DNA from: Pyrinomonadaceae bacterium | GTDB lineage: Bacteria; Acidobacteriota; Blastocatellia; Pyrinomonadales; Pyrinomonadaceae | DNA length: 64,000 nucleotides | Direction: 5' to 3' | Assembly (NCBI GenBank): GCA_036277115.1 | Contig: DASUNM010000027.1 | Span: forward strand, 372,001-436,000 | Part shown: positions 1 to 64,000 of the stretch, in pieces | Layout: each line of letters opens with the position of its first letter | Position numbering within the stretch: position 1 is the first letter of the stretch | The notes under the pieces: generated by a model | The model's database searches: none | Told to the model about the DNA's origin: nothing | What the model saw: the letters and a program-made list of their open reading frames with translations, nothing else | Made by a program: the position numbers and the translations under genes

Positions 1-2
1 CT

Positions 3-707
3 GAAAACCTCGACAAGGGCACCTACACGCCTGAAGAGTATGAAGGCTGTCTGGTTGAGCTGCGGCGAGTGAACCGTTGGTTGGGTGATGCGAAGACCCT
101 GCAGGATTTGTTTCTGACGGAGATTGCAGCACGAAACCTGCAATCGTTCTCGGTTTTGGATGTGGGCGCAGGCTCAGGCGAGTTATTGCGCGTGGCAGCA
201 AACTGGGCACGCGAAACGAATCGCACAGCGCATTTCGTCGGACTCGAATTGAACGAGCGTTCCGCGAGATCGATTCTCGAAGAGTCGCAGGAGTTTCCCG
301 AGATTCATTCCGTTCGCGGGGATGGCTTGCGGCTCCCTTTCGCCGACGGCGCTTTTGATTACACGATTCAGTCGCTGACGCTGCACCACTTTGACGATGA
401 GAGCGGCGTCAAACTCTTACGGGAAATGGGACGTGTGGCTACGCGGGGAGTGTTTGTGATCGATCTTCATCGATCTCGGATGGCGTACTTCTTTTACACA
501 ACTCTGGGTAAACTGTTTCTGCACAACCGTTTGATACGGGAAGACGGCGCGCTGTCGATTCTGAAAGGTTGGAAGGCTGATGAGTTGGAAGCGCTCGGAC
601 GAAAAGCCGGAATGCAGAACGTGAAAGTTCAAGAGCATTTTCCGGCGAGGTTGGTTTTGAGGGGCGTGGCTCAATCTCCCTCTCCCTTTGGGAGAGGACC
701 GGGGTGA
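3..707 (+). CDS. SAM-dependent class I methyltransferase (5' end outside window)
   Basis: The frame is open to the window edge, so the gene starts upstream; a GTG at 69 is only an internal alternative. Residues after it hold motif I (VLDVGAGSGE), an acidic strand-2 end (GLELNE) and the post-motif GDGLRLPFADGAFD, typical of Methyltransf_11/25 enzymes. The N-terminal stretch ending in LRRVNRWLG resembles methyltransferases that sit beside type III polyketide synthases with an FAD oxidoreductase; the next gene fits that pairing, but no synthase is in view. The C-terminal peptide SPSPFGRGPG is encoded by a copy of palindromic repeat R1, so the natural stop was probably displaced by the repeat. 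The substrate is unknown. Confidence 0.85.
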   Translation, partial: ENLDKGTYTPEEYEGCLVELRRVNRWLGDAKTLQDLFLTEIAARNLQSFSVLDVGAGSGELLRVAANWARETNRTAHFVGLELNERSARSILEESQEFPEIHSVRGDGLRLPFADGAFDYTIQSLTLHHFDDESGVKLLREMGRVATRGVFVIDLHRSRMAYFFYTTLGKLFLHNRLIREDGALSILKGWKADELEALGRKAGMQNVKVQEHFPARLVLRGVAQSPSPFGRGPG

Positions 708-713
708 GGGTGC
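676..713 (-). repeat. R1 palindromic repeat forming the methyltransferase 3' end
   Basis: This is an inverted copy of the CCTCACCC...CTCTCCC-nnn-GGGAGAGG family. The CTCTCCC/GGGAGAGG arms pair around a TTT loop. It lies inside the last codons of the upstream gene and provides its stop codon. Confidence 0.8.
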
Positions 714-748
714 ACCGGATAGCGAGCACGCCGGTATTAGACTCCGCC

Positions 749-773
749 TTTCGTGAGGCTAAGCCTCACGAAA
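749..773. repeat. Perfect 12-bp inverted repeat
   Basis: TTTCGTGAGGCT (749-760) and AGCCTCACGAAA (762-773) are exact complements separated by one base. No T-run follows, so a terminator is not supported. It lies between two R1 copies and may be part of the same composite element. Confidence 0.75.
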
Positions 774-806
774 AGAAGAGAGAGACTGTTCCGTTCGCCC
801 GTAACT

Positions 807-839
807 CCTCACCCTAACCCTCTCCCAAAGGGAGAGGGA
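807..839 (+). repeat. R1 palindromic repeat ending in a ribosome-binding site
   Basis: CCTCACCCTAACCCTCTCCC is followed by a complementary GGGAGAGGG arm. The purine-rich right arm (831-838) lies about 8 nt before the ATG at 846 and is the only visible Shine-Dalgarno-like sequence for the next gene. Confidence 0.75.
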
Positions 840-845
840 ATATGT

Positions 846-2054
846 ATGAGCATGAATTCAGATTACGACGTAATCATCGCCGGCGGCGGCCCCGCGGGCT
901 CGAGCGCCGCGATTCATCTCGCGCTGCGAGGCGCGCGCGTGTTGCTCGCCGAACAGAAGAAATTTCCCCGACCGAAATTGTGCGGCGAGTTCATCTCGCC
1001 GGAATGCTTTACGCAGTTCGAACGGCTCGGCGTCTCGGATCAGATGCTCGCGAGCAGTCCCTCACCCTTAACCGAAACAGTTTTTTATTCACAGGCCGGC
1101 GCCCGCGTTTCAGTTCCCAGCACCTGGTTCAGCAAGGGTGGAGTCGCCCTGGGGCTGAGTCGCGCGGAGATGGACGAGCGGCTGTTGCGACGCGCTGCCG
1201 AAGTTGGTGTCGATGTGCGGGAAGAAACTTCCGTTACAAGTTTGAACTTCGAAAGCGGGCGAGTCACGGGCGTAAATCTCAAAGCCCACAATTCTGAAGA
1301 GTTAGTGCGTGCCCCCATTACGATTGACGCAACTGGCCGCGCGCGAGTGTTGGCGCGCATGGCGGAAAAGAACGGCTCCGGGCGCTCTCAACAACGCGAG
1401 CTGGTTGCTTTCAAAGCGCATCTTCAAAACACGGGCGTCGCGCCCGGCGCATGCGAAATCTACTTTTATCGCGGGGGTTACGGCGGACTCAGCTCCATCG
1501 AAAACGGTTTGAGCAATCTGTGTTTTATCGTCAATGCGCGCGACGTCCGCCGGTGCCAATCGAATGCCGATCGCGTCGTGCGTTCCGTCGTCTGTCGCAA
1601 TCAACGTGCTTCCCTTACCCTGCGCGAAGCCGTGGCCCACTCTGCTTGGCTGGCTGTTTCACTCGAAGGTTTTGGTCGCCATTCGCCGGCGCCGGTCGAT
1701 GGGCTACTCACCATCGGCGATGCAGCTTCATTCATCGATCCGTTTACCGGCAGCGGGATGTTGATGGCACTCGAAAGTGGCGAACTCGTCGCAAACATCA
1801 TCATGCCGCGTCTGCCGCAACTCCATGAACTTCAGCGTCGCTCCCTGTCTGACCAGTATTGCGCGGCCTATGGGCGACAGTTCAACTCACGCCTGCGCCT
1901 GTGCTCGTTGATTCGCCGGGCGGCCTTTGCGCCGGGGGTCGCCGATTTCGCGATCCGTCTTTTCGGCGCCAGTGACAGCTTGCGAAAGCGAGTCGCCCGC
2001 GCCACCCGCTCGCAGCCGAAACGAAACTTCTCGTCGGCCCGGGAGTTTAAATAA
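846..2054 (+). CDS. FAD-dependent oxidoreductase, geranylgeranyl-reductase/halogenase-like family
   Basis: The N-terminus has the dinucleotide-binding motif VIIAGGGPAGSSAA, followed by the PKLCGEFISPEC segment typical of the geranylgeranyl reductase-like group, and a second FAD motif near IGDAASFIDPFTGSGM in the C-terminal half. The frame extends to 753, but the extra peptide is translated repeat R1, so the start at 846 (ATG AGC ATG AAT) is preferred; ATG 852 is possible. It probably acts as a flavin monooxygenase/reductase on a lipid or polyketide product together with the preceding methyltransferase. The exact substrate cannot be told. Confidence 0.85.
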   Translation: MSMNSDYDVIIAGGGPAGSSAAIHLALRGARVLLAEQKKFPRPKLCGEFISPECFTQFERLGVSDQMLASSPSPLTETVFYSQAGARVSVPSTWFSKGGVALGLSRAEMDERLLRRAAEVGVDVREETSVTSLNFESGRVTGVNLKAHNSEELVRAPITIDATGRARVLARMAEKNGSGRSQQRELVAFKAHLQNTGVAPGACEIYFYRGGYGGLSSIENGLSNLCFIVNARDVRRCQSNADRVVRSVVCRNQRASLTLREAVAHSAWLAVSLEGFGRHSPAPVDGLLTIGDAASFIDPFTGSGMLMALESGELVANIIMPRLPQLHELQRRSLSDQYCAAYGRQFNSRLRLCSLIRRAAFAPGVADFAIRLFGASDSLRKRVARATRSQPKRNFSSAREFK

Positions 2055-2353
2055 AGTGGCACGGGCGTCCCGCCCGTCAAATCACGCGCAAGATGCGCTT
2101 GCCACGTGGAATGCAGCAGGCCGATTCAGCACTAAAGCCTTGCCACAATCGCAGTTTTGCGGTACAAACAGCGCGCATGTACCTGCTGCAAGTGAGTTTG
2201 CCGATGGCGGCGCTTGCTGGTTTTAAAGTGTTCCAAAGCGCGGAACCATCGCCCCAGAAGCCGCGCGCTTGAAACCTATAGGTCTCTCAAAGTTTTCATA
2301 TTTGATTCAATCAGCTTCGACACGACTTCGTAAACGAAGAAGGAGAACCGCAA

Positions 2354-5300
2354 ATGTTTTCTTCCAGTAACTGGCGCCGGGCGTCGATCCGGATTCTGTT
2401 GGTTGGTCTTTCAATCATTTCCTGTGTGAGTTTCGCGATGGCGCAATCCCAGTCAAACGCGGCTGACTTGCAGGGTTATGTGCGTGACCCGAACAACGCG
2501 GTTGTGGTGGGCGCTACCATTACGGCGCGCAACCCAGCCACCAACTTTTCGCGCTCAACCACCAGCAACGACGAAGGCTACTACCAATTGGTGAGCCTCC
2601 CGCCGGGTGACTACGAAGTTTCTGTGGAAGCTCCGAACTACAAGAAATCGGTGGTGCCGGATTATAAACTCACGGTTGGCGCCCGGGCGGATTTGGATGT
2701 GACGCTTGAGCTCGGCCAGGTTACCGAGATCGTAAATGTCACGGCTGAGAACCAGCCGATCGTGGAAACCACTAAAACTACCGTCTCCAACACAATCGAG
2801 AGCGAGCGAATTGAGAACCTGCCAATCAACCAGCGCGACTACCTTGGTTTCTCAACTACGATTTCAACCGTGAACCGTGGCAACGATCGACCCATCGGTC
2901 CGGCGCCCTCTTCAGGGTTGAACATCGGTGGCCAGCGCGGCCGGTCAACATTGGTCCAGGTCGACGGCGCCGACAATACTGACAATTCGGTCAACGCGGC
3001 CCGGTCCACCGTCAGTCAGGAAGCCGTGCAGGAGTTCCAGGTGGCCACCAATTCGTACGCGGCTGAGTTTGGACGCGCCACTGGCGGCATCATCAATGTC
3101 GTCACAAAGGGCGGCACCAATGATTTTCGTGGCAACGTCTTCGGATTCATTCGTCACAAGTCGATCCAGGCGCGCAACGCTCTGGCGCCAATCATCGACA
3201 ACGACCCGGACAAGAAACCGCCCTTCACCCGCGCTCAATACGGCGCCACGTTGGGTGGTCCGATTGTGAAAAACCGGACCTTCTTTTTTACGGCTTTCGA
3301 ACAACGTCGCCGCCAGGAGTCAGGCTTCTTTACTTCTGATGTGGCCGGCCGGCTCGGCGGCTCAGCGACCATCCCGGTGATTCCCGGCGTCAACCCGGTC
3401 GCCCGCACCTTCACCAACATCACGCCCGCTCAGGCAACATTCATTAACAACCTCGTCGCCACGGGTGTGGGTGCGAATATCTGTCTGGCACGGACGTATG
3501 CCTTCTTTACTTCCGTGGCCGGCTCCGTTGGTCTGAATGGCGCAAGCGGTCTGACCAGTCCTAACGATGGAAGTGTTTGCCCGGCTTTCAGTCCGATTGC
3601 ACCGGGTGTGATTGGCGGCCGTTTTCTATTATCCGGAACACCGGTTCCGACGCTCGCCAATAATTTGGCGGCGCCCGGCTTCATCACTGTGAACGCTAAT
3701 GGAGATCCGGTCGGATTCAGACCATTGAACCAGTTGCGTCGCGTCTTCCCCATCGCAGAGGAGACGACTTTTTTCTCAATTCGTGGCGATCACAAGATTA
3801 ATTCAAGCAATCAATTGACGATGCGCTTTGGTTACAACCCAAGCGACATCACCGGTATTCAGGACGAGTCGCAGAACCAAACGCTTGGCCAGAACGATTT
3901 CTCGCGCACCGGCATTCAGACCTTGCGCGACACTTCGTTTAGCACGAATCTGGCATCGACTTTATCAAGCACGATGGTGAACGAGGCTCGTTTCCAATTC
4001 GCCCGGCGTAAAGCGACCTTTGATTCACAAACTCCGAGTGTGGCGCTTCAGATTTCGGGCTCGGCTTTTATCGGCTCTAATCCATTCTCGCCGGTTGACC
4101 GCGTCGAGGATCGCTTTCAGATTGCCGACAATCTCACCTGGATTCACGGCAACCATACGATGAAGTTTGGAGCTGACTTCAATTTCATCAACGTCGATGC
4201 CACTTTTGAATTGAACTTCCCCGGTCTCTTTAACTTCAGCACCTTCAACTTGCAGCCGGTGATTACCGGGTTGCCGGCCAGCGCGCCTCCGCTTGAGCCA
4301 GTGCAGTCGTATGGTCTCGGCTTCCCGAGCGTTTTCATTCAAGGTTTCGGCGATCCGCGCAGCTCAATTAAGAACCGTCCCATCGCATTCTTTGCTCAGG
4401 ATTCATGGAAGATCAGAAAGAACCTGACGCTTAATTACGGTGTGCGGTATGACGTCGAGCTGACGGATACCATCGCGCCGATTCCTTTCACCGATCCGCT
4501 TACGGGTATCAGCATTTCGGCCGCCGCGTTTCAGTCCCTCCAGGACGGGCTGAATGTGCAACAGGGATTCCCGCGGGATACCAATAACATTGCGCCACGG
4601 TTCGGTCTGGCCTGGGACGTTAAGGGCGACGGGAAGACGGTTGTGCGCGCGGCTTATGGACTTTTCTATGATCATCCGCTGTTGGCGGTCGCATTCAACT
4701 CAGACATCGCCGACGCGTCGCAACAGCAGCAATACACAAACGTGCTGCCGATAAGCCCGGCGCCGAATGCAACCTTGAACCTGCTGAATATTTTCCAGGG
4801 AACGGTTTGCACCGCGGCGACGACGAATCCTTTCTGTGGCGGGGCGACGACCCCAGGTGCGGCAGCTACGGCGCAGTACCTGCCCGGCCGTCTGACTTTT
4901 AATGATCAGACGTTTGTCGGGTTCGGCCCCGTATTTCCGTTCACGCTGAACGTCGCGAAAGACTTTCAGTATGCGTATGCCAACCAGGCCAACTTTTCCA
5001 TCGAACGGCAGTTGGGTACGAACCTTTCGTTGTCAGCGAGCTGGATCTTTGTCGGCGCCCATCACCTCCCGCACCCGCAGGACGTGAATGCACCGCGGGC
5101 AGATTTAATCGGCGAGAACTTCCGTCGCTTCTCCGCCAACAACCCGGTGCTTTGTCCAACCGGCTGTCCGACGGGACGAGCGCCGACGGGTTTGGCGGAA
5201 GCAGTCCTGTTCCCGATTCCAACCGCCAGCAACGCGCTGTACACAGTCCGCATCCCGGGCCTTGTGGCGGTGAATAATACTAATGGCCAGGTGATCGTCA

Positions 5301-6151
5301 GTCCGCTGGCGGCCAACTTCTTCCGGCCGAACGCGCCTAACTACTTCTTCCTGGCTGCCAACGGCGTCAGCAAGGCGGTGTTTGACAGTCAAATCGGTGG
5401 ATCGGTCCGCACACCGGGAGCGATCACTCCGTTCGGCGATGTTAGTGCGCAGTTGTCAGACGGCAATTCAAACTACAATGCGATGAACCTCGAGCTGAGG
5501 CGACGCTTCTCGCGCAACATGCAGTTCCTGGCGTCGTACACGTGGTCGCATTCAATCGACGACTCATCGGATTTACAGACGCTGCTGAAACCACTAAACA
5601 ATCGTAACTTCGCCCTCGACCGTTCCGACTCGTTGTTTGATCAACGCCACCGGTTTGTGTTCAGCGGCATGGTGACTTCGCCGACTTCATGGCGCAGTGC
5701 CGACAGCATGGTCCGGCGTTTCTTCGCTGACTTCACCGTTGCACCGATCCTCGAGATCTCCTCGGGACGGCCTTTCAACATCCTGACCGGTATCGATCAG
5801 AACCTTGATCTGCAGAGCTCGAACGAACGGCCCAGCGTGGCTGCCGATGGCACGCTTGTCCTGCCCACCTTCCTCACCGATGGAAGTCTGGGGCGCAACA
5901 TGGGCACCACTCATAGTTATGCTTCGCTCGACCTGCGGGTGATGAGATCCATACGGGTAGGCGAACGGGTCCGCGTTGATCTGATTGGCGAGGGTTTCAA
6001 CCTCTTCAACCGTTTCAACGAAGCGGCCGCGAATCCGTTCTTCGATGTCGTGAACGCTTTCGGGCAACGCAGCGGCAGCAAGTACTACAGCCGCCCGACC
6101 GCCGCCTACGATCCCCGGCAGTTTCAGTTTGGGATCAAGGTCAATTTCTGA
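2354..6151 (+). CDS. Oar-like TonB-dependent outer-membrane receptor
   Basis: The 1,265-residue protein has a signal peptide ending near AMAQ. Next comes a carboxypeptidase-regulatory-like beta-sandwich at about 35-120 (LQGYVRDPNNAVVVGATI, then YYQLVSLPPGDYEV), a plug domain (IENLPINQRDY, QVDGADNTDN, FGRATGGIINVVTKGG) and a long beta-barrel ending in an aromatic C-terminus (GIKVNF). This architecture is the Oar/CarboxypepD_reg TonB receptor family expanded in Acidobacteriota. It is expected in the outer membrane, importing or exporting large ligands with TonB/ExbBD encoded elsewhere. AGGAGAA at 2340-2346 precedes the ATG at 2354. A strong terminator follows, so it is probably monocistronic. 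The ligand is unknown. Confidence 0.92.
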   Translation: MFSSSNWRRASIRILLVGLSIISCVSFAMAQSQSNAADLQGYVRDPNNAVVVGATITARNPATNFSRSTTSNDEGYYQLVSLPPGDYEVSVEAPNYKKSVVPDYKLTVGARADLDVTLELGQVTEIVNVTAENQPIVETTKTTVSNTIESERIENLPINQRDYLGFSTTISTVNRGNDRPIGPAPSSGLNIGGQRGRSTLVQVDGADNTDNSVNAARSTVSQEAVQEFQVATNSYAAEFGRATGGIINVVTKGGTNDFRGNVFGFIRHKSIQARNALAPIIDNDPDKKPPFTRAQYGATLGGPIVKNRTFFFTAFEQRRRQESGFFTSDVAGRLGGSATIPVIPGVNPVARTFTNITPAQATFINNLVATGVGANICLARTYAFFTSVAGSVGLNGASGLTSPNDGSVCPAFSPIAPGVIGGRFLLSGTPVPTLANNLAAPGFITVNANGDPVGFRPLNQLRRVFPIAEETTFFSIRGDHKINSSNQLTMRFGYNPSDITGIQDESQNQTLGQNDFSRTGIQTLRDTSFSTNLASTLSSTMVNEARFQFARRKATFDSQTPSVALQISGSAFIGSNPFSPVDRVEDRFQIADNLTWIHGNHTMKFGADFNFINVDATFELNFPGLFNFSTFNLQPVITGLPASAPPLEPVQSYGLGFPSVFIQGFGDPRSSIKNRPIAFFAQDSWKIRKNLTLNYGVRYDVELTDTIAPIPFTDPLTGISISAAAFQSLQDGLNVQQGFPRDTNNIAPRFGLAWDVKGDGKTVVRAAYGLFYDHPLLAVAFNSDIADASQQQQYTNVLPISPAPNATLNLLNIFQGTVCTAATTNPFCGGATTPGAAATAQYLPGRLTFNDQTFVGFGPVFPFTLNVAKDFQYAYANQANFSIERQLGTNLSLSASWIFVGAHHLPHPQDVNAPRADLIGENFRRFSANNPVLCPTGCPTGRAPTGLAEAVLFPIPTASNALYTVRIPGLVAVNNTNGQVIVSPLAANFFRPNAPNYFFLAANGVSKAVFDSQIGGSVRTPGAITPFGDVSAQLSDGNSNYNAMNLELRRRFSRNMQFLASYTWSHSIDDSSDLQTLLKPLNNRNFALDRSDSLFDQRHRFVFSGMVTSPTSWRSADSMVRRFFADFTVAPILEISSGRPFNILTGIDQNLDLQSSNERPSVAADGTLVLPTFLTDGSLGRNMGTTHSYASLDLRVMRSIRVGERVRVDLIGEGFNLFNRFNEAAANPFFDVVNAFGQRSGSKYYSRPTAAYDPRQFQFGIKVNF

Positions 6152-6175
6152 TCTGAACGCAAACCAAGCAACAGG

Positions 6176-6206
6176 GGCCGGTGCTTAATTGCGCCGGCCT
6201 TTTTTT
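6176..6206 (+). terminator. Rho-independent terminator after the Oar-like gene
   Basis: GGCCGGTGC (6176-6184) pairs with GCGCCGGCC (6191-6199) around a TTAATT loop, with one G-T pair, and is followed directly by seven T. Confidence 0.92.
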
Positions 6207-6312
6207 GTGAGAGCTCTTCAATGTCAGAAGCGCAAATTTGTGGGAAAAACCGCTCAGACCACCATCGTAGAAACGCAAAAGAAAAGCTGTTATCAACCAG
6301 CCCAAAAGTTTA

Positions 6313-6341
6313 TTGACTTTTGCAATAATCCGCACTATCGT
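6313..6341 (+). promoter_or_regulatory. Candidate sigma-70-type promoter
   Basis: TTGACT (6313-6318), a 17-nt spacer and TATCGT (6336-6341) lie between the terminator and the next gene. The spacer region is locally AT-rich. The start codon is about 140 nt further on, which would give a long leader. It is a consensus match only. Confidence 0.4.
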
Positions 6342-6483
6342 CCGCGCCAAATGTAAGGCTGAATCCCGGGCTTACAAGCGCACCTCGCCGAATTCAGTCT
6401 TCATAGACCTTTCGTAATCGGAAGATATCCCAACTAATTCGGCAGGATTGTCTTTGCGTTCTGTCTAACGAAAGAGGTTCCGC

Positions 6484-7911
6484 ATGAACACCAATCACAT
6501 AACGCGCTCGTTGCTGGTAGCCGTCCTGAAGTGTGGGTTGACGGTGATTTCCATAACCGCCCTTGCCATAAATGCCGCGGCACAGACAAATACGTTTCCT
6601 GCCAGTGGTAATGCGGGAGTCGGAACAACAACGCCAGATCAATATGCCAACATCCACATTTCACAAGGACCGACCGCCGGACTGGATATTCAGTCATCCG
6701 ACACCGCTGGTTGGGCGAGACTGCGTTTCAGGACCAGCACTCGCACTTATGGCTGGTTTGCGGGCGATGCATCGCAGGGGGAGGCTCCAAACAAGATTGG
6801 TCTCTATGACTACACGGCCAACGCCTTCCGGATGATGATCGACAGCTCCGGCAACGTCGGGATTGGAACGACATCGCCCACCTCACGGCTGCACGTTGGC
6901 GGTGCCAGTGACAATCTCTTTGCGGTGGTCGGAACGGGTTCAGGGGCGAGCGACACGGTCGCCCACTTTTCCAGTGCGGTGGGGACTAACCTGATAGTTC
7001 GCAGTAACGGCTACATCGGCATCGGTAACGTCTCGCCTTCTTATAAGCTTGATGTCGCCGGGCAGATTCGCTCATCGAGTGGCGGCTTTGTTTTTCCCGA
7101 TGGCACGGTGCAGTCCACAGCGGCCACAGGTGGAGGCAGCGGCGGCCATTGGTCAAATGCCAGCGGCGGTATCAACTACTCTGCGGGCAACGTCGCCATT
7201 GGCACGTCAACTCCTGCGGCTCTTTTGGACGTCCGAAACAGCGATGGGTACTTTTACGCAGGATTCGGTTACGGCGCAAACAAGGACTCGTTCCTTCGAG
7301 CGGGAAACTTGACGACCGGAGTCATGCACATTGGCGACCTCAACACGTCGAAAACTCTACTTCAAGAAGGCGGTGGCAATGTCGGCATTGCTACGAACAA
7401 TCCTACGGAAAAATTGGAAGTCTACGGCAATCTCAAAGTTTCGGGCACCGGAAACATCACCGCGGCAGGTACGATCGAGGGCGGGAATATCAAAGCCAAA
7501 TACCAGGATATCGCTGAATGGGTGCCAACAGCAGAGCAACTTCCGCCGGGCACAGTAGTAGTGCTCGACACAACGAAACTCAACCAGGTCGTTTCCTCAA
7601 CCGCCGCCTACGACACGCGCGTCGCCGGAGTGATCTCTGAACAGCCGGGTATTACTTTGGGCGAAAGTGGCGAAGGCAAAGTTCTGGTTGCCACCACCGG
7701 GCGTGTGCGGGTGAAAGTTGACGCCTCGCGCGGGCCAATCCAGATCGGTGATCTCCTGGTCACGAGCGACATTCCGGGTGTCGCGATGAGATCAGATCCG
7801 GTCGAATTTGCCGGACGTAAGATGCACATGCCGGGAACGATCATCGGCAAAGCGCTCGCGCCTTTTCCCAAAGGCCGGGGCGAGATTCTGGTGCTGTTGA
7901 GTTTGCAATGA
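6484..7911 (+). CDS. Secreted GNVGIGT-repeat protein
   Basis: This 475-residue protein has a signal peptide (cleavage near NAAAQ) and then repeated blocks such as GNVGIGTTSPTSRLHVGG and YIGIGNVSPSYKLDVAG, in which a short GIGT..P..LdV unit alternates with variable beta-rich segments. The C-terminal 150 residues (from about IKAKYQDIAEWVP) form a separate conserved region with VAGVISEQPG and GDLLVTSDIPGVAM, ending in LLSLQ. Such proteins are common in Bacteroidota and Acidobacteriota and resemble phage tail-spike/endosialidase-chaperone-like architectures. The function is not known; a surface or extracellular structural role is inferred. Confidence 0.8.
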   Translation: MNTNHITRSLLVAVLKCGLTVISITALAINAAAQTNTFPASGNAGVGTTTPDQYANIHISQGPTAGLDIQSSDTAGWARLRFRTSTRTYGWFAGDASQGEAPNKIGLYDYTANAFRMMIDSSGNVGIGTTSPTSRLHVGGASDNLFAVVGTGSGASDTVAHFSSAVGTNLIVRSNGYIGIGNVSPSYKLDVAGQIRSSSGGFVFPDGTVQSTAATGGGSGGHWSNASGGINYSAGNVAIGTSTPAALLDVRNSDGYFYAGFGYGANKDSFLRAGNLTTGVMHIGDLNTSKTLLQEGGGNVGIATNNPTEKLEVYGNLKVSGTGNITAAGTIEGGNIKAKYQDIAEWVPTAEQLPPGTVVVLDTTKLNQVVSSTAAYDTRVAGVISEQPGITLGESGEGKVLVATTGRVRVKVDASRGPIQIGDLLVTSDIPGVAMRSDPVEFAGRKMHMPGTIIGKALAPFPKGRGEILVLLSLQ

Positions 7912-7964
7912 GGCCCCGGCGTCCGGCCGCTCAGAGAGCCGCAACAGCAACTTGAGAGTCAACC

Positions 7965-8366
7965 ATGCGTAAACAAAAAGCGATTTTTGCAGCAGTGTTC
8001 TCGCTGATTGCAGTCGTTTCGACGCTGGTTGTCACCATCTGGCTTAAACGCGGCACAAATTCGGCACCCCCGCCGCGAATCGAGGTGATTCAAATAACAA
8101 TTCGCCCGACGGGATTTGAACCCAGCGACCTGCAACACCCAAGCCAGCCTTTCCTTTTGTCCCTTGATAATCAGAGCGGGTTGGACAACCTGACCTTGGA
8201 AATGTACCGGGAGGCTGGACCCAGCCTCACCAGGATTTACGAGTCGAAGCTGTCATTAAGATCTCTTCGAAAACGAGAGATCCAGGATCTCGAGCCCGGC
8301 AGTTACGTTTTGAAAGAAGCAAATCACCCGCGCTGGGCATGCCGGATAACGATAACGCCGAAGTAG
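7965..8366 (+). CDS. Small exported or membrane-anchored protein, possibly cupredoxin-like fold
   Basis: This 133-residue protein has one hydrophobic N-terminal helix (about residues 7-27). The rest alternates beta-strand-like stretches: IEVIQITIRPTGFEP, PFLLSLDNQSGL, then DLEPGSYVLKEANHPRWAC. The pattern resembles cupredoxin-like domains of Acidobacteriota, but no convincing Cys/His/Met copper-binding set is present. It sits 53 bp after the GNVGIGT protein and 31 bp before the RHS gene, so the three may be co-transcribed. The function is unknown. Confidence 0.65.
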   Translation: MRKQKAIFAAVFSLIAVVSTLVVTIWLKRGTNSAPPPRIEVIQITIRPTGFEPSDLQHPSQPFLLSLDNQSGLDNLTLEMYREAGPSLTRIYESKLSLRSLRKREIQDLEPGSYVLKEANHPRWACRITITPK

Positions 8367-8383
8367 TTTTCCGTTCAGCTGAA

Positions 8384-8399
8384 ATTAGAGGCCTCTAAT
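8384..8399. promoter_or_regulatory. 16-bp perfect palindrome covering the RHS ribosome-binding site and start
   Basis: ATTAGAGGCCTCTAAT is self-complementary. It contains AGAGG (8387-8391), the likely Shine-Dalgarno, and reaches the AT of the ATG at 8398. It could be a protein-binding operator, or an RNA hairpin (6-bp stem, GGCC loop) masking translation initiation. Confidence 0.5.
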
Positions 8400-11300
8400 G
8401 AACCGAACACCCCAAAGGCGAGACGCACAGAAGATCCACACCTTCGTTCTGTCTCCCGTAACATTGCTCAATGTTGTGATGCTGATAGCGGTTCTCGGCG
8501 TCAATGTGATGGCTCAGAACAACAGTAATACCGATGGCGCCACTCCGATGTCGCTCACACCAGGGTCGCCCGCGGGCTCATATGCGCTCGGCGGCTTCGA
8601 CAATATCAACTTATTCAACGGCAACCTGAATTTTCACTTGCCTCTGCTTTCTGTGAACGGCCGGGGAGACGCGCGAATGCAGATCACCTTGCCGATTGAG
8701 AAACGCTGGCGCGTCGGATCTTTTGTGGCTCCTATTTTTGCGCCCAACGCTGGGGACACTATTTATTGGGCTGAGTCGAATTGGTGGTCCGGCCTGAAGC
8801 CGGGCTACGGCCCCGGAGTTCTTCACGGTCGAGTTAGCTACATGCCCGCTCCGTTTTGTGACTTTTCTAATCAGACCTCAGGAAGCGGAGGCCGCATATT
8901 AACTCGGCTGACCTTCACTACGCCTGACGGCACTGAATACGAGCTTCGCGATCAAGCCACGGGAGGCAAACCAATAGATCACAATTCACCGTGCGTTCAA
9001 TGGGGTGCTTCGCGCGGCCAGATCTTCACCTCGGCCGATGGGACGGCTGCGACTTTTATTTCGGACACGACGATTTACGACAACGCGTGGGCCCAGGGAG
9101 AAGCCTACTCGGTGTTCTATCCGACCGGAATCCTGGTTTTGAGGAATGGCACGCGCTATCGAATCGAAAACGGCCTGGTGAAGTGGATGCGCGATCGCAA
9201 CGGGAACAAATTGACTTTTGCTTATGATAACCATGAAGACCCGCAGTACGTTCCGGCGAATCGCGTCATTAGCATCACGGACTCACTCAATCGCCAAGTG
9301 ACCGTAACCTACGATGTCCAGGAGCAGCCTTACGGGCTCTGCGACCAAATCGGCCTGCACGGCTTCGGCGGAGCACCCAGGACAATTCGTGTCTGTCGCA
9401 CGAACCTGGGCAATGCATTGCGCGCGGACGCGACCCTGCAAACCGACTTGCAATTGTTCCCGCAGTTCAATGGTTCGTGCAGCACCTGCACCTTTAACCC
9501 GCCGGTGACTTCCGCGGTCTGGCTTCCGGATGGCCGCGCTTATCGTTTCTATTACAACAGCTACGGTGAACTGGCACGCGTTCTGTTACCGACCGGTGGC
9601 GCTCACGAATATGACTATGCCGCCGGCCTGACGAACGGCCCCGCCAGCGGCGCCTGGTTGGCCGGTCATGCGGCTTCATCATCTCAGGCAGACTCGCTGT
9701 ATCGTCGCGTGGTTGAGAAACGCATCTATACCGAAGGGAGCGTGCTCGTAAACCGAAGTCGCTTCAGCCGGCCGGAAAGCATGTTTGGATGCTCAGGATC
9801 GAATTGTGTCCAGACGAGCGGATTCGTGGACCTTGATAACTTAGGGCCTTCAGAAAATCTCCTTACGCGCACGCGCCACTATTTTTACGGCGCTGCGGCC
9901 GACTATCAGGACTGGAGTCAGGATGGTTATCCAAAATGGCGGACCGGCAAAGAACACAAAACGGAATCGATCGATAGTGACGGCGTCACGGTTTTGCGGC
10001 GAACCACACAATCCTGGCAGCAGCGCGCCCCGGTAAGCTGGTGGAGCTCCTTCTGCCCGATGTGTGGGTCTAATTCTGACGAAGAGCCCCCCAACGACCC
10101 CCGGATCAGCGAAACTCAGACGGAACTCACAGATACATCTCCCGTCTTAGTCTCGAAGCGGATCATCGGCTACGACGACTCCGTTCCTTTCAACAACCAG
10201 AACAGTGTGAAGGAATACGATTTCGGCAACGGCGAACCGGGGCCGCTCATGCGGGAAACACGTACCACCTTTATTACGTCGCCCACATACACCAGCACCA
10301 GTGTCAGGCTGTTAAGTTTGCCCCAACAGGTCTCAATTTGGGATGGCGAGAACAAGGAGCGCGCGCGCACAGATTTCGAATATGACAACTACGTTTCCGA
10401 CCCCGGGAATTTTCATGCGCCTCTGATGCCGCGCGGCAACATCAGCGGCCAGTGCGACGGCACAACTCAGAATTGCCCGAACGGTCCAAATTTTGGGTCG
10501 CAGGATTACCACACCCGCGGAAATGTTACGAAGCTAACGCGCTATCTGTTACATCCCAGCGGCAACGGCAGCGTAATTGGCGCGGTCGCCAGTCACTCGC
10601 ACTACGACGTGGCCGGAAACGTGGTGAAACTGATCGACCCACGGAGCACGGTCGCAAATCTTATCGCGACCACCATCCACTTTGACGATCGGTTCGGCGC
10701 ACCTGACGGTGATGCGCGAAACAACAGTGGCGCCACGGAACTCAATAACGCCGGGCAGTACAGCTACGCGTTTCCCACTTTGACGACCAATGCGCTCGGA
10801 CACACCGCCTACACTCAATTTGATTTCTATCTGGGACTGCCGGTGGACGGCGAGGACGCCAACGGCATCGTCTCGAGCGGAATCTACAACGATCCGCTCG
10901 ATCGGCCGAAGCAAATGATTCGCGCAGTCAACGGCGGAGTCAACGTAAAAAGCCAGACAACTTTCACCTATGACGACGTAAACCGTCTCCTCACGACGAC
11001 GAGCGATCAAGACAGTTATGGAGACAACATTCTGAAGACGGAAATTTCCTACGATGGTCTGGGCCGCACGACTGAGCAACGACAGTATGAAACCGGCGCG
11101 AACTACATCGCGGTCCAAACTCAGTACGACGCGTTGGGACGCGCCTTTAAGACCTCAAATCCGTTTCGTCCGTGGCAAGGCGAGAGCGCGATCTGGACCA
11201 CAACCGGCTTTGACGCGCTCGGACGCGTGATCACCGTCACCACGCCGGACAATGCGATCGTGGGTACTTCATATTCGGGCAACACCTTTACGGTGAGCGA

Positions 11301-14211
11301 TCAAGCCGGGAAGCAACGGAAGAGCGTTACCGACGGCTTGGGACGACTGGCGCAAGTCGTGGAAGCCCCGAATGATCCAAACTTTCAATACGTGACGATT
11401 TATGCCTACGGCGCGCTGGACGATCTTCGGACCATCACCCAGGGAACGCAGACACCGCGGAGTTTCACTTATGACTCGTTGATGCGGCCCACCTCAACCT
11501 GGAACCCGGAAAGCGGCACCGTCAGTTATCAGTACGACAACAACGGCAACGTAATTCAGAAGACAGACGCGCGCGGAATCGTGACCAGCTTTCTGCCCTA
11601 CGACGCGCTCAACCGCCCGACTACGAAGAACTATTCGGATGGCACTCCAAGCGTGACTTACAGTTACGACTCGACGAGCATCTCAAATGGTAAAGGGCGC
11701 CTGGCTTTGGTGACTTCCAGTGTTTCGACTTACAGCTACAGCGGCTACGACGCGATGGGCCGGCCCCTCGGGGGCACCCAGACGATTGGCTCACGCGATT
11801 ATTCCATGACCAGTACTTATGACCTGGCGGGACACGTTAAGACTTTGGGGTATCCCTCAGGTCGTGGAGTGACATACAACTACGACAATGCCGGGCGGCT
11901 GGCAGATAAGGACTCCCAGAATCTGGCGTTTACCGGCAACCTCGGTGGCACCCCGCGCAATTACGCGACCGGCATCGCCTATGCTAGTAACGGTGGCTGG
12001 ACACGCGAGACCTTTGGTACGGATACGCTGCTCTACAACAAGCGGCATTTCAACGTGCGGCAACAGCTTTACGACATGCGGGTCTCGACGGTCAATGACG
12101 AGTTCAATTGGAACCGCGGGGCGATTGTTAACTATTACTCGCTGTCCAACTATGGCTTTGGCACGAGCGGCCCCGACAACAACGCAAATCTGTACGTGCA
12201 GCAGCATTGGGTCCCGAATGACGATGCGATCAGCAGCCACACCTTCATGCAGCAGAATTATGATTACGATGCAGTAAATCGGCTGAAGTGGGTGGGTGAA
12301 TATCAGAACGGCACCACCCCGACCGGCAGCCAAAACTTCGGGTACGATCCCTATGGCAATCGCACCTTGACGGGCTCGGGCACCGGCATCAATAACCTGC
12401 CGTTCGAAGTTGAAACGGCCACGAACCGCTTGCTGGCGCCCGGTGATTTGAGTTTGCCGGATACTTCGAGACGCATGCAATACGATCCGGCCGGCAATTT
12501 GAAGACCGATACTTACACCGGTCAGGGCGCGCGCACTTACGATGCTGAGAACCGCATGATTACCAGCGCCGGGACCTCGCCCGCAACCTATGCGTACGAT
12601 GCGGCCGGTCATCGAGTGAAGAGGATTGTAGGCACGACTGAGACGTGGCAGGTTTACGGCCTCAGCGGCGAATTGATTGCCGAATACGCGGCGGACACCG
12701 CGGCGGCGACTCCGCAAAAGGAGTATGGCTATCGGAACGGAGAGTTGCTGATCACCGCCACGATCAATGCCGCCGGATGGGGACCCCCTCCCACCTACAC
12801 TGGACCCAATCCACTTTCGACTGGCGATCAAATGACGCTCGAGAATTTGACTGAGTTACGCACGGCGGTGAATCAACTGCGGCAGCATGCAGGATTGCAG
12901 CCGTTCAACTTCACGGTCGATCCGAATCCCCAGCGTAACTTAACCACGATCAAGGCCGATCACATTCGACAACTGCGCACGGCCGTGGAACAGGCGCGTT
13001 TGGCCCTGGGACTTTCGACGGGCGGTTATGCCCACCCGACGCTGACGGAGGGTGTGAGCGCGATTTTTGCGATCGACTTTCAGGAGCTGCGCAATCAGAT
13101 CGCGTCGGCCTGGAACACTGGGACAGGCGGGGTTGAAATTCGCTGGCTGGTCACCGATCAGGTCGGCACGCCGCGAATGATTTTTGATCAGAGCGGAAGC
13201 CTGACGGTGACGGACCAAAATGGCAACTACGTCAGCGGCGTGACTCGGCATGATTACTTGCCTTTTGGCGAAGAATTGTTTGCCGGCTCGGGTGGACGTA
13301 CGACGGGGAAAGGTTACGCCGCCGGCGATAATGTGCGGCAAAAGTTCACGCAGAAAGAACGCGATCCCGAAACCGGCCTCGATTACTTTGGGGCCAGGTA
13401 CTACGCGGGCCAGATGGGACGCTTCACAACTCCCGATCCGTTCATGCCAAGTGCCGAAGTTACCGACCCGCAGACTTGGAATCGCTACTCGTATGTGCTC
13501 AACAATCCTCTTAGATTTGTTGATCCTCTGGGTCTGTCTTACGAAGACTTGAGCGAAGAACAGCGCAGGGTGTTCAGCACCTACGCTGCGAAGCACAACG
13601 ACGGCGGAAAGCTCACTGATGCGCAGGTTTATGCAACCCTGGACGAATCACAAATGACGACGTTCGAGTCCATTACCCAGGCGCTTGAAAAAACAACGCT
13701 AACGAACGATAAGACTGGGAAGAGCATGGGAAACGCCTTGAGTTTAGTGGCCAGCGTGGATGAGATCGTCGGCGAAAACGTTGGCGGGAAGAACCACCAT
13801 AGACTCTATGTCAACCTGACAAGCACCGCCGTCGGCACCCTGGAGAAAGCTAAGGAATTTGGTGGAGGGCTTTTCAATGGTTTGGCCGCGGATCACAAGA
13901 GATATGGAAAGGATGGCACAGTGATCACCGAGTTTTCAGACAATGTGCGTCAAGGCGGAGGGAAACCAAGCATCCAAATATCGTACGCGAAGGATCGAGT
14001 CCAGGCGGACATTGACATAGATTATCGCGGGCTCGGTTCAGGCCACACGAACCATTACAACTCTGACGTGCGCCAGGTCGGGCCGGAGAAAAAGGGCGGT
14101 GCGCCCATCAACAACTACCAACTCCACGTCGATCGATGGCCCGGCTTGCGCCAGTGGTGGGAGCAAAAGACTCGGTCCAACGACTACTATAAAGGAAAGA
14201 GTAAGACTTAA
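8398..14211 (+). CDS. Secreted RHS/YD-repeat protein with variable C-terminal domain
   Basis: This 1,937-residue protein has a signal peptide ending near VMAQ, many YD-type repeats (such as YDALGRAFKTS, YDNNGNVIQKTDARG and YDAENRMI) and the conserved RHS core end: DYLPFGEELF, FTQKERDPETGLDYFGARYY, then GRFTTPDPF and NRYSYVLNNPLRFVDPLGL. The last roughly 225 residues after PLGL are unrelated to the core and hold ADIDIDYRGLGSGHTNHYNSDV and a Trp-rich end, the position of a toxin/effector tip in RHS proteins. A helical insertion at about 1459-1575 (LRTAVNQLRQHAGL, IRQLRTAVEQARLALGL) interrupts the repeats. It probably forms the closed beta-cocoon that encapsulates the C-terminal domain. The tip activity is unassigned. 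Confidence 0.9.
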   Translation: MNRTPQRRDAQKIHTFVLSPVTLLNVVMLIAVLGVNVMAQNNSNTDGATPMSLTPGSPAGSYALGGFDNINLFNGNLNFHLPLLSVNGRGDARMQITLPIEKRWRVGSFVAPIFAPNAGDTIYWAESNWWSGLKPGYGPGVLHGRVSYMPAPFCDFSNQTSGSGGRILTRLTFTTPDGTEYELRDQATGGKPIDHNSPCVQWGASRGQIFTSADGTAATFISDTTIYDNAWAQGEAYSVFYPTGILVLRNGTRYRIENGLVKWMRDRNGNKLTFAYDNHEDPQYVPANRVISITDSLNRQVTVTYDVQEQPYGLCDQIGLHGFGGAPRTIRVCRTNLGNALRADATLQTDLQLFPQFNGSCSTCTFNPPVTSAVWLPDGRAYRFYYNSYGELARVLLPTGGAHEYDYAAGLTNGPASGAWLAGHAASSSQADSLYRRVVEKRIYTEGSVLVNRSRFSRPESMFGCSGSNCVQTSGFVDLDNLGPSENLLTRTRHYFYGAAADYQDWSQDGYPKWRTGKEHKTESIDSDGVTVLRRTTQSWQQRAPVSWWSSFCPMCGSNSDEEPPNDPRISETQTELTDTSPVLVSKRIIGYDDSVPFNNQNSVKEYDFGNGEPGPLMRETRTTFITSPTYTSTSVRLLSLPQQVSIWDGENKERARTDFEYDNYVSDPGNFHAPLMPRGNISGQCDGTTQNCPNGPNFGSQDYHTRGNVTKLTRYLLHPSGNGSVIGAVASHSHYDVAGNVVKLIDPRSTVANLIATTIHFDDRFGAPDGDARNNSGATELNNAGQYSYAFPTLTTNALGHTAYTQFDFYLGLPVDGEDANGIVSSGIYNDPLDRPKQMIRAVNGGVNVKSQTTFTYDDVNRLLTTTSDQDSYGDNILKTEISYDGLGRTTEQRQYETGANYIAVQTQYDALGRAFKTSNPFRPWQGESAIWTTTGFDALGRVITVTTPDNAIVGTSYSGNTFTVSDQAGKQRKSVTDGLGRLAQVVEAPNDPNFQYVTIYAYGALDDLRTITQGTQTPRSFTYDSLMRPTSTWNPESGTVSYQYDNNGNVIQKTDARGIVTSFLPYDALNRPTTKNYSDGTPSVTYSYDSTSISNGKGRLALVTSSVSTYSYSGYDAMGRPLGGTQTIGSRDYSMTSTYDLAGHVKTLGYPSGRGVTYNYDNAGRLADKDSQNLAFTGNLGGTPRNYATGIAYASNGGWTRETFGTDTLLYNKRHFNVRQQLYDMRVSTVNDEFNWNRGAIVNYYSLSNYGFGTSGPDNNANLYVQQHWVPNDDAISSHTFMQQNYDYDAVNRLKWVGEYQNGTTPTGSQNFGYDPYGNRTLTGSGTGINNLPFEVETATNRLLAPGDLSLPDTSRRMQYDPAGNLKTDTYTGQGARTYDAENRMITSAGTSPATYAYDAAGHRVKRIVGTTETWQVYGLSGELIAEYAADTAAATPQKEYGYRNGELLITATINAAGWGPPPTYTGPNPLSTGDQMTLENLTELRTAVNQLRQHAGLQPFNFTVDPNPQRNLTTIKADHIRQLRTAVEQARLALGLSTGGYAHPTLTEGVSAIFAIDFQELRNQIASAWNTGTGGVEIRWLVTDQVGTPRMIFDQSGSLTVTDQNGNYVSGVTRHDYLPFGEELFAGSGGRTTGKGYAAGDNVRQKFTQKERDPETGLDYFGARYYAGQMGRFTTPDPFMPSAEVTDPQTWNRYSYVLNNPLRFVDPLGLSYEDLSEEQRRVFSTYAAKHNDGGKLTDAQVYATLDESQMTTFESITQALEKTTLTNDKTGKSMGNALSLVASVDEIVGENVGGKNHHRLYVNLTSTAVGTLEKAKEFGGGLFNGLAADHKRYGKDGTVITEFSDNVRQGGGKPSIQISYAKDRVQADIDIDYRGLGSGHTNHYNSDVRQVGPEKKGGAPINNYQLHVDRWPGLRQWWEQKTRSNDYYKGKSKT

Positions 14212-14218
14212 GAGCGAT

Positions 14219-15007
14219 ATGAAACTAATCTTACGAACTCTACTGGTTTCTTCACTAGTATTGGCTTCGGCCGCTGTGGCTACCAGCGATCGCTCAGTCG
14301 CTCATAATGCCGCTTTGAAGCGGAGCTCTATCAAAGAGCCCGCCGCGGTCAAAGGGCGCAACCTCGACGAGGACACCAAAGTGAAGGATACGCTTGAGTC
14401 GCTTATTGATCTCATCTTTAAAGAGCGAAAAGTGAGAGACGCCTTCGCGCGATACTTTCTCTTTTCTAATTTGTCTTCTGAGCAAAAGCGTATGATCGAT
14501 CCGACTAGCTTGCATTATTCGGACGAAGTTGCAGCGTTGGATGCTGGAACTGTGGCGCGCATTTTTTCTACGGGATGGGACTACGAATATCAGAGCGTGG
14601 TGCTTGCTTTAGGGATGAAACCACTTTCTGACTTTGAGGAGGCCGTCGAGCAAGCCGGCAGCGAAGTTGATAATGAGCGTAAGCGAATCTTACGTAAACG
14701 AGGTCTTAGTGAGGAGGACTTCTATACTCTTCTTGATCGAAAAGCTGTCAAGGACCGCAAGCTACTAGAGAACGAGTTGACCACTCTTGAGCTTATCAAT
14801 GCCGATATCGATCGCTTCATCGCGCAACGAACGAATCATGCTGTCCTTAGCCAGAACCTTTTGGAGATGAAAACAAGCCTCAGCATTAACAAGGTTAACC
14901 GGGCTGGATGCGTCGTGTATGCAGTCAAAATCAAACCAATATTCACAGTAGTCTTTATCCAGGAGCATCATGGGGCGAAGATGATTAGCTTTGGCGACAC
15001 TCATTGA
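14219..15007 (+). CDS. Exported helical protein of unknown function, candidate RHS partner
   Basis: The start at 14219 is chosen because it lies 8 nt after the RHS stop and opens a signal peptide (MKLILRTLLVSSLVLASAAVA); the frame itself is open from 14099. The 262-residue product is mainly charged and helical (DTLESLIDLIFKERKVRDAF, KRILRKRGLSEEDFYTLL), with a short beta-rich C-terminus (VVYAVKIKPIFTVVFI). No family was recognised. Codon use looks more AT-rich than the neighbours. By position it could be an immunity or chaperone protein for the RHS tip, but this is inference from synteny. Confidence 0.65.
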   Translation: MKLILRTLLVSSLVLASAAVATSDRSVAHNAALKRSSIKEPAAVKGRNLDEDTKVKDTLESLIDLIFKERKVRDAFARYFLFSNLSSEQKRMIDPTSLHYSDEVAALDAGTVARIFSTGWDYEYQSVVLALGMKPLSDFEEAVEQAGSEVDNERKRILRKRGLSEEDFYTLLDRKAVKDRKLLENELTTLELINADIDRFIAQRTNHAVLSQNLLEMKTSLSINKVNRAGCVVYAVKIKPIFTVVFIQEHHGAKMISFGDTH

Positions 15008-15240
15008 GGTTTCGCCGGGAGAACCCCCACTAGGCTTCGTTAATCTCACTTCCTGCAATTGTTACTGGCCCGGCAAGGAAACAAGTTCAAAATACAGTCC
15101 GTGGGTCCTCATGACCGGAGTTGGTGATTTCTTAGCGCGTCAGGCAATCCAGGTAAACCGCTCCGCGTGGCCGCGCATCCGAATACGAGACTTTTCTCTC
15201 CTCTTGTTAGTTTCCGCCGAAATCTGAAAGAATCACGTCC

Positions 15241-16455
15241 ATGTATCGAACCCTCTTGCTTGTAATCGCTGCGATGATCGCCCTGGCTGCCGCCGGTTTA
15301 ACGGCCGCGCAATCGAGTCGGCCGCGGCGGGTGAAGCCACCCGAAACCCTTCTCGGACCTGAGCCGACGCCCGCTCCGGCAACGAACAAGAACGCGCCGC
15401 TGCTCGACGTGAAACCCACGAAGCCCGTCGGCGCCCCTCCGGTTTCGAGCGACACCACCCACGCGTTTCAGTTGTTTCAGCAGAAACAGTACGCAGCTGC
15501 CGCTAAAGAGGCGAAAGAGATTGCCGCCGCCGATCCCACAAATGCTGAGGCGTGGAAGCTCGCCGGCTTTTCAGAATTCTATTTGAAGCAATACGCCGAA
15601 GCCGCCAACGATTTGCAGAAGGCTCTGGATCTTCAGCGCGCAGCGAAAGAGGAAGATCCGAACACCGTCGATGCCCTCGCCGAAAGTTACGTGCTCGCCG
15701 AGCGTTTTGAACAATCACTACCGTTACTGAATTCGATCATCAGTCGACCGGGCAAGACTCCCGATCCGTTGTTTCTCTATTATCGCGGTCTCGCGGAATT
15801 CAAGACCGGGAAGACGGCTGACGCTGAAAAGTCTTTCAATGCAGCCGTTAAGGCCAACCCGCGCAACACTGCCTCGCTTTTTTATCTCGGCCGGATGGCT
15901 TATGAACGGAAAGATTTCGATGCAGCGATCGCCTGGCTCAACCGCGCCACGACGAGCGACGCTCGATTGGCCGACGCGTGGGCGCTCTTGACGTACTCAT
16001 ACTTGAATCGCGGCGCCGCGGCTTCAGGCCCGACAGCCGAAAGCGACTTCCTTTCAGCCATTCGTGCCGGAGAAACACTCGCGCGACTGCGGCCTGATGA
16101 GAACTCAGCTGCTTTGCTGGCCCAGGCTTTGATTCGCGCCCAGCAATACCCGCGCGCCGCTACGGTGCTTGAACCGTACGCCACGAAGCCGGACACCAAA
16201 GGCACTACTTTGTATCTGCTCGGCGTGTCACATACGCAGACGAAGAATTATCCGAAGGCGATACTCGCGCTCGAGCGAGCTGCTGAAAAAACGCCGGACG
16301 ACGTGAATATCTATCGCATGCTCGGTTACGACTACGAAGTTTCCAAGCAATACGGGAAAGCGCTGGTCGCGTACGAGCGCGGGCTCAAACTGGTGCCGAA
16401 TGATCCCGATTTGAAGGAATCTGCGGAGCGCGTCCGTCCCTTTGCAAAAACCTGA
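15241..16455 (+). CDS. Exported TPR-repeat protein
   Basis: This 404-residue protein has a signal peptide (MYRTLLLVIAAMIALAAAGL, cleavage near TAAQ), a Pro/Lys-rich linker and then about seven tetratricopeptide units: FQLFQQKQYAAAAKEAKEI, AWKLAGFSEFYLKQYAEAA, LFYLGRMAYERKDFDAAIAW and others, ending with LVAYERGLKLVPNDPDLKE. It is a periplasmic or outer-membrane scaffolding protein. The neighbouring small exported genes on the same strand suggest one transcription unit. No catalytic domain is seen. Confidence 0.85.
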   Translation: MYRTLLLVIAAMIALAAAGLTAAQSSRPRRVKPPETLLGPEPTPAPATNKNAPLLDVKPTKPVGAPPVSSDTTHAFQLFQQKQYAAAAKEAKEIAAADPTNAEAWKLAGFSEFYLKQYAEAANDLQKALDLQRAAKEEDPNTVDALAESYVLAERFEQSLPLLNSIISRPGKTPDPLFLYYRGLAEFKTGKTADAEKSFNAAVKANPRNTASLFYLGRMAYERKDFDAAIAWLNRATTSDARLADAWALLTYSYLNRGAAASGPTAESDFLSAIRAGETLARLRPDENSAALLAQALIRAQQYPRAATVLEPYATKPDTKGTTLYLLGVSHTQTKNYPKAILALERAAEKTPDDVNIYRMLGYDYEVSKQYGKALVAYERGLKLVPNDPDLKESAERVRPFAKT

Positions 16456-16476
16456 GGCTGCATTAGCATCTGTCGC

Positions 16477-16971
16477 ATGAAAACAAATCGCGCGTGGCGG
16501 AGTCTGGCGCTCCGATTTTCAATCACCCTCATTGCGCTCGGGTTCTGTGCCAGCGCGGTTAGAGCCGCGTCGTGGCACGGGCTCGAACCATTAAAGTCGC
16601 GCCGCGCCGACGTTCTCCAGGCTTTAGGAAAGCCCCTCAGCGACCCGTTCGGCGGTCCCTTGACGTTCCAGATCCTCGGCGGTACGGCTTCCGTGAGCTT
16701 TGTGGATGCGAATTTTGTCCGCACCAAGAAGCTGCAACCCGCACTTGAAGGAACGGTTCTGCAAATCATCCTGCAGCACGAACGTTCCGCTGATACTCCG
16801 GACTCGATGGGTTTGCTCAAGAATCGTGACTTTACACGCGAAGAGGCCAAGGATGCGCTGATTTTCCGCAACCTGAAGGAAGGGATTGTCTACACATTCC
16901 TGAACGGAAAACTCAAGACCACGCGTTACACCTTCTCGGAAAATCAGATTGGCCGCGCGCGCGGAAGGTAA
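16477..16971 (+). CDS. Small exported protein, SmpA/OmlA-like feature
   Basis: This 164-residue protein has an Arg-rich N-terminus and hydrophobic signal segment (ITLIALGFCASAVRA), followed by WHGLEPLKSRRADVLQALGK. That stretch resembles the G..vlalLG.P motif of BamE/OmlA-like proteins. The rest has GGTASVSFVDANFV and YTFLNGKLKTTRYTF, compatible with a small beta-sheet domain. It lies 21 bp after the TPR gene. A lipoprotein cysteine is not properly placed. The function is unknown. Confidence 0.65.
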   Translation: MKTNRAWRSLALRFSITLIALGFCASAVRAASWHGLEPLKSRRADVLQALGKPLSDPFGGPLTFQILGGTASVSFVDANFVRTKKLQPALEGTVLQIILQHERSADTPDSMGLLKNRDFTREEAKDALIFRNLKEGIVYTFLNGKLKTTRYTFSENQIGRARGR

Positions 16972-17061
16972 AGTCCCTGGCGGACCGGTGGCAACTTCAG
17001 ACTCGTGTAACGCGTCTTTAAAACCAGACGTCCAGACAACTCGACGGGAGATTCTTCACAC

Positions 17062-17607
17062 ATGCTTAAAAAGCACGCTTTTGCTGCCGTTTTCGCGCTT
17101 TTCTTCATAGTCAGCGCTCTGCCGGTTGCGGCACAACGACCGCTGGCACCTGACGATGATCCCCAAAAGGCCGCTACCCCGCCACCGGCCCCACCAACCG
17201 TCAGGGCCAAGTATGAAGGTGGAGTCTTTGGTTACACCAAGAAGAAGACCGGCACCCTCACAATCGACAGCGCTAATAATCGGCTGGTGTTTAGCGATGG
17301 CAAGGGCAAGGAAATGTTTCACATTCCTTTTGGCTCAATCACCGGGGCGTACGGTGATTCACATTACAAGCAACCCGCCGCAGCCACTGTCGCGAGCCAC
17401 ATACCTTTTTACGGCTTACCGGCCAGCTTCATTAAAACCAAGGTGCGTTACCTGACGATCCAATACGATGATCCCGATAGCAAGGCTGCGGGTGTCACGA
17501 GCTTTCGGTTGGATAACAAAGAACTCATCGATTCAGTTCTCTACACCGTCGCGACCAAAGCTGGTTTGAAGAAGCGCGGCGACATCTACGTGCGCAAGAA
17601 AGAGTAA
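17062..17607 (+). CDS. Exported protein of unknown function with GRAM/PH-like beta domain
   Basis: This 181-residue protein has a signal peptide ending near PVAAQ and a short Pro-rich linker (AATPPPAPPT). One beta-rich domain follows: GTLTIDSANNRLVFSDGKGK, EMFHIPFGSITGAYGDS, VRYLTIQYDD, ending in a Lys-rich tail. The strand pattern resembles the bacterial PH/GRAM-like fold, which is a fold guess only. It is the last gene before the khpB-mnmE cluster. Confidence 0.65.
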   Translation: MLKKHAFAAVFALFFIVSALPVAAQRPLAPDDDPQKAATPPPAPPTVRAKYEGGVFGYTKKKTGTLTIDSANNRLVFSDGKGKEMFHIPFGSITGAYGDSHYKQPAAATVASHIPFYGLPASFIKTKVRYLTIQYDDPDSKAAGVTSFRLDNKELIDSVLYTVATKAGLKKRGDIYVRKKE

Positions 17608-17689
17608 CCTTCTCTTTCTTCACCGTCCGACTACTAACCGCCACGGTAGAGACTTCGTCTCCGGTTGCGGTACAATCACGCCTTACCAA

Positions 17690-18157
17690 ATGCAGGAAAT
17701 CTGTACCAAGACCGAAGAGTTAGCTAACGGGATTCTTCAAGGAGCCGGCTTTGACCTGCGCGCTTCCGCCGCAGAATCCGAACAAGGTTGCCTCCTCTCA
17801 ATCGACGGGCCCGACAACGGTCTATTGTTGAATCAAGGCGGCGAACTGCTGGATGCGTTACAACAGATTCTGAATCAGGCTTATGGGCGCGACTTGCCGA
17901 AAGGCCAACGAATCATTTGCGATGCTGACAATTTCCGGGCGGCACGCGAGGCCGAGTTACGCGCCATGGCACAACACGCGGCGCGGCAGGTGCGCTCCTC
18001 ATCGTCGTCATTCGTGTTCGGCCCCATGGATTCGAACGAACGTCGCGTGATTCATCTCACCTTAGCCGAAGAGTCTGACCTCTACACGGAATCCATCGGC
18101 GAAGGTAACGCTCGCCGCCTGCGCGTCAGTCTCAAGGCTTCCGCGAGTTCGTCTTAG
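17690..18157 (+). CDS. khpB: KhpB/Jag-like RNA-binding protein (KH-R3H)
   Basis: This 155-residue protein has a KH-like segment with GGELLDALQQILNQAY in place of the GkrG loop (about 48-70), and an R3H domain with R..EL..MA.HAA followed by FVFGPMDSNERRVIHLTLAEE (about 108-128) and TESIGEG. The PM.s.eRRiiH motif is diagnostic of Jag/KhpB, an RNA-binding regulator that in other bacteria partners KhpA. The Jag_N domain is absent, so this is a short form. It sits directly before mnmE, the usual chromosomal place of jag, although rpmH, rnpA and yidC are not present upstream. A TACAAT at 17671 is a possible -10 element. Confidence 0.85.
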   Translation: MQEICTKTEELANGILQGAGFDLRASAAESEQGCLLSIDGPDNGLLLNQGGELLDALQQILNQAYGRDLPKGQRIICDADNFRAAREAELRAMAQHAARQVRSSSSSFVFGPMDSNERRVIHLTLAEESDLYTESIGEGNARRLRVSLKASASSS

Positions 18158-18178
18158 GTTTTCCCTCCGCTATATCCC

Positions 18179-19561
18179 ATGAGTTTCGAAGCGGATTCGA
18201 TCGTGGCTTTATCCACGCCGCCGGGGCGCGGTGGGATCGGTGTCATCCGCGTCAGCGGACCGGCCTCTTTGTCCATTCTTCGCCGCATGACGAATCCCGA
18301 GCTGGTCGATCCCGAGCCAAATTACCTCACGCTGCGAGACGTAGTCGATCCGTTTTCCCGTGAACCGTTGGACCACGCGCTCGTCTGCTTTTTTAAGGCG
18401 CCCCACTCATTCACCGGCGAAGACGTTGTTGAGTTTCATTGCCACGGCTCGCCTGTCTTGTTACGTCGAATCATCGACAGCATCCTCCAGCTCGATGCGC
18501 GTCTGGCAAACCCCGGCGAGTTTTCGTTGCGCGCGGTGATGAACGGCCGTTTACAACTAAGCCAGGCCGAAGCGATCCGCGATTTGATCGAAGCACAGAC
18601 CGACTCAGCTGCACAGCAGGCGACGCGACAATTGGCGGGCGAGATCTCACATCGCCTTCAACCGGCGAAAGAACAACTGCTCAAGATCATCGTGCGGCTG
18701 GAATCATCACTCGAGTTTGTCGAAGATGATCTGCCTAAACTTGAGAGACACGAGATCGAGCATGCACTCGAATCCTTACGCGCAGACCTCCAATCCCTGG
18801 CTCATACGTTTGCTCGCGGACAACTGCTTCGCGAGGGTTTGACGGTCGCTCTGGTGGGGCGGCCGAATGCCGGTAAGTCAAGTCTTTTCAATAGGTTACT
18901 GGGACGCGAACGGGCTATTGTCACGCCGATTCCTGGCACCACTCGCGACACGATCTCTGAGCCGATCGGTTTGGAAGGCGTCCCGGTCACCCTTGTCGAC
19001 ACGGCAGGAATTCGCGTGACGACTGAACAGATCGAATCGATCGGAGTTGATCGAACGCGGCGCGCCGCTGCTGATGCTGATTTGCTAATCGTGGTGATTG
19101 ACGGCTCGCAACGCACGAACGAAGAAGACGAGGCGGTGCTCGAACAGGCGGCGAGCAAGACTCACGTGATCGCTCTGAACAAGAGCGACCTGCCAACTTT
19201 TTCAAGCGGCTGGGTCCATGATCGACTGCAGACAAATGACGGGCCCACCCCCACCGTCTCGGTCTCAGCAACCACCGAAGCAGGTCTCTCGGATCTGCGC
19301 GCCGCGATCCTCAAGCCCTTCGCTAACGGCAACGGTGCCGGCGAGGGTTTGATGATCACTAACGCTCGGCATCACGATCTTCTGGTGCGAGCGATCAATT
19401 CGATTGCCTCATCTCAGGAACTCATTCGTAATGATGCGAGTGAAGAGATCGTTTTGATTGGTTTGCATAACGCATTAAGATTCATCGGTGAGATAACCGG
19501 AGAGACAACGACCGAGGATATGCTCGGCCAGATCTTCTCGACGTTTTGTATCGGCAAGTAA
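18179..19561 (+). CDS. mnmE: tRNA uridine-5-carboxymethylaminomethyl(34) synthesis GTPase MnmE
   Basis: This 460-residue protein is full-length for the family. The N-terminal tetrahydrofolate-binding domain starts [20 protein letters not shown]. The GTPase domain holds G1 GRPNAGKS (about 226), G2 GTTRDT, G3 DTAG and G4 NKSD, and the C-terminus is the catalytic CIGK box with its essential Cys. With MnmG it installs the (carboxymethyl)aminomethyl group on wobble U34 of tRNAs. The stop overlaps the open frame of mnmG, so the two are co-transcribed. Confidence 0.97.
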
Positions 19562-19581
19562 GCGCGTGTGATTTTTCGGAA

Positions 19582-21474
19582 ATGATCTTCGACGAAGCTT
19601 TTGATGTGATCGTGATTGGCGCCGGGCATGCCGGCTGCGAAGCTGCGTCCGCCGCGGCGCGGCTGGGCGCGAACACTGCGCTCCTGACGCTGAACCTCGA
19701 TCTGATCGGACAGATGTCGTGCAATCCCGCGATCGGCGGAATCGGCAAGGGACATCTAGTTCGAGAGATCGATGCCCTCGGCGGAATCATGGCACGCGTC
19801 ATCGATCGAACCGGCATTCAATTCCGTCTGCTGAATCGTTCCCGTGGGCCGGCGGTCCAGGCGCCCCGTGCACAAGCTGATCGAACTCTGTATCGAGTCG
19901 AAATGCGACGCACGCTCGAGGCGACCCCCAACCTTAGTCTCAGACAGGGGCTGGTAACCGATCTACTCGTGGTCGCAGATCGAATCTGCGGGGTTGAACT
20001 GCAGGACGCGCGAAGGCTGGGAGCTAAGTCAGTAATCGTCGCGACCGGCACCTTCCTGAACGGCAAGATTCACACTGGGCGCAAGACCTATGCAGGCGGA
20101 CGCACCGGCGAGCCTGCATCGACCGAATTGCCTGCTGCACTGCGACGTCTCGGATTTCCGGTTGGAAGACTCAAAACCGGAACGCCGCCCCGAATCGATG
20201 GCCGCACCATCGAGTGGGACGCGTTTGAACCCCAACCGCCCGATGAACGGCCGGTCCCCTTTTCGTTTTCGACTGACGAAATCGAACAGGTACAGCTTAA
20301 TTGCTATCTGGCTTATACGAACCAGGATCTGCATGAGAAGATTCGCGCGAACCTGCACGAATCCCCTCTCTACTCGGGCGCCATCCAAGGGGTAGGTCCG
20401 CGGTATTGTCCGTCCATCGAAGATAAGGTCGTAAAGTTTCCCGAGAAGACGCGTCATCAATTGTTCGTGGAGCCAGAAGGCTTCAATACGAACGAGGTTT
20501 ATTTGAACGGGCTCTCGACTTCTCTGCCGGCACAGCTTCAGCAAGAGATGGTCAACCTGATTCCGGGCATGGACGAGGCGCAGATCATTCGCCCCGGCTA
20601 CGCCATCGAATATGACTTCGTTGACCCGAGAGAGCTTTCCCCTTTCCTGGAGACCGCTCGGGTTAAGGGACTCTTTTTGGCCGGGCAGATTAACGGTACG
20701 ACTGGATACGAAGAGGCAGCCTGCCAGGGACTGATCGCCGGAATAAACGCGGGGTTGGCGGCCACCGGTCGCCCACTATTCCGCGTGCAGCGGGAAGAAT
20801 CATACATCGGCGTCTTGATTGATGACTTGATAACCCAGGGTGTCGACGAGCCATACCGGATGTTCACGTCACGGTCTGAGCACCGGCTCGCTTTGCGCCA
20901 TGACAACGCGGACGCGCGGTTGGAACCCAAAGGTCGCGAGTTGGGCTTGGTCGGAGATAGCGAGTGGGAGCGATTCAACCAGAGGCGCGACGGGCTGGCG
21001 AAAGCGCGCGAACTACTGGCAGCGACAAAACTCCGTCGCACAGATCCAGCGTACCTGGAGATGTCCAGATTGACGGGACAGGACCTGGGCGACTCGATCA
21101 CACTCACACAGCTCGCGCTCAGGCCCAACATCACCCGGGACCAGATCGTCGAGCTGCTCCCTGCGTCTGAGCGGGCAGCCGTTCGGCCTCGCGATGTGGA
21201 AACGGCGCTCGCCGATTACCTGTACGCCGGTTATCTCGACTCGCAGAACAACGCGTCGCGTCGACTGCGTCAGCATGATGCGCTGTCAATTCCGGAGAGT
21301 CTTTCCTTCCAGGCAGTAGGGAGCCTATCGCACGAGATGATCGAGCGGCTTGAACGCATGCGGCCCCGCAACTTTGGCGACGCGCGAAAAATTCCCGGCC
21401 TAACACCGGCAGCACTGTCTAACCTTCTTGTCTATCTCACCGCGGCGCAGCAGGCCAAAGCAATCACACACTAG
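19582..21474 (+). CDS. mnmG: tRNA uridine-5-carboxymethylaminomethyl(34) synthesis enzyme MnmG
   Basis: The frame is open from 19546 inside mnmE, but ATG 19582 begins the family-typical N-terminus just before [15 protein letters not shown] (FAD-binding GxGxxG). Further signatures are [23 protein letters not shown], the Cys-containing NCYLAYTN region, a redox-site region [32 protein letters not shown] and a helical C-terminal MnmE-binding domain ending QAKAITH. At about 630 residues it is complete. It works as an alpha2beta2 complex with MnmE. Confidence 0.97.
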
Positions 21475-21485
21475 CATTTACGTTG

Positions 21486-21501
21486 CGTTTCACGTGTAAC
21501 G
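21486..21501 (+). other. parS site 1 (ParB-binding centromere)
   Basis: CGTTTCACGTGTAACG matches the parS consensus TGTTTCACGTGAAACA at 13 of 16 positions, with a central CACGTG at 21491-21496. It lies in the mnmG-parA spacer. Confidence 0.88.
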
Positions 21502-21521
21502 AGCTGGGACCTGAGCCAGAC

Positions 21522-21537
21522 CGTTACACGTGAAACA
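21522..21537 (+). other. parS site 2, inverted relative to site 1
   Basis: CGTTACACGTGAAACA has its CACGTG core at 21527-21532. Its reverse complement, TGTTTCACGTGTAACG, is almost identical to site 1, so the two sites form a 36-bp-spaced inverted pair just before parA. Confidence 0.9.
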
Positions 21538-21563
21538 GCCTATTCAGCAACCTTGTCGTGTGT

Positions 21564-21578
21564 TAAGGTGTCACCTTA
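21564..21578. promoter_or_regulatory. Perfect inverted repeat in the parA promoter region
   Basis: TAAGGTG-T-CACCTTA is an exact 7-1-7 palindrome 26 bp before the parA start. It falls between a possible TTGTCG (21553) and TTACAT (21576) promoter pair. An operator function is inferred from position only. Confidence 0.45.
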
Positions 21579-21603
21579 CATTTGTCGGCGAGCGGTAGTT
21601 TGA

Positions 21604-22422
21604 ATGGGTAAAACACTTGCCATAGCTAACCAGAAGGGCGGGGTCGGAAAAACGACCACCGCTATTAACCTGGCTGCTGGCCTGGCAAAGGCCGGTAAGC
21701 GCACGCTATTGGTCGATGTCGATCCGCAGGCGAATGCGACGTCCGGTCTGGGAATCGCCCGAGAATCTATCCATCGCAATGTCTATCACGCGCTAATCCT
21801 TGGCGACGAACTCCGGGGTCTCATCGTTAAAACTGATTTTGAGGTTGACCTGGTTCCTTCGGACCGCAACCTCGCGGGCGCCGAAGTCGAGATAATTGAA
21901 CTCCCAGAGCGCGAGTACCTTTTGGCAAAGTCGCTCGAACCGATCAAGAGTGACTACGATTACATCCTGCTTGATTGTCCGCCGGCGCTAAACCTTCTCA
22001 CCGTCAATGCCCTGGCGGCGGCCGATTCCCTCCTGGTTCCGATTCAGTGTGAATACTATGCGCTTGAAGGCGTCACCGCCCTTTTCAACACGCTGACCTC
22101 AATTCGGCGAGCGGTGAACCCAACCCTGAAGATCGAGGGGCTCCTCCTCACGATGTACGACGACCGAATCAAACTTTCCTCGGCCGTGGCCGCTGACCTT
22201 AGGAGCTTCTACGGCAATCTCGTTTTGGAGACCATTATTCCCAGGAACGTTCGTTTGGCCGAAGCGCCCAGTCATGGTATGCCGGTGATTCACTACGACC
22301 CGCGCTCCCGCGGCGCCGAAAGCTATTTGCAGTTGACACAGGAGGTTCTAACGCATGAACAGGAAACCGTTGGGGAGGGGCCTGAGCGCCCTGATTTCCA
22401 CAGCGCCGTCGCCGCAGGATAA
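21604..22422 (+). CDS. parA: Chromosome-partitioning ATPase ParA (Soj)
   Basis: This 272-residue protein has a deviant Walker A QKGGVGKTTTA (signature Lys11, catalytic Lys16) at the extreme N-terminus. It also has DVDPQANATSG, Walker B-like YILLDCPPALNLLTVNAL, and the C-terminal PRNVRLAEAPSHGMPVIHYD motif. It lacks an N-terminal HTH and so is the short Soj type. It forms ATP dimers on nucleoid DNA and moves ParB-parS complexes to segregate origins. The last 22 codons overlap the start of parB. The two parS sites are directly upstream. Confidence 0.96.
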   Translation: MGKTLAIANQKGGVGKTTTAINLAAGLAKAGKRTLLVDVDPQANATSGLGIARESIHRNVYHALILGDELRGLIVKTDFEVDLVPSDRNLAGAEVEIIELPEREYLLAKSLEPIKSDYDYILLDCPPALNLLTVNALAAADSLLVPIQCEYYALEGVTALFNTLTSIRRAVNPTLKIEGLLLTMYDDRIKLSSAVAADLRSFYGNLVLETIIPRNVRLAEAPSHGMPVIHYDPRSRGAESYLQLTQEVLTHEQETVGEGPERPDFHSAVAAG

Positions 22423-23242
22423 CGAGGAACTTCGCGAGATTGAGATCGATCTGATCACGCCGGGTGAACAGCAACCCCGGACCAGCTTCGACGAGGCTAA
22501 ACTCCAGGAGTTGGCCCAATCAATCCGTGTCAGCGGCATCATCCAGCCGCTCCTCGTAAGAAGGCGCGGCGGCCGGTTCGAGTTAGTGGCTGGCGAAAGA
22601 CGATGGAGAGCTGCTCAACTTGCCGGCCTCAGCCGCGTCCCGGCGATTGTTCGCGAGATAGCGGATGAGAACCTCCTGGAACTGGCTCTAATCGAGAATA
22701 TCCAGCGCCAGGAACTGAATGCGATCGAGGAAGCGAATGCTTATAAGAGACTGATTGAGTCGCTCGGACTAACACAAGAGGAAGTTGCAAGTCGTGTCGG
22801 CAGGGACCGAACCTTTATCACGAATTACCTTCGCATCCTCAAACTCCCAACCGAAATTCAGTCGCTTCTCGAGCAGGAAAAACTGACATTCGGACACGCA
22901 CGCGCCCTCCTTGGAGTTTCGGATCCTCATCTTCAACGCCGCTTCGCTCAGAGGATATGTAAGAACAACTGGTCGGTGAGAGAGACGGAAAGTCGAATCA
23001 GAAACTTAACCAGGCAGGAAAAGCCATCTTCGACACCTCCACCGCAACTTGCCGATCCGAATGTGCGCGCCGCCGAGGCAAAGCTACGAAGGCGCTTGGG
23101 AACGCAGGTGAGGATCGTCGCCGCCAAGACCGGGGCCGCCGGTCGAATCGAGATCGAGTTCTACAGTGCGGAAGATTTGAATCGGCTTTACGACCTTCTT
23201 GTCTCGTCCGAACAATCGCTTGCGACGACCGCTTTTGGGTAG
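22355..23242 (+). CDS. parB: Chromosome-partitioning protein ParB (Spo0J), CTPase clamp
   Basis: This 295-residue protein has the N-terminus KPLGRGLSALI, a CTP-binding/ParB-N fold with GERRWRAAQLAGL (box I) and ENIQRQELNAIEEA (box II), an HTH for parS at about 140-160 (TQEEVASRVGRDRTFITN) and a C-terminal dimerisation domain after a Pro-rich linker. The start is fixed by AGGAGG at 22340-22345, 9 nt before ATG 22355, inside the parA coding region (68-nt overlap in another frame). This implies translational coupling. Confidence 0.96.
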   Translation: MNRKPLGRGLSALISTAPSPQDNEELREIEIDLITPGEQQPRTSFDEAKLQELAQSIRVSGIIQPLLVRRRGGRFELVAGERRWRAAQLAGLSRVPAIVREIADENLLELALIENIQRQELNAIEEANAYKRLIESLGLTQEEVASRVGRDRTFITNYLRILKLPTEIQSLLEQEKLTFGHARALLGVSDPHLQRRFAQRICKNNWSVRETESRIRNLTRQEKPSSTPPPQLADPNVRAAEAKLRRRLGTQVRIVAAKTGAAGRIEIEFYSAEDLNRLYDLLVSSEQSLATTAFG

Positions 23243-23559
23243 CGCTTTATAGTATGCGTTGTATTAGAAAGTACAATCAGTCTGCCCCGCTCACTACACG
23301 GATAAAAGCCCCAATCGGGACTGCGCGAGCCCTTGGGCCCAAACCACAAAAAGAATAAGGATCGCGCCCGCGCGAACCTTTCTCCGGTTCGGATTTATCG
23401 TGGCGAATTGAGCCCCCAGAAGCGCGGTGAAAGTTCCTGTCTGTTTTCCTTGCCTCAACTTTTCGCGCTGTGTTAGGTTCGCCCTTCGAAACATTGACCG
23501 CACGACTTAGCCCCTCAAGTCACTATTGTTGTACTAAGTAGTGCTTGTTATTTCCCTTC
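23243..23559. other. parB-dnaA spacer without a convincing gene
   Basis: This 317-bp stretch has no terminator. A 70-codon minus-strand frame at 23294-23503 has a GTG start, no ribosome-binding site and no recognisable family, and is not accepted. AT-rich segments near 23240-23275 and 23520-23550 could hold the dnaA promoter. No good DnaA box was found, which points to the dnaA-dnaN spacer as the origin. Confidence 0.6.
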
Positions 23560-24945
23560 ATGTATACAGGACATCAAGACGCCCAGTGGCGACCATTTTT
23601 CCAGGCAGTTGAGCGCAGGTTAGGTGAACAAGCATTCGAGACTTGGTTCCGTCCCTTGCGCCTGCAGCGGAACGGTGACGACAGGGTCCTCCAAATTGCG
23701 GCTCCGAACGACGTGGTGCGCGACTGGATACTCGCCAAGTATGCTGACACTCTCGAACAGTCGCTGAACGAGTCGCAGTTGGGAGCGCTGCGCATCGAAT
23801 GGGCAAGCGACCCTAAGACGACCGCTACTGTCACCCCAGAGTCAGCGTCCGCGGGATCGATTCAACAGACTATTAGTCGGCAGCTCGCCCCGCCAACCGA
23901 GGATTTTTTTCCGGAAGCCGGCAACCTCAACGAGAAATACACTTTTCCAAATTTCGTGGTCGCATCGTGCAATCGGCTCGCCCATGCTGCCGCGATGGCT
24001 ATTGCCGACGCTCCCGGGAAAACGTACAACCCGCTTTATGTGTACGGCGGCGTTGGTCTCGGCAAGACGCACTTGATCCAGGCGGCCGGTCACGCGATCC
24101 GCGCTGCCAATCCCAATCTGAGGATTGCTTATCTTTCGCTTGAGCGGTTCATGAACGAGTTGATCAGCGCGATCCGTTACGGCTACGACAAGACGAATGC
24201 GTTTCGCGAGCGATATCGCAGTATTGATGTCCTGCTAATCGACGATGTGCAATTCATCGCCGGAAAAGAGCGGACGCAGGAAGAATTTTTTCACACCTTC
24301 AATGCGCTGTACGATCGCCAGAAGCAAATTGTGCTTACGTCAGATTGTCCGCCTCGAGATATTCCGGAAATCGAGGAGCGCCTGCATTCGCGATTTGAGT
24401 GGGGTCTGATCGCTGACATTGAGCCGCCTGATCTGGAAACCAAAGTTGTAATCATCAAACGCAAAGCAGAAGCGCATCGCGTCAATCTGCCGGACGACGT
24501 TGCGCTGCTACTGGCGCGGCGCAGCAAGCACAACATCCGCGAACTCGAAGGCTCGTTGATCCGTCTACTCGCGATGTCATCGCTTCGTGGTGTTCCGCTG
24601 ACGAAGACTCTGGCCGAGGAGTCGTTCCGCGGCGTCTCAAATCAACCGATTGAACATGAAGTATCGATCGTTCGAATTCAACAGCTGGTGGCGCAGCACT
24701 ACAAAATCGATGTGGAAAACCTGAAGGCTCGTTCGAATGTCCGTCACGTCTTATTGCCGCGACAGGTTGCCATGTATTTGTGCAAGCGGTTGGCGAAGAA
24801 AAGTTATCCCGAGATCGCCAAGCACTTCGGCGGCAAGCACCACACGACTGTGATTCACTCTGTGGAAAAGATCGAGAAAGAGATGAATTCAAATGGTGAC
24901 CTGGCTGCTACTTTGAACCGGCTGATCGAAGCTGTGAATGCTTAA
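23560..24945 (+). CDS. dnaA: Chromosomal replication initiator DnaA
   Basis: The 461-residue protein starts at ATG 23560; an in-frame TTG at 23545 is less likely, and neither has a clear Shine-Dalgarno. Domain I begins WRPFFQAVERRLGEQAFETWF. The AAA+ domain opens YTFPNFVVASCNRLAHAAA, with Walker A GGVGLGKTHL (about 163), Walker B LLIDDVQFI (about 225) and a C-terminal sensor region. Domain IV has the DNA-binding signature FGGKHHTTVIHSVEKIEKE. It binds DnaA boxes and melts the origin. Its candidate target lies immediately downstream. Confidence 0.97.
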   Translation: MYTGHQDAQWRPFFQAVERRLGEQAFETWFRPLRLQRNGDDRVLQIAAPNDVVRDWILAKYADTLEQSLNESQLGALRIEWASDPKTTATVTPESASAGSIQQTISRQLAPPTEDFFPEAGNLNEKYTFPNFVVASCNRLAHAAAMAIADAPGKTYNPLYVYGGVGLGKTHLIQAAGHAIRAANPNLRIAYLSLERFMNELISAIRYGYDKTNAFRERYRSIDVLLIDDVQFIAGKERTQEEFFHTFNALYDRQKQIVLTSDCPPRDIPEIEERLHSRFEWGLIADIEPPDLETKVVIIKRKAEAHRVNLPDDVALLLARRSKHNIRELEGSLIRLLAMSSLRGVPLTKTLAEESFRGVSNQPIEHEVSIVRIQQLVAQHYKIDVENLKARSNVRHVLLPRQVAMYLCKRLAKKSYPEIAKHFGGKHHTTVIHSVEKIEKEMNSNGDLAATLNRLIEAVNA

Positions 24946-25178
24946 GCCGGATCACCACCGTTCTTCACACTGCGGCTGACAGCAAAAGACGAATGATGGA
25001 TCAGTAATTACCGATGTGGACGACTGAAGCTATGACGAGTTGCACAGTTTCACATGGTCTTACTACTACTACTATCTTTACGTTCTCAATAGATCTTAAT
25101 GTAAGTAGAAGAACGGTTCTGAACTTCTACAGCGCTGTGATATAAAGCAGCAAAAGTTTTAAAACCGAGGAGCAACAG
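24946..25178 (+). other. oriC: Candidate replication origin (oriC) in the dnaA-dnaN spacer
   Basis: This 233-bp spacer holds a DnaA-box-like TTCTTCACA at 24961-24969 (one mismatch to TTATNCACA) and TGTGGACGA at 25015-25023 (7 of 9 in reverse orientation). A weaker AGTTTCACA lies at 25046-25054. The triplet run TTACTACTACTACTATC at 25060-25076 and an AT-rich stretch to about 25105 follow. The order box, spacer, DnaA-trio, AT-rich DNA fits a basal origin-unwinding region. No perfect DnaA box is present, so the call rests on arrangement and location. Confidence 0.75.
25060..25076 (+). other. DnaA-trio run
   Basis: The plus strand reads TTA followed by four CTA triplets; the complementary strand therefore carries 3'-GAT-5' repeats running away from the DnaA-box-like sites on the left. 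That is the polarity described for DnaA-trio elements that load DnaA on single-stranded DNA. Confidence 0.65.
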
Positions 25179-26288
25179 ATGCAATTCGTAATCGCGCGAA
25201 ATGCTTTACAAAAAGAATTGGCTTTTGTGCAGGGGATTGTGGAACGCAAGAACACGATTCCTGTGCTCGCAAACATTTTGATCGAGTCGGCCGGTGAAGA
25301 CGCTATTCGAATCAGTGGAACGGATCTCGATGTAACGATTCGCTGTGATGCTGACGCGCAGGAGATTTCCACACAAGGAGCGATCTGTGTTCCGGCGCGA
25401 AAACTGTTCGACATCGCCCGCTTGCTTCCCGACGCTCCGGTGAGTTTTCGCAAGGAAGAAAACGAATGGGTAACGGTCGAATGTGATCGATCAAAGTTCC
25501 GCTTGCCCGGTGTCTCCAAAGAGACTTTTCCTGAACTACCAGGTTTCAAATCCACACCTTTGAAGCTGCCTTCTTCCGTTATCAGGATGTTGATTGAGCG
25601 AACGATTTTCGCGATTACCCAGGAGGAAGGTCGCTACACACTCTCAGGCGCAAAATTCGAATTAGATAAGAAGAGTGTGAAGATGGTGACCACTGATGGT
25701 CATCGATTGGCGTATGTTTCCACCGAATCTGCAAACGGCAGCGGCGAAACCCTGGATGTGTTAATTCCGCGGAAAACATTGGCCGAATTGACGAAACTGA
25801 CGTCGGATTTCGACGGCGATATCAATCTCGGAGCCGATGAAAACCATGTGTATTTCCAGGTGGGCTCGCGTCTGTTGATTTCACGTTTGTTGTCGGGCCA
25901 GTTTCCCAATTACGAGATGGTGATGCCAAAGGGCAATGATCGGACGGCCACCTTCGACACGTTGGGTTTGAATCAGGCGATACGTCGCGTGGCGTTGATG
26001 GCTGACGATCGGTCGCACGCGATTCGAATGCATCTGGCGAAAGAGCAGTTACTAATCAGTTCGCAAAACGCCGAAGAAGGCGAAGCCCGGGAAACCCTGG
26101 CCACGAACTTCAGCGGAGATGAAACCGAGATTGGATTCAATGCTCAGTATCTGCAGGACTTTTTAAATGTGGTCGGTTCTGAGCAGGTGAACTTTGAATT
26201 CAAAGACGGGAATTCACAGGCGCAGCTTAGACCTGTGACTGAGGAAAAGTACGACTACCGCTACGTGGTCATGCCAATGCGACTGTGA
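25179..26288 (+). CDS. dnaN: DNA polymerase III beta subunit (sliding clamp)
   Basis: The 369-residue protein has the three-domain clamp length. The N-terminus MQFVIARNALQKELAFVQGI leads to NTIPVLANILIE, a conserved TDGHRLAY loop in domain II, GQFPNYEMVMPKGN, and the C-terminal VVMPMRL motif. GAGGAG at 25167-25172 precedes the ATG. It tethers replicative polymerase to DNA as a ring dimer. It sits 3' of the candidate oriC and 5' of recF, the classic dnaA-dnaN-recF-gyrB order, and is closed by its own terminator. Confidence 0.97.
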   Translation: MQFVIARNALQKELAFVQGIVERKNTIPVLANILIESAGEDAIRISGTDLDVTIRCDADAQEISTQGAICVPARKLFDIARLLPDAPVSFRKEENEWVTVECDRSKFRLPGVSKETFPELPGFKSTPLKLPSSVIRMLIERTIFAITQEEGRYTLSGAKFELDKKSVKMVTTDGHRLAYVSTESANGSGETLDVLIPRKTLAELTKLTSDFDGDINLGADENHVYFQVGSRLLISRLLSGQFPNYEMVMPKGNDRTATFDTLGLNQAIRRVALMADDRSHAIRMHLAKEQLLISSQNAEEGEARETLATNFSGDETEIGFNAQYLQDFLNVVGSEQVNFEFKDGNSQAQLRPVTEEKYDYRYVVMPMRL

Positions 26289-26309
26289 TCACAATCCCAA
26301 CTGATTTCT

Positions 26310-26341
26310 AAAAGGAGCGCTGTTAAAAGGCGCTCCTTTTT
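26310..26341 (+). terminator. Rho-independent terminator after dnaN
   Basis: AAAAGGAGCGC (26310-26320) pairs perfectly with GCGCTCCTTTT (26330-26340) around a 9-nt loop, and a T-run continues. It separates dnaN from recF-gyrB. Confidence 0.9.
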
Positions 26342-26414
26342 CTTTGGAGTCTCCGGCCTCTTGCACGTGGTTGAAAGCCCGTTCTCGTCAACGCGCCTAT
26401 GTTAAAATTCATCG

Positions 26415-30062
<3,648 letters not shown>

Positions 30063-30064
<2 letters not shown>

Positions 30065-30123
30065 GCAGTGAGCAGCGAGCAGTGAGCAGTGAGGTCAGTA
30101 CCACCTGCGGTAGCGGGTGGGTT
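30063..30123 (+). repeat. Heptamer tandem plus R2 repeat
   Basis: GAGCAGT/C is tandemly repeated four times (30063-30093) directly after the gyrB stop. It is followed by one copy of R2, GTCAGTACCACCTGCGGTAG plus GCGGGTGGGT (30094-30123), the family found in frame inside two genes further right. Confidence 0.75.
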
Positions 30124-30136
30124 CAAGACATTTAAG

Positions 30137-30165
30137 CGCGCGGCCTCGATGGCCGCGCGTCGTTC
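30137..30165 (+). terminator. Probable terminator after gyrB
   Basis: CGCGCGGCC (30137-30145) pairs with GGCCGCGCG (30151-30159) around TCGAT. The following tract (TCGTTCTTTCC) is only moderately T-rich. Confidence 0.6.
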
Positions 30166-30193
30166 TTTCCGCTTCAAGTGAGGACTCTTAGGT

Positions 30194-30889
30194 ATGAAAC
30201 GTCTGCTTTTTCTCTCGCTAACCCTTGTCTCAATTCTTGCCCTGACCGTGCTGATCGGAGCACAACCCAAACCAATTACGCGCACCGTAAAAGGTCAGGT
30301 GCTTACTTCTTCCGATATGCCGGCGGTAAAGATCGAGTTTGATAAATCCTTCCGGTACATCGGTAGTCAGAGTTTTGTGCTTTACGATGTGGCCAATGCC
30401 GAGCAGCACTTCTTTGTCGATGCTGACAAGGACGGCCGCATCAAGCGCTTCTACTGGGTGCAATTTGAAGGCTACCTGCCCAGCAACACTCATTCTTACA
30501 ATTACAAATCGCCGAAAGTCGTTAACGCCGGCGGCTTTGATTTCTTTGCCGACGCCAACGCGCGAAGTCTGACCGGCAATCTGGGACGCCCTGATTCCGA
30601 CGGCGCCCGCGCCCGCGCGTTTCTGTCCGCAAAGGGTTTCCGGCCGGCGGGCACAGAATTCCTTTCGCAGCGTCTGGTTCATCTGATTGACCAGGCAAAG
30701 CGCAACGAGCTCATGATCATTTACGTCGAAGATCTCACCGGGACGGGTCTGACTGCGGCCGACTTAAGTGAAGGCGGTTCGGCCCGCGCCCGCTGGCCGG
30801 AAATTTCCCAGGGGCTGCTGGACCGCGCGCTGAAAAACATGAAGGTGAATAAGTGGGCCGTTGCGTGGCGGGATTGGAGGGAACGTTGA
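30194..30889 (+). CDS. Exported protein of unknown function
   Basis: This 231-residue protein has a clear signal peptide (MKRLLFLSLTLVSILALTVL, cleavage near IGAQ). The mature part is a mixed alpha/beta domain: IEFDKSFRYIGSQSFVLYDV, AEQHFFVDADKDGRIKRFYW, then RLVHLIDQAKRNELMIIYVEDL and a C-terminal basic helix rich in Trp (KWAVAWRDWRER). No catalytic motif or known family was recognised. Confidence 0.7.
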   Translation: MKRLLFLSLTLVSILALTVLIGAQPKPITRTVKGQVLTSSDMPAVKIEFDKSFRYIGSQSFVLYDVANAEQHFFVDADKDGRIKRFYWVQFEGYLPSNTHSYNYKSPKVVNAGGFDFFADANARSLTGNLGRPDSDGARARAFLSAKGFRPAGTEFLSQRLVHLIDQAKRNELMIIYVEDLTGTGLTAADLSEGGSARARWPEISQGLLDRALKNMKVNKWAVAWRDWRER

Positions 30890-31258
30890 GCGACATATCC
30901 CACAGGGACGAAATGGCTGACAATTCAACCAAGCTGCGAAGCAGCGGATATGTCTAAGCCCAAGGCGAGGCCTTGCGAGCCTTGGGTTACCGACAAGAGT
31001 CTTTGAGGGAGCCGCGGAGCGGTGACCAATCAGTTCAAAGGGTCAGTCGCGTCAATTCAACCTGGAATGATGACTTTGAACTCGAAACGGTATGTCGCCC
31101 GCTTCGCAGGCACCGCTGATCTATAACGGGCATGGTTCCCAACGCTCGCAAGACCTCGCCTTGGGCTTAGCTAAGACCGCTGCTACGCAGCTCGACGAGT
31201 TTGTTCGCTCAACCCGTCTTTTGGGCAAAGCCAAGAATATTATTAGGAAGAGGGAAAG
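30890..31258. repeat. Intergenic region with an inverted pair of R4 elements
   Basis: R4 copy A (about 30932-30992) and inverted copy B (about 31137-31200) share AGCTGCGAAGCAGCG (copy B with GTAGC), then TAAGCCCAAGGCGAGG and a TTGCGAGC..TTGGG end. They flank roughly 145 bp with no open gene. GGAAGAGGGAAAG just before 31259 is the ribosome-binding region of the next gene. Confidence 0.75.
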
Positions 31259-32071
31259 ATGAAAATCAAAATCATTGTGCTAACAGCACTGTTAACGTTT
31301 AGCGCAATCGGGCTCGCGCAACCACGGAAAAAGGAAGTCACTCCCAATGTGATTGTGAAGGGCTTGTATGCGGCGCATAAGAGCGGCGCTAGTCCGTTTT
31401 TTCAAACGAAGAACCGCGCCCTCGTCGACAGATACTTTAGAAAAGATTTGGCGGATCTGATTTGGAAAGACGCCGTCTCTGCCAAAGGCGAGGTCGGGGC
31501 CATTGACTTCGATCCGCTGTACGGCTCGCAAGACCCGCAAATTACGCACTTCATCATTATGGACACCGGCTGGGGAGGCGACAGTAAGTACGGTCCCGCT
31601 GATGAGGCGGTGGTGCAGGTTACCTTCAAAGACTCAGGCAAAGAACGAATGGTTTCGTACCAGTTCAAACAAGGGAAGGACAAAGTCTGGAAGATTTACG
31701 ATGTTCACTATCGAAGCACCGATAGTAGAGTCAAATTAGCGGAGCTATTGGCCGGAGCGAGCGCTGCTTCTGAAACCTCGGCGAGCCAATCCGAGGTGCA
31801 ACAGATCCGGGGTGAGCTGCAGGTAGGAAAAACCCAATCGCTGATCTTGTATTTTGGCTCGGAAAGTGGCGACTATGCTGCGTACTGTTTTGCCAACAAC
31901 TCGAGAGCCGGTCGTGCCATCCTGGCTGCGTGTAGAAATAGACAGCAGTGCGAAGCCTGGGCCACCGTCAGTGAATACGCGTGTAAAGTTCCGGGCCTCG
32001 AAGCGGATCTTTCATCCAGCGGCAAAATCGAAAGAGTCCGATCAGTTAAATCGCTCGGACGTAGACGGTAA
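31259..32071 (+). CDS. Exported DUF3828-like protein
   Basis: This 270-residue protein has a signal peptide (MKIKIIVLTALLTFSAIGLAQ). The stretch DRYFRKDLADLIWKD followed by IDFDPLYGSQDPQI and VWKIYDVHYRS fits the DUF3828/NTF2-like pattern, in which a small cone-shaped domain ends in the W.I.DI.Y strand. The C-terminal third has four Cys (AYCFAN, AACRNRQQCE, EYACK), possibly disulphide-bonded in the periplasm. The function is unknown. Confidence 0.7.
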   Translation: MKIKIIVLTALLTFSAIGLAQPRKKEVTPNVIVKGLYAAHKSGASPFFQTKNRALVDRYFRKDLADLIWKDAVSAKGEVGAIDFDPLYGSQDPQITHFIIMDTGWGGDSKYGPADEAVVQVTFKDSGKERMVSYQFKQGKDKVWKIYDVHYRSTDSRVKLAELLAGASAASETSASQSEVQQIRGELQVGKTQSLILYFGSESGDYAAYCFANNSRAGRAILAACRNRQQCEAWATVSEYACKVPGLEADLSSSGKIERVRSVKSLGRRR

Positions 32072-32431
32072 TCAGGAGGTGCCGCATGCATCTCAGCTCA
32101 CCGCGACATTTTAATTCTGCCAGTCCGCGGAGCGGACGCCAGCATAAAGCCTGGGGCGCAAGCCCCAGGATCGCGTCAAGCAAAAGCAAGCAAGCCCGCG
32201 AAGCGGGCGGCAGCCGAATCATCTGGACGAATGTTAAGCGTTACGGCTATCACCCGCTTCGCGGGTTCAATTGATATTTGTGGTACTTGACCTGGGGCTC
32301 ACGCCCCAGGCTCTATAATGACGTCCGCTCCGCGGACTAAAAGAGGTGAGCCAGCGGTCGCGTCACCGCGCTAGAAGCGGCGGTGTGAATGAGACGCTTC
32401 CTCGAAGAATTACGTTAGCGCGACGACTGTC
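32072..32431. repeat. Intergenic region with nested inverted repeats
   Basis: GTCCGCGGAGCGGAC plus CCTGGGGCGCAAGCCCCAGG (32122-32169) recurs inverted at 32291-32338. A CCCGCGAAGCGGG / CCCGCTTCGCGGG pair lies inside. No gene is supported. The convergent ends of the flanking genes make a bidirectional terminator role possible. Confidence 0.65.
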
Positions 32432-34282
32432 TCACCTACCTTCCAGCTGCTTCAGCTTTTCCTGGGCGTTCTTATTCCGCGGGTCGAGCTCTAAAGCCTT
32501 CCGGTAATTCGCGATCGCGAGCTCCTTATCGCCGTTTGTCATGTAACCCTCGCCCAGGCTGTCATAGACGCCCGCGAGCGCGGGATAGAACTCGACGTTT
32601 AGCTTGAACATCGCGATCGCTTCCTTCAGCCTCTTTGCTCGCATCAGAACATAGGCGAGCGAGTTAATCCTTCCGACGCTGACTGCGACGTTCGCGGGTT
32701 GTTCTTTCTTAATCTTTCGATAAGCTTCAATGGCTTCATCGATGCGCCCCGCTTCGAGCATCTCAAAGGGAACGGATCTATCCGACTCAAGACGATCGAC
32801 TTTAAGCGGTGTGCCGCTTTGAGGAATTACTTTGAGCGACGTTGCGATCACCGACGAGCCATTGAGGTTGATGCCCTCGACCGCGAGCGTCGAGAACTCG
32901 TATTTGAGAGGAACGCCGCGACGTACGAAGGTTGTGTCAGAGATCGGCAGCAGCTCGAACCTCTCGTCCCCCGTCGCATAAACGAACAGCTTCGCCGGTT
33001 TGCCGGCTTCGCCCGGTTCAGTCTTAACGGTAAGCACGCGATCGGGATTAATCAGAAAGCGACCGGTGTAGCCTTCCAGCTTCTCCGCATTCATCGAAAT
33101 AATTTCGTGCGGCGCGGGCAGGTACTCGTCCCAGCCATATTCGCGCGCGACCGCGCGGACGACTTCGTTAAGAATCGCGCCGTTGTCTGAGTTAACCATC
33201 ACCACGACGCCGTATCCTTTATCACGGCTCACGACCATCTGGGCCCTGAAGCCTTCGTCGGCGCCGTCATGACCAAAATAGAGCGCGCTGCCAAACTTCT
33301 GAATAAAGAACCCGAGGCCGGCGGTGTCCATGAACGCCGTCGTCATCAAATCGGTGGATTCTTTTGACAGAACTTTATTTGATCGCCCGGCCAGCGACAG
33401 CTGCATCTCGATCGCGAACTTCGCCAAATCAGTCGGCGTGGTCCAAAGCCCGGCCGCGGCCATCTCCGGGTAAACGTGAATCTTGCCTTCGACTTCCTTG
33501 CCATCTCTGCGATACCCGGTGGCGGCTTTCGGGCGCCAGCTGGCCGGCAGCGGTTGGCTGTAAGTGCTGTTCGTCATCTTGAGCGGCTTGAGCACTGTCT
33601 CGCGCGCGATTTCGGGATAAGGCTTCTTTTCGATATCCATGAGCGCGAGCTGCGTGATCGTTGTGCCGCCACCTGAGTAGCGATAGCGCGTGCCGGGCTC
33701 GACATCCACCCGCACCGCCGCAGTGTTAGCGGGCTTCGCGCCGTCCAACACCTGGACCAGCGTCGGCACCGTTTCATTTACCGCGTAACCGGGAAAGCCG
33801 TGCACGGTCGTGCCGGCGGTGTGACTGAGAAGGTTTTTGAGCGTGACTTTCTTTTTCGCGGTGAAGTCGTTTTCCGGCAGCTTCCACGTCGTGAGTTTGT
33901 CGTTGATATTCGCGTCGAGCGAAATCTTTCCCTGCTCAACCTTCTTCATTGCCACCATGGCGTTGACTGATTTGCTAATCGAGCCGGCCTGGAAAAGCGT
34001 CTCGGTGGTTACCGGCTCTTTCGTTTCCAAATCTTTGACGCCGTAGCTGCGCGCCCAGTGGATTTTGAAATCCTTGATGACGGCCACACTCAGCCCGGGG
34101 GCTTTGTAAAACTTCATGCGTTCTTCGATCGTCCAGGCGGGGTCGCCTTTGATCAGCACCGGCGGAAGCAAGCCCTGTTCGACACGTCTTATTTCCGCGT
34201 CGAGATTGGTTTGACTCTGGCCGAGCGCAAAAACTGGGAAGATAAGCGTGAGTGTGAGCAGCTTGCAGAAAAAAGCTTTCAT
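32432..34282 (-). CDS. Serine beta-lactamase-like hydrolase with C-terminal TPRs
   Basis: This 616-residue protein has a signal peptide (cleavage near FALGQ). The class C beta-lactamase/PBP4-type domain shows the nucleophile motif SISK (Ser101, Lys104), the Tyr motif YSG (Tyr202) and HDG in FGHDGADEGF in place of KTG. A middle beta domain of the DUF3471-type position follows (about 390-490). The C-terminus has tandem TPRs (AIEAYRKIKKEQPANVAVS, AIANYRKALELDPRNKNAQ). Members hydrolyse esters or D-amino-acid peptides; the substrate here cannot be predicted. Confidence 0.9.
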   Translation of the reverse strand: MKAFFCKLLTLTLIFPVFALGQSQTNLDAEIRRVEQGLLPPVLIKGDPAWTIEERMKFYKAPGLSVAVIKDFKIHWARSYGVKDLETKEPVTTETLFQAGSISKSVNAMVAMKKVEQGKISLDANINDKLTTWKLPENDFTAKKKVTLKNLLSHTAGTTVHGFPGYAVNETVPTLVQVLDGAKPANTAAVRVDVEPGTRYRYSGGGTTITQLALMDIEKKPYPEIARETVLKPLKMTNSTYSQPLPASWRPKAATGYRRDGKEVEGKIHVYPEMAAAGLWTTPTDLAKFAIEMQLSLAGRSNKVLSKESTDLMTTAFMDTAGLGFFIQKFGSALYFGHDGADEGFRAQMVVSRDKGYGVVVMVNSDNGAILNEVVRAVAREYGWDEYLPAPHEIISMNAEKLEGYTGRFLINPDRVLTVKTEPGEAGKPAKLFVYATGDERFELLPISDTTFVRRGVPLKYEFSTLAVEGINLNGSSVIATSLKVIPQSGTPLKVDRLESDRSVPFEMLEAGRIDEAIEAYRKIKKEQPANVAVSVGRINSLAYVLMRAKRLKEAIAMFKLNVEFYPALAGVYDSLGEGYMTNGDKELAIANYRKALELDPRNKNAQEKLKQLEGR

Positions 34283-34661
34283 AAAAACCTCGAAGAAGGA
34301 GTTTGACGACTACCGCGATTACATCCGGGGATTGTTTTCTACCACGACGGTAAGGACATGAACAAGACGACCCGCTTCGGGCTCTTATAACGGGCTGCGC
34401 GCAAGTAAGAGGTGCGCGTGCAGTTTAGCCCTCTCCCTCTGGGAGAGGGTTGGGTGAGGGTGCGAAGCTTAGCGGACGTTTGAATTTAGCCCAGTGCTTC
34501 AGCGCTGGGATCGAGGTTGTAAATTGATCCCACAGCCTTTTAGCGGGCGAAAGAACCAGGTGAACGGCTTCAATCCCGCTCTGCTAACTTCTTAACTCGA
34601 AACTCGAAACTCTGAACTCGAAACTGATATTCGCCCACCGCCCACTGCCCACCGCTCACTG
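34283..34661. repeat. Repeat-filled spacer (R1, R3, R5)
   Basis: There is no gene. R1 lies at 34429-34470 (CCCTCTCCCTCTGGGAGAGG) and an R3 fragment (GCCCAGTGCTTCAGCGCTGG) at about 34498-34520. R5, tandem AACTCGAAACT units, lies at 34589-34632. A Pyr-rich CCCACTGCCCACCGCTCACTG tract at about 34633-34680 runs into the next gene's 3' end. Confidence 0.7.
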
Positions 34662-35735
34662 TCAACGCCCATTGCCCTGAGTGAGGCCCATCACATACAG
34701 CTCCCACTTCGGTTTGAAAGTTCGCATGTCCGGATTGCCCAGCACGCGGGCGAGCGTTTGATAACCGCTGGGGTCGGTCTTCTGATGCGCATAAAACTCT
34801 CGATAGAACTTCTGGAGCAGACCTTTCTGCTGCAGGTAATAGAGCAGGTAACGCGACTGTGCGTAGTGCGAGCCGCTCTCAAAGTTGTAGAACTCCGGCT
34901 CACTCATACCCATCAGTTTTCGGAACGCTGGGACGCGGCCGGCTTTGATGTCAGCCTGCAAACCAGGTAGTCGCCAGTTGGTGAAACCGTGGATGCGGCC
35001 ATTGACTTCGCCGCTCTGCTCGTACAGTGAACCGAGGCCTTCATTCAACCAGGGCGGACAGTTGGGAAAATTCGCTTCGACAAACGGATGGACGATTTCA
35101 TGGACGAGGGTGCCGCCGCCGGTCGAGATGTTCATCACGAGGGCTTTGTGAGTCTTCGAGTAATAGCCATACGGCGTATCCGGCTTATACCCGAACAGCA
35201 GTTTCGCATTCCGTTCGTAAGACGCCGCATCCTTGAACAGCCAGATATCAATAATCCCTTTCGGATCTTTCGAAAAGTATTCCTGCTTCAGTTTGTCGAC
35301 TGCCCACTTCACCGTGCGGATTGAATGCTGCTTCACATCGTCCGCCGGCTCATCTCCGATTACGACAAACGGCCTCTGCACCACAATCGTGAAGTCTTCG
35401 GAAGGAAGCTTTTTCTTGAGCTGCTCGATGTGGGTTCCAAACTCCGCGTCAGTGAAGCCCGTAGCAGTTGGTTCTTCCGCGGGTATGGCCTGACCAGTTG
35501 GAGTGAGGTCAGAACCGCCTGCGTCAGCGGGCGGGTCGTTGTCAGTACCGAGAGCGGCCCGGGGTCCCCGCGCGGGCATCCCGCGTGGAGTGGTGGATGC
35601 GACCGGATCAGGTGGCGACCGCAAATGCGAGTCAGTACCACCTGCGGTAGCGGGTGGGTTTGCGTTGCCGTAAACGCCGGATACGAACGCCCCAGCGACT
35701 AAGAAAAGAAAAGCTAGCTTTATCCGATTGGCCAT
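34662..35735 (-). CDS. Exported gluzincin-like metallopeptidase with repeat-derived N-terminal linker
   Basis: The frame opens at 35786, but ATG 35735 starts a signal peptide (MANRIKLAFLFLVAGAFVSG). About 60 low-complexity residues follow ([20 protein letters not shown] and similar), encoded by in-frame R2 repeats and a linking palindrome. The mature domain has TLVHEIVHPFVE (HExxH, near residue 210) and PWLNEGLGSLYE, whose Glu would be the third zinc ligand, as in DUF1570/gluzincin proteins. It is probably a periplasmic or extracellular zinc peptidase; a non-peptidase role cannot be excluded. Confidence 0.8.
   Translation of the reverse strand: MANRIKLAFLFLVAGAFVSGVYGNANPPATAGGTDSHLRSPPDPVASTTPRGMPARGPRAALGTDNDPPADAGGSDLTPTGQAIPAEEPTATGFTDAEFGTHIEQLKKKLPSEDFTIVVQRPFVVIGDEPADDVKQHSIRTVKWAVDKLKQEYFSKDPKGIIDIWLFKDAASYERNAKLLFGYKPDTPYGYYSKTHKALVMNISTGGGTLVHEIVHPFVEANFPNCPPWLNEGLGSLYEQSGEVNGRIHGFTNWRLPGLQADIKAGRVPAFRKLMGMSEPEFYNFESGSHYAQSRYLLYYLQQKGLLQKFYREFYAHQKTDPSGYQTLARVLGNPDMRTFKPKWELYVMGLTQGNGR
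35508..35660 (-). repeat. Two in-frame R2 repeats inside the gluzincin gene
   Basis: R2 copies at 35508-35536 (GTCAGAACCGCCTGCGTCAG start) and 35631-35660 (GTCAGTACCACCTGCGGTAG start) flank a GCGCGGGGACCCC-type palindrome. The whole segment is translated without stops in the peptidase frame. Confidence 0.8.
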
Positions 35736-35786
35736 GGTGACGGGTGACCGTTTAGACGCGCGGTGAAACCGCTTCGCTTCCCGCAA

Positions 35787-35916
35787 ACATGAATGTTGCC
35801 AGCCCTGCGGCTTTGCCGCCGCACAGTGCGGTAAGCCTTCGGCTTACCGGCTAAGTCTCAGAGCACGTCGAGGCCACGCCTATGGACAGCGGATTACGTC
35901 CATACTGTGCTGTTGA
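35787..35916. repeat. Short repeat spacer between the peptidase and vsr
   Basis: CCTGCGGCTTTGCCGCCGCA and GGTAAGCCTTCGGCTTACC (about 35813-35848) are hairpin-forming. No gene is seen. Confidence 0.6.
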
Positions 35917-36324
35917 TTACGTAACGAGAAATCTGTGAAGTTTTCGCAGAAGCAATGCCGGCTTTCGCGTCTCACACTCCCAAACGATCAGAACTTTCCA
36001 TCCTTCACGTCTGAGCGCCCGAAGATTTCTCCGATCACGTTCGACATTCGACAGTCGTTTTGTTCGCCAGAACTGGGCATTAGTTGCGGGCACGACGCTT
36101 CCATACCTGCAGTTGTGCATGTGAAAGAAGCAACCATGCACATCGATGATTTTTCGATGTCGCACGAGAACAATGTCTGGCTTGCCAGGAAGGGTAGGTT
36201 TGTGAAGGCGGTACCTGTAGCCTAAACCGTGAACAATCGAACGGACTATTTTTTCAGGCTTGGTGTCGCGACTCCTGATTCGCGACATGTTGAAACTGCG
36301 CTTTGCTGGATCATGAACGTCCAT
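35917..36324 (-). CDS. vsr: Very short patch repair endonuclease Vsr
   Basis: This 135-residue protein has all Vsr landmarks: MSRIRSRDTKPE (Glu24), LPGKPDIVL (Asp50), DVHGCFFHMHNC (His63, His68) and TNAQFWRTKRLSNVERD. Vsr nicks 5' of the T in T:G mismatches made by deamination of 5-methylcytosine in Dcm sites, starting repair. It is the last gene of a five-gene operon; its ATG abuts the stop of the receiver gene (TAAATG). Pairing with a CCWGG-type methylase upstream fits the known function. Confidence 0.93.
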   Translation of the reverse strand: MDVHDPAKRSFNMSRIRSRDTKPEKIVRSIVHGLGYRYRLHKPTLPGKPDIVLVRHRKIIDVHGCFFHMHNCRYGSVVPATNAQFWRTKRLSNVERDRRNLRALRREGWKVLIVWECETRKPALLLRKLHRFLVT

Positions 36325-37398
36325 TTATCTGCGATCCACTTGGCAGAGCTCATCGACAAAACCCGCGCAGTCGATATCTGGCTGCCCTTGTCGTGCGTAA
36401 TACGATGAAAACCTCGCAACAACGTCCTTGATAAAAGACGGAGAGATCTGAAGGGCGGGAGCCGCAAATTCCTCCCCAAACCGGTCATGCGCTACCGAGT
36501 AAAGTTTTCTGAAATTCACGAAACCTCCGTCAAAAAAGGAGGTGCGCGGCAGCCAGTGATAGTTATCTGAGTAATTATTCGCAAGCAGCTTCTCAACTCT
36601 ATTCTGACGGGTCTTGTTGTTCGCTCCCTCAAGTATGGGGGTAAGGACTGTTTGAAAGCTCTCAACTTCTACTAAGAGTACTTGGTCACTCTTAGGCTGT
36701 CCGGTTTCCCTTACCACGAGGTCGCATGCTGGACTGAGTACAACGAACCTCTTGTCGTCACCGCGCTTAACAATGTTTCCGGTTCGAAGCCCCGGCGAAA
36801 AAGGAGGATAGATGTAGACTTCCTCAGGAAATGAATGTTCAACCTCCTCGTCGAGCAATTGCAGTAAGTGACTGAGGGTGTATCGCAACAGCGCCTTCTC
36901 AGTTCGCGGTGAATCAACACGGCCGTAGTCGACCCAAGTTTGTCGCTGCGGCAACAGGTTTTTCGTAAATACATCGTTGAGGCTTTTTTCAATCACGCCT
37001 CTTCCGCCCATGATTCTTGTCAGGCCGGAACAATGAATGTCCCAAAACATGTCGAACAACGCAGAGTATTCAATTTCGCCCTTCTTGAAGACGCCAAAAT
37101 AGGAGAGTTGAGGATCTGCGTTCTCGGGCGTACCGGTAAAGACAGCGATCGGAATCCGAAAATGTAAATCGGTTATCTTTTGAGCAACCTTATTTCCATC
37201 CGCATTCTCCTTGAGTCGGAGATCAATTATCGCTCCATCGAAAGAGCTATTTAGGATCTGCAATGCCTCTTCAAGTGTCTTGCAGACGGTTGAGCGAATA
37301 TCGCGATTGTTTTGTCGCGTATATGTCTCGATCGAATCTTGGAAGGTGGCCAAGTCTTGGTCGTTGTCTTCAACCAAGAGTAATTGAAAAGGCTCCAT
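36325..37398 (-). CDS. Receiver-domain protein with unrecognised C-terminal effector domain
   Basis: This 357-residue protein has a complete CheY-like receiver at about 4-125: acidic pair Glu10/Asp11 (LLLVEDND), phosphoacceptor Asp59 (GAIIDLRL), Thr88 (AVFTGT) and Lys105/106 (VFKKGE). The remaining roughly 230 residues are not an HTH or other known output. They contain KRFVVLSPACDLVV with a Cys-Asp pair, a KSDQVLLVEVE strand and a helical end. It lies 6 nt after the GHKL kinase stop and abuts vsr, so phosphotransfer from that kinase is the natural inference. A role in gating restriction or repair is a hypothesis. Confidence 0.85.
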   Translation of the reverse strand: MEPFQLLLVEDNDQDLATFQDSIETYTRQNNRDIRSTVCKTLEEALQILNSSFDGAIIDLRLKENADGNKVAQKITDLHFRIPIAVFTGTPENADPQLSYFGVFKKGEIEYSALFDMFWDIHCSGLTRIMGGRGVIEKSLNDVFTKNLLPQRQTWVDYGRVDSPRTEKALLRYTLSHLLQLLDEEVEHSFPEEVYIYPPFSPGLRTGNIVKRGDDKRFVVLSPACDLVVRETGQPKSDQVLLVEVESFQTVLTPILEGANNKTRQNRVEKLLANNYSDNYHWLPRTSFFDGGFVNFRKLYSVAHDRFGEEFAAPALQISPSFIKDVVARFSSYYARQGQPDIDCAGFVDELCQVDRR

Positions 37399-37404
37399 AC
37401 GTGA

Positions 37405-39561
37405 TCATTCGCCTTTCGGTTGCAAGCGGAAGTAAGCACCATTCGTCGACTCAAGGACCTCCAGTTCGAGTCCGTTTCGTGAAGCAGCCTCTCCCGCAAT
37501 TGCCAGTCCAAGCCCGGTTCCGTCCGGTTTGGTCGAAAACTCTGGCTCGAAGATGACTTCTGTCTCGATAAGATGGGGTTCGATGCCGGGTCCAGTATCT
37601 CGATAGTCGACATACTGTAGCCTCCCCTCCTCAGCGTATACCGTCACCGTAATCGCGCGTGGCCCCGAGGCCTTTTCCTTCATCCAAAAGAGGCTGTTAT
37701 CGGCTAAGTTCGTGAAAATAGCGTAAATGTCTTGCCGCCAACATTCGAAACGGAAGTCTTCGGGTCCGACAACGTCAACAGTGATTTTGTGTTCCTGAAA
37801 ATCCGAATGGAAAACGGCAAACACCTCCTCAATTGTTCGCTTGAGTGGCAATTCTTGCTTAGCTGAACGTCTTCCAGCAGCCAGAGGATCAAGCCGTCCG
37901 AATAATCTGACCAAAATTTCGGCGTTATGACCTATTCCATCAGCGATCGAAAGTAAGCGTTGAAGGCTCACGGAATCGTTATACTCAACATACTGGTCAT
38001 ACCAGAACCTTAGATTTGGGATCTGGTTCTTGAAGTAGTTTAGAGGACGTCTCCCTTCGTGAAGAACAACATTAACGATTTTCCCAAGGGTCGCCTGGCC
38101 TTGGTAAATTGCGACGGCCCGACGTATATCTTCCGCAATCTTATTTTTCTGTTCTTCATCTTTACTAATAATACTAATGATTTCATCGGTAATCCGGTCA
38201 TCTATACCGCCTTTAGATAGTTTGGCACGTACGTCACTTTTCAACTCCTCGAAACCGAAGAGCCTTTCTAATTCCCGTTCAATTTTTACGACTGGTCGAC
38301 TTAATCCTTCGTTCCTTCGGTACTCAAAGCGTCGTACTTCTAACTCACCAATTACTTTTTTTGTTATCGCTTTCAACTTTTGGAAAGCGGCGTCTTCCCG
38401 GAGGCCATCTCGAGCACTCTTCTCGACAAGTCCCGACTGCTCTTCGGATTGAATCAACACGTAACCGATAGCTTGATTACTCCCGATCCGGAGTGACGGG
38501 TTTTGCACTCGTTGTTCATTGAGCTTTAGCCAGTCGAAATCAGCGTCACCCAATGGCCTAATCCTAAAACCATTTCTGTAAACTCCGACGCCGTTGTAGT
38601 CATTTAGAAGCTTTCTTGCTTGGTTCTTTCCAACATAGGTCCCAGTTTCATCTTTCAGACCGCGATGAATGAGCAGTTCAATTGCTTGCGGTTCTCGATC
38701 ATAAACCCGAATGTCAAAGACCAATTCGCCGCATTCCGAGGGTGATCCCAAATCGAAAGAAATATCCTCGTGAACTGTGTTACGAACTTTTTGGTTTGAA
38801 TATTGCAAACTTCCAGTCCCACCAGCGGTCACTCGGCCCGCAATTCGGTAATCAAATAGCTCGAATACTGGATATGGTTCGATCACTTCGGTGAAGATGT
38901 CTGTTTCGAAGAAACCAATGATCGATAACTGAATCTTAAACCTATCAATGTCATCGTTTTCTGTGAGTCGAACACTTACTGGTGAAATCAGTTTCTTTAA
39001 CTCGAAGCGCAACTTATCGAATTCTGATTTATCCCAAGCGGCTACGAACTCCTGACCGCCGCTAATTGTCAGGCGTGTGCCGGGAGAGTCTTCTGAGGTT
39101 TTTGTTTCTACGAGCACATCAACGTCATCCAGATACTGAGCGTCAGCAAAACGATCCCACTGAATATAGACCGTCGTCTTTGCCCGGTCTGCAGTCACCG
39201 TTTCAAGTAGTAGATCGGCGCCAAGAATCGACGCCGCGTAGCGGCCAACACCCTTCCGCCCTTGCATGATCCTCCCTCCCGGACTCTTCTGGCGCAGAAG
39301 CTTGTCGTCTGTAGAGGGAACCATCCATTTATTGATAACCGTGTCACGCGACATACCATGCCCGTGGTCTTCAATACAGATTGATGTTACTTGGTGATCT
39401 GTTGATGTCTTGAATTCAAGGTTCACGTCGGGCGAATCAGCGTCGTAGGAGTTCTTAACCAGTTCTACGATGGCAGCATAGCGGTCTTGAATAAGGTCGC
39501 GTCCAATCGTCAAAATATGACGGCCCGCGGGACGAACTTTATGAACGTCGGTTTCTAACAT
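37405..39561 (-). CDS. Dual-GHKL ATPase: MORC/Hsp90-like N-domain fused to a histidine-kinase-like C-domain
   Basis: In this 718-residue protein the N-terminal GHKL fold has N-box AAIVELVKNSYDAD (Glu33, Asn37), G1 EDHGHGM (64-70) and G2 GRKGVGR (101-107), as in MutL/Hsp90/MORC ATPases. A transducer-like middle has GVYRNGFRIRPLGDADFDWL (about 325-344). A helical segment holds VVLHEGRRPLNYF, where His501 is a candidate phosphoacceptor. The C-terminal HATPase has FTNLADNSLFW (Asn618, Asn622), DTGPGI (655-660), FEPEFST and GTGLGLAIAG (681-690). GAGGAAGAGAG precedes its ATG. GHKL ATPases of MORC type are known next to restriction-modification genes; one with a kinase-like second module beside a receiver gene is striking. 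Confidence 0.9.
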   Translation of the reverse strand: MLETDVHKVRPAGRHILTIGRDLIQDRYAAIVELVKNSYDADSPDVNLEFKTSTDHQVTSICIEDHGHGMSRDTVINKWMVPSTDDKLLRQKSPGGRIMQGRKGVGRYAASILGADLLLETVTADRAKTTVYIQWDRFADAQYLDDVDVLVETKTSEDSPGTRLTISGGQEFVAAWDKSEFDKLRFELKKLISPVSVRLTENDDIDRFKIQLSIIGFFETDIFTEVIEPYPVFELFDYRIAGRVTAGGTGSLQYSNQKVRNTVHEDISFDLGSPSECGELVFDIRVYDREPQAIELLIHRGLKDETGTYVGKNQARKLLNDYNGVGVYRNGFRIRPLGDADFDWLKLNEQRVQNPSLRIGSNQAIGYVLIQSEEQSGLVEKSARDGLREDAAFQKLKAITKKVIGELEVRRFEYRRNEGLSRPVVKIERELERLFGFEELKSDVRAKLSKGGIDDRITDEIISIISKDEEQKNKIAEDIRRAVAIYQGQATLGKIVNVVLHEGRRPLNYFKNQIPNLRFWYDQYVEYNDSVSLQRLLSIADGIGHNAEILVRLFGRLDPLAAGRRSAKQELPLKRTIEEVFAVFHSDFQEHKITVDVVGPEDFRFECWRQDIYAIFTNLADNSLFWMKEKASGPRAITVTVYAEEGRLQYVDYRDTGPGIEPHLIETEVIFEPEFSTKPDGTGLGLAIAGEAASRNGLELEVLESTNGAYFRLQPKGE

Positions 39562-39576
39562 GAGTTCTCTCTTCCT

Positions 39577-40875
39577 CTACTTTTGAGAGTTTCGCCTTTG
39601 TTTTGCTAATACAAGATCGATAAACGTCTGAACATTCATGATCTCCCTGCGTTGAGCTCGCGTGTATGTGAGTAGAAGTCTATCCGGGATTACGAGAGTT
39701 AGACACCGTCTACGCATCGCATCGGTCTGGTTCGTAGAAATTGCGGGCTCGAGTGTGCACAGGTGCTTGTCTGGAATGCGATCGGCCTCATCTAAAACCT
39801 GTCGCCATCGATCCTTGCTTGTTGACTTTACCCCTAGCATTATGAGCAGACCGGCTTCGAATGCGGTGTTGTGGTATTCCCTTTCACCGGGGAAAATAAA
39901 GTCGGCTTTTGTTTTTCCCTCCGTTCGCGATTGTGCTTTAAATCTCAACCGATGCCGCGTGAACAGTTCTTCGAGATGATTCTGCAAAGCGAATCCCATT
40001 CGTGACTTGCGACGGTTCTGTACTGACAGGGAATACGCGACGAATTCGTCAACGCTATCGAAGCCTTTTTCCAAACGTTCGCCAACAATCACGTTTTCGA
40101 GAGCCCGAAACAGCTGTTCCTCTCGATCGAGCCAGCGGATGAGCGCTTCGTCTGGACTAAACGGATCAACTTCGACTTGCGTTCGAGCAAAGGTTGACAT
40201 CTCCTTTGTTATTGGGAATATGCGCCCGTAGCGGTCAAGCATTAACTGCTGATCGTTTGGCTCGGCGGGCACCGAAACCTCTAAGCCTAACTCATCAATG
40301 ATCTGTCGTTGAAGCAGAGCGACCGTCTGCTGATGGAGTTGTTCCTCGGGAACGGCGTCAAAAGAGAGAGATGCTCTTTCGATTCCGAAAAGCACGCGGG
40401 CTGCACGAAGCCACCCCGAATTCTTTTGAAATACAAGGCCGAACAAATCCCCGGACGAGGCTCTCACCAGTAAAAACCAATCGCCGACGTTCGCACGCTC
40501 CAGAAACTTCCCCTCGTAATAGAAGCGCCATTCACTCCGACCGGTTCTTGATGCGCTCTTCTCTCGAGCGTCGTAGAACGTAAAGTTCCCGCTCTCGCTT
40601 ACGGGAGCTTCGTCATCGGAAAAGTAATGCCAAGTAAGAGTCCCACGCGTGGATTCGCGAATGCCGAAGAACTCGCGGAGGTCATTGTCGCCGTTTAGTT
40701 CATGCTGGTTCGAGCCTCGATCCGGCAGGTCGACTGTGACCAGTTGTTTGTGCGCGACTCTACTGAAAATGGATGAGAGATTCACGACGCGGACATTGTC
40801 CTTAACCGGAGACGATTGGACAAGGGTAAATGTCGGCGGGACAAAACTAAGATCGATTTCCCACGTTCTTGGCAA
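39577..40875 (-). CDS. EcoRII-type type II restriction endonuclease
   Basis: The C-terminal domain of this 432-residue protein matches EcoRII. Asp325 (ADFIFP), Tyr334, Lys350, Lys354 and Arg356 ([13 protein letters not shown]) reproduce the spacing of EcoRII Asp299, Tyr308, Lys324, Lys328 and Arg330, as I recall them. [13 protein letters not shown] also follows the family. The N-terminal part (about 1-180) takes the place of the EcoRII effector-binding B3-like domain, which makes EcoRII need two sites. The expected target is CCWGG. The start is TTG 40875, overlapping the methyltransferase gene by 29 nt; no ATG is available nearby. No internal stop is present. Confidence 0.92.
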
Positions 40876-41920
40876 AGCTTAGAGGCAGAATCATTGAGAG
40901 CGCGCGGGCTTGGGACGGGGGTTGAAAGGGCGTAAGTTCGAATTCAGGATCGGCTGAAGGCTCAAGGCGCAGTGTGGTGACGACTCGCTTCGCGATCTTT
41001 TGTACAACGGGTACCACAACGGAGTTTCCGAACTGCCTGTAAGCTTGAGTATCGGAAACCGGTATTCTGAAATTTTTGGGGAATCCCATCAGCCGTGCGC
41101 ACTCGCGTGGCGTTAGTCTTCTAGGGTTCCTGTCGGGCCCTTGGGAAATTAGAATCTCAGAACCATCTTTGTGATAGCGAGCACTAAGAGTTCGAGCTAC
41201 GTCATCAGCGGTGAATACGCTGAACCCAAACCCGTTGCCGGCAGCCTTATGTTTTCTTGCATACTCCTGCAAGTAGTTCCAAAGGTGATCGCTAAGTGTG
41301 TACTTGCGGTCAACGTGCGACGCGAGAACGGTGCTCAACTTGGGGCCATTCTCTGGAAAGATTGGAAATGTGAAGGACCTGGGTTCGCGAAAACCGACCA
41401 AATAAATCCGTTCACGATGTTGTGGCACGACAGACTGAGCATCGATGATTGCCGCGTGTACGTCATAGCCCAATTCTTTGGTTAACGTGTTGTAAATAAC
41501 GTCGTAGGTTTTCCCTTGGTCATGTCGGTATAGATGCTTGACGTTCTCCAGTACAAAGGCCGCGGGACGGTGATGATCGATTATCTTCGCGATATAGGAA
41601 AACAGGTTCCCCTGCTTTTCATCTTCAAAACCGTGTTTTCTACCTAAACTGTTCTTCTTTGAAACGCCCGCGAGACTGAAAGGCTGGCAAGGGAAACCTG
41701 CACAAAGTATGTCGAACGGCTTTATGCCGGCAATATCGACTTCCCTGATATCGCTAAAGGGTTTTTCGCCGAAGTTTGCTTCGTAAGTTCTTTGCGAAAA
41801 CTTATCCCAGTCGCAGGAGAAAACGCACTTGCCACCGGCACGCTGGAATGCGATTCGAAAACCACCGATGCCGCAGAATAGATCGATGAAACGAAACTTC
41901 TTTTTAGGCGAGTTCTTCAA
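40847..41920 (-). CDS. DNA (cytosine-5) methyltransferase, Dcm/M.EcoRII type
   Basis: This 357-residue C5 methylase has motif [11 protein letters not shown], motif [10 protein letters not shown] (catalytic Cys78), motif VI LENVK (Glu125), motif [15 protein letters not shown], motif [17 protein letters not shown] and motif [12 protein letters not shown]. The target-recognition region includes [18 protein letters not shown], as in CCWGG methylases. It protects host DNA from the linked EcoRII-like nuclease. Only a TTG at 41920 can start this frame (upstream in-frame stop close by), with no clear ribosome-binding site. It is the first gene of the operon. Confidence 0.94.
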
Positions 41921-42064
41921 ATGTGTAAGTGCTGGATAAATATTTTAGAGGCTTCTTTCATTGAAGCGACTACTTTAGCAGAGCAGTCAAGTGATGAGAA
42001 TCGTCGTCGCGCTCAAGTTCGGCATAAAACACAACATGAGTTCCCTCGTGCGTTTTCTTACCTT

Positions 42065-43276
42065 CTATGAATGCTCCCGCACTACTTCACGAGATGACTT
42101 GTCGTGGCGAATGCCGAGCAGTCTTGGGTGGCGGAGTTTGTTGTATTTAGTCCACTGAATGAAGCCGACTTGGACGACGATTTTTGGACGGACCCAGTGA
42201 GCGCGGAGGCGCGGTAGGCCGACGGCTTTGGTGAACGGGGGTTTCGGAATCTCAAGCTTGTCGAGTTGGGCGCGGAGATTGAGGAGCAGTTCAGTGTTAA
42301 AGCCGGTGCCGATCTTGCCCGCAAAGACAAAGTCGGCTGGCGCATCCGCGGACGCAGACCCACCCGCTACCGCAGGTGGTACTGACTTGGGTGTTAGGTT
42401 GTCGCTGGATCCGGTCGCTAAGCTCCGCACCCTCACCCGACCTAAAGCTGCGCTCCCTCTCCCCGGCCCTCTCCCAAGGGGAGAGGGAGTGGAACCAGAG
42501 GGATTGGAGATCGAGGCCGATCCGCCCACTGACGCAGGCGGTTCTGACTTCGAGGCGTATTCGTAATAACCTACCAACAGAGCGCCGAGGCCGACGCGTT
42601 TTCCTTGTGGATCGGTGAAGCCGCCGACGACAAATTCCTGGGACAGCTCGACCTTCATCTTTAACCAGTTGGGCGAGCGGCGTGACTCGTAAATCGAACC
42701 GCGGCGTTTGGCGATCACACCCTCCCAACCTTCACGCTGCGCACGTTCCCAAGGCTGTTCATCGTTGTCAGCTGAATCCTTCAAAGCAGTGACTCGATGG
42801 AGTGGCGGCTTAAGCGGCAGCTTCTTCAACAGCGTCTGGCGTTCTTCGAGCGGTAGCTTCATCGTGTCTCGGCCGTCGAGCCAAAGGATGTCGAACACGT
42901 GATAAGCAGCACGCGAGGACGCGATTTTCTCGCCCTCTCCGCACGCGGAGAGGGGGTTGGGGGGCGACGAGCCATGTGCGTCAACCCCACCCCTTCCCCC
43001 TCCCCGCTCGCGGGGAGGGGAATACGTTACTGCGTGCCAATCGATCTCGCCGTCGAGGATTAAATCGCGATGCGGAAGTTGGGCGATTGCGCGCGCCAGG
43101 GCGGGAATGTTTTGGGGCAGACGATTGCGTGAGAACAACTCGACCTTCGCACCACGCTTGTAGGCGAGCAGGCGGATGCCATCGAACTTTCGTTCAAAGA
43201 TCCATTCCGGTCCGGTGAAGCGCTCCTGGGTGAGCGTGGCAGCCATCGGTTGGATCCATTCGGGAAATTTTGGCAT
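42065..43276 (-). CDS. ATP-dependent DNA ligase with repeat-encoded insertions
   Basis: This 403-residue protein has motif I FERKFDGIR (nucleophile Lys30), motif III LDGEID (74-79), motif IIIa YHVFDILWLDG, motif IV GVIAKR (187-191) and motif V WLKMK (204-208). An OB-fold with FVVGGFTDPQGKR and FVFAGKIGTGF follows. Two stretches, about 84-118 and 243-315, are translated palindromic repeats (for example PPNPLSACGEGEK, PSPLGRGPGRG, PPAVAGGSAS) in loops between motifs. Without them the length of about 300 fits LigC/LigD-type ligases of end-joining or repair. No polymerase or Ku gene is adjacent. Confidence 0.9.
   Translation of the reverse strand: MPKFPEWIQPMAATLTQERFTGPEWIFERKFDGIRLLAYKRGAKVELFSRNRLPQNIPALARAIAQLPHRDLILDGEIDWHAVTYSPPRERGGGRGGVDAHGSSPPNPLSACGEGEKIASSRAAYHVFDILWLDGRDTMKLPLEERQTLLKKLPLKPPLHRVTALKDSADNDEQPWERAQREGWEGVIAKRRGSIYESRRSPNWLKMKVELSQEFVVGGFTDPQGKRVGLGALLVGYYEYASKSEPPASVGGSASISNPSGSTPSPLGRGPGRGSAALGRVRVRSLATGSSDNLTPKSVPPAVAGGSASADAPADFVFAGKIGTGFNTELLLNLRAQLDKLEIPKPPFTKAVGLPRLRAHWVRPKIVVQVGFIQWTKYNKLRHPRLLGIRHDKSSREVVREHS
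42358..42548 (-). repeat. R2-R1-R2 cassette in frame in the ligase OB-fold
   Basis: R2 at 42358-42386, R1 units at about 42427-42489 and R2 at 42519-42548 form a roughly 190-bp cassette read through as about 72 residues of the ligase. Confidence 0.82.
42930..43022 (-). repeat. R1-type palindromes in frame in the ligase adenylation domain
   Basis: CCCTCTCCGCACGCGGAGAGGG and CCTCCCCGCTCGCGGGGAGG lie between ligase motifs III and IIIa. They are translated as about 35 residues without a stop. Confidence 0.8.
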
Positions 43277-43827
43277 TAAGGGATTTTACAGTGAGCGGAA
43301 TCTCAGTTTCGAGTTCAGAGTTTCAAGTTTCGAGTTAAGAAACAGAAGCAGAAATAGGAAGCCAGTGAACATCGGGGGTAAACCGCCCTTCCTAACCTTG
43401 AGGCATTTCAGGTTGCGGTTTTCTGTCGCCGGCTAAAGCCGGCTTTGAAATTCATCCTAATCTGCGATCCCAGCGCTGAAGCGCTGGGCTACTTTCAAAC
43501 GTCCGCTTCGCGGACGCAATCCAAAGCGCCGTCTAGAGCACCCCACGCGAGATGCTCGCGCGGGGACCCCGCGAGCCGGCGCACTCCACATTTGCTGACG
43601 CAAACCCTCACCCCGGCCCTCTCCCAGCGGGAGAGGGAGAAGAATACAAAGCGCCGTCGAGCCGGCGCACTCCAAAAGCAGTGCAGGATGCGCGCGATCC
43701 GCTAAGCTTCGCACCCTCACCCCGCCTCTCCCAGGGGGAGAGGGAGAAGAAGAATTCAAAGCGCCGTTGAGCCGGCGCTCCAAATGCAGGCGAGGACGCC
43801 TGCGTACCCAGGCGGCGCCAAGACCGA
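43277..43827. repeat. Repeat cluster (R5, R3, R1) without genes
   Basis: R5 lies at 43298-43343 (inverted relative to 34589-34632). R3 units (CCCAGCGCTGAAGCGCTGGG, GTCCGCTTCGCGGAC, AAAGCGCCGTCnAGCCGGCGCACTCC-like) are at about 43425-43600, 43645-43690 and 43757-43790. R1 copies are at 43606-43642 and 43711-43751. Open frames here are translated repeats and are not accepted as genes. Confidence 0.75.
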
Positions 43828-44631
43828 TCAGAGAGACGCTGCGCATCTGAAGCCGACAAACTCGCGAGCGCCGTCGGGTGGGTGAGAGTCGCGGTAAGTG
43901 ACTCGCAGATTCAAGGGAGCGCCGCCGAAGCTGCCGCCGCGTATCACTCGGCGCGTGGTTACGTCTTCGGGATCCTGCTCCAAACCAAGGCTGCGTTGGC
44001 CACCTGTCAAAAGCGCCTGACCGCCGAGCGGATTCATCTGCGGTCCGCCGGAATAAGGACGCCACTCATCAGCGAGGAATTCCCAGACATTGCCGGCCAT
44101 GTCGAACAGGCCGTAACCGTTAGCCGGATAGCTCCCGACGGCGGTGGTAGTCTTAAAGCCGCTGCCGCCGTAGTTCGCGCGCGTTTTGTCTGCGGGTTCG
44201 TCGCCCCACGGAAAGCTCTTGTTCGGCAAACCGCCACGCGCGGCGTATTCCCATTCGGCTTCAGTCGGCAGGCGCTTGTCCTGCGACCGGCAGTACGCCA
44301 CGGCCGCGTACCAACTGACATTCACTACCGGATGATTCGATTTGCCTTTGGGAAAGTTGGTGTCAACCCAGTCTTTCAGGTAGTTACCGTTGTGAAATTG
44401 TCTGGGTATGCGCGCGGCGGTCCATTCAGGATGTCTGCGCACGAACCTCTGAAAATCCAGGTTCGTCACTTCATGTTTGTCGAGATAGAACGAACTGATC
44501 GTGACCTGATGCCGCGGCGTTTCCGCCTGAATAAGATCGGGATGCTTTGTTATGTTGAAGGCGGCGGCAATTTCCTGAACCTTTGACGCATCGGTGCCCA
44601 TTTCGAAAGTCGCGCCGGCAATACGCACCAT
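43828..44631 (-). CDS. Formylglycine-generating-enzyme/SUMF1-family protein, apparently split from its signal peptide
   Basis: This 267-residue domain opens VRIAGATFEMGTD and has HQVTISSFYLDKHEVTN, NHPVVNVSWYAAVAYC, RLPTEAEWEYAARGG, FPWGDEP, YGLFDMAGNVWEF and the end RRVIRGGSF...VGFRCA, all FGE-sulfatase hallmarks. Most bacterial members are not true formylglycine generators. No copper-binding Cys pair is evident, so sulfatase activation is not claimed. A signal peptide (MKKSVLLLLLPSLSLILK) lies just upstream at about 44648-44701 in another frame, suggesting a frameshift. Confidence 0.82.
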   Translation of the reverse strand: MVRIAGATFEMGTDASKVQEIAAAFNITKHPDLIQAETPRHQVTISSFYLDKHEVTNLDFQRFVRRHPEWTAARIPRQFHNGNYLKDWVDTNFPKGKSNHPVVNVSWYAAVAYCRSQDKRLPTEAEWEYAARGGLPNKSFPWGDEPADKTRANYGGSGFKTTTAVGSYPANGYGLFDMAGNVWEFLADEWRPYSGGPQMNPLGGQALLTGGQRSLGLEQDPEDVTTRRVIRGGSFGGAPLNLRVTYRDSHPPDGAREFVGFRCAASL

Positions 44632-45044
44632 GGATTTGCGATTGGGTGTTTGAGGATGAGCGACAGCGAAGGCAGTAAAAGGAGTAGGACCGATTTTTTC
44701 ATGTTCGTGATTGTAGGTGCGGTCAGCAGTGGGGATAAAGCCGAGCAGGCAGAACTCGGTTTCGAGTTATTAAATAGAAGGTGAGAGCCAACCACAAAGC
44801 GGTCTGTCGCCGGCTAAATCCGGCTCTGAAATTTGTTGGGGGACGCTGATCCCGGCGCTGAAGCGCTGGGCTACTGTCAAAAGTCCGCTTCGCGGACGCA
44901 ATCCAAAGCGCCGTCGAGCCGGCGCACTCCAAATGCGCGCAGGATGCGCGCGACCCGCTAAGCTTCGCACCCTCACCTCACCTCTCCCAGAGGGAGAGGA
45001 ACTAATCAGGGATGCAGGCGCTCCCGCAAGTCGCGCACTCCAAA
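44632..45044. repeat. Spacer with displaced signal-peptide frame and R3/R1 repeats
   Basis: Signal-peptide codons for the SUMF1-like gene lie on the minus strand at about 44648-44701. R3 units (CGGCTAAATCCGGCTCTGAA, CGCTGAAGCGCTGGGCTAC, GTCCGCTTCGCGGAC) lie at about 44808-44945 and R1 at 44966-45001. No other gene is seen. Confidence 0.65.
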
Positions 45045-47198
45045 TTACTTTCGTTCTTCACCAGGACGGTAAGCGGATTCGAGGTTGGCGCGGATTTCAC
45101 TCAACGTGAACCAAGCCGGTTTGAACTCGCCGCGCGCGTATAACTCGGCTTGATCGAAGTAGTGTGGACTCTTCGGATTACCGCTGGCGCCGAAAGTGTG
45201 AACCGACAACGCTCGTACGCGCGGGCCAAACTCGACGACGCTCACATAGCTTGCGCCCGCGACTCCGTAGAAACGTTTCTGTGGGTTTATCGGAATAGAC
45301 TGGAAAGTAAACACGCCACCATCGGAACCGCTGATGCCGGGCACGGGAAGGCTGGGGCGCGCATCGCTGAAGGGTTCGTTCTTGCTTTCGTCATAGCGTT
45401 GCAGGCGATTGAGGTCGCCCCATTTCACTCTCCAGGTGCCAAAGTCCTTTTCCAGCGTGTCGAGAGCTTCGCTTAGTGCGGCGACACGAACTTGAGCGGT
45501 CACCGGCGTCTGCGTTGCCCGGTTAACCCGATCTCGCCAACGATTGAAGATCGTCATCGCGATTGAATCGATGGTGGCGCGGTGGTCCCAGGTGTTGAGG
45601 ATGGCGTAGGCTTCACGCAAGCGCGCGTCGCCCGAGCCCTCCCTCACGGTCGGGCTACTGCCCCGAGCTTGATCGAGGTGCTGCTTTAACTCCGCCAGCC
45701 ATCCGGGCAACAACTCATCCGCCATGATCACATGAGTATCGACGGCGGCGCGTGTCCACTCTTCGAAAGTCCACGATGGCTTGGTCGAAAGAAGGCGACG
45801 CGAGATGCGGCCGCGCGGATTGTCGCCTTCCTGAACCATGTACTTAGGAAAATCCTCGGCTCTCGGATTACTGCCATCGCTGGTTAACAGAAAAGGAGTC
45901 GTGTTGCAGTTTTGCATCCAGCCGGTGCGCGGGTTCGTCAACTGCGGCAGCTCGTCCATGGTGTGAAGCCCTAGCCACTCAGTCGCCGGATCGCTGCCAT
46001 CGACAGGCTTGCTCCAATCAAAGCGCGGATCCCGACGTGGCACTGCACCGTTATAGAGATAGAAGATGTTACCGGCGCTGTCGGCGTACATCACGTTTCC
46101 AAACAGCATCTTTTGCGGACGCAGCGCGCGTTTGAACTGGGCCAGCGTTCGCGCGCGAGTCATGTCGTACCACTCACGCAGCCAACCATCACTCTCAAAA
46201 TGGGCCATGCGGATCGCCAAAAGCTTTCCGTCGCGCTTGCCGAGCACCGGGCCGTGATGGGTTTTGATCATCTTGAAGGAACGCTCTTCAAAGCCCGCAT
46301 CGGTCTTCACGCGAATCTTCTCAACTCGCTCAGTCGCCAAACGATGTCCATTGCCATAGCGATAGGCCAGAGGCCGCGCCGGATCATCGAAGGTTTCGAC
46401 ATAAACGTCGGTCAGATCCGCGGCGTTGTCCGTGCTGACCCAGCCGACATCCTCATTATGTCCGACATACGGAAAAGGAAATCCCAGGCGCGTGTAGCCG
46501 GTGAAGTTCCAGCCCTCGTCACTGTGCACGTGACCTTCGTAAACCTGACCCGAGCCGAAGAATGGCAGATGCGGATTAATGAACAGCATCGCGTGACCCG
46601 TCTTGCTGCGGGAAGGGGCGATGACCCACCCGTTGGAACCGACGTTGTCAGCCGTTACCGTCTCGATTTGCGCGGTCTGCAAATCACCCGCCAGACCCGG
46701 GTCGCGTGAGAAGCCGTTCTGATAATAGTTGTAGCGGATGTAAGCGAGGGTGTACCACGGCTCGATCCGGTTCAGGAGTCGAGGTGGCGTTTCGGGATGT
46801 TTGGCGATGTAGTAATTGAAGCCGGCGGCAAAAGCATCGCACAGCGCGCGCATCTTCGGATCTAGCCGTGAGTATTCCGCACGCGCGAGCCGCGGGATTT
46901 CCAACGCCCGGTTCAATCGGGAATGCGCGAGCCGTCGTTCACCGTTAACTTCCGCTGCGCGGCCGGTCGCGTAAATAAAGTTCTCTTCCACGCGAAAAAA
47001 ATTGTCTTCGGCCTGAGCATAGGCGAATCCGAAGACTGTGCTCGCGTCAGTGCGGCCAAAGACATGAGGCACACCGTATCGGTCACGATAGATTGTCACG
47101 CTTCGCGCCAGCGCGTCGGGATCGGGCGCCGCCGGGCGTTGGGCCACAACGCACGTCGCCGAGAGCAGAAGGCTAATTAACAATACGGCCGGTTTCAT
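45045..47198 (-). CDS. Penicillin acylase family Ntn-hydrolase
   Basis: This 717-residue precursor has a signal peptide ending near CVVAQ. The alpha-chain part carries [12 protein letters not shown] and [14 protein letters not shown]-like [13 protein letters not shown]. The autocatalytic junction is [15 protein letters not shown], giving Ser188 as nucleophile after Gly187, followed by [13 protein letters not shown]. The beta-chain contains [14 protein letters not shown] and later family motifs. It would be processed to a periplasmic heterodimer hydrolysing amide bonds, such as N-acyl-homoserine lactones or beta-lactam side chains. The substrate is unknown. Confidence 0.93.
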
Positions 47199-47727
47199 GG
47201 CCGTTAATCGTAGTTCGTGAAGCGTGATTTTGAAAGCCGTTGTTCTTTCAACGAACGAGCTGCGAAGCAGCGCGGGTAGTTAAGCCCAAGGCGAGGCTCT
47301 GCGAGCCTTGGGTACCCGGTGCACACAAATCGTTTGGAGCGGCGGAGCCGCGACCGATAAATGCGCTGAGGGGTCAGGCTTTGAAGCTGCAATGCCGACC
47401 CTCCTGGGCCGTGCTCTAAAAAATCTCTACTCGCCCGCTAAAGCGGGCTCTAAGATTAATCTACACCTCGACCCCAGCGCTGAAGCGCTGAGCTACGGAA
47501 AAGCAGCGCAGGGGCACGAGAGCACCGCGAAGCTTCGCACCCTCACCACCGCCCTCACCCAGAGGGAGAGGGAGAAGAATCCAAGCGCCGTCGCCGTCCC
47601 GGACTAAACGGGACTCTGCCGGCGCACTCCAAATGCGGGCAGGATGCCCGCGCTTCCAGGGAACAACTTCCTTACGGATGTTGTCAGAAGGTCGAGTACT
47701 TATCCTTATTCTCCGGCCGGAGGTCTG
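47199..47727. repeat. Spacer with R4 copy C, R3 and R1 repeats
   Basis: R4 copy C is at about 47257-47317 (GAGCTGCGAAGCAGCG, then TTAAGCCCAAGGCGAGG). R3 units are at about 47430-47505 and 47580-47660, and R1 is at 47537-47575. No gene is accepted. GGAGG at 47719-47723 is the ribosome-binding site of the next gene. Confidence 0.75.
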
Positions 47728-48684
47728 ATGAAACGTCTGACGTTACCTGCTTTGCTTACGCTGTGCGTCGCGGCCTCATTTAGTTTTGGAAACTCAAACG
47801 GAGCTGCCGTCGCAAAAGCGCGCGATCGAAGATTCGTAAATGGCTCAAGCGCGGAAACGATCCCCTTGGTCTTCAGCGATAAAGGGCACATGTTTTTGCG
47901 GGTGCGCGTCAACAACTCCGCGCCTTTGTTGTTCGGGCTGGACAGCGGGTTCGAACAGACAGCCATCACCTCCAAACAAGCAAAGAAGCTGAATCTCAAA
48001 ACGTACGGCGACACGAAAGTAACTGGCGTCGGTGAAGGCGAAGACGACATTTCTTTCGCGCGGAATGTGCGATTTGATCTGCCCGGCGTGAATTTCCGTC
48101 TTGCCGAGATCGGTGTCCTCGCGCTCGATTTTCCGTCACCGATTCCCGATGAGCCGATTGCCGGCATGCTCGGTTATGACTTTTTTGAGCAATTCGTAGT
48201 CAGTATCAATTACGCCGGCAGTTCGTTCGACGTTCACAGTCCGCGGACCTATCGGTATCGCGGACGCGGCGAGATCCTGCCTCTCAGATTGATCGACAAT
48301 TATCCGTCGATTCCCGCGACCGTGACATTGCCGGGTCTCCGGCCCTTGCAAACTCTATTGGGCATTGATAGTGGCGCCGCGACCGGAATTTTCTTTAATA
48401 GTCCATTCGTGAAGCGGCACAAGCTGCTTGAGTCCAAACAAGAGACGAAGGAAGCGGGGATGCTCGGGATTGGCGGCACCAGCAAGATTCGTATTGGGCG
48501 CGCTAAGAGTATTCGACTGGGCCGAACGGTAATTCCGAACCCCGAAGTTCATTTTTCGCTGGCGACCAAAGGCGATGGCGCCGATGCGCACGCGGCTGGT
48601 CAAATCAGCAATGAAGTTCTTCGGCATTTCAAGATTGTCATCTTCGACGCGAGCCGTCGCCGTCTAATACTAGAAGCGAAATAG
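47728..48684 (+). CDS. Exported retropepsin-like aspartic protease (double DSG)
   Basis: ATG 47728 is chosen over the longer frame from 47644 because GGAGG precedes it by 4 nt and it opens a signal peptide (MKRLTLPALLTLCVAASFSFG). The mature protein has two retropepsin-like lobes, LLFGLDSGFEQTAIT and LLGIDSGAATGIFF. These DSG motifs replace the usual D-[TS]-G, and GMLGYDFFEQFVVSINY falls between them. Such double-lobed gag_pre/Asp_protease_2 proteins are common in Acidobacteriota. Activity is plausible but not shown. Confidence 0.82.
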   Translation: MKRLTLPALLTLCVAASFSFGNSNGAAVAKARDRRFVNGSSAETIPLVFSDKGHMFLRVRVNNSAPLLFGLDSGFEQTAITSKQAKKLNLKTYGDTKVTGVGEGEDDISFARNVRFDLPGVNFRLAEIGVLALDFPSPIPDEPIAGMLGYDFFEQFVVSINYAGSSFDVHSPRTYRYRGRGEILPLRLIDNYPSIPATVTLPGLRPLQTLLGIDSGAATGIFFNSPFVKRHKLLESKQETKEAGMLGIGGTSKIRIGRAKSIRLGRTVIPNPEVHFSLATKGDGADAHAAGQISNEVLRHFKIVIFDASRRRLILEAK

Positions 48685-48848
48685 CGTTATTTCGTCGTCG
48701 CGGTCCAACGGCAATCCAAAGCGCCGTCGCCGTCCCGACAAATCGGACTCTGCCGGGCATTCCAAATACGTTGACAGGATTATTCCGGCTCAGTATTGTT
48801 CGCGCGCCTTCAACAATCTCATTTCTTAACGACCAAGGAGATCCCTTC
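48685..48848. repeat. R3-type repeat spacer
   Basis: GGCAATCCAAAGCGCCGTCG, then a CCGTCCCGACAAATCGGACTCTG stretch (48707-48765), forms the R3 core. AAGGAGAT at 48835-48842 is the ribosome-binding site of the next gene. Confidence 0.6.
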
Positions 48849-49364
48849 ATGGCAGATGACCGGATGAAAGTTGGAATCAGGACCTACAGTGGAAACTATG
48901 TGACCGCGGTCAACGGCGGCGGCATAGGTGAAGACGCGAACGCTCTTCCGATCCACACTGATGCGGTGATACCTCAGGATTGGGAAAAGTTTGAGATATC
49001 CTTTGACGATGAGGGTTTCTGTAACATCCTTACCAGCGCGCCTTACTACCTGACGGCGGTAAACGGGGGCGGAATGGCCGCGCCCGCGGGTAGCCCGGTC
49101 GCGACTGATGCCACCGAAATTGGGCAGTTTGAAACATTCTCTTTGGAACCACAGAAAGAAGAGGGGCTCTACGCTTTCAAAACCTTCGATGGCCACTACC
49201 TAACCGCCGTTAACGGCGGCGGCTTGGCAACCGCAGGCGCGCCGCTGCACACTGACCAGCCCCAGCTATCCACCTCGGGATTGTTTATGCTCATTCCGGT
49301 GAAGGACGAGCCACCACAGACTCCCGAGCTCGCGACAATGGAATCAGAGTCTTGTGAGAAGTAA
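48849..49364 (+). CDS. Fascin-like beta-trefoil protein
   Basis: ATG 48849 follows AAGGAGAT; the frame upstream is not preferred. The 171-residue product has three near-identical units: YVTAVNGGGIGEDANALPIH, YLTAVNGGGMAAPAGSPVAT and YLTAVNGGGLATAGAPLHTD, spaced about 55 residues apart. This is the threefold symmetry of a beta-trefoil (fascin/actin-cross-linking-like, often carbohydrate-binding). No signal peptide is visible, so it is cytoplasmic or non-classically exported. The acidic tail ends MESESCEK. Ligand unknown. Confidence 0.82.
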   Translation: MADDRMKVGIRTYSGNYVTAVNGGGIGEDANALPIHTDAVIPQDWEKFEISFDDEGFCNILTSAPYYLTAVNGGGMAAPAGSPVATDATEIGQFETFSLEPQKEEGLYAFKTFDGHYLTAVNGGGLATAGAPLHTDQPQLSTSGLFMLIPVKDEPPQTPELATMESESCEK

Positions 49365-49550
49365 CGCGCGTCGCGTGCGCTGCAGTGCTGAGTGAGCAGG
49401 ATGCGGCGGCCCGCCTACAGGGATGCAGGGGCTTCCATATCCAAGCGCCGTCGCCGTCGCACTCCAAACTTGCGGGTAAGATGACCGCGTTTCCAGGGCC
49501 GGCGCACTCCAAATGCCAGCCTTTAATAAGAACCAGTCCCGAGGGAAGCA
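49365..49550. repeat. R3-type repeat spacer
   Basis: AAGCGCCGTCGCCGTCGCAC and GCCGGCGCACTCCAAATGCC (49444-49517) are R3 cores. No gene is seen. Confidence 0.6.
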
Positions 49551-51212
49551 ATGAGAAAAAGAATTTGGGCGTTGATTGTCTTCGTCTTTTTGGCAGGCGG
49601 GTCGCACGTGTGCGCACAGACCCAACAAACTGTTTCCGGCGAATGGGTCGGCAATACCGAAGCCAAGGAATCGGGCACACAATTCATTACGTTGAGCCTG
49701 AGCGGCAACACAGGGACGCTGGGGCTTCCACTCGGAAACTTCAGCACGCCGCTGACATCGATCAAGGTTGAAGGAAATCAAGTGATTTGCGAGTTCGGGC
49801 AGATCAAGGCAACGCTGAAGGGAACGATCGACGGTGACAAGATTACGGGCGAAGCATCGTCGCCGGGATCTACCGGCACTTTTCATGTGACGCGGGTGCA
49901 GAAACTTGCGCCTGAAGCGCTGGCGGCTTACCAGGGCGCTTATCGTTTTCCTGACGGTAAGTTTGTCCTAATCGATGTGATGTATGGCGTGCCAAGCCTC
50001 CTCACGATGACTGACTCAGCCACTGGAGAGGTCCGCGGAATTTTTCCGCGCACCGGCCGGCACTTCTTTGCAGGCCCGGCTTTGTTTATTACATCGCCGA
50101 TGACAACGGTTCTGACATTCGAAAGGAACGGCGAACGCATTGTTGGGTTAAGCTCGCAAAGTGGCTCACGCGTACGTCGTGCAAAACGAATATTTCATCG
50201 TCACCAGTCGGTTCGTTTTCAAAACGGCGATGTGACGCTGGCCGGTACGCTCCTCTTGCCTGAGGCGAGCCGTTCAAAACATGCGGGCGTGGTCTTCACG
50301 CATGGTGGCGGAGCAGCGCGGCGCGAATTTGTCTGGGGCCTGGGCTATCAGTTGGCGGCGCGCGGCATGGCGGTGCTCATTTACGACAAGCGCGGCGTAG
50401 GTGAATCGAAAGGCAACTGGGGCGAAGCGAGCTTTGAAGATCTTGCCGATGACGCGGTTGCCGGGGCAAAGTTCCTCCAATCAAATTCTGAAATTGATCC
50501 TAAACGAATCGGTTTCTGGGGCCTGAGCCAGGGCGGTTGGATCGCGCCTTTGGCGGCTTCGCGATTTCCTGATGCAGCGTTTGCGGTAGCCATTTCAGGC
50601 GGCGCACTGACGCCGGCAGTCACGGAATTGTTCGACACCGAATATGAATTACAGAAGGCTGGATTCAGCGCTGAAGATGTGCAGAAGGCTTTAGCGTTTC
50701 AAAGTTTGAAGAACGAGATCATTCGTTCGTTTGAAAAGTGGGAGCAGTACCTGAGCATGCGTACCACCGTCAAAGACCTGCCGTGGTATCGCGTTCAGGG
50801 TATCGACATTCGTGGCCCGGACAAACAGGACCATCCACAATGGGCTCATATGCGACGCTCTTATTTCTACGATCCTGCGCCGGCATTGAAATCCCTGCGC
50901 GGCCCGCTGCTCGTGATTCATGGTGAGCTCGACACGCCCAAAGGTGTAGCGGCGAGTGTGGAAGCTATCAAGTCGATCCTGACGGCCGCCGGCAAGCGTG
51001 AGACGAGCATCACTGGTGATTCGGGCAAAAATGGTTTCGTCGTGAAGGTATATCCGCGCGGCGTGCACAATCTGATGGAAGCACCCGAGCCTGAGAAGAG
51101 TTCATGGATTCGGAGCAAGCGTTTTGTCCCTGGGCTGTTCGAAGAGATGGTGAATTGGATGGTCAGACAATCTCGTTCGCGAGCGCCAGGCAGAACAAGT
51201 CGTCGATCCTAA
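49551..51212 (+). CDS. Exported alpha/beta hydrolase with N-terminal beta-sandwich domain
   Basis: This 553-residue protein has a signal peptide (cleavage near HVCAQ) and an N-terminal beta-rich domain (GEWVGNTEAKESGTQFI, GTIDGDKITGEASSPGS; about 25-220). The alpha/beta hydrolase domain has VFTHGGGAAR (oxyanion), YDKRGVGESKGNWG and the nucleophile elbow GLSQGG (Ser near 325). The likely acid is in VIHGELDTPK and the His in PRGVHNLMEAP. It probably acts as a periplasmic esterase or peptidase; substrate unknown. Confidence 0.88.
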   Translation: MRKRIWALIVFVFLAGGSHVCAQTQQTVSGEWVGNTEAKESGTQFITLSLSGNTGTLGLPLGNFSTPLTSIKVEGNQVICEFGQIKATLKGTIDGDKITGEASSPGSTGTFHVTRVQKLAPEALAAYQGAYRFPDGKFVLIDVMYGVPSLLTMTDSATGEVRGIFPRTGRHFFAGPALFITSPMTTVLTFERNGERIVGLSSQSGSRVRRAKRIFHRHQSVRFQNGDVTLAGTLLLPEASRSKHAGVVFTHGGGAARREFVWGLGYQLAARGMAVLIYDKRGVGESKGNWGEASFEDLADDAVAGAKFLQSNSEIDPKRIGFWGLSQGGWIAPLAASRFPDAAFAVAISGGALTPAVTELFDTEYELQKAGFSAEDVQKALAFQSLKNEIIRSFEKWEQYLSMRTTVKDLPWYRVQGIDIRGPDKQDHPQWAHMRRSYFYDPAPALKSLRGPLLVIHGELDTPKGVAASVEAIKSILTAAGKRETSITGDSGKNGFVVKVYPRGVHNLMEAPEPEKSSWIRSKRFVPGLFEEMVNWMVRQSRSRAPGRTSRRS

Positions 51213-51665
51213 TAAATCTACCTGCCATCCTTTAGTTGAACGCTAACTGCTGCTAAGTGGGACTAAACCTCGGTTTGTGCCGCTGTCGAACGTCTCAGTC
51301 ACGATATGGGTCAGCCTTCCCTCGATTCAGCGTTTCAGAACGCATTTCGCCTGAACCTGTATCGTTGCAATCCTGTAACTAATCAATAGTCGTTTACCTT
51401 CAACTAAGCATTAAATTCGCTCTACCCTCGTAAACATCAACTCGCGAGGCGCTGGAAAACTCAAAAGCCACAATCGCGGTCTCACATAACGATTCGTTAA
51501 CCATTAAGGAACGGTGATTGCGACGATTCTTCTGCTAACAAGACTCTTCCCGTCGCACAAAACACAGGGATCAACTGAACGTGTGAAGAAAGAGAAAATC
51601 TTCCGCGGAGAAACGCTGTCCCAATCAGGAGACGGCAAGTGAGTTATCCAGGAGGTAATGGTTTC
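51213..51665. other. Long upstream region without a recognised gene
   Basis: These 453 bp lack the repeat families seen elsewhere. A minus-strand frame at 51504-51752 overlaps the next gene and is rejected. CAGGAGGT near 51649-51656 is the ribosome-binding site for ATG 51666. Promoter or leader elements probably lie here but none stands out. Confidence 0.55.
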
Positions 51666-53591
51666 ATGAGAAATATCAAACTTTGGCCGCACGCGGCGGT
51701 GATTGGCCTCGCGGTCGCAGTGGCTGCCGGCGCGGGCGTCTGGCTCTATCAAAGAAATTCGAACAACGCAGAAGCGGCGGTGTTGCCGAATGCAGCCCGG
51801 CTGCAGCGTGTTGAGGGACAGGTCGCGATGGCCGATGCGAACGATACGGAATGGAGAACGGCTGGTCCGAACGAACCCATATCAGTCGGCGACCGTCTTT
51901 ACACGCGCGATAACGCGTGGGCTGGCGTGGCATTTGACGGACGAAATCATGCGCGGCTGGATCCGAACACATCGCTCGATGTGGTGGCCCTGAGCGATGA
52001 TCGCACGCAGTTAGCATTGCGTGATGGCGGGGCAATTTTCGATGTTGCTTACCTGCCGTCGGGCGAGTTGTTTGAAGTAGGAACGCCGTATGGCGCAGTT
52101 GATTTCAACGAGCCGGGTCTCTACTACGTCGATGTCAACGACGGGAACACGATGGTTTCGGTACTGAGCGGCCTCGCCCAGGTTGTCGGTCTCGCGGGTA
52201 GCGGCCAGATCAGCAAAGGCGAAATGCTGACGCTGCTCGGCACTACTGCGGCTGAAGTCGCACTGTCGCGACTGAACCGGGATGACGCCGGCTATTTGGT
52301 TGACGACTATTACGGCTATCAATACCCAAACACTTATGACGGGCGTTATGAAAACTATGACGCGTATCTCGCTGATCCCAACTACTACGATCCTTATCAA
52401 AACGATGTCAGCTATCGCTACGTGACGTATGACGCGCCGGGCATCAGCGATCTGAGTTACTACGGCGATTGGCGTGATGTGGACGGGTACGGGCAGGCGT
52501 GGAGTCCGCGCGTCGACGCGAGTTGGACACCTTATCAGGATGGTTACTGGGTCAGGGATTACCCACACGGACTGACGTGGGTTTCGAATGAGCCGTGGGG
52601 CTATACGCCGTACCACTACGGACGCTGGGCTTACGCCGGCGATCGCTGGTACTGGGTCCCTGAAGCAGCGAGCGCGACGCCGCAGTACTCGCCGGCGCTA
52701 GTCGCATTTGTTCCGGTCGGCAACAACGAGATTGGCTGGATCCCCTTGGGCCCGGGCGATGCTTATGTGCCGCGGTATTACGACGAGAACTGGCAGCCGC
52801 ATTACCTTTCAGGCGGCGATCTCATCGCAGCGAATTTGGTAAATCTGGTTGCGCCGAATGCAATCACGGTCGTGCCGGTCGATCAGTTCGGACGGGCAAT
52901 CGATCCGCGTTCCGTAAGGCACGTTAATGCAGCGAGTCTGGCGAACGTACAACCGACGCTTGAGCCGCTGCTGATGACGCCGCTCCGCAACGCCGTGATC
53001 AATTCAGCGTGGGGTCGCGGCAAGACCGATCTGCCGCCGGGCATCGCGAAGAAACTCAACGACAGAACCGTCGTAATCGCGCATGACCCAGTGAGACCTC
53101 GTTTCAAAAAGGACCTGGAGAAGTCTCTGCGTTTCGAACGCATTGCGGAAAAAACCAGGGACCAGAAGTTCAAGGTCCGGGATGAGCGGAACGCCGGAGC
53201 ACCGCAGGTGGATCCCGGCCGTCAGCAACAGATAGATGCGCTGGCGCGTGAAGCAAAGAGTGGGAACAAGGAAGCGCGTCGCGAAGTGCGTCAGCTGGAA
53301 CGGCAGCAGCGAAGCGATCAGCGGCAGCAAGTGCGCCAGGTGCAGCAGCAGCAACGCGCACAACCGAAGGTTGAGCAGCCCAGCTCGCCACGAGCCGAAG
53401 GAGCACGGATCGGAAATCCGGTGAAGGGTAAATCTGTGGGCCGTCCCGAATTTAAGGGTCCACCAGTCAGGATGAATCCCCAACCGCAGGTCAAACAGAA
53501 CCAGCCGGGCCGCGGCGAAGCGAAGCAGCAGAACAAAGCGCCCGGCCAGCCGAAAGGTGGCGGCGGCGGAAAAGGTAAGGGCAAGCCCTAA
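51666..53591 (+). CDS. FecR/DUF6600-like exported protein with basic disordered tail
   Basis: ATG 51666 follows AGGAGGT by 9 nt; the in-frame GTG at 51639 precedes that site. The 641-residue protein has an N-terminal membrane anchor (HAAVIGLAVAVAAGAGVWLY). A FecR-type domain follows (VGDRLYTRDNAWAGVAFDG, DPNTSLDVVAL, GAVDFNEPGLYYVDVNDGN). Then comes a Tyr-rich segment and the DUF6600-type repeat block (VDASWTPYQDGYWVRD, EPWGYTPYHYGRWAY, RWYWVPE). The last 130 residues are Gln/Arg/Lys-rich and end in a GGGGKGKGKP tail. A cell-surface sensor or matrix role is inferred. Confidence 0.87.
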   Translation: MRNIKLWPHAAVIGLAVAVAAGAGVWLYQRNSNNAEAAVLPNAARLQRVEGQVAMADANDTEWRTAGPNEPISVGDRLYTRDNAWAGVAFDGRNHARLDPNTSLDVVALSDDRTQLALRDGGAIFDVAYLPSGELFEVGTPYGAVDFNEPGLYYVDVNDGNTMVSVLSGLAQVVGLAGSGQISKGEMLTLLGTTAAEVALSRLNRDDAGYLVDDYYGYQYPNTYDGRYENYDAYLADPNYYDPYQNDVSYRYVTYDAPGISDLSYYGDWRDVDGYGQAWSPRVDASWTPYQDGYWVRDYPHGLTWVSNEPWGYTPYHYGRWAYAGDRWYWVPEAASATPQYSPALVAFVPVGNNEIGWIPLGPGDAYVPRYYDENWQPHYLSGGDLIAANLVNLVAPNAITVVPVDQFGRAIDPRSVRHVNAASLANVQPTLEPLLMTPLRNAVINSAWGRGKTDLPPGIAKKLNDRTVVIAHDPVRPRFKKDLEKSLRFERIAEKTRDQKFKVRDERNAGAPQVDPGRQQQIDALAREAKSGNKEARREVRQLERQQRSDQRQQVRQVQQQQRAQPKVEQPSSPRAEGARIGNPVKGKSVGRPEFKGPPVRMNPQPQVKQNQPGRGEAKQQNKAPGQPKGGGGGKGKGKP

Positions 53592-53611
53592 CCAACTTCA
53601 CAGTGCAATTA

Positions 53612-53649
53612 GCCCAGGGTGGCTTTCCGCGACCCTGGGCGATTTTTTT
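53612..53649 (+). terminator. Rho-independent terminator after the FecR/DUF6600 gene
   Basis: GCCCAGGGT (53612-53620) pairs with ACCCTGGGC (53632-53640), followed by GA and seven T. Confidence 0.92.
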
Positions 53650-53688
53650 GTGCGCTATCAGAGGTTGAAGTGCCCGCCCGCCTGCTTC

Positions 53689-53722
53689 GCACCCTCACCC
53701 AGCCTCTCCCAAGGGGAGAGGA
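53689..53722 (+). repeat. R1 palindromic repeat
   Basis: GCACCCTCACCCAGCCTCTC with a complementary GGGGAGAGG arm, just downstream of the terminator and before the convergent STAS gene. Confidence 0.75.
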
Positions 53723-53740
53723 GGAAAGGCGGTTCTGAAA

Positions 53741-54106
53741 CTAAGCACAGGCGGCGATTCGCGTTTGCGCAGGCGCAATGCGTGGCGAAATTGCGGATTC
53801 GGTTTTGGGAATAATTTCGAAGACGGAATCGAGGTGCGTGACTTCGAGCACGCGGCTCGTGAATCTGTTGACGTTCATCAGCTTGAAGCGAATGCCTTCC
53901 ACGGCAGTCTGCCGTTGCAGCTCGAGCATGACGCCGAGACCACGCGCATCAATTGCCGTGACGCGTGCTAGATCCAAAACGATCGAACTCACTTTTGACT
54001 GGGAGCAGACGGCGTCGCGCAGACTTCCGGTTTCTCCACTTATTAAACGGCCCTTTAGTGACAAGACCGCTACATCGCCTAAATTTCTTGAATAGACTTT
54101 CAACAT
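53741..54106 (-). CDS. STAS-domain protein, atypical anti-sigma-factor antagonist
   Basis: This 121-residue protein has the single STAS fold: VAVLSLKGRLISGET, SIVLDLARVTAIDARGLGVM, FKLMNVNRFTSRVLEVTHLD. It fits the SpoIIAA/RsbV family of partner-switch regulators. At the conserved D-S-S/T-G phosphorylation site it reads D53-A-R-G, so both phosphorylatable residues are missing. It may be constitutively active or act outside a kinase-phosphatase switch. No anti-sigma kinase is adjacent. Confidence 0.85.
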   Translation of the reverse strand: MLKVYSRNLGDVAVLSLKGRLISGETGSLRDAVCSQSKVSSIVLDLARVTAIDARGLGVMLELQRQTAVEGIRFKLMNVNRFTSRVLEVTHLDSVFEIIPKTESAISPRIAPAQTRIAACA

Positions 54107-54410
54107 GACTGACCCCTTGGTTTGAACTGCGGTGATTTAATGCGCCCTCAGGCGTGAAACCGCTGGCTAATTTCTATAACCCCGATACATCGGCGTTGTA
54201 TCAAATACAATGGGTATCACGACGACGGCCTGCCAGGTGTTTCATTATTTTTAGAAATTGCGTCATACCACTCTGAAGACGCGGCAAGGCGGGACGGCGT
54301 TAACAAGCGGAAAATAAAGAATTCCAGCGAATAAGCGTTCAAACTAGGGCGAAACACGTGAGGGCACATGTTCGGACAACTTTTGTTGCGGTTGGAGTAA
54401 CATACTGGAA
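54107..54410. promoter_or_regulatory. Divergent regulatory region with a small inverted repeat
   Basis: These 304 bp separate divergent genes and should hold both promoters. TTGTAT-CAA-ATACAA (54196-54210) is a perfect 6-3-6 inverted repeat and a candidate operator. No gene is seen. Confidence 0.4.
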
Positions 54411-55487
54411 ATGGTCAGGCGAATTGAATTCTGGAGGGGCATTCTCATCGCAGCGTGTCTAATAATGCTCACGCCTGCGTTGGCCATTGCGTGCTCGTGC
54501 ATGTTCTCACCGAACACATGCAGTATCGACTGGAAGAAGGGCGAGTTAGTGTTTCTTGGAAAGGTCACTACAAAGGAACCGATCCGGGACGCCGACGGCG
54601 CTCAAAGTTTCCCGACGCGTGTCGCGGTTCATTTTTCAGTGACTGAAACTCTTCGCGGTGCGATTAACTCCGACAAAGAGACTGTTATTTTCACGGGTGC
54701 CGGTGGCGGGGACTGTGGATATCCGTTCATCGTCGGGCAGACTTATCTGGTTTACGCTTCAACTTACCAGGACCAACTGACCACTAGTATCTGTACTCAA
54801 ACCCGGCCTGTGGGGATGGCTGCTGCTTTGATTCGACAGCTTCGCGCGAAACGTAAAAGTTCCGATCAACCGACATTGTTTGGAATGATCGGTACCGCCG
54901 CGAAAGGCGTGGGGTACGAAGAACTTGTCGAATCAAAAGGATTAGCGCGTGTCCGCGTGCGTGCTATTGGAAGCGCAGGCCCGGATCACTCGACCACTTC
55001 TGATACGGAGGGTGTCTATGCGTTTGACTGGCTGCCCGCGGATACTTATCGCCTCGAAATTGATCTTCCGCAGGGGCTGAGCACCTGGCAGCACAACACG
55101 GGCAAGCCATTCGTCGTTCACGTTGGAAATACCGAAGAGTCGCGCGGCTGTTCGCTCGATGTTTTTGCGCGTCCCGACGGGCGCGTGTCGGGAACGATAG
55201 TCGACCTGGCCGGCAAGAATGTCGCGGGTTTCATCACGATCAAACCCTCCGATCCAATTGAAGCCGAGGCCGCAAGTCGGCGCGGCGGACTGCCGGGCTT
55301 TACCTCGCAGGACGGCAAGTTCACTCTCTGGCAAATACCGCCGGGCACGTATCGATTAGTCTTCTATCCGATAGTCAATGGTCAGGTTAATCTCCGCTCC
55401 GGTTTCGGTTCAAAGCCGATTGAAATCGCTTTTGGCGAGCAGATCGAGAATTATCGATTTACAGTTCCAATCAACCCTCCCCAATAA
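54411..55487 (+). CDS. Exported protein with NTR/TIMP-like domain and carboxypeptidase-regulatory domain
   Basis: This 358-residue protein has a signal peptide ending at ALAIA, directly followed by CSCMFSPNTC. The exposed N-terminal Cys-X-Cys and KGELVFLGKV strand resemble the NTR fold of metalloproteinase inhibitors (TIMP). A later GGGDCGYPFIVGQTYLVYAS supplies partner cysteines. The C-terminal half holds CarboxypepD_reg-like sandwiches (SDTEGVYAFDWLPADTYRLE, SQDGKFTLWQIPPGTYRLVF). It is exported; inhibitor activity is a structural analogy only. Confidence 0.75.
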   Translation: MVRRIEFWRGILIAACLIMLTPALAIACSCMFSPNTCSIDWKKGELVFLGKVTTKEPIRDADGAQSFPTRVAVHFSVTETLRGAINSDKETVIFTGAGGGDCGYPFIVGQTYLVYASTYQDQLTTSICTQTRPVGMAAALIRQLRAKRKSSDQPTLFGMIGTAAKGVGYEELVESKGLARVRVRAIGSAGPDHSTTSDTEGVYAFDWLPADTYRLEIDLPQGLSTWQHNTGKPFVVHVGNTEESRGCSLDVFARPDGRVSGTIVDLAGKNVAGFITIKPSDPIEAEAASRRGGLPGFTSQDGKFTLWQIPPGTYRLVFYPIVNGQVNLRSGFGSKPIEIAFGEQIENYRFTVPINPPQ

Positions 55488-55830
55488 GCTTTGCCGTGAT
55501 TTCAGGGTGCTGCTGCTGAGGGCGAGATCAAAAGGAGCCCGTTTTCCAAAATTTTTTTGAGGTTGAGGCTGGCCGTCGGTGCTCTCGATGCCGTTTCAAG
55601 GCAATTTCCTCAGCAAATACGGGAATTCAGCCGAGTGTAAAAACATGTTGCTCAATCGCCGACCGATTTGTTAGGATGCTTTTGGCCATACCGCGCAGCG
55701 AGTTGGCTGCCGGTTTCCTGATCGCCACCCCGCTTCGGAAGTGCCGATCGACCAGCTTCCCGCGCTGACCGACAACAGAGAAGTCGGACAAGCACCTTCT
55801 TTCCGGGACTGAATACAAAAACTTAATCGC
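55488..55830. other. Intergenic region, nothing recognised
   Basis: These 343 bp contain an isolated T7 tract (about 55552-55558) without a stem, and short frames without ribosome-binding sites. No repeat family or gene is supported. Confidence 0.55.
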
Positions 55831-57141
55831 TTGAGCCTTTACGCTGTCTCTCCGAAGCGTGTCCCCGTGCCCTTCTCACGCGACAGCAGAAGGCTCCAGC
55901 CAAAACTGACGAGAGTCATTCGTCTTGCCACCCTCCGTATCCGCCGGGATACCACCAGCACCGTGAAATCAATAAGTCAAAAGACCACGCCAGAAACGGC
56001 CGTTAATGTCGCCCCAGATTCTGCCCGCGCCCGCCGTGCCGCAGAACGTAGCGCCAGAGCCGGCCATTGGGTTGAAAGCCTCCGCAGTTCGGATGTGAAT
56101 CGCCTGTGGGCTGAGCTGCATCGCATCGTCAGCAATCATCCGCTGGTGCGCGCATCCCGCAGCGCCGGATTGCTGATCGAAGAAGGTGCCACCAGTGCAC
56201 ACACCGATCTCACCCAGGAACTGTTTGTTCAACTGCTGACCAAATCTCGCTTTCAACATTATCTGGACACCAGCATGACGGACGCCGAGATCGAATGCGA
56301 GATCGGCCAGATCGAATTAACCAACTTGCTGACGGCTGAGCTGCGCAAGCGTCATCCCGAAAGCTACCGGTTGGCCCGACGCATTTCGACTTTGATTCAG
56401 TCGAGTGCGAACTTCCGCCGCTTTGACAGCAGTGGAACGGGCGAAGAAGCGCATCGCCGGCTCGCGGATCGCGTTTACGGCTTGAGCGAGTGGCCCAACG
56501 GTAAAGGCGGCCGCAACACGCACGAGATGGAACAACGCGTTCACATGATTCCGGTCCGCCAGCGTGATACACGCATGGTGGGCTGCACAGGCGACGCGCA
56601 AATCGTCATCAGCAATTCAGATCTCGAAGACCTGATCATTTCCGTGCTGGAAGCGATTGACTCGCCGGCTGACGTCAGAAGTCTGCGCAGTCTGGTGATG
56701 TCGCGACTGCCGGTGATGGACATTTATCTGGTTCCATTGGGCGGCGACGAAGGCGACGACGGCCCGCATTATGACCCGGCCGACCTGCGCGAGAACCCTG
56801 AAGAGAGCCTTTTAAGACATGAATCGCAACGTGAAGCGGCCGGCTCAGTGGACAAGTTTTTGACCGCCCTCCGCTCGAACGTGCGCGGAAAAATGAAGCA
56901 GTACAACCGCATGATTGGCGTGCTCTGGCACTGTTACTTGAGTGCCGATCACGCGACGCAATTGGAAGTGGCCGCCACATTAGGCGTTTCTGATTCTTTG
57001 GTCTCCGATTATCGGAGGCGCATCGAGCAGGAGCTGCGGGCGCTGTCATTCTCGGAGGTTGAAGAAGCGCGCATGTTTGAATTGGCCCTGCGTGAGCGTG
57101 TGCGCGTGATGGTGGTTGACGGCGAGGAAGCTGTAGCTTAA
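55831..57141 (+). CDS. Sigma-factor-like HTH protein upstream of the polysaccharide operon
   Basis: The frame opens with TTG 55831; the first roughly 45 residues are basic and unconvincing, so an in-frame GTG at 55963 may be the true start. The protein is helical, with IVSNHPLVRASRSAGLLIEE and TDLTQELFVQLLTKSRFQHY. The C-terminal HTH (QLEVAATLGVSDSLVSDYRRR, about 377-397) resembles sigma-70 region 4. No clear region 2 core-binding motif is visible. It is separated from the exopolysaccharide genes by a hairpin terminator, and may control them. Confidence 0.65.
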   Translation: MSLYAVSPKRVPVPFSRDSRRLQPKLTRVIRLATLRIRRDTTSTVKSISQKTTPETAVNVAPDSARARRAAERSARAGHWVESLRSSDVNRLWAELHRIVSNHPLVRASRSAGLLIEEGATSAHTDLTQELFVQLLTKSRFQHYLDTSMTDAEIECEIGQIELTNLLTAELRKRHPESYRLARRISTLIQSSANFRRFDSSGTGEEAHRRLADRVYGLSEWPNGKGGRNTHEMEQRVHMIPVRQRDTRMVGCTGDAQIVISNSDLEDLIISVLEAIDSPADVRSLRSLVMSRLPVMDIYLVPLGGDEGDDGPHYDPADLRENPEESLLRHESQREAAGSVDKFLTALRSNVRGKMKQYNRMIGVLWHCYLSADHATQLEVAATLGVSDSLVSDYRRRIEQELRALSFSEVEEARMFELALRERVRVMVVDGEEAVA

Positions 57142-57173
57142 CTGCGCCGAATTTGAGCACAACCAGGTTATCG

Positions 57174-57199
57174 AGAAGCGCAGGATACTGCGCTTCTTT
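57174..57199 (+). terminator. Probable Rho-independent terminator
   Basis: GAAGCGCAG (57175-57183) pairs with CTGCGCTTC (57188-57196) around GATA, followed by a short T stretch. It could act as an attenuator between the regulator and the polysaccharide genes. Confidence 0.65.
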
Positions 57200-57222
57200 A
57201 GTTTACAAGGACTGATTTCCAA

Positions 57223-58680
57223 ATGCCGGGCGTACGAGCAAATGCGGGTTATTCGTCGATCACGCCTTCGCGTGCGCGCCGCGAAGCGTCTTCAGCGAGA
57301 CCCACAGCCATAGAAAACAACCAGCCGGCTGAAGCGAGATCGGAACGTTCGACTCTGCGCGCGGTGAAATTTGGCGTACCGGCGCTTTCCAACGGTCACA
57401 AGTTTTCTTACGCAGCGCTGTTTGCCTTCACGCTCGTCCTCTATGTACGGCCCAGCGAACTCTATGACTCGCCGGTTACGGCATCGATGGCGTTAGTCGT
57501 CGGCATCGTCACCCTCGTCTTTTTTCTTCCCACCCAGCTGGCCCTCGAAGGCAATCTCAGCGCGCCGCTAACCGAAGTAAAGCTCATCGTGCTTTTCACG
57601 ATGCTGGCAGTCGTGAACATCCCTTTGGCGATGAGTCCTCAGGATGCGTGGCTGACGTTCTCCGGCACGTTCATCCGGTGCGTCGTTATGTTTGTCGTGC
57701 TGGTCAATGTCGTAAAGACGGAAACGCGTCTGAAAGGGTTGTTGTTTCTGGCTATCGGCACGGCGTTTCTTTTGAGCCTGGGGGCCATCGATGAATATCG
57801 CCGCGGACTCGCGATGGTCGAAGGCTATCGGGTAAGCGGCAGAGGTGTCGGAATCTTTGGTAACACGAACGACATGGCCTTATTTGTGGTGACGATACTC
57901 CCGATTGCGCTGGCATTCTTCTTTGGTTCCCGGAGCAAGGCCGGAAAAATCGTTTTCGCATCGCTCTCAGCCGTGATGCTGGCGTCGATCGTGCTGTCTT
58001 ATTCGCGAGGCGCGTTCCTGGGACTGATCGTCGTGTTGATTTTCTTTACGATAAGGCTGCGGCAGCGTAACCGCCTGGCAATAATCGCCGGCATCCTGGT
58101 GGTGAGCGTTGGCGTCTCGTTTCTGGTGCCCGGCAATTACGGCATTCGTTTACTCTCGATCTTCGTTCCCTCCCTCGATCCGGTGCAGTCGTCAGATCTT
58201 CGCCGCGCCGAACTGTTCAGATCCATCTATACCGCGTTGCGGCACCCATTCTTCGGCATTGGAATGGGCAACTACATGGATCAGGTGTCCCTGAGAGGCT
58301 ACGTCACGCACAACGCCTACACCGAGGTGGCCGCGGAGATGGGATTGGGGGCGCTGGCCTGCTACACGATGTTCATCGTCGCTCCGCTTCGCAAGCTCGG
58401 CCAGATAGTTCGCGAAACTTTTGATCAGCGTGCCAACTCACGTCTTTACTACCTGACCCTCGGTCTTCAGGCGTCGCTGATTGCTTACATGGTGTCCAGC
58501 TTTTTCTTGTCGGTAGCTTATCTCTGGTACGTCTACTACCTGGTCGGTTATGCAGTTTGCCTGCGACGAATCTATGAAGCGCAAACCGGCAAGCCTGTCG
58601 TAGTGGAATCTCGAAAAATACGAAAGAAACGCGAGCGCGCGGCGGTGGTAACTAATTCAACCGCAGGAGTGATTGCATGA
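57223..58680 (+). CDS. O-antigen ligase/polymerase (Wzy/WaaL-like) membrane protein
   Basis: This 485-residue protein has a hydrophilic N-terminal tail and about 10-12 hydrophobic segments from residue 65 onward. The Wzy_C region has IVLSYSRGAFLGLIVVLIFF, then a large loop with ADLRRAELFRSIYTALRHP-like sequence and FFGIGMGNYM...HNAYTEVAAEMG, the ligase/polymerase hallmark. It should polymerise or ligate undecaprenyl-linked glycan in the periplasm. AAGGA lies upstream. Its stop overlaps the next start (ATGA). Confidence 0.88.
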   Translation: MPGVRANAGYSSITPSRARREASSARPTAIENNQPAEARSERSTLRAVKFGVPALSNGHKFSYAALFAFTLVLYVRPSELYDSPVTASMALVVGIVTLVFFLPTQLALEGNLSAPLTEVKLIVLFTMLAVVNIPLAMSPQDAWLTFSGTFIRCVVMFVVLVNVVKTETRLKGLLFLAIGTAFLLSLGAIDEYRRGLAMVEGYRVSGRGVGIFGNTNDMALFVVTILPIALAFFFGSRSKAGKIVFASLSAVMLASIVLSYSRGAFLGLIVVLIFFTIRLRQRNRLAIIAGILVVSVGVSFLVPGNYGIRLLSIFVPSLDPVQSSDLRRAELFRSIYTALRHPFFGIGMGNYMDQVSLRGYVTHNAYTEVAAEMGLGALACYTMFIVAPLRKLGQIVRETFDQRANSRLYYLTLGLQASLIAYMVSSFFLSVAYLWYVYYLVGYAVCLRRIYEAQTGKPVVVESRKIRKKRERAAVVTNSTAGVIA

Positions 58681-59834
58681 GTCTGGGACTGATTATCGAA
58701 GTAGCGTTCTGGTTTGGCGCGGCCGCGCTCATTTACACGTATGCCGCGTATCCGGTGCTGGTAACGTTGGTTAGCGTGCTGCGGCCTCGCCGGCTCAAGC
58801 GGGGCCCGTATCAACCCGCGGTAAGTGTAATCATCACGGCCTACAACGAAGAACGCGATATCGCCGGTAAGCTCGAAAACACACTGGCGCTCGATTATCC
58901 AAAGGAGCTTCTGGAAATTATTGTCGCGTCAGATTGCTCGTCCGATCGAACGGATGAGATTGTGCGTGGCTTCGAGTCGCGCGGGGTGAAGCTTTATCGG
59001 CAGCCGCAACGCCTGGGCAAAACGACGGCGCAGAACGCCGCGGTCGAGCGTGCTCGCGGAGAGATCCTCCTCTTCTCTGACGCGACTACGATGTACCAAC
59101 CAGATGTGTTGCGCGCGATGATGCCGAACTTTGCCGATCCGAGCGTTGGCTGTGTCGCCGGACGGCTGGTTTACGTCGACCCGAGCGGATCTAGTGTGGG
59201 GCGGGGCGCAGTCACCTACTGGAATTACGAAACTTTCGTGAAAAAACACGAGAGCCGGGCGTGCTCTTTGATAGGCGCGTCTGGCTGCATGTATGCGGTG
59301 CGCCGTTCAGCGTACCTGCCGCTTTATCCCGAAGCTCACGGCGATTTTATTATCGCCACGAAGATGGTGCAGCAAGGTTTGCGCACGGTCTTTGAGCCCG
59401 GCGCCGTCTGCACTGAAGAGACCAACCGGCGTGTTAGCAACGAGCTGAGCATGCGTGTGCGCGTCATCACGCAAACATTCAACGATCTGTGGCGTCACCG
59501 CGCGATGCTGAATCCTTTTCGCAGCGGCTTTTTTGCCGTGCAGCTCTTCTCGCACAAAGTGATGCGCTATTTGGTGCCGTTCTTCCTCGTGTTGACGTTC
59601 GCCACCTCAGCGTCGCTGGTAACGACCTCGCTGTTTTACCGGCTCGCTTTCGCGATTCAAGTCATCGGCTATGGTTGCGCCGCGCTGTCGGCCGCACTTG
59701 AGCGCGTGGGCATTCGCAGTCGACTGCTCGCGCTGCCGCAGTATTTTGTGCTCGCGAACGTTGCTTCAGTCCTCGCTCTCTACAAGCTTGTGCGCGGCGA
59801 GCGATACGCGCGTTGGGAACCCATCCGTGAGTAG
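58677..59834 (+). CDS. Family 2 glycosyltransferase, membrane-attached
   Basis: This 385-residue protein has an N-terminal membrane helix, then the GT-A core: VSVIITAYNEERDIAGKLEN, IVASDCSSDRTDEIV, LLFSDATTMYQPDVL (DxD-like) and SLIGASGCMYAVRRSAYLPL. A Q/RxxRW-like RRVSNELSMRVRVI helix and C-terminal hydrophobic helices follow. It adds a sugar from a nucleotide donor to the lipid-linked polysaccharide. It overlaps the ligase gene by 4 nt. Confidence 0.92.
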   Translation: MSLGLIIEVAFWFGAAALIYTYAAYPVLVTLVSVLRPRRLKRGPYQPAVSVIITAYNEERDIAGKLENTLALDYPKELLEIIVASDCSSDRTDEIVRGFESRGVKLYRQPQRLGKTTAQNAAVERARGEILLFSDATTMYQPDVLRAMMPNFADPSVGCVAGRLVYVDPSGSSVGRGAVTYWNYETFVKKHESRACSLIGASGCMYAVRRSAYLPLYPEAHGDFIIATKMVQQGLRTVFEPGAVCTEETNRRVSNELSMRVRVITQTFNDLWRHRAMLNPFRSGFFAVQLFSHKVMRYLVPFFLVLTFATSASLVTTSLFYRLAFAIQVIGYGCAALSAALERVGIRSRLLALPQYFVLANVASVLALYKLVRGERYARWEPIRE

Positions 59835-59841
59835 CCTTCTG

Positions 59842-61404
59842 ATGTCCACTGAACCGGCAAAAATCGAATCCGTAGCGGTCGACGAGAATAGACACTTCCG
59901 CACGGATCACCTGAACGAGGATCTCGGGGCGCGCACGATTCGCGGCGGGGCGTTAACTCTGACTGTTCAGCTGTTGAAGTTTGCGCTCAGCACGGCCGTA
60001 ACGATTGTCGTGGCCCGCTTGCTCATGCCACAGGACTATGGGTTTGTGGGAATGGTGATGGTCCTGGTCAACTTTCTCACAATGTTTCAGTACCTCGGTC
60101 TGCCGAACGCGACCGTGAAGTGGCGAGAACTGACGCATGTCCAGGTCAGCAATCTCTTTTGGGTGAATGTAGGACTCAGCTCGGCGATCGCATTAGTGGT
60201 TGTCGCCTGCTCACCTCTGCTCGCAAAGTTCTATAAGCAGCCCAACCTGATCGGCATCGCTGCCGGTTATGCGCTGGTCGTGTTTCTGACGGGCCTATCG
60301 ATTCAACATCTCGCGCTTCTGCAACGGCAGATGCGGTTTGTCGCGCTGGCGGTGATCGACGTTGCCGCGCTCGCGATTGGCTTAGCCGTAACCATCATCG
60401 CTGCCTGGAAGGGCGCCGGCTACTGGGCTCTCGTGCTCAATCAACTCATGTTTGCTTCGGTAACGATGGTCGGATCATGGGTAGCCTGCAGTTGGCGGCC
60501 GCGGTTGCCGAGTCGCAATACCGGCGTACGGTCGATGATTAGCTATGGAGGAAATCTCACCGGCTACAACCTCACGACTTTCTTTGCCCAGAACCTGGAC
60601 AATGCGTTAATCGGAAAGGTTTGGGGAGCACACCAGCTAGGTATTTACTCGAAGGCTTATCAGATGCTGCTCACGCCAATCGGCCAGGTGACTACGCCGC
60701 TTTGGACGGTTGCCGTTCCCACGCTGAGCCGCCTGGCTGATTTTCCGGAACGCTATCGCGCCGCCTATCTGAAAATCGTTGAGAAAATCGCGATGCTGAC
60801 GATGCCCGCCGTGGTCTGCGGAATCGCGACTTCAGATTGGTTGATATTGCTGCTGCTGGGTCAACAATGGAACGACGCGTCGCGTGTCTTCATGTTCCTC
60901 GGCATTGCCGCGATTTTTCAACCGATTAGCCGCACCGGCCTTTGGCTTTTCATGACTCAGGGCCGATCGCGCGAGATGTTCAAATGGGGAGTCATCGGCT
61001 CGAGCATCTCGGTGGTCTCGATACTGGTTGGATTGCGGTGGGGCGCCACCGGAGTTGCTGCCTCCTATGCGATCACCGACCTGTGCCTCACAACGCCGTT
61101 GATGTTTTGGTATGTCGGGCGTAGGGGCCCGGTCAGTATGAGCGACGTTTATCGAACGGTCGCACCCAGCTTGCTCGCGGCCGCCGGTTCGCTCGTTGTC
61201 CTCGTGATAGCGCGGCCATGGATTGAAGTATTCGGATCTCTCATCGCCCGGCTGTTTCTTGCGTCACTGATTACTCTCGCGACGTCGGCCACCGTGCTGG
61301 TGGTCATGCCGGCAGGTAGGTTGGCAATTCAAAGCCTTAAAGAAACGCTGCTCCTGTTACTAAAAGGCAAGAGCAGTCTTCGCGCTCAGACAATCACCAA
61401 GTAA
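59842..61404 (+). CDS. Wzx-type polysaccharide flippase (MOP superfamily)
   Basis: ATG 59842 follows the GT2 stop by 7 nt; a GTG at 59827 in frame would overlap it, and the longer frame back to 59671 is a GT2 shadow. The roughly 520-residue product has about 12-14 membrane segments. The WzxC-like signature is ARTIRGGALTLTVQLLKFAL, VVARLLMPQDYGFVGMV and FFAQNLDNALIGKVWGAHQL. It flips undecaprenyl-linked repeat units to the periplasm. Confidence 0.92.
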   Translation: MSTEPAKIESVAVDENRHFRTDHLNEDLGARTIRGGALTLTVQLLKFALSTAVTIVVARLLMPQDYGFVGMVMVLVNFLTMFQYLGLPNATVKWRELTHVQVSNLFWVNVGLSSAIALVVVACSPLLAKFYKQPNLIGIAAGYALVVFLTGLSIQHLALLQRQMRFVALAVIDVAALAIGLAVTIIAAWKGAGYWALVLNQLMFASVTMVGSWVACSWRPRLPSRNTGVRSMISYGGNLTGYNLTTFFAQNLDNALIGKVWGAHQLGIYSKAYQMLLTPIGQVTTPLWTVAVPTLSRLADFPERYRAAYLKIVEKIAMLTMPAVVCGIATSDWLILLLLGQQWNDASRVFMFLGIAAIFQPISRTGLWLFMTQGRSREMFKWGVIGSSISVVSILVGLRWGATGVAASYAITDLCLTTPLMFWYVGRRGPVSMSDVYRTVAPSLLAAAGSLVVLVIARPWIEVFGSLIARLFLASLITLATSATVLVVMPAGRLAIQSLKETLLLLLKGKSSLRAQTITK

Positions 61405-61420
61405 GTCTCATTTAGATCCC

Positions 61421-62155
61421 ATGAATTCAATTCGTTCCGCACAGAAACAGATCGAAGCAGCAGAGTACGAGGCGTATCTCAGATGCGCGAGTGAACGCTT
61501 GCTCGAAGCTGTGACCGACCCGCAACGTTTTGATCCTCTCCTGGAAGCGATCGCTGACGTCAAAATAGATCGCGTCCTGGATGTCGGCTGTGGGATGGGA
61601 CAGATGCTTTACCCGTTCCTCAAGTTTCGCCAGGCCTTTGGGGTGGGACTCGACGCTGAGCCAAGAGCCTGCGAAGTCGGGCGCGAGTTTTATGCGGAGC
61701 ATGTTCCGTCCGCTCGGGTCACCTTTATTCATGGCAGCGCGGAACGGCTACCGTTTCCCACGTCCAGCTTCGATATCGTGAACTGCGGTCTGGCCTTGCC
61801 CTATATGGACAACTCGCGCGTTTTGGACGAAGTGGCGCGCGTGCTGCGACCCGGTGGTGTTTTCCTGTTGCGGATTCATCACCTGCGATACTACTTGCGC
61901 GAATTCTGGCAGAACCTGACCGCGCGGCGGTTTCTATCACTGGTGCATGCCGGTCGTGTCCTGACGGTCGGTAGTGTTTACCACGCGACCGGAAAACAGA
62001 CCGACACGCGACTGTTTGGCAAAGAGACTTTTCAAACGCGTTGGCTGTTGCAACGTGAGCTCTCCCGGCGCGGATTCACGGTTCGCTCAGAACGACCCGA
62101 CGGCACACCGCAGGCACCTGCTTTCGTGATCGCCAAGGAGTACCAGCGATGCTGA
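61421..62155 (+). CDS. SAM-dependent class I methyltransferase
   Basis: This 244-residue protein has motif I RVLDVGCGMGQML, post-I GVGLDAEPRACEVG, and GSAERLPFPTSSFDIVNCGL followed by EVARVLRPGGVFLLRIHH, the Methyltransf_11 pattern. In this operon it probably methylates a sugar or lipid-linked intermediate. It overlaps the deacetylase gene by 7 nt. Confidence 0.9.
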   Translation: MNSIRSAQKQIEAAEYEAYLRCASERLLEAVTDPQRFDPLLEAIADVKIDRVLDVGCGMGQMLYPFLKFRQAFGVGLDAEPRACEVGREFYAEHVPSARVTFIHGSAERLPFPTSSFDIVNCGLALPYMDNSRVLDEVARVLRPGGVFLLRIHHLRYYLREFWQNLTARRFLSLVHAGRVLTVGSVYHATGKQTDTRLFGKETFQTRWLLQRELSRRGFTVRSERPDGTPQAPAFVIAKEYQRC

Positions 62156-63180
62156 AACAAGGGAAGCAAGCGGTGCTGCGTTCGCTGAAGCGTTCCGGCG
62201 TGTTCACGATCGTTGACCGATCGAAGTGGCGGCGTCAGCGGCTGCTGATTCTCGGTTATCACGGAATCGCGATTTCCGACGAGCATGTATGGGATGACGG
62301 GCACTTCATTGCGCAGGATGTATTTCGCCAACGCTTACAGTTGCTGAAGACATCCGGTTGCGCGGTGTTGCCGCTTGATGAGGCAATCCAACGCCTTTAC
62401 GCGAACGATCTGCCGCCGCGGGCTGTGGCGCTAACTTTCGACGATGGGACGACTGATTTTTACCACCGCGCATTTCCGGTACTCAACGAATTTGGCTTTC
62501 CGGTGACGCTCTATTTGACGACGTTCTACTCCGATTACCAAAAACCAATTTTCGATTTGATGATTTCCTACCTGCTCTGGAAAGGTCGAGAACAGGTCTT
62601 AGATCTAAGTGGGATTACCGGCATTCGTTCGGAATCCACGCTCTCTGATAAACCCGCACGCGACGAGGTCACCGGTGAGATTCGCGCCTTTGCGCGCAGC
62701 AAAGGTCTTTCGGCGGACGAAAAAGACTCGCTGGCTCGATCAATTGCCGAACAATTTAAGATCGATTATGACGCGCTGCTGGGGCAACGGAAATTACATA
62801 TCCTGAGTCCCGACGAGGTTTCCGAATTGTCTGGTCAAGGTGTAGATGTTCAGCTCCACACGCACCGCCACCGCACACCGCGAAATCGCGAACTTTTTCT
62901 CCGTGAGATCGAAGACAACCGGAAACGTCTGCACCAGTTAACCGGGAAAACGGCAGAGCACTTTTGCTATCCGAGCGGAGACTACGACCCGGTGTTTCTC
63001 CCCTGGTTAAAAGAAGCCGGCATCGTCTCTGCGACGACGTGCGAAACGGGTTTGGCTTCACGCGATTCCCATCCCCTGCTGCTGCCGCGGCTCCTCGACG
63101 TTTCCAGGCTCTCCCCCGTTGAGTTCGAAGGTTGGCTCACTGGTATCTCATCCGCACTTCCGACACGAGGCGGACTTTAA
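62149..63180 (+). CDS. Polysaccharide deacetylase (NodB/CE4 family)
   Basis: This 343-residue protein opens LLILGYHGIAISDEHVW. NodB motif 1 is VALTFDDGTTDFYHRAFPVL (catalytic and metal Asp pair), motif 2 is VDVQLHTHRHRTPRN (metal His pair), and FCYPSGDYDPVFLPWLKEAG follows. It removes N- or O-acetyl groups from glycans. Lack of a signal peptide suggests cytoplasmic or membrane-associated action. It is the last gene of the polysaccharide operon in view. Confidence 0.92.
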   Translation: MLKQGKQAVLRSLKRSGVFTIVDRSKWRRQRLLILGYHGIAISDEHVWDDGHFIAQDVFRQRLQLLKTSGCAVLPLDEAIQRLYANDLPPRAVALTFDDGTTDFYHRAFPVLNEFGFPVTLYLTTFYSDYQKPIFDLMISYLLWKGREQVLDLSGITGIRSESTLSDKPARDEVTGEIRAFARSKGLSADEKDSLARSIAEQFKIDYDALLGQRKLHILSPDEVSELSGQGVDVQLHTHRHRTPRNRELFLREIEDNRKRLHQLTGKTAEHFCYPSGDYDPVFLPWLKEAGIVSATTCETGLASRDSHPLLLPRLLDVSRLSPVEFEGWLTGISSALPTRGGL

Positions 63181-63203
63181 CCCTACTCATTGGCAGGTTT
63201 CCC

Positions 63204-64000
63204 ATGAAGATAAACCGACAACGCAGAACCGAATTAGCTACAAAGATGTTCCAGCTCCTTTACGAGCATCCCGCTGGTCTGGCGATGGAAGGAATCGTCG
63301 CTCAACTGGAAGAATCAGTTCCCCTGACAGCGGCGGAACGCGGTCCACACCATGTGCAGGCGAATCGCAGCGCGTTCGAAGAGGCTCTATGGACTGGCAC
63401 GATCGCCGCGGCGAAAGCCGGTTGGTTGGAAAACAACCGCGGCCATCTTTCGCTCACGGCCGAGGGCAGGGAGGTCTTCCAGGACATCGGAGACAAGTTC
63501 ATCGCTGAGGCGGCTTCGCGTTCAATCAAGGGTCGCTTGTCCGTAACTTCACCCGACGCTTATCGGCGCGCGACCGGCTTAGTTGATCGAGTTTTGATCG
63601 AATATCGATTGGCGCGACGTGTCGGTCTGCGGCAGTTGTTGAGAAAACCAGAAAACGGCAGTAGCTGGGAGAACGTCCTGCCCATTCAAGCACCCCAGAG
63701 GTTCAGCCTGCCAGAGAATGTGAAGAATCTGGCGTCGGTGATCGATAACCTCAAGTCAACCCACGAACGTTACTTTGAGGGAGGTCACGCGATCTACATC
63801 CCGCCGCAGGTGGCCCGCCAGAGTGTCTTCGCGGAACTTCTTGAAAACTATCCGGCCGACGCCGGCATCAAGCTGATTAAGCATCCCGGTGGCGTGGACG
63901 AAAGCCACTATCTTCGCGCCGGCTTTGGCGCCGGAATTGGCGAGAGCGTGATGCAAAAGAACGTGGTTTACGACCATCGACGTTTGACCCTGGTGGCAAA
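63204..64000 (+). CDS. Winged-helix-like protein of unknown function (3' end outside window)
   Basis: From ATG 63204 (GGCAGG upstream) the frame is open to the window edge for 265 codons. The N-terminus (RRTELATKMFQLLYEHPAGL, MEGIVAQLEESVPLT) and the EEALWTGTIAAAKAGWLENN then LSLTAEGREVF segment resemble the winged-helix N-domain of Mrr-type proteins. The rest (YFEGGHAIYIPPQVARQSVF, HPGGVDESHYLRAGFGAG) is not recognised. It begins 23 nt after the deacetylase and may belong to the polysaccharide operon. Confidence 0.7.
   Translation, partial: MKINRQRRTELATKMFQLLYEHPAGLAMEGIVAQLEESVPLTAAERGPHHVQANRSAFEEALWTGTIAAAKAGWLENNRGHLSLTAEGREVFQDIGDKFIAEAASRSIKGRLSVTSPDAYRRATGLVDRVLIEYRLARRVGLRQLLRKPENGSSWENVLPIQAPQRFSLPENVKNLASVIDNLKSTHERYFEGGHAIYIPPQVARQSVFAELLENYPADAGIKLIKHPGGVDESHYLRAGFGAGIGESVMQKNVVYDHRRLTLVA

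Follow-up and report, generated by a model that had tools for sequence, protein, structure and literature searches.

The window, the 64,000-nucleotide stretch of Pyrinomonadaceae DNA analysed here, contains a cassette of genes on the minus strand. Read 5' to 3' on that strand, they encode a Dcm-type C5-cytosine DNA methyltransferase (MTase; 40847–41920; PF00145, 7e-87; TIGR00675, 4e-88), an EcoRII-type restriction endonuclease (REase; 39577–40875) with its EcoRII-C domain at residues 256–419 (PF09019, 1.1e-61), a sensor kinase with two GHKL ATPase modules (37405–39561), a protein with a receiver (REC) domain (36325–37398) and a Vsr very-short-patch mismatch endonuclease (35917–36324; PF03852, 1.8e-29; TIGR00632 over cut-off). 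Successive genes are separated, in that order, by a 29-bp overlap and then by 15, 6 and 0 bp. The linked C5-MTase, EcoRII-C and Vsr genes make up a Type II restriction-modification (R-M) system of the Dcm/EcoRII, CCWGG class, the class being assigned by gene content. A scan for sigma-70 promoters gave nothing above chance.

The cassette (35900–41950) is low in GC, with ~44–53% across positions 36000–42000 against ~54–61% on the flanks, and a search of G377, the only genome of the same genus sampled, turned up no close homologue of the kinase (best match 1.6e-17). These two observations are consistent with recent, horizontal acquisition. Comparison with G377 for an empty site gave only repeats and short matches, the synteny of the flanks being too poor to fix the ends of an insertion. 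Two Acido-Lenti-1 RNA elements (RF01687), members of a family known from Acidobacteria and Lentisphaerae, lie on the plus strand on either side of the cassette (32291–32338 and 43469–43516) and point to an acidobacterium as the probable host. Dispersed repeats are also found nearby (35541–35609 and 32122–32209) and recur many times in G377 at ~70–91% identity.

The kinase and its receiver partner

The kinase is a single open reading frame of 718 amino acids with an ATG start. An earlier note on this DNA had proposed that the frame joins two GHKL modules of different lineages, and this was borne out both by Pfam, with HATPase_c_3 at residues 29–136 (E=4.3e-18) and HATPase_c at residues 611–715 (E=1.4e-15), each far over its curated cut-off, and by Foldseek. 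The motifs that the note had called intact are all present, namely E33-LVKN-SYDAD42, D65-HGHGM70 and QGRKGVGRY (100–108) in the N-terminal module and H501-EGRRPL, NLADNS (618–623), DTGPG (655–659) and GTGLGL (681–686) in the C-terminal half. The protein was aligned with 29 homologues from one scan of a collection of species-representative genomes, each from a separate locus and 46–68% identical (best segment) over nearly the full length. The main catalytic residues were invariant in 30/30 sequences: E33, N37, D65, G67, G69, G101, K103 and G104 in the N-terminal ATP site and H501, E502, N618, N622, D655, G657, G659, G681, G683 and G685 in the C-terminal half.

Residues 1–418 (38308–39561, minus strand) were assigned by alignment, structure prediction and conservation to a MORC/Hsp90-like GHKL ATPase followed by an S5-like middle domain. 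The middle domain has the invariant signatures YRN/FRN..RxRPxGD (328–339), R351 and EKSxRDG (380–386); R329, R333, R335, R351 and R384 are conserved in 30/30, and position 381 is lysine in 29 and arginine in one. The name S5 is given to this predicted domain from the structural match to MORC and Hsp90, the conserved arginines and lysine, and knowledge of the fold. The AlphaFold2 model of the monomer (mean pLDDT 74.7, pTM 0.56) shows, in order, a GHKL fold, the middle domain, two long helices and a CA domain. Foldseek with this model matched MORC3, MORC2-DNA, SMCHD1 and Hsp90 over ~450–490 columns, and a profile built from the 30 homologues and run against the PDB also matched HtpG/Hsp90 with its N-terminal part. 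MORC/Hsp90/MutL-like GHKL+S5 modules are dimerising, ATP-driven clamps, and those of the Hsp90 type are able to clamp proteins too. PADLOC and NCBIfam gave only partial matches to the kinase, with REase_II and BbrUII/HgiDII over the GHKL part and histidine kinases over the C-terminal part; neither library has a family that covers the whole protein.

The C-terminal half had been described as kinase-like from residue 501 to 690. Judged by its sequence it is a complete HisKA-type kinase, with a core that starts at ~490 and not at 501. It comprises DHp helices at residues 489–559 (37885–38097, minus strand) with the putative phospho-acceptor H501 and the adjacent acidic E502, assigned by profile, AlphaFold2 and conservation, and a CA (HATPase_c) domain at residues 569–718 (37408–37857, minus strand), assigned by Pfam, AlphaFold2 and Foldseek. 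From the H-box to the G2 box the profile of homologues matched ZraS (2.5e-14), ThkA (8e-14), a FixL chimera (1.8e-12) and HK853 (~1e-8), and H501 was aligned with the H-box histidines of ZraS, ThkA (3a0r) and FixL. Structure prediction placed the region within the HATPase fold, on which the earlier proposal had depended: Foldseek matched HK853, ZraS and CusS over ~230–260 columns, and FixL too. The model has helices at 492–527, which holds H501, and at 530–557, with pLDDT below 50 at ~477–503.

Like the HisKA-type kinases ZraS, ThkA, FixL and HK853, the window kinase thus has a DHp with a His-Glu pair and a CA domain with N, G1, F and G2 boxes. Unlike them it has no PAS, GAF, HAMP or transmembrane sensor and instead carries a second GHKL ATPase at the input position. 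It differs also at the fourth residue after the histidine, where HisKA kinases carry the threonine or asparagine needed for phosphatase activity. This residue is R505 in the window protein and R, K, Q, H or L across the 30 sequences, never T or N. Its absence suggests a kinase-dominant switch and, by analogy with the HisKA family, weak phosphatase activity.

The gene that follows encodes the probable cognate response regulator, a protein of 357 amino acids assigned from a weak Pfam match, profiles, AlphaFold2 and alignments. It consists of a REC domain (residues 1–124) with the predicted phospho-acceptor D59, a helical linker and a C-terminal domain (~188–345). The Response_reg match was below the cut-off for the window protein (E 9e-4) and reached 1.5e-6 for the best homologue; a profile of the REC protein matched RCP1 (1.2e-6). 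In the AlphaFold2 model (pLDDT 87) the first 124 residues form a receiver fold by Foldseek. E10, D11 and D59 are invariant (28/28), T88 is found in 26/28 and K106 in 24/28, with R noted otherwise. A receiver with an intact acidic pocket and phospho-Asp, encoded 6 bp downstream of the kinase, makes the two proteins a soluble two-component pair. The earlier note suggested that closure of a clamp on DNA could be read out as phosphorylation. Of the two parts of this idea, closure on DNA is hypothetical, and phosphorylation as the read-out is, as far as sequence can tell, well supported by the alignment of H501 with known H-boxes, by the completeness of the HisKA-type kinase and by the acidic-pocket residues (E10-D11, D59, T88, K106/R) of a partner found next to the kinase at every locus where it could be seen. 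The S5-like domain, the helical DHp and the REC/R-M operon go beyond what that note had described.

The C-terminal domain of the REC protein (36325–36831, minus strand) is conserved, with invariant PxCD and RxGxP motifs, and the signature [ST]PxCD[LI] occurs also in the REC proteins of distant relatives (L073, L077, L082, L083). Nothing significant was matched in Pfam, the PDB or phrogs, Foldseek matched the REC part only and no recognisable DNA-binding motif was seen in the domain. The branch therefore reveals a conserved response-regulator output domain that has neither a Pfam model nor a solved relative. A PemK/MazF-like barrel, proposed by eye from the pattern 'G-I...VVLSP...GG', was rejected since the profile-profile comparison gave E 0.37 against 0.09 for the REC control.

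Relatives and gene neighbourhood

Homologues of the kinase were found in Bacteroidota, Chlorobiota, Nitrospirota, Thermodesulfobacteriota, Myxococcota, Pseudomonadota, Bacillota, Actinomycetota, Acidobacteriota, Chloroflexota, Kiritimatiellota, Latescibacterota and a Methanoperedenaceae archaeon. Plasmid records contained homologues in Enterobacter mori (L036, 61% identity), Hymenobacter (46%) and Campylobacter (35%); megablast of the Enterobacter mori pair against complete E. coli genomes gave no match. A 76-kb viral contig (L114, IMG/VR 3300042269_000666) encodes a homologue of 64% identity, with the genes arranged as MTase, kinase, response regulator, Vsr. The window pair thus belongs to a distinct, widely transferred branch of ~720 amino acids, marked by HEGRRPL, in Bacteria, an archaeon, plasmids and viral contigs. 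Members of the wider double-GHKL family occur often on viral contigs, at L114 and 65 other loci, with a C5-MTase within the flank in 26 of the 67 viral-contig loci examined, and this frequency indicates that phages or prophages carry the family.

The earlier note had implied that the fused architecture was new. Double-HATPase kinases had, however, already been described by Bellieny-Rabelo et al. in 2021 (PMC8011034), who found the order HATPase_c_3+HEF_HK+HATPase_c in 174/222 HEF_HK proteins, a linked Response_reg_2 gene for 91.6% of HEF_HK and neighbours including C5-MTase, Vsr and EcoRII-C. Architectures lacking one or other HATPase were also recorded, and the authors proposed a sensor role for HATPase_c_3 and a possible control of R-M by the pair (PMC8011034). 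Since that paper already contained the architecture, the sensor idea and the R-M context, it is prior art for the design in general and for the greater part of what the earlier note suggested; the branch itself lies outside the published domain models. The literature searched, which reached few subscription journals, contained no experimental work on the HEG or HEF_HK branch.

The window pair resembles the HEF_HK/Response_reg_2 systems (PF19191, PF19192) in having HATPase_c_3, a DHp-like region and HATPase_c in one soluble chain, both HATPases being present in 30/30 homologues, in the adjacent REC gene and in C5-MTase, Vsr and other R-M neighbours. The kinase homology is colinear. Hhalign against two HEF_HK proteins (L069/L070) gave a probability of 99.5 and E 2.6e-22 over S5+DHp+CA, or 1.7e-16 over DHp+CA, and aligned the HEF histidine with H501. 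Common descent of the two groups is clear from these profile alignments. The differences are that the window branch is of ~720 amino acids, whereas the two HEF_HK proteins examined are longer (1042 amino acids for the complete-looking one) and have an extended linker ahead of the DHp, and that its H-box reads HEGRRPL and not HEF. Assignment of the window pair to the two Pfam families was rejected, as both models fail: PF19191 matched 0/30 homologues at E<=1 and nothing in the window genome at E<=10, and PF19192 matched 0/28 REC proteins at E<=1 while it does match the partners of true HEF_HK proteins. Comparison of the whole window REC protein with a HEF_HK-partner REC gave no significant alignment. 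A tree separates the HEG sequences from the HEF_HK sequences, each set forming a group of its own and the latter a long-branched one; deeper placements are unsure because of several long branches.

A GHKL module with intact motifs and an S5 domain at the N-terminus is the arrangement seen in MORCs and paraMORCs. The available text of Iyer, Abhiman and Aravind 2008 (PMC2292703) describes these from R-M operons that also encode C5-MTases, Vsr and EcoRII-like nucleases. The window kinase shares with them the GHKL+S5 module and C5-MTase and Vsr neighbours. It differs in its C-terminal half, since in that text paraMORC1–5 carry S5 with nuclease, TIR or uncharacterised C-terminal extensions and a histidine kinase core is not mentioned (PMC2292703). 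The GHKL Shedu protein VcSduA (paraMORC3; PMC12137116) is similar in that its GHKL ATPase has been put forward as the control of an output domain in defence against phage. That output is a DUF4263 nuclease fused to the ATPase, where the window system has a kinase and a REC protein encoded apart from it. GrwAB from the same paper (PMC12137116) was considered as a relative and set aside as unrelated, being a DUF262 system.

In 32/32 homologous loci with a continuing contig, the gene next after the kinase is that of the REC protein. In 23/33 loci the gene just upstream, on the same strand, encodes a C5-MTase of ~420 amino acids, the gene ends mostly touching or overlapping, and this usual MTase is only distantly similar (~24–28%) to that of the window. 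Distance matrices for kinase and response regulator were closely correlated (r=0.94, n=32, Mantel p=0.0005), as were those for kinase and upstream MTase (r=0.89, n=23, Mantel p=0.0005), while r was 0.42 for kinase and Vsr. These values indicate that the genes for kinase, REC protein and MTase mostly move together, while Vsr and nucleases are gained and lost around them. Nine loci flanked by 1.5 kb or more of sequence on each side (L046, L049, L050, L052, L055, L057, L061, L064, L065) have a co-directional operon of MTase, kinase, REC protein and sometimes Vsr with no recognised REase, a count that covers library-recognised nucleases inside the operon and would miss unrecognised or distant ones. 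Some loci, L036 among them, have no MTase adjacent to the pair, and at L067 a set of EcoRII-C, Vsr and Dcm-type genes lies beside it in the opposite direction. HNH_2 is found in a gene upstream at L043 and an HNH_5 gene follows the REC gene at L060.

A sister branch (L075:7619–8898 and L081:8049–9313) has a short REC-like protein after the kinase. The next gene at L075 encodes an HNH protein (209 amino acids, Pfam HNH 7e-5), and a gene of the same cluster takes that place at L081, which suggests an exchange of output modules.

Proposed mechanism and alternatives

The reading favoured here, with a probability of roughly 65%, is that of a soluble two-component pair wired to a DNA-methylation and restriction cassette, with the clamp as input and a His-Asp relay to the REC protein. 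The N-terminal GHKL+S5 module would take the place of a sensor domain and would engage a target. The likeliest is DNA that is foreign or carries the wrong methylation, or a complex assembled on it; it is the R-M context that points to DNA as the ligand. Engagement would lead to ATP-dependent closure and hence to an altered geometry of the helices leading into the DHp. The CA domain would then place phosphate on H501, from where it would pass to D59 of the adjacent REC protein, whose C-terminal domain may act as the output that gates or executes a restriction or regulatory response. Sequence and structure comparison establish the parts, namely both ATPase modules, the DHp with its His-Glu pair, the receiver with its acidic pocket, the constant adjacency of the two genes and the link to C5-MTase and Vsr; the order of events is modelled on the known behaviour of HisKA kinases and of MORC/Hsp90 clamps. 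Against this reading count the uncertain placement of domains in the kinase model, as indicated by its pTM and by the low pLDDT just before and at the start of the DHp, the loss of the H-box in a distant relative (L085) and the non-standard partner in the window, where the Dcm/EcoRII pair fills the usual MTase slot.

Such a kinase would combine two mechanisms rarely found together, since a MORC/Hsp90-type ATP clamp would provide the input to a histidine kinase. Should the clamp read the state of DNA, this would be a two-component system with DNA methylation or foreignness as its stimulus and restriction, or the control of restriction, as its response. The branch is compact (~720 plus 360 amino acids), shows full conservation of its catalytic residues and has close relatives on Enterobacter plasmids and in Aeromonas (A. 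bestiarum, L058), so that phosphotransfer, DNA dependence and restriction of phage are open to testing in E. coli.

The strongest alternative, to which about one chance in three might be given, is that the pair merely tunes the expression or activity of the MTase and REase, for example during establishment or when methylation drops, with EcoRII-C performing restriction here and other REases elsewhere. Response regulators usually regulate, a full Dcm-type/EcoRII/Vsr set stands beside the pair in the window and at L067, and a regulatory role has also been suggested in PMC8011034. Such a role is harder to reconcile with the nine roomy loci that have MTase, kinase and response regulator, with or without Vsr, and no REase recognised in the operon, with the lack of an adjacent MTase at some loci (L036) and with a response-regulator C-terminal domain devoid of any recognisable DNA-binding motif.

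The loci in which no REase was recognised leave restriction by the REC C-terminal domain itself as an option. Taken to its full extent, the HEGRRPL kinase and its REC protein would be the restriction arm, a MORC-like clamp reading 5mC and the phosphorylated REC protein arming its PxCD/RxGxP domain, so that the trigger is a phosphorelay and not a sequence-specific endonuclease; this bolder form of the two-component reading is rather unlikely. Equally doubtful is a GHKL-S5 module that clamps protein and not DNA, as an Hsp90-like chaperone or a remodeller of R-M complexes, with the kinase reporting client occupancy. The HATPase_c_3 region does match HtpG/Hsp90 by profile and fold, and DNA-binding residues were not identified, but the R-M context, the association of MORCs and paraMORCs with DNA enzymes in the available text of PMC2292703 and the presence of MORC2-DNA among the Foldseek matches speak for DNA.

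That phosphorylation has no role, the DHp and CA being a structural relic behind a GHKL-S5 module that acts alone as a paraMORC, is very improbable given that H501, E502, N618, D655 and the G2 glycines are invariant over 30 sequences from more than 10 phyla and D59 is invariant in the partner, even though a distant relative has lost the histidine and G1 motif and architectures without one or other HATPase are described in PMC8011034. This relative (L085, 1–1896, G221) has a double-GHKL protein, its N-terminus lost at the contig end, with VFARI instead of LHEGR and a damaged G1 box that reads NNGLP instead of DxGPG, and it is apparently kinase-dead as judged from these substitutions. Loss of the phospho-acceptor histidine there means that kinase activity would not be universal across the wider family.

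Follow-up and report, generated by a model that had tools for sequence, protein, structure and literature searches.

The ligase gene and its inserts

The window analysed here is a stretch of 64,000 nucleotides (G000:C27:372001-436000) from a genome of 4.85 Mb that is assembled in 30 contigs and is 100% complete with 0.12% contamination. One of its genes encodes an ATP-dependent DNA ligase of the LigD-ligase-domain/LigC type, an assignment that draws on Pfam and on homologues (Table 1). The Pfam domains DNA_ligase_A_M and DNA_ligase_A_C are both recognised in the protein, which has a nucleotidyltransferase domain with the KxDG motif and an OB-fold C-terminal domain. By sequence, its closest relatives of solved structure are the ligase domain of Mycobacterium tuberculosis LigD (Rv0938; entry 1vs0) and two related ATP-dependent ligase entries. 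An earlier note on this DNA had described the gene as expanded by in-frame palindromic repeats and had proposed a comparison with orthologues that lack them. Ten such homologues were found and aligned (G044 and L151-L159, of which L159 is partial and spans the second site only). They come from Acidobacteria gp5/gp6, Pyrinomonadaceae and one Acidimicrobiia MAG, and outside the two insert sites the alignment is essentially gap-free, with a core identity of 71-75% (67% for the most distant homologue). Judged from these ligase relatives and from the Acido-Lenti-1 RNAs of the window, the host is probably a soil-type acidobacterium (Acidobacteriota, near Pyrinomonadaceae/Blastocatellia).

Table 1. 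Ligase gene, its inserts and associated repeats in the window
Feature	Position	Strand	Remarks
Spacer R2 unit	30094..30122 (core at 30101)	+	Downstream of a type II topoisomerase (gyrB-like) gene
Second repeat-bearing ORF, 374 aa	34662..35786	-	Two R2 and one R3 in N-terminal region
R2 palindrome in 374-aa ORF	35515..35534	+	Opposite-strand reading PPADAGGSD
R3-type unit starting GTCAGTACCGAGAGCGG	35541..35630 (right end approximate)	+	Between the two R2 units of the 374-aa ORF
R2 palindrome in 374-aa ORF	35638..35657	+	Opposite-strand reading PPATAGGTD
ATP-dependent DNA ligase	42065..43276	-	403 aa, two repeat-derived inserts
Insert 2	42335..42559	-	75 aa against 2 in homologues; OB-fold beta-hairpin turn; composite R2-R1a-R2
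R2 unit GTCAGTA+CCACCTGCGGTAGCGGGTGG	42360..42386	-	Insert 2; exact 27-nt consensus; read as SVPPAVAGG
R1a palindrome CCTCTCCCAAGGGGAGAGG	42468..42486	.	Nested between the R2 pair of insert 2; read as TPSPLGRGPGRG
R2 unit GTCAGAA+CCGCCTGCGTCAGTGGGCGG	42522..42548	-	Insert 2; read as SEPPASVGG
Insert 1	42920..43030	-	37 aa (V83-A119), motif III (LDGE) to motif IIIa (YHVFD); R1b; missing from insert-free homologues
R1b palindrome CCTCTCCGCACGCGGAGAGG	42934..42953	.	Within insert 1
R1b palindrome CCCTCCCCGCTCGCGGGGAGGG	42998..43019	.	Within insert 1
Two spacer R1a copies	43604..43756	+	Adjoining the ligase gene
Long-form spacer R1a copy, 61 nt	44939..44999	+	93% to 43683-43743

At the first site the ligase reads ILDGEIDW, 37 extra residues and SRAAYHVFD, where homologues have ILDGEITW-PANRLAYHVFD and similar sequences; the insert consists of the twin GC-rich palindrome R1b, that is, CCCTCCCCGCTCGCGGGGAGGG and CCTCTCCGCACGCGGAGAGG in window orientation with starts 64 bp apart. 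At the second site 75 residues stand between GALLVGYYE and DFVFAGKIGTG, where homologues have GALLVGYYD-KD-DFVFAGKIGTG and 1vs0 has a two-residue turn. The two R2 units of insert 2 are in direct orientation. Among the peptide stretches that belong to the ligase inserts are GEIDWHAVTYSPPR and a second one of 24 residues. The sizes of about 35 and 72 residues given in the earlier note are close to those measured against the insert-free homologues, namely 37-38 residues (111-114 nt) for insert 1 and a net 73 residues (219 nt) for insert 2, both multiples of three in nucleotides.

Every ligase motif, KxDG (motif I), LDGE, YHVFDIxW, EGVIAKR, WLKMK and RHPRLLG, is present in conserved columns, in agreement with the earlier statement that the catalytic motifs are intact, and the 110 insert codons include no stop. 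Against each relative, dN of the ligase core is about 0.2 and dS at least 1.5, the latter being saturated, and the gene's own branch measures 0.19 compared with 0.13-0.27 for intact orthologues when near-identical pairs are left out. Judged from such sequence comparisons, the ligase core is under purifying selection. The two refuting cases named in the earlier note, relatives that have these residues without the repeats and signs that the ligase is a pseudogene, were both sought, and neither was found. An AlphaFold model of the ligase, built from nine sequences, is weak (mean pLDDT 42) and places both inserts as lowest-confidence coil between beta strands; disorder of the insert loops is only suggested by it. 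An Rfam scan gave no match in the ligase.

Repeat families

Repeats were counted by genome-wide pattern searches and in 100 stretches fetched around repeats (546 kb including the window), with the same pattern reversed as the control. The core of R2 has 72 exact copies in the genome compared with 0 for its reversed control, and R2 was found in 39 of 60 relatives, in up to 257 copies. The R2 unit consists of the tag GTCAGWA followed by an 8-nt stem, a 4-nt loop and a second 8-nt stem. Requiring at least 6 of 8 Watson-Crick stem pairs, 121 tagged units were found in the 546 kb, as opposed to 0 of 827 for the backwards tag. Palindrome matches that lack the tag (e.g. in L106, and in L076 at 6430) were set aside as chance. 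Stem positions 1-2 are C-G pairs, whereas positions 3 and 4 co-vary (A-T or G-C at the former; C-G, G-C or T-A at the latter), the loop is mostly GGTA or GTNA, and the tail begins with GT or TT. Twenty-four inverted pairs, all with tags outward, have centres 37-95 bp apart, and no other orientation of R2 pairs within 120 bp occurs in the 546 kb. The GTCAGWA tag is common to R2 and to variants with other stems (CCGGGAGC...GCGACCGG and CCATCCGC...GCGGATGG), and is also borne by R4 (GTGTCAGAAGCCCGC...), a repeat of the sister species with 12-37 exact copies in G001-G004 and G006, 5 in G005 and 2 in the genome under study.

The R1a core occurs at 42 exact places in the genome compared with 1 for the reversed control. 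R1a was amplified within the genus, since the strict core is present in 7 of 7 genomes of the same genus (g1) and almost absent from the 53 other relatives. Counts of exact cores are uneven among the congeners, with 238 in G005 and 10-101 in the others; with next to none outside the genus, R1a has gone through a recent burst limited to it. The R1b twin palindrome was also seen in fetched stretches L112, L091 (twice), L071, L080, L117 and L128.

Within the window, the earlier statement that R1 and R2 DNA also lies in spacers agrees with R1a copies at seven spacer sites (679, 819, 34430, 43618, 43725, 44981 and 53703) and with the R2 core at 30101. The second repeat-bearing ORF has no Pfam match, and its R2 copies at 35515 and 35638 are additional to those in the earlier note.

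Repeats in other genes and the reading frames used

The coding context of each repeat was assessed with a hexamer model on both flanks and with Pfam, and orthologues were compared for six genes including the ligase. Given that the search relied on patterns and on the 546 kb of stretches, the count of intragenic repeats is a lower bound. R2 is in frame in at least 12 genes. Besides the ligase (twice) and the 374-aa ORF, these are genes for MutS (a nearly complete inverted pair), MutS2, Der/EngA (between the two GTPase domains), aconitase, ETF-QO (twice, one copy degenerate), a xanthine-dehydrogenase-like molybdoprotein, two SAM methyltransferases, AMMECR1 and a surface protein. In one of the methyltransferases (L082), some 80 residues encoded by R2 and R1a, the combination also seen in the ligase, interrupt the Pfam match. 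Repeats of the R1 type are carried by genes for an AddA-like helicase-nuclease, an intein-like segment, a GH57-like enzyme and a multihaem cytochrome. Four of the targets (ligase, MutS, MutS2 and the AddA-like helicase-nuclease) are repair genes. The earlier note had asked whether insert lengths are multiples of three in other genes, and they are in MutS, Der, aconitase, ETF-QO, the xanthine-dehydrogenase-like gene and others.

Four or five of the six frames of an R2 unit are free of stops, and the open frames that are disfavoured encode hydrophobic peptides or peptides with Cys or Trp. The two frames that read PPxxxGG are used by 15 of 16 intragenic R2 units (P about 1e-4) and in 11 of 12 R2 genes (P 0.0012 by gene), probabilities that are descriptive since this pair of frames was picked after the data had been seen. 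Only 16 of the approximately 121 tagged units lie inside genes, a minority even though coding DNA dominates a bacterial genome. Because of this scarcity and the restriction to two frames, removal of harmful insertions fits the R2 data better than directed insertion does. The earlier suggestion that the repeats can enter coding DNA without breaking the frame is better taken as an effect of survival, with nearly all intragenic units in two harmless frames; insertions that were out of frame or brought in a stop were presumably lost.

Linkers in sister species

Congeners differ in the state of individual linkers, which may be empty, hold the same insert or hold a different palindrome, and this is clearest for aconitase and ETF-QO. 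In ETF-QO the site directly before LQINFSNC is empty in G002, G005, G037 and G039, and it is filled in G001 (one R2), G004 (an R2-like unit), G006 (another palindrome) and the genome under study (two R2). At the aconitase linker before PMNIVEKI, the genome under study has R2 and G001 has R2 plus half an R4, whereas G003 and G004 carry an R4 dimer, G002 carries half an R4 and G006 a different repeat-like segment (PPREQDARGPQAGMPAL). G005 has the longer linker too but no R2 in it, and the linker is bare in G007 and G037-G039. The linkers of MutS and Der have R2 in the genome under study and in none of the relatives compared, and the MutS linker of G001 and G005 has the R1-like peptide PHPNPLPxGEG. 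Some of the filled and empty states are shared by descent, and not all are independent events. The nearest relatives are about 85% identical and their linkers cannot be aligned base by base, so target-site duplications are not discernible.

An R2-derived peptide is present in the xanthine-dehydrogenase-like gene of five g1 species and absent from that of G039. It has undergone an in-frame loss of 6 nt in G001 and has diverged in G004. A repeat insertion can therefore outlast speciation while remaining part of the coding sequence.

The MutS gene of G005 (L175) was found as two halves in different frames that flank the segment with the R1-like peptide. This break reflects an insertion that damaged the gene, or else a misassembly of the G005 MAG.

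Relationship to known repeats

Translated palindromes are already known as intragenic REPs and as the Rickettsia palindromic elements (RPEs). What is new here is the lineage in which they occur, the family of repeats, their nesting and their recurrence at the same linkers. RPEs (Ogata et al. 2000, 2002) are palindromes found in frame in unrelated genes, as summarised in PMC10969869 and PMC3733652. As the RPEs do in these summaries, the present repeats form dispersed palindromes in frame in unrelated metabolic and repair genes, have the same DNA in spacers, lie as peptides at tolerated positions and comprise several families per genome; their insertions in conserved genes are stop-free and have insert-free orthologues. 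The likeness to RPEs drawn in the earlier note is therefore apt, with in-frame palindromes in an intact ligase, spacer copies and insert-free relatives, although such cases had already been described outside Rickettsia (PMC3733652). Set against the RPEs of the same summaries, which are about 150 nt long, R2 is only about 29 nt (R1 is longer), the units are stacked or nested in the ligase, lineage and sequences differ, and different repeat families occupy one linker among sister species. ERIC and the QMITE of Coxiella are likewise small non-autonomous repeats fused in frame with genes, and by their descriptions are set apart as longer MITE-type elements of other lineages (PMC2229807, PMC10969869).

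Intragenic GTAG and CGTC REPs were surveyed by Di Nocera et al. 2013 (PMC3733652), who found repair genes among the targets, including a DNA ligase gene of Opitutus terrae, and REPs at about the same site in recB of two Xanthomonas species, and who named linkers and loops as a likely reason for the neutrality of intragenic REPs. R2 resembles both super-families in its 8-bp stem, 4-nt loop, unpaired tag at one end, predominance of inverted dimers and occurrence in repair genes, but its tag GTCAGWA is neither GTAG nor CGTC (PMC3733652). From GTAG REPs and REPINs it further differs in that it flanks none of 28 Y1 transposase loci examined, while sharing inverted dimers with a short spacer. From CGTC REPs it differs in having no CGTC (or TGTC/CCTC) tag adjoining the stem, no A/T pairs at positions 1-2 and no CCA tail, yet it agrees with them in a stem of 8-9 bp, a loop of 4-5 nt, predominant dimers and the lack of a dedicated transposase (PMC3733652). 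Acidobacteria are not among the phyla for which that survey lists GTAG or CGTC repeats (PMC3733652). No report of translated palindromic repeats in Acidobacteriota was found in the open-licence literature, which is not proof of absence.

REPINs are mobilised by RAYT transposases. The tag-outward inverted pairs of R2, about 37-95 bp apart from centre to centre, are like those of REPINs, but no R2 lies near any of the 28 Y1 transposase (Y1_Tnp) loci examined. The Y1 transposases examined in this genome are flanked by a different repeat of the GTAG type; at the RAYT-like genes in L037, L143 and L144 it is the inverted repeat GTAGCCGGTGGTCGGAGTCCGCGGAGACCACCGG, unrelated to R2. The identification of R2 as a RAYT-mobilised GTAG REP, at odds with both the tag and the Y1 transposase loci, was rejected for now. 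The mobility of R1 and R2 that the earlier note had proposed is suggested by the near-identical dispersed copies and by sites that are empty in one species and filled in another; no transposition was observed, however, and no mobilising enzyme was found.

Origin of the inserts

The reading favoured here, with a probability of roughly 0.9, is that a working ligase gene took up several non-autonomous palindromic (REP/MITE-like) elements in frame and kept them as loops. R1a, R1b and R2 would be families amplified in the genus or class, multiplying through some transposase-like enzyme, with most surviving copies in spacers. A few copies would be tolerated in genes at turns and linkers, given an open frame and a flexible peptide. 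In the ligase, R1b would have landed in frame at a surface turn between motifs III and IIIa, and R2, R1a and R2 beside or inside one another in the OB-fold hairpin. Stop-free readings rich in Pro, Gly and Ala, suited to linkers, would have survived selection, and the insert peptides are presumably translated and retained in the protein as disordered loops.

Retention for a function, whether a useful linker length, an mRNA hairpin that acts on translation or regulation of repair genes, is unlikely. It would suit the several DNA repair genes among the targets (ligase, MutS, MutS2 and AddA-like), as in PMC3733652, and the persistence of R2-derived peptides in the xanthine-dehydrogenase-like gene of five species; yet the targets are functionally mixed, the same genes have empty sites in sister species, and the xanthine-dehydrogenase-like peptide has been free to drift, as the G001 loss and the G004 divergence indicate. 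It is also very improbable that the ligase is a decaying pseudogene that is still open by chance. Two large inserts might be expected of such a gene, and no ligase of this type with a similar level of identity was found in the sister species, which may make it an accessory enzyme, but intact motifs, dN/dS well below 1, a branch no longer than those of intact orthologues and insert codons free of stops all speak for a working gene.

Mis-joins at repeats could in principle have placed repeat DNA in genes, as repeats are classic points of mis-assembly and several comparison genomes are in hundreds of contigs. Little credence is given to this, however, for a complete genome of 30 contigs with 0.12% contamination: mis-joins would neither preserve the frame in a dozen genes nor choose the same two frames, and sister species whose genomes were assembled independently have related repeats at one and the same linker. 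Equally little is given to removal of the inserted RNA or peptide before the protein works, by splicing, translational bypassing or intein-like excision. The palindromes are able to fold in mRNA, but the inserts have no intein or intron motifs, they are stop-free and in frame, which excision would not need, and RPE peptides in Rickettsia are reported as expressed in PMC3733652, which cites earlier work. Hardly any weight falls on ordinary linker expansion by slippage or local duplication that merely resembles repeats. Both inserts do lie at tolerant turns and are rich in Pro and Gly; against this, their DNA is near-identical to dispersed palindromes, one ligase R2 matches the 27-nt consensus exactly, and co-variation in the stem (the A-T/G-C swap at position 3) is not a product of slippage.

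With the uptake of palindromic elements by a working gene as the preferred reading, protein-coding palindromic repeats are not peculiar to intracellular Rickettsia or a few Proteobacteria, and they shape proteins, including essential ones (Der, MutS and aconitase), in a bacterial lineage that is probably free-living. Among close relatives a given linker may be empty, filled or filled with another repeat, which makes the process observable. Linker variants would allow tests of whether an insertion has a cost or changes activity, and of selection on the peptide as the cause of the surviving frames. A broader proposal, offered tentatively and at slightly less than even odds, is that interdomain linkers and hairpin turns in this genus are recurrent sites of landing and exchange for unrelated palindromic families, with linker turnover driven by the GTCAG-tagged REP family and some mobiliser. 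If it is true, the length and composition of linkers in essential enzymes would turn over mainly by insertion, retention and replacement of repeats on the time-scale of species.

Other repeat-like elements

An FAD-monooxygenase-like ORF (L091:3-2009) has a Hint (intein-like) segment with a DUF559 nuclease domain, and this segment in turn carries an R1b insert, a case of a mobile element within a mobile element within a gene. The linkers of Der (L069) and of G006 aconitase (L163) have a further repeat-like peptide, QAGMPALP / REQDARGPQAGMPAL, which suggests yet another translated repeat family. In the window, the small RNA family Acido-Lenti-1 (RF01687) has matches at 32291-32338 and 43469-43516, both in spacers. 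The second match lies inside a repeat cluster beside the ligase and recurs at 44848-44918, which suggests that this 'sRNA' family could be a dispersed palindromic repeat in its own right. Other spacer palindromes of the window that are outside R1 and R2 are those at 43422-43452 and 44803-44833 (GCCGGCTAAAGCCGGC type) and at 30932-30992 and 47258-47318 (AGCTGCGAAGCAGC...CCCAAGGCGAGGC type).
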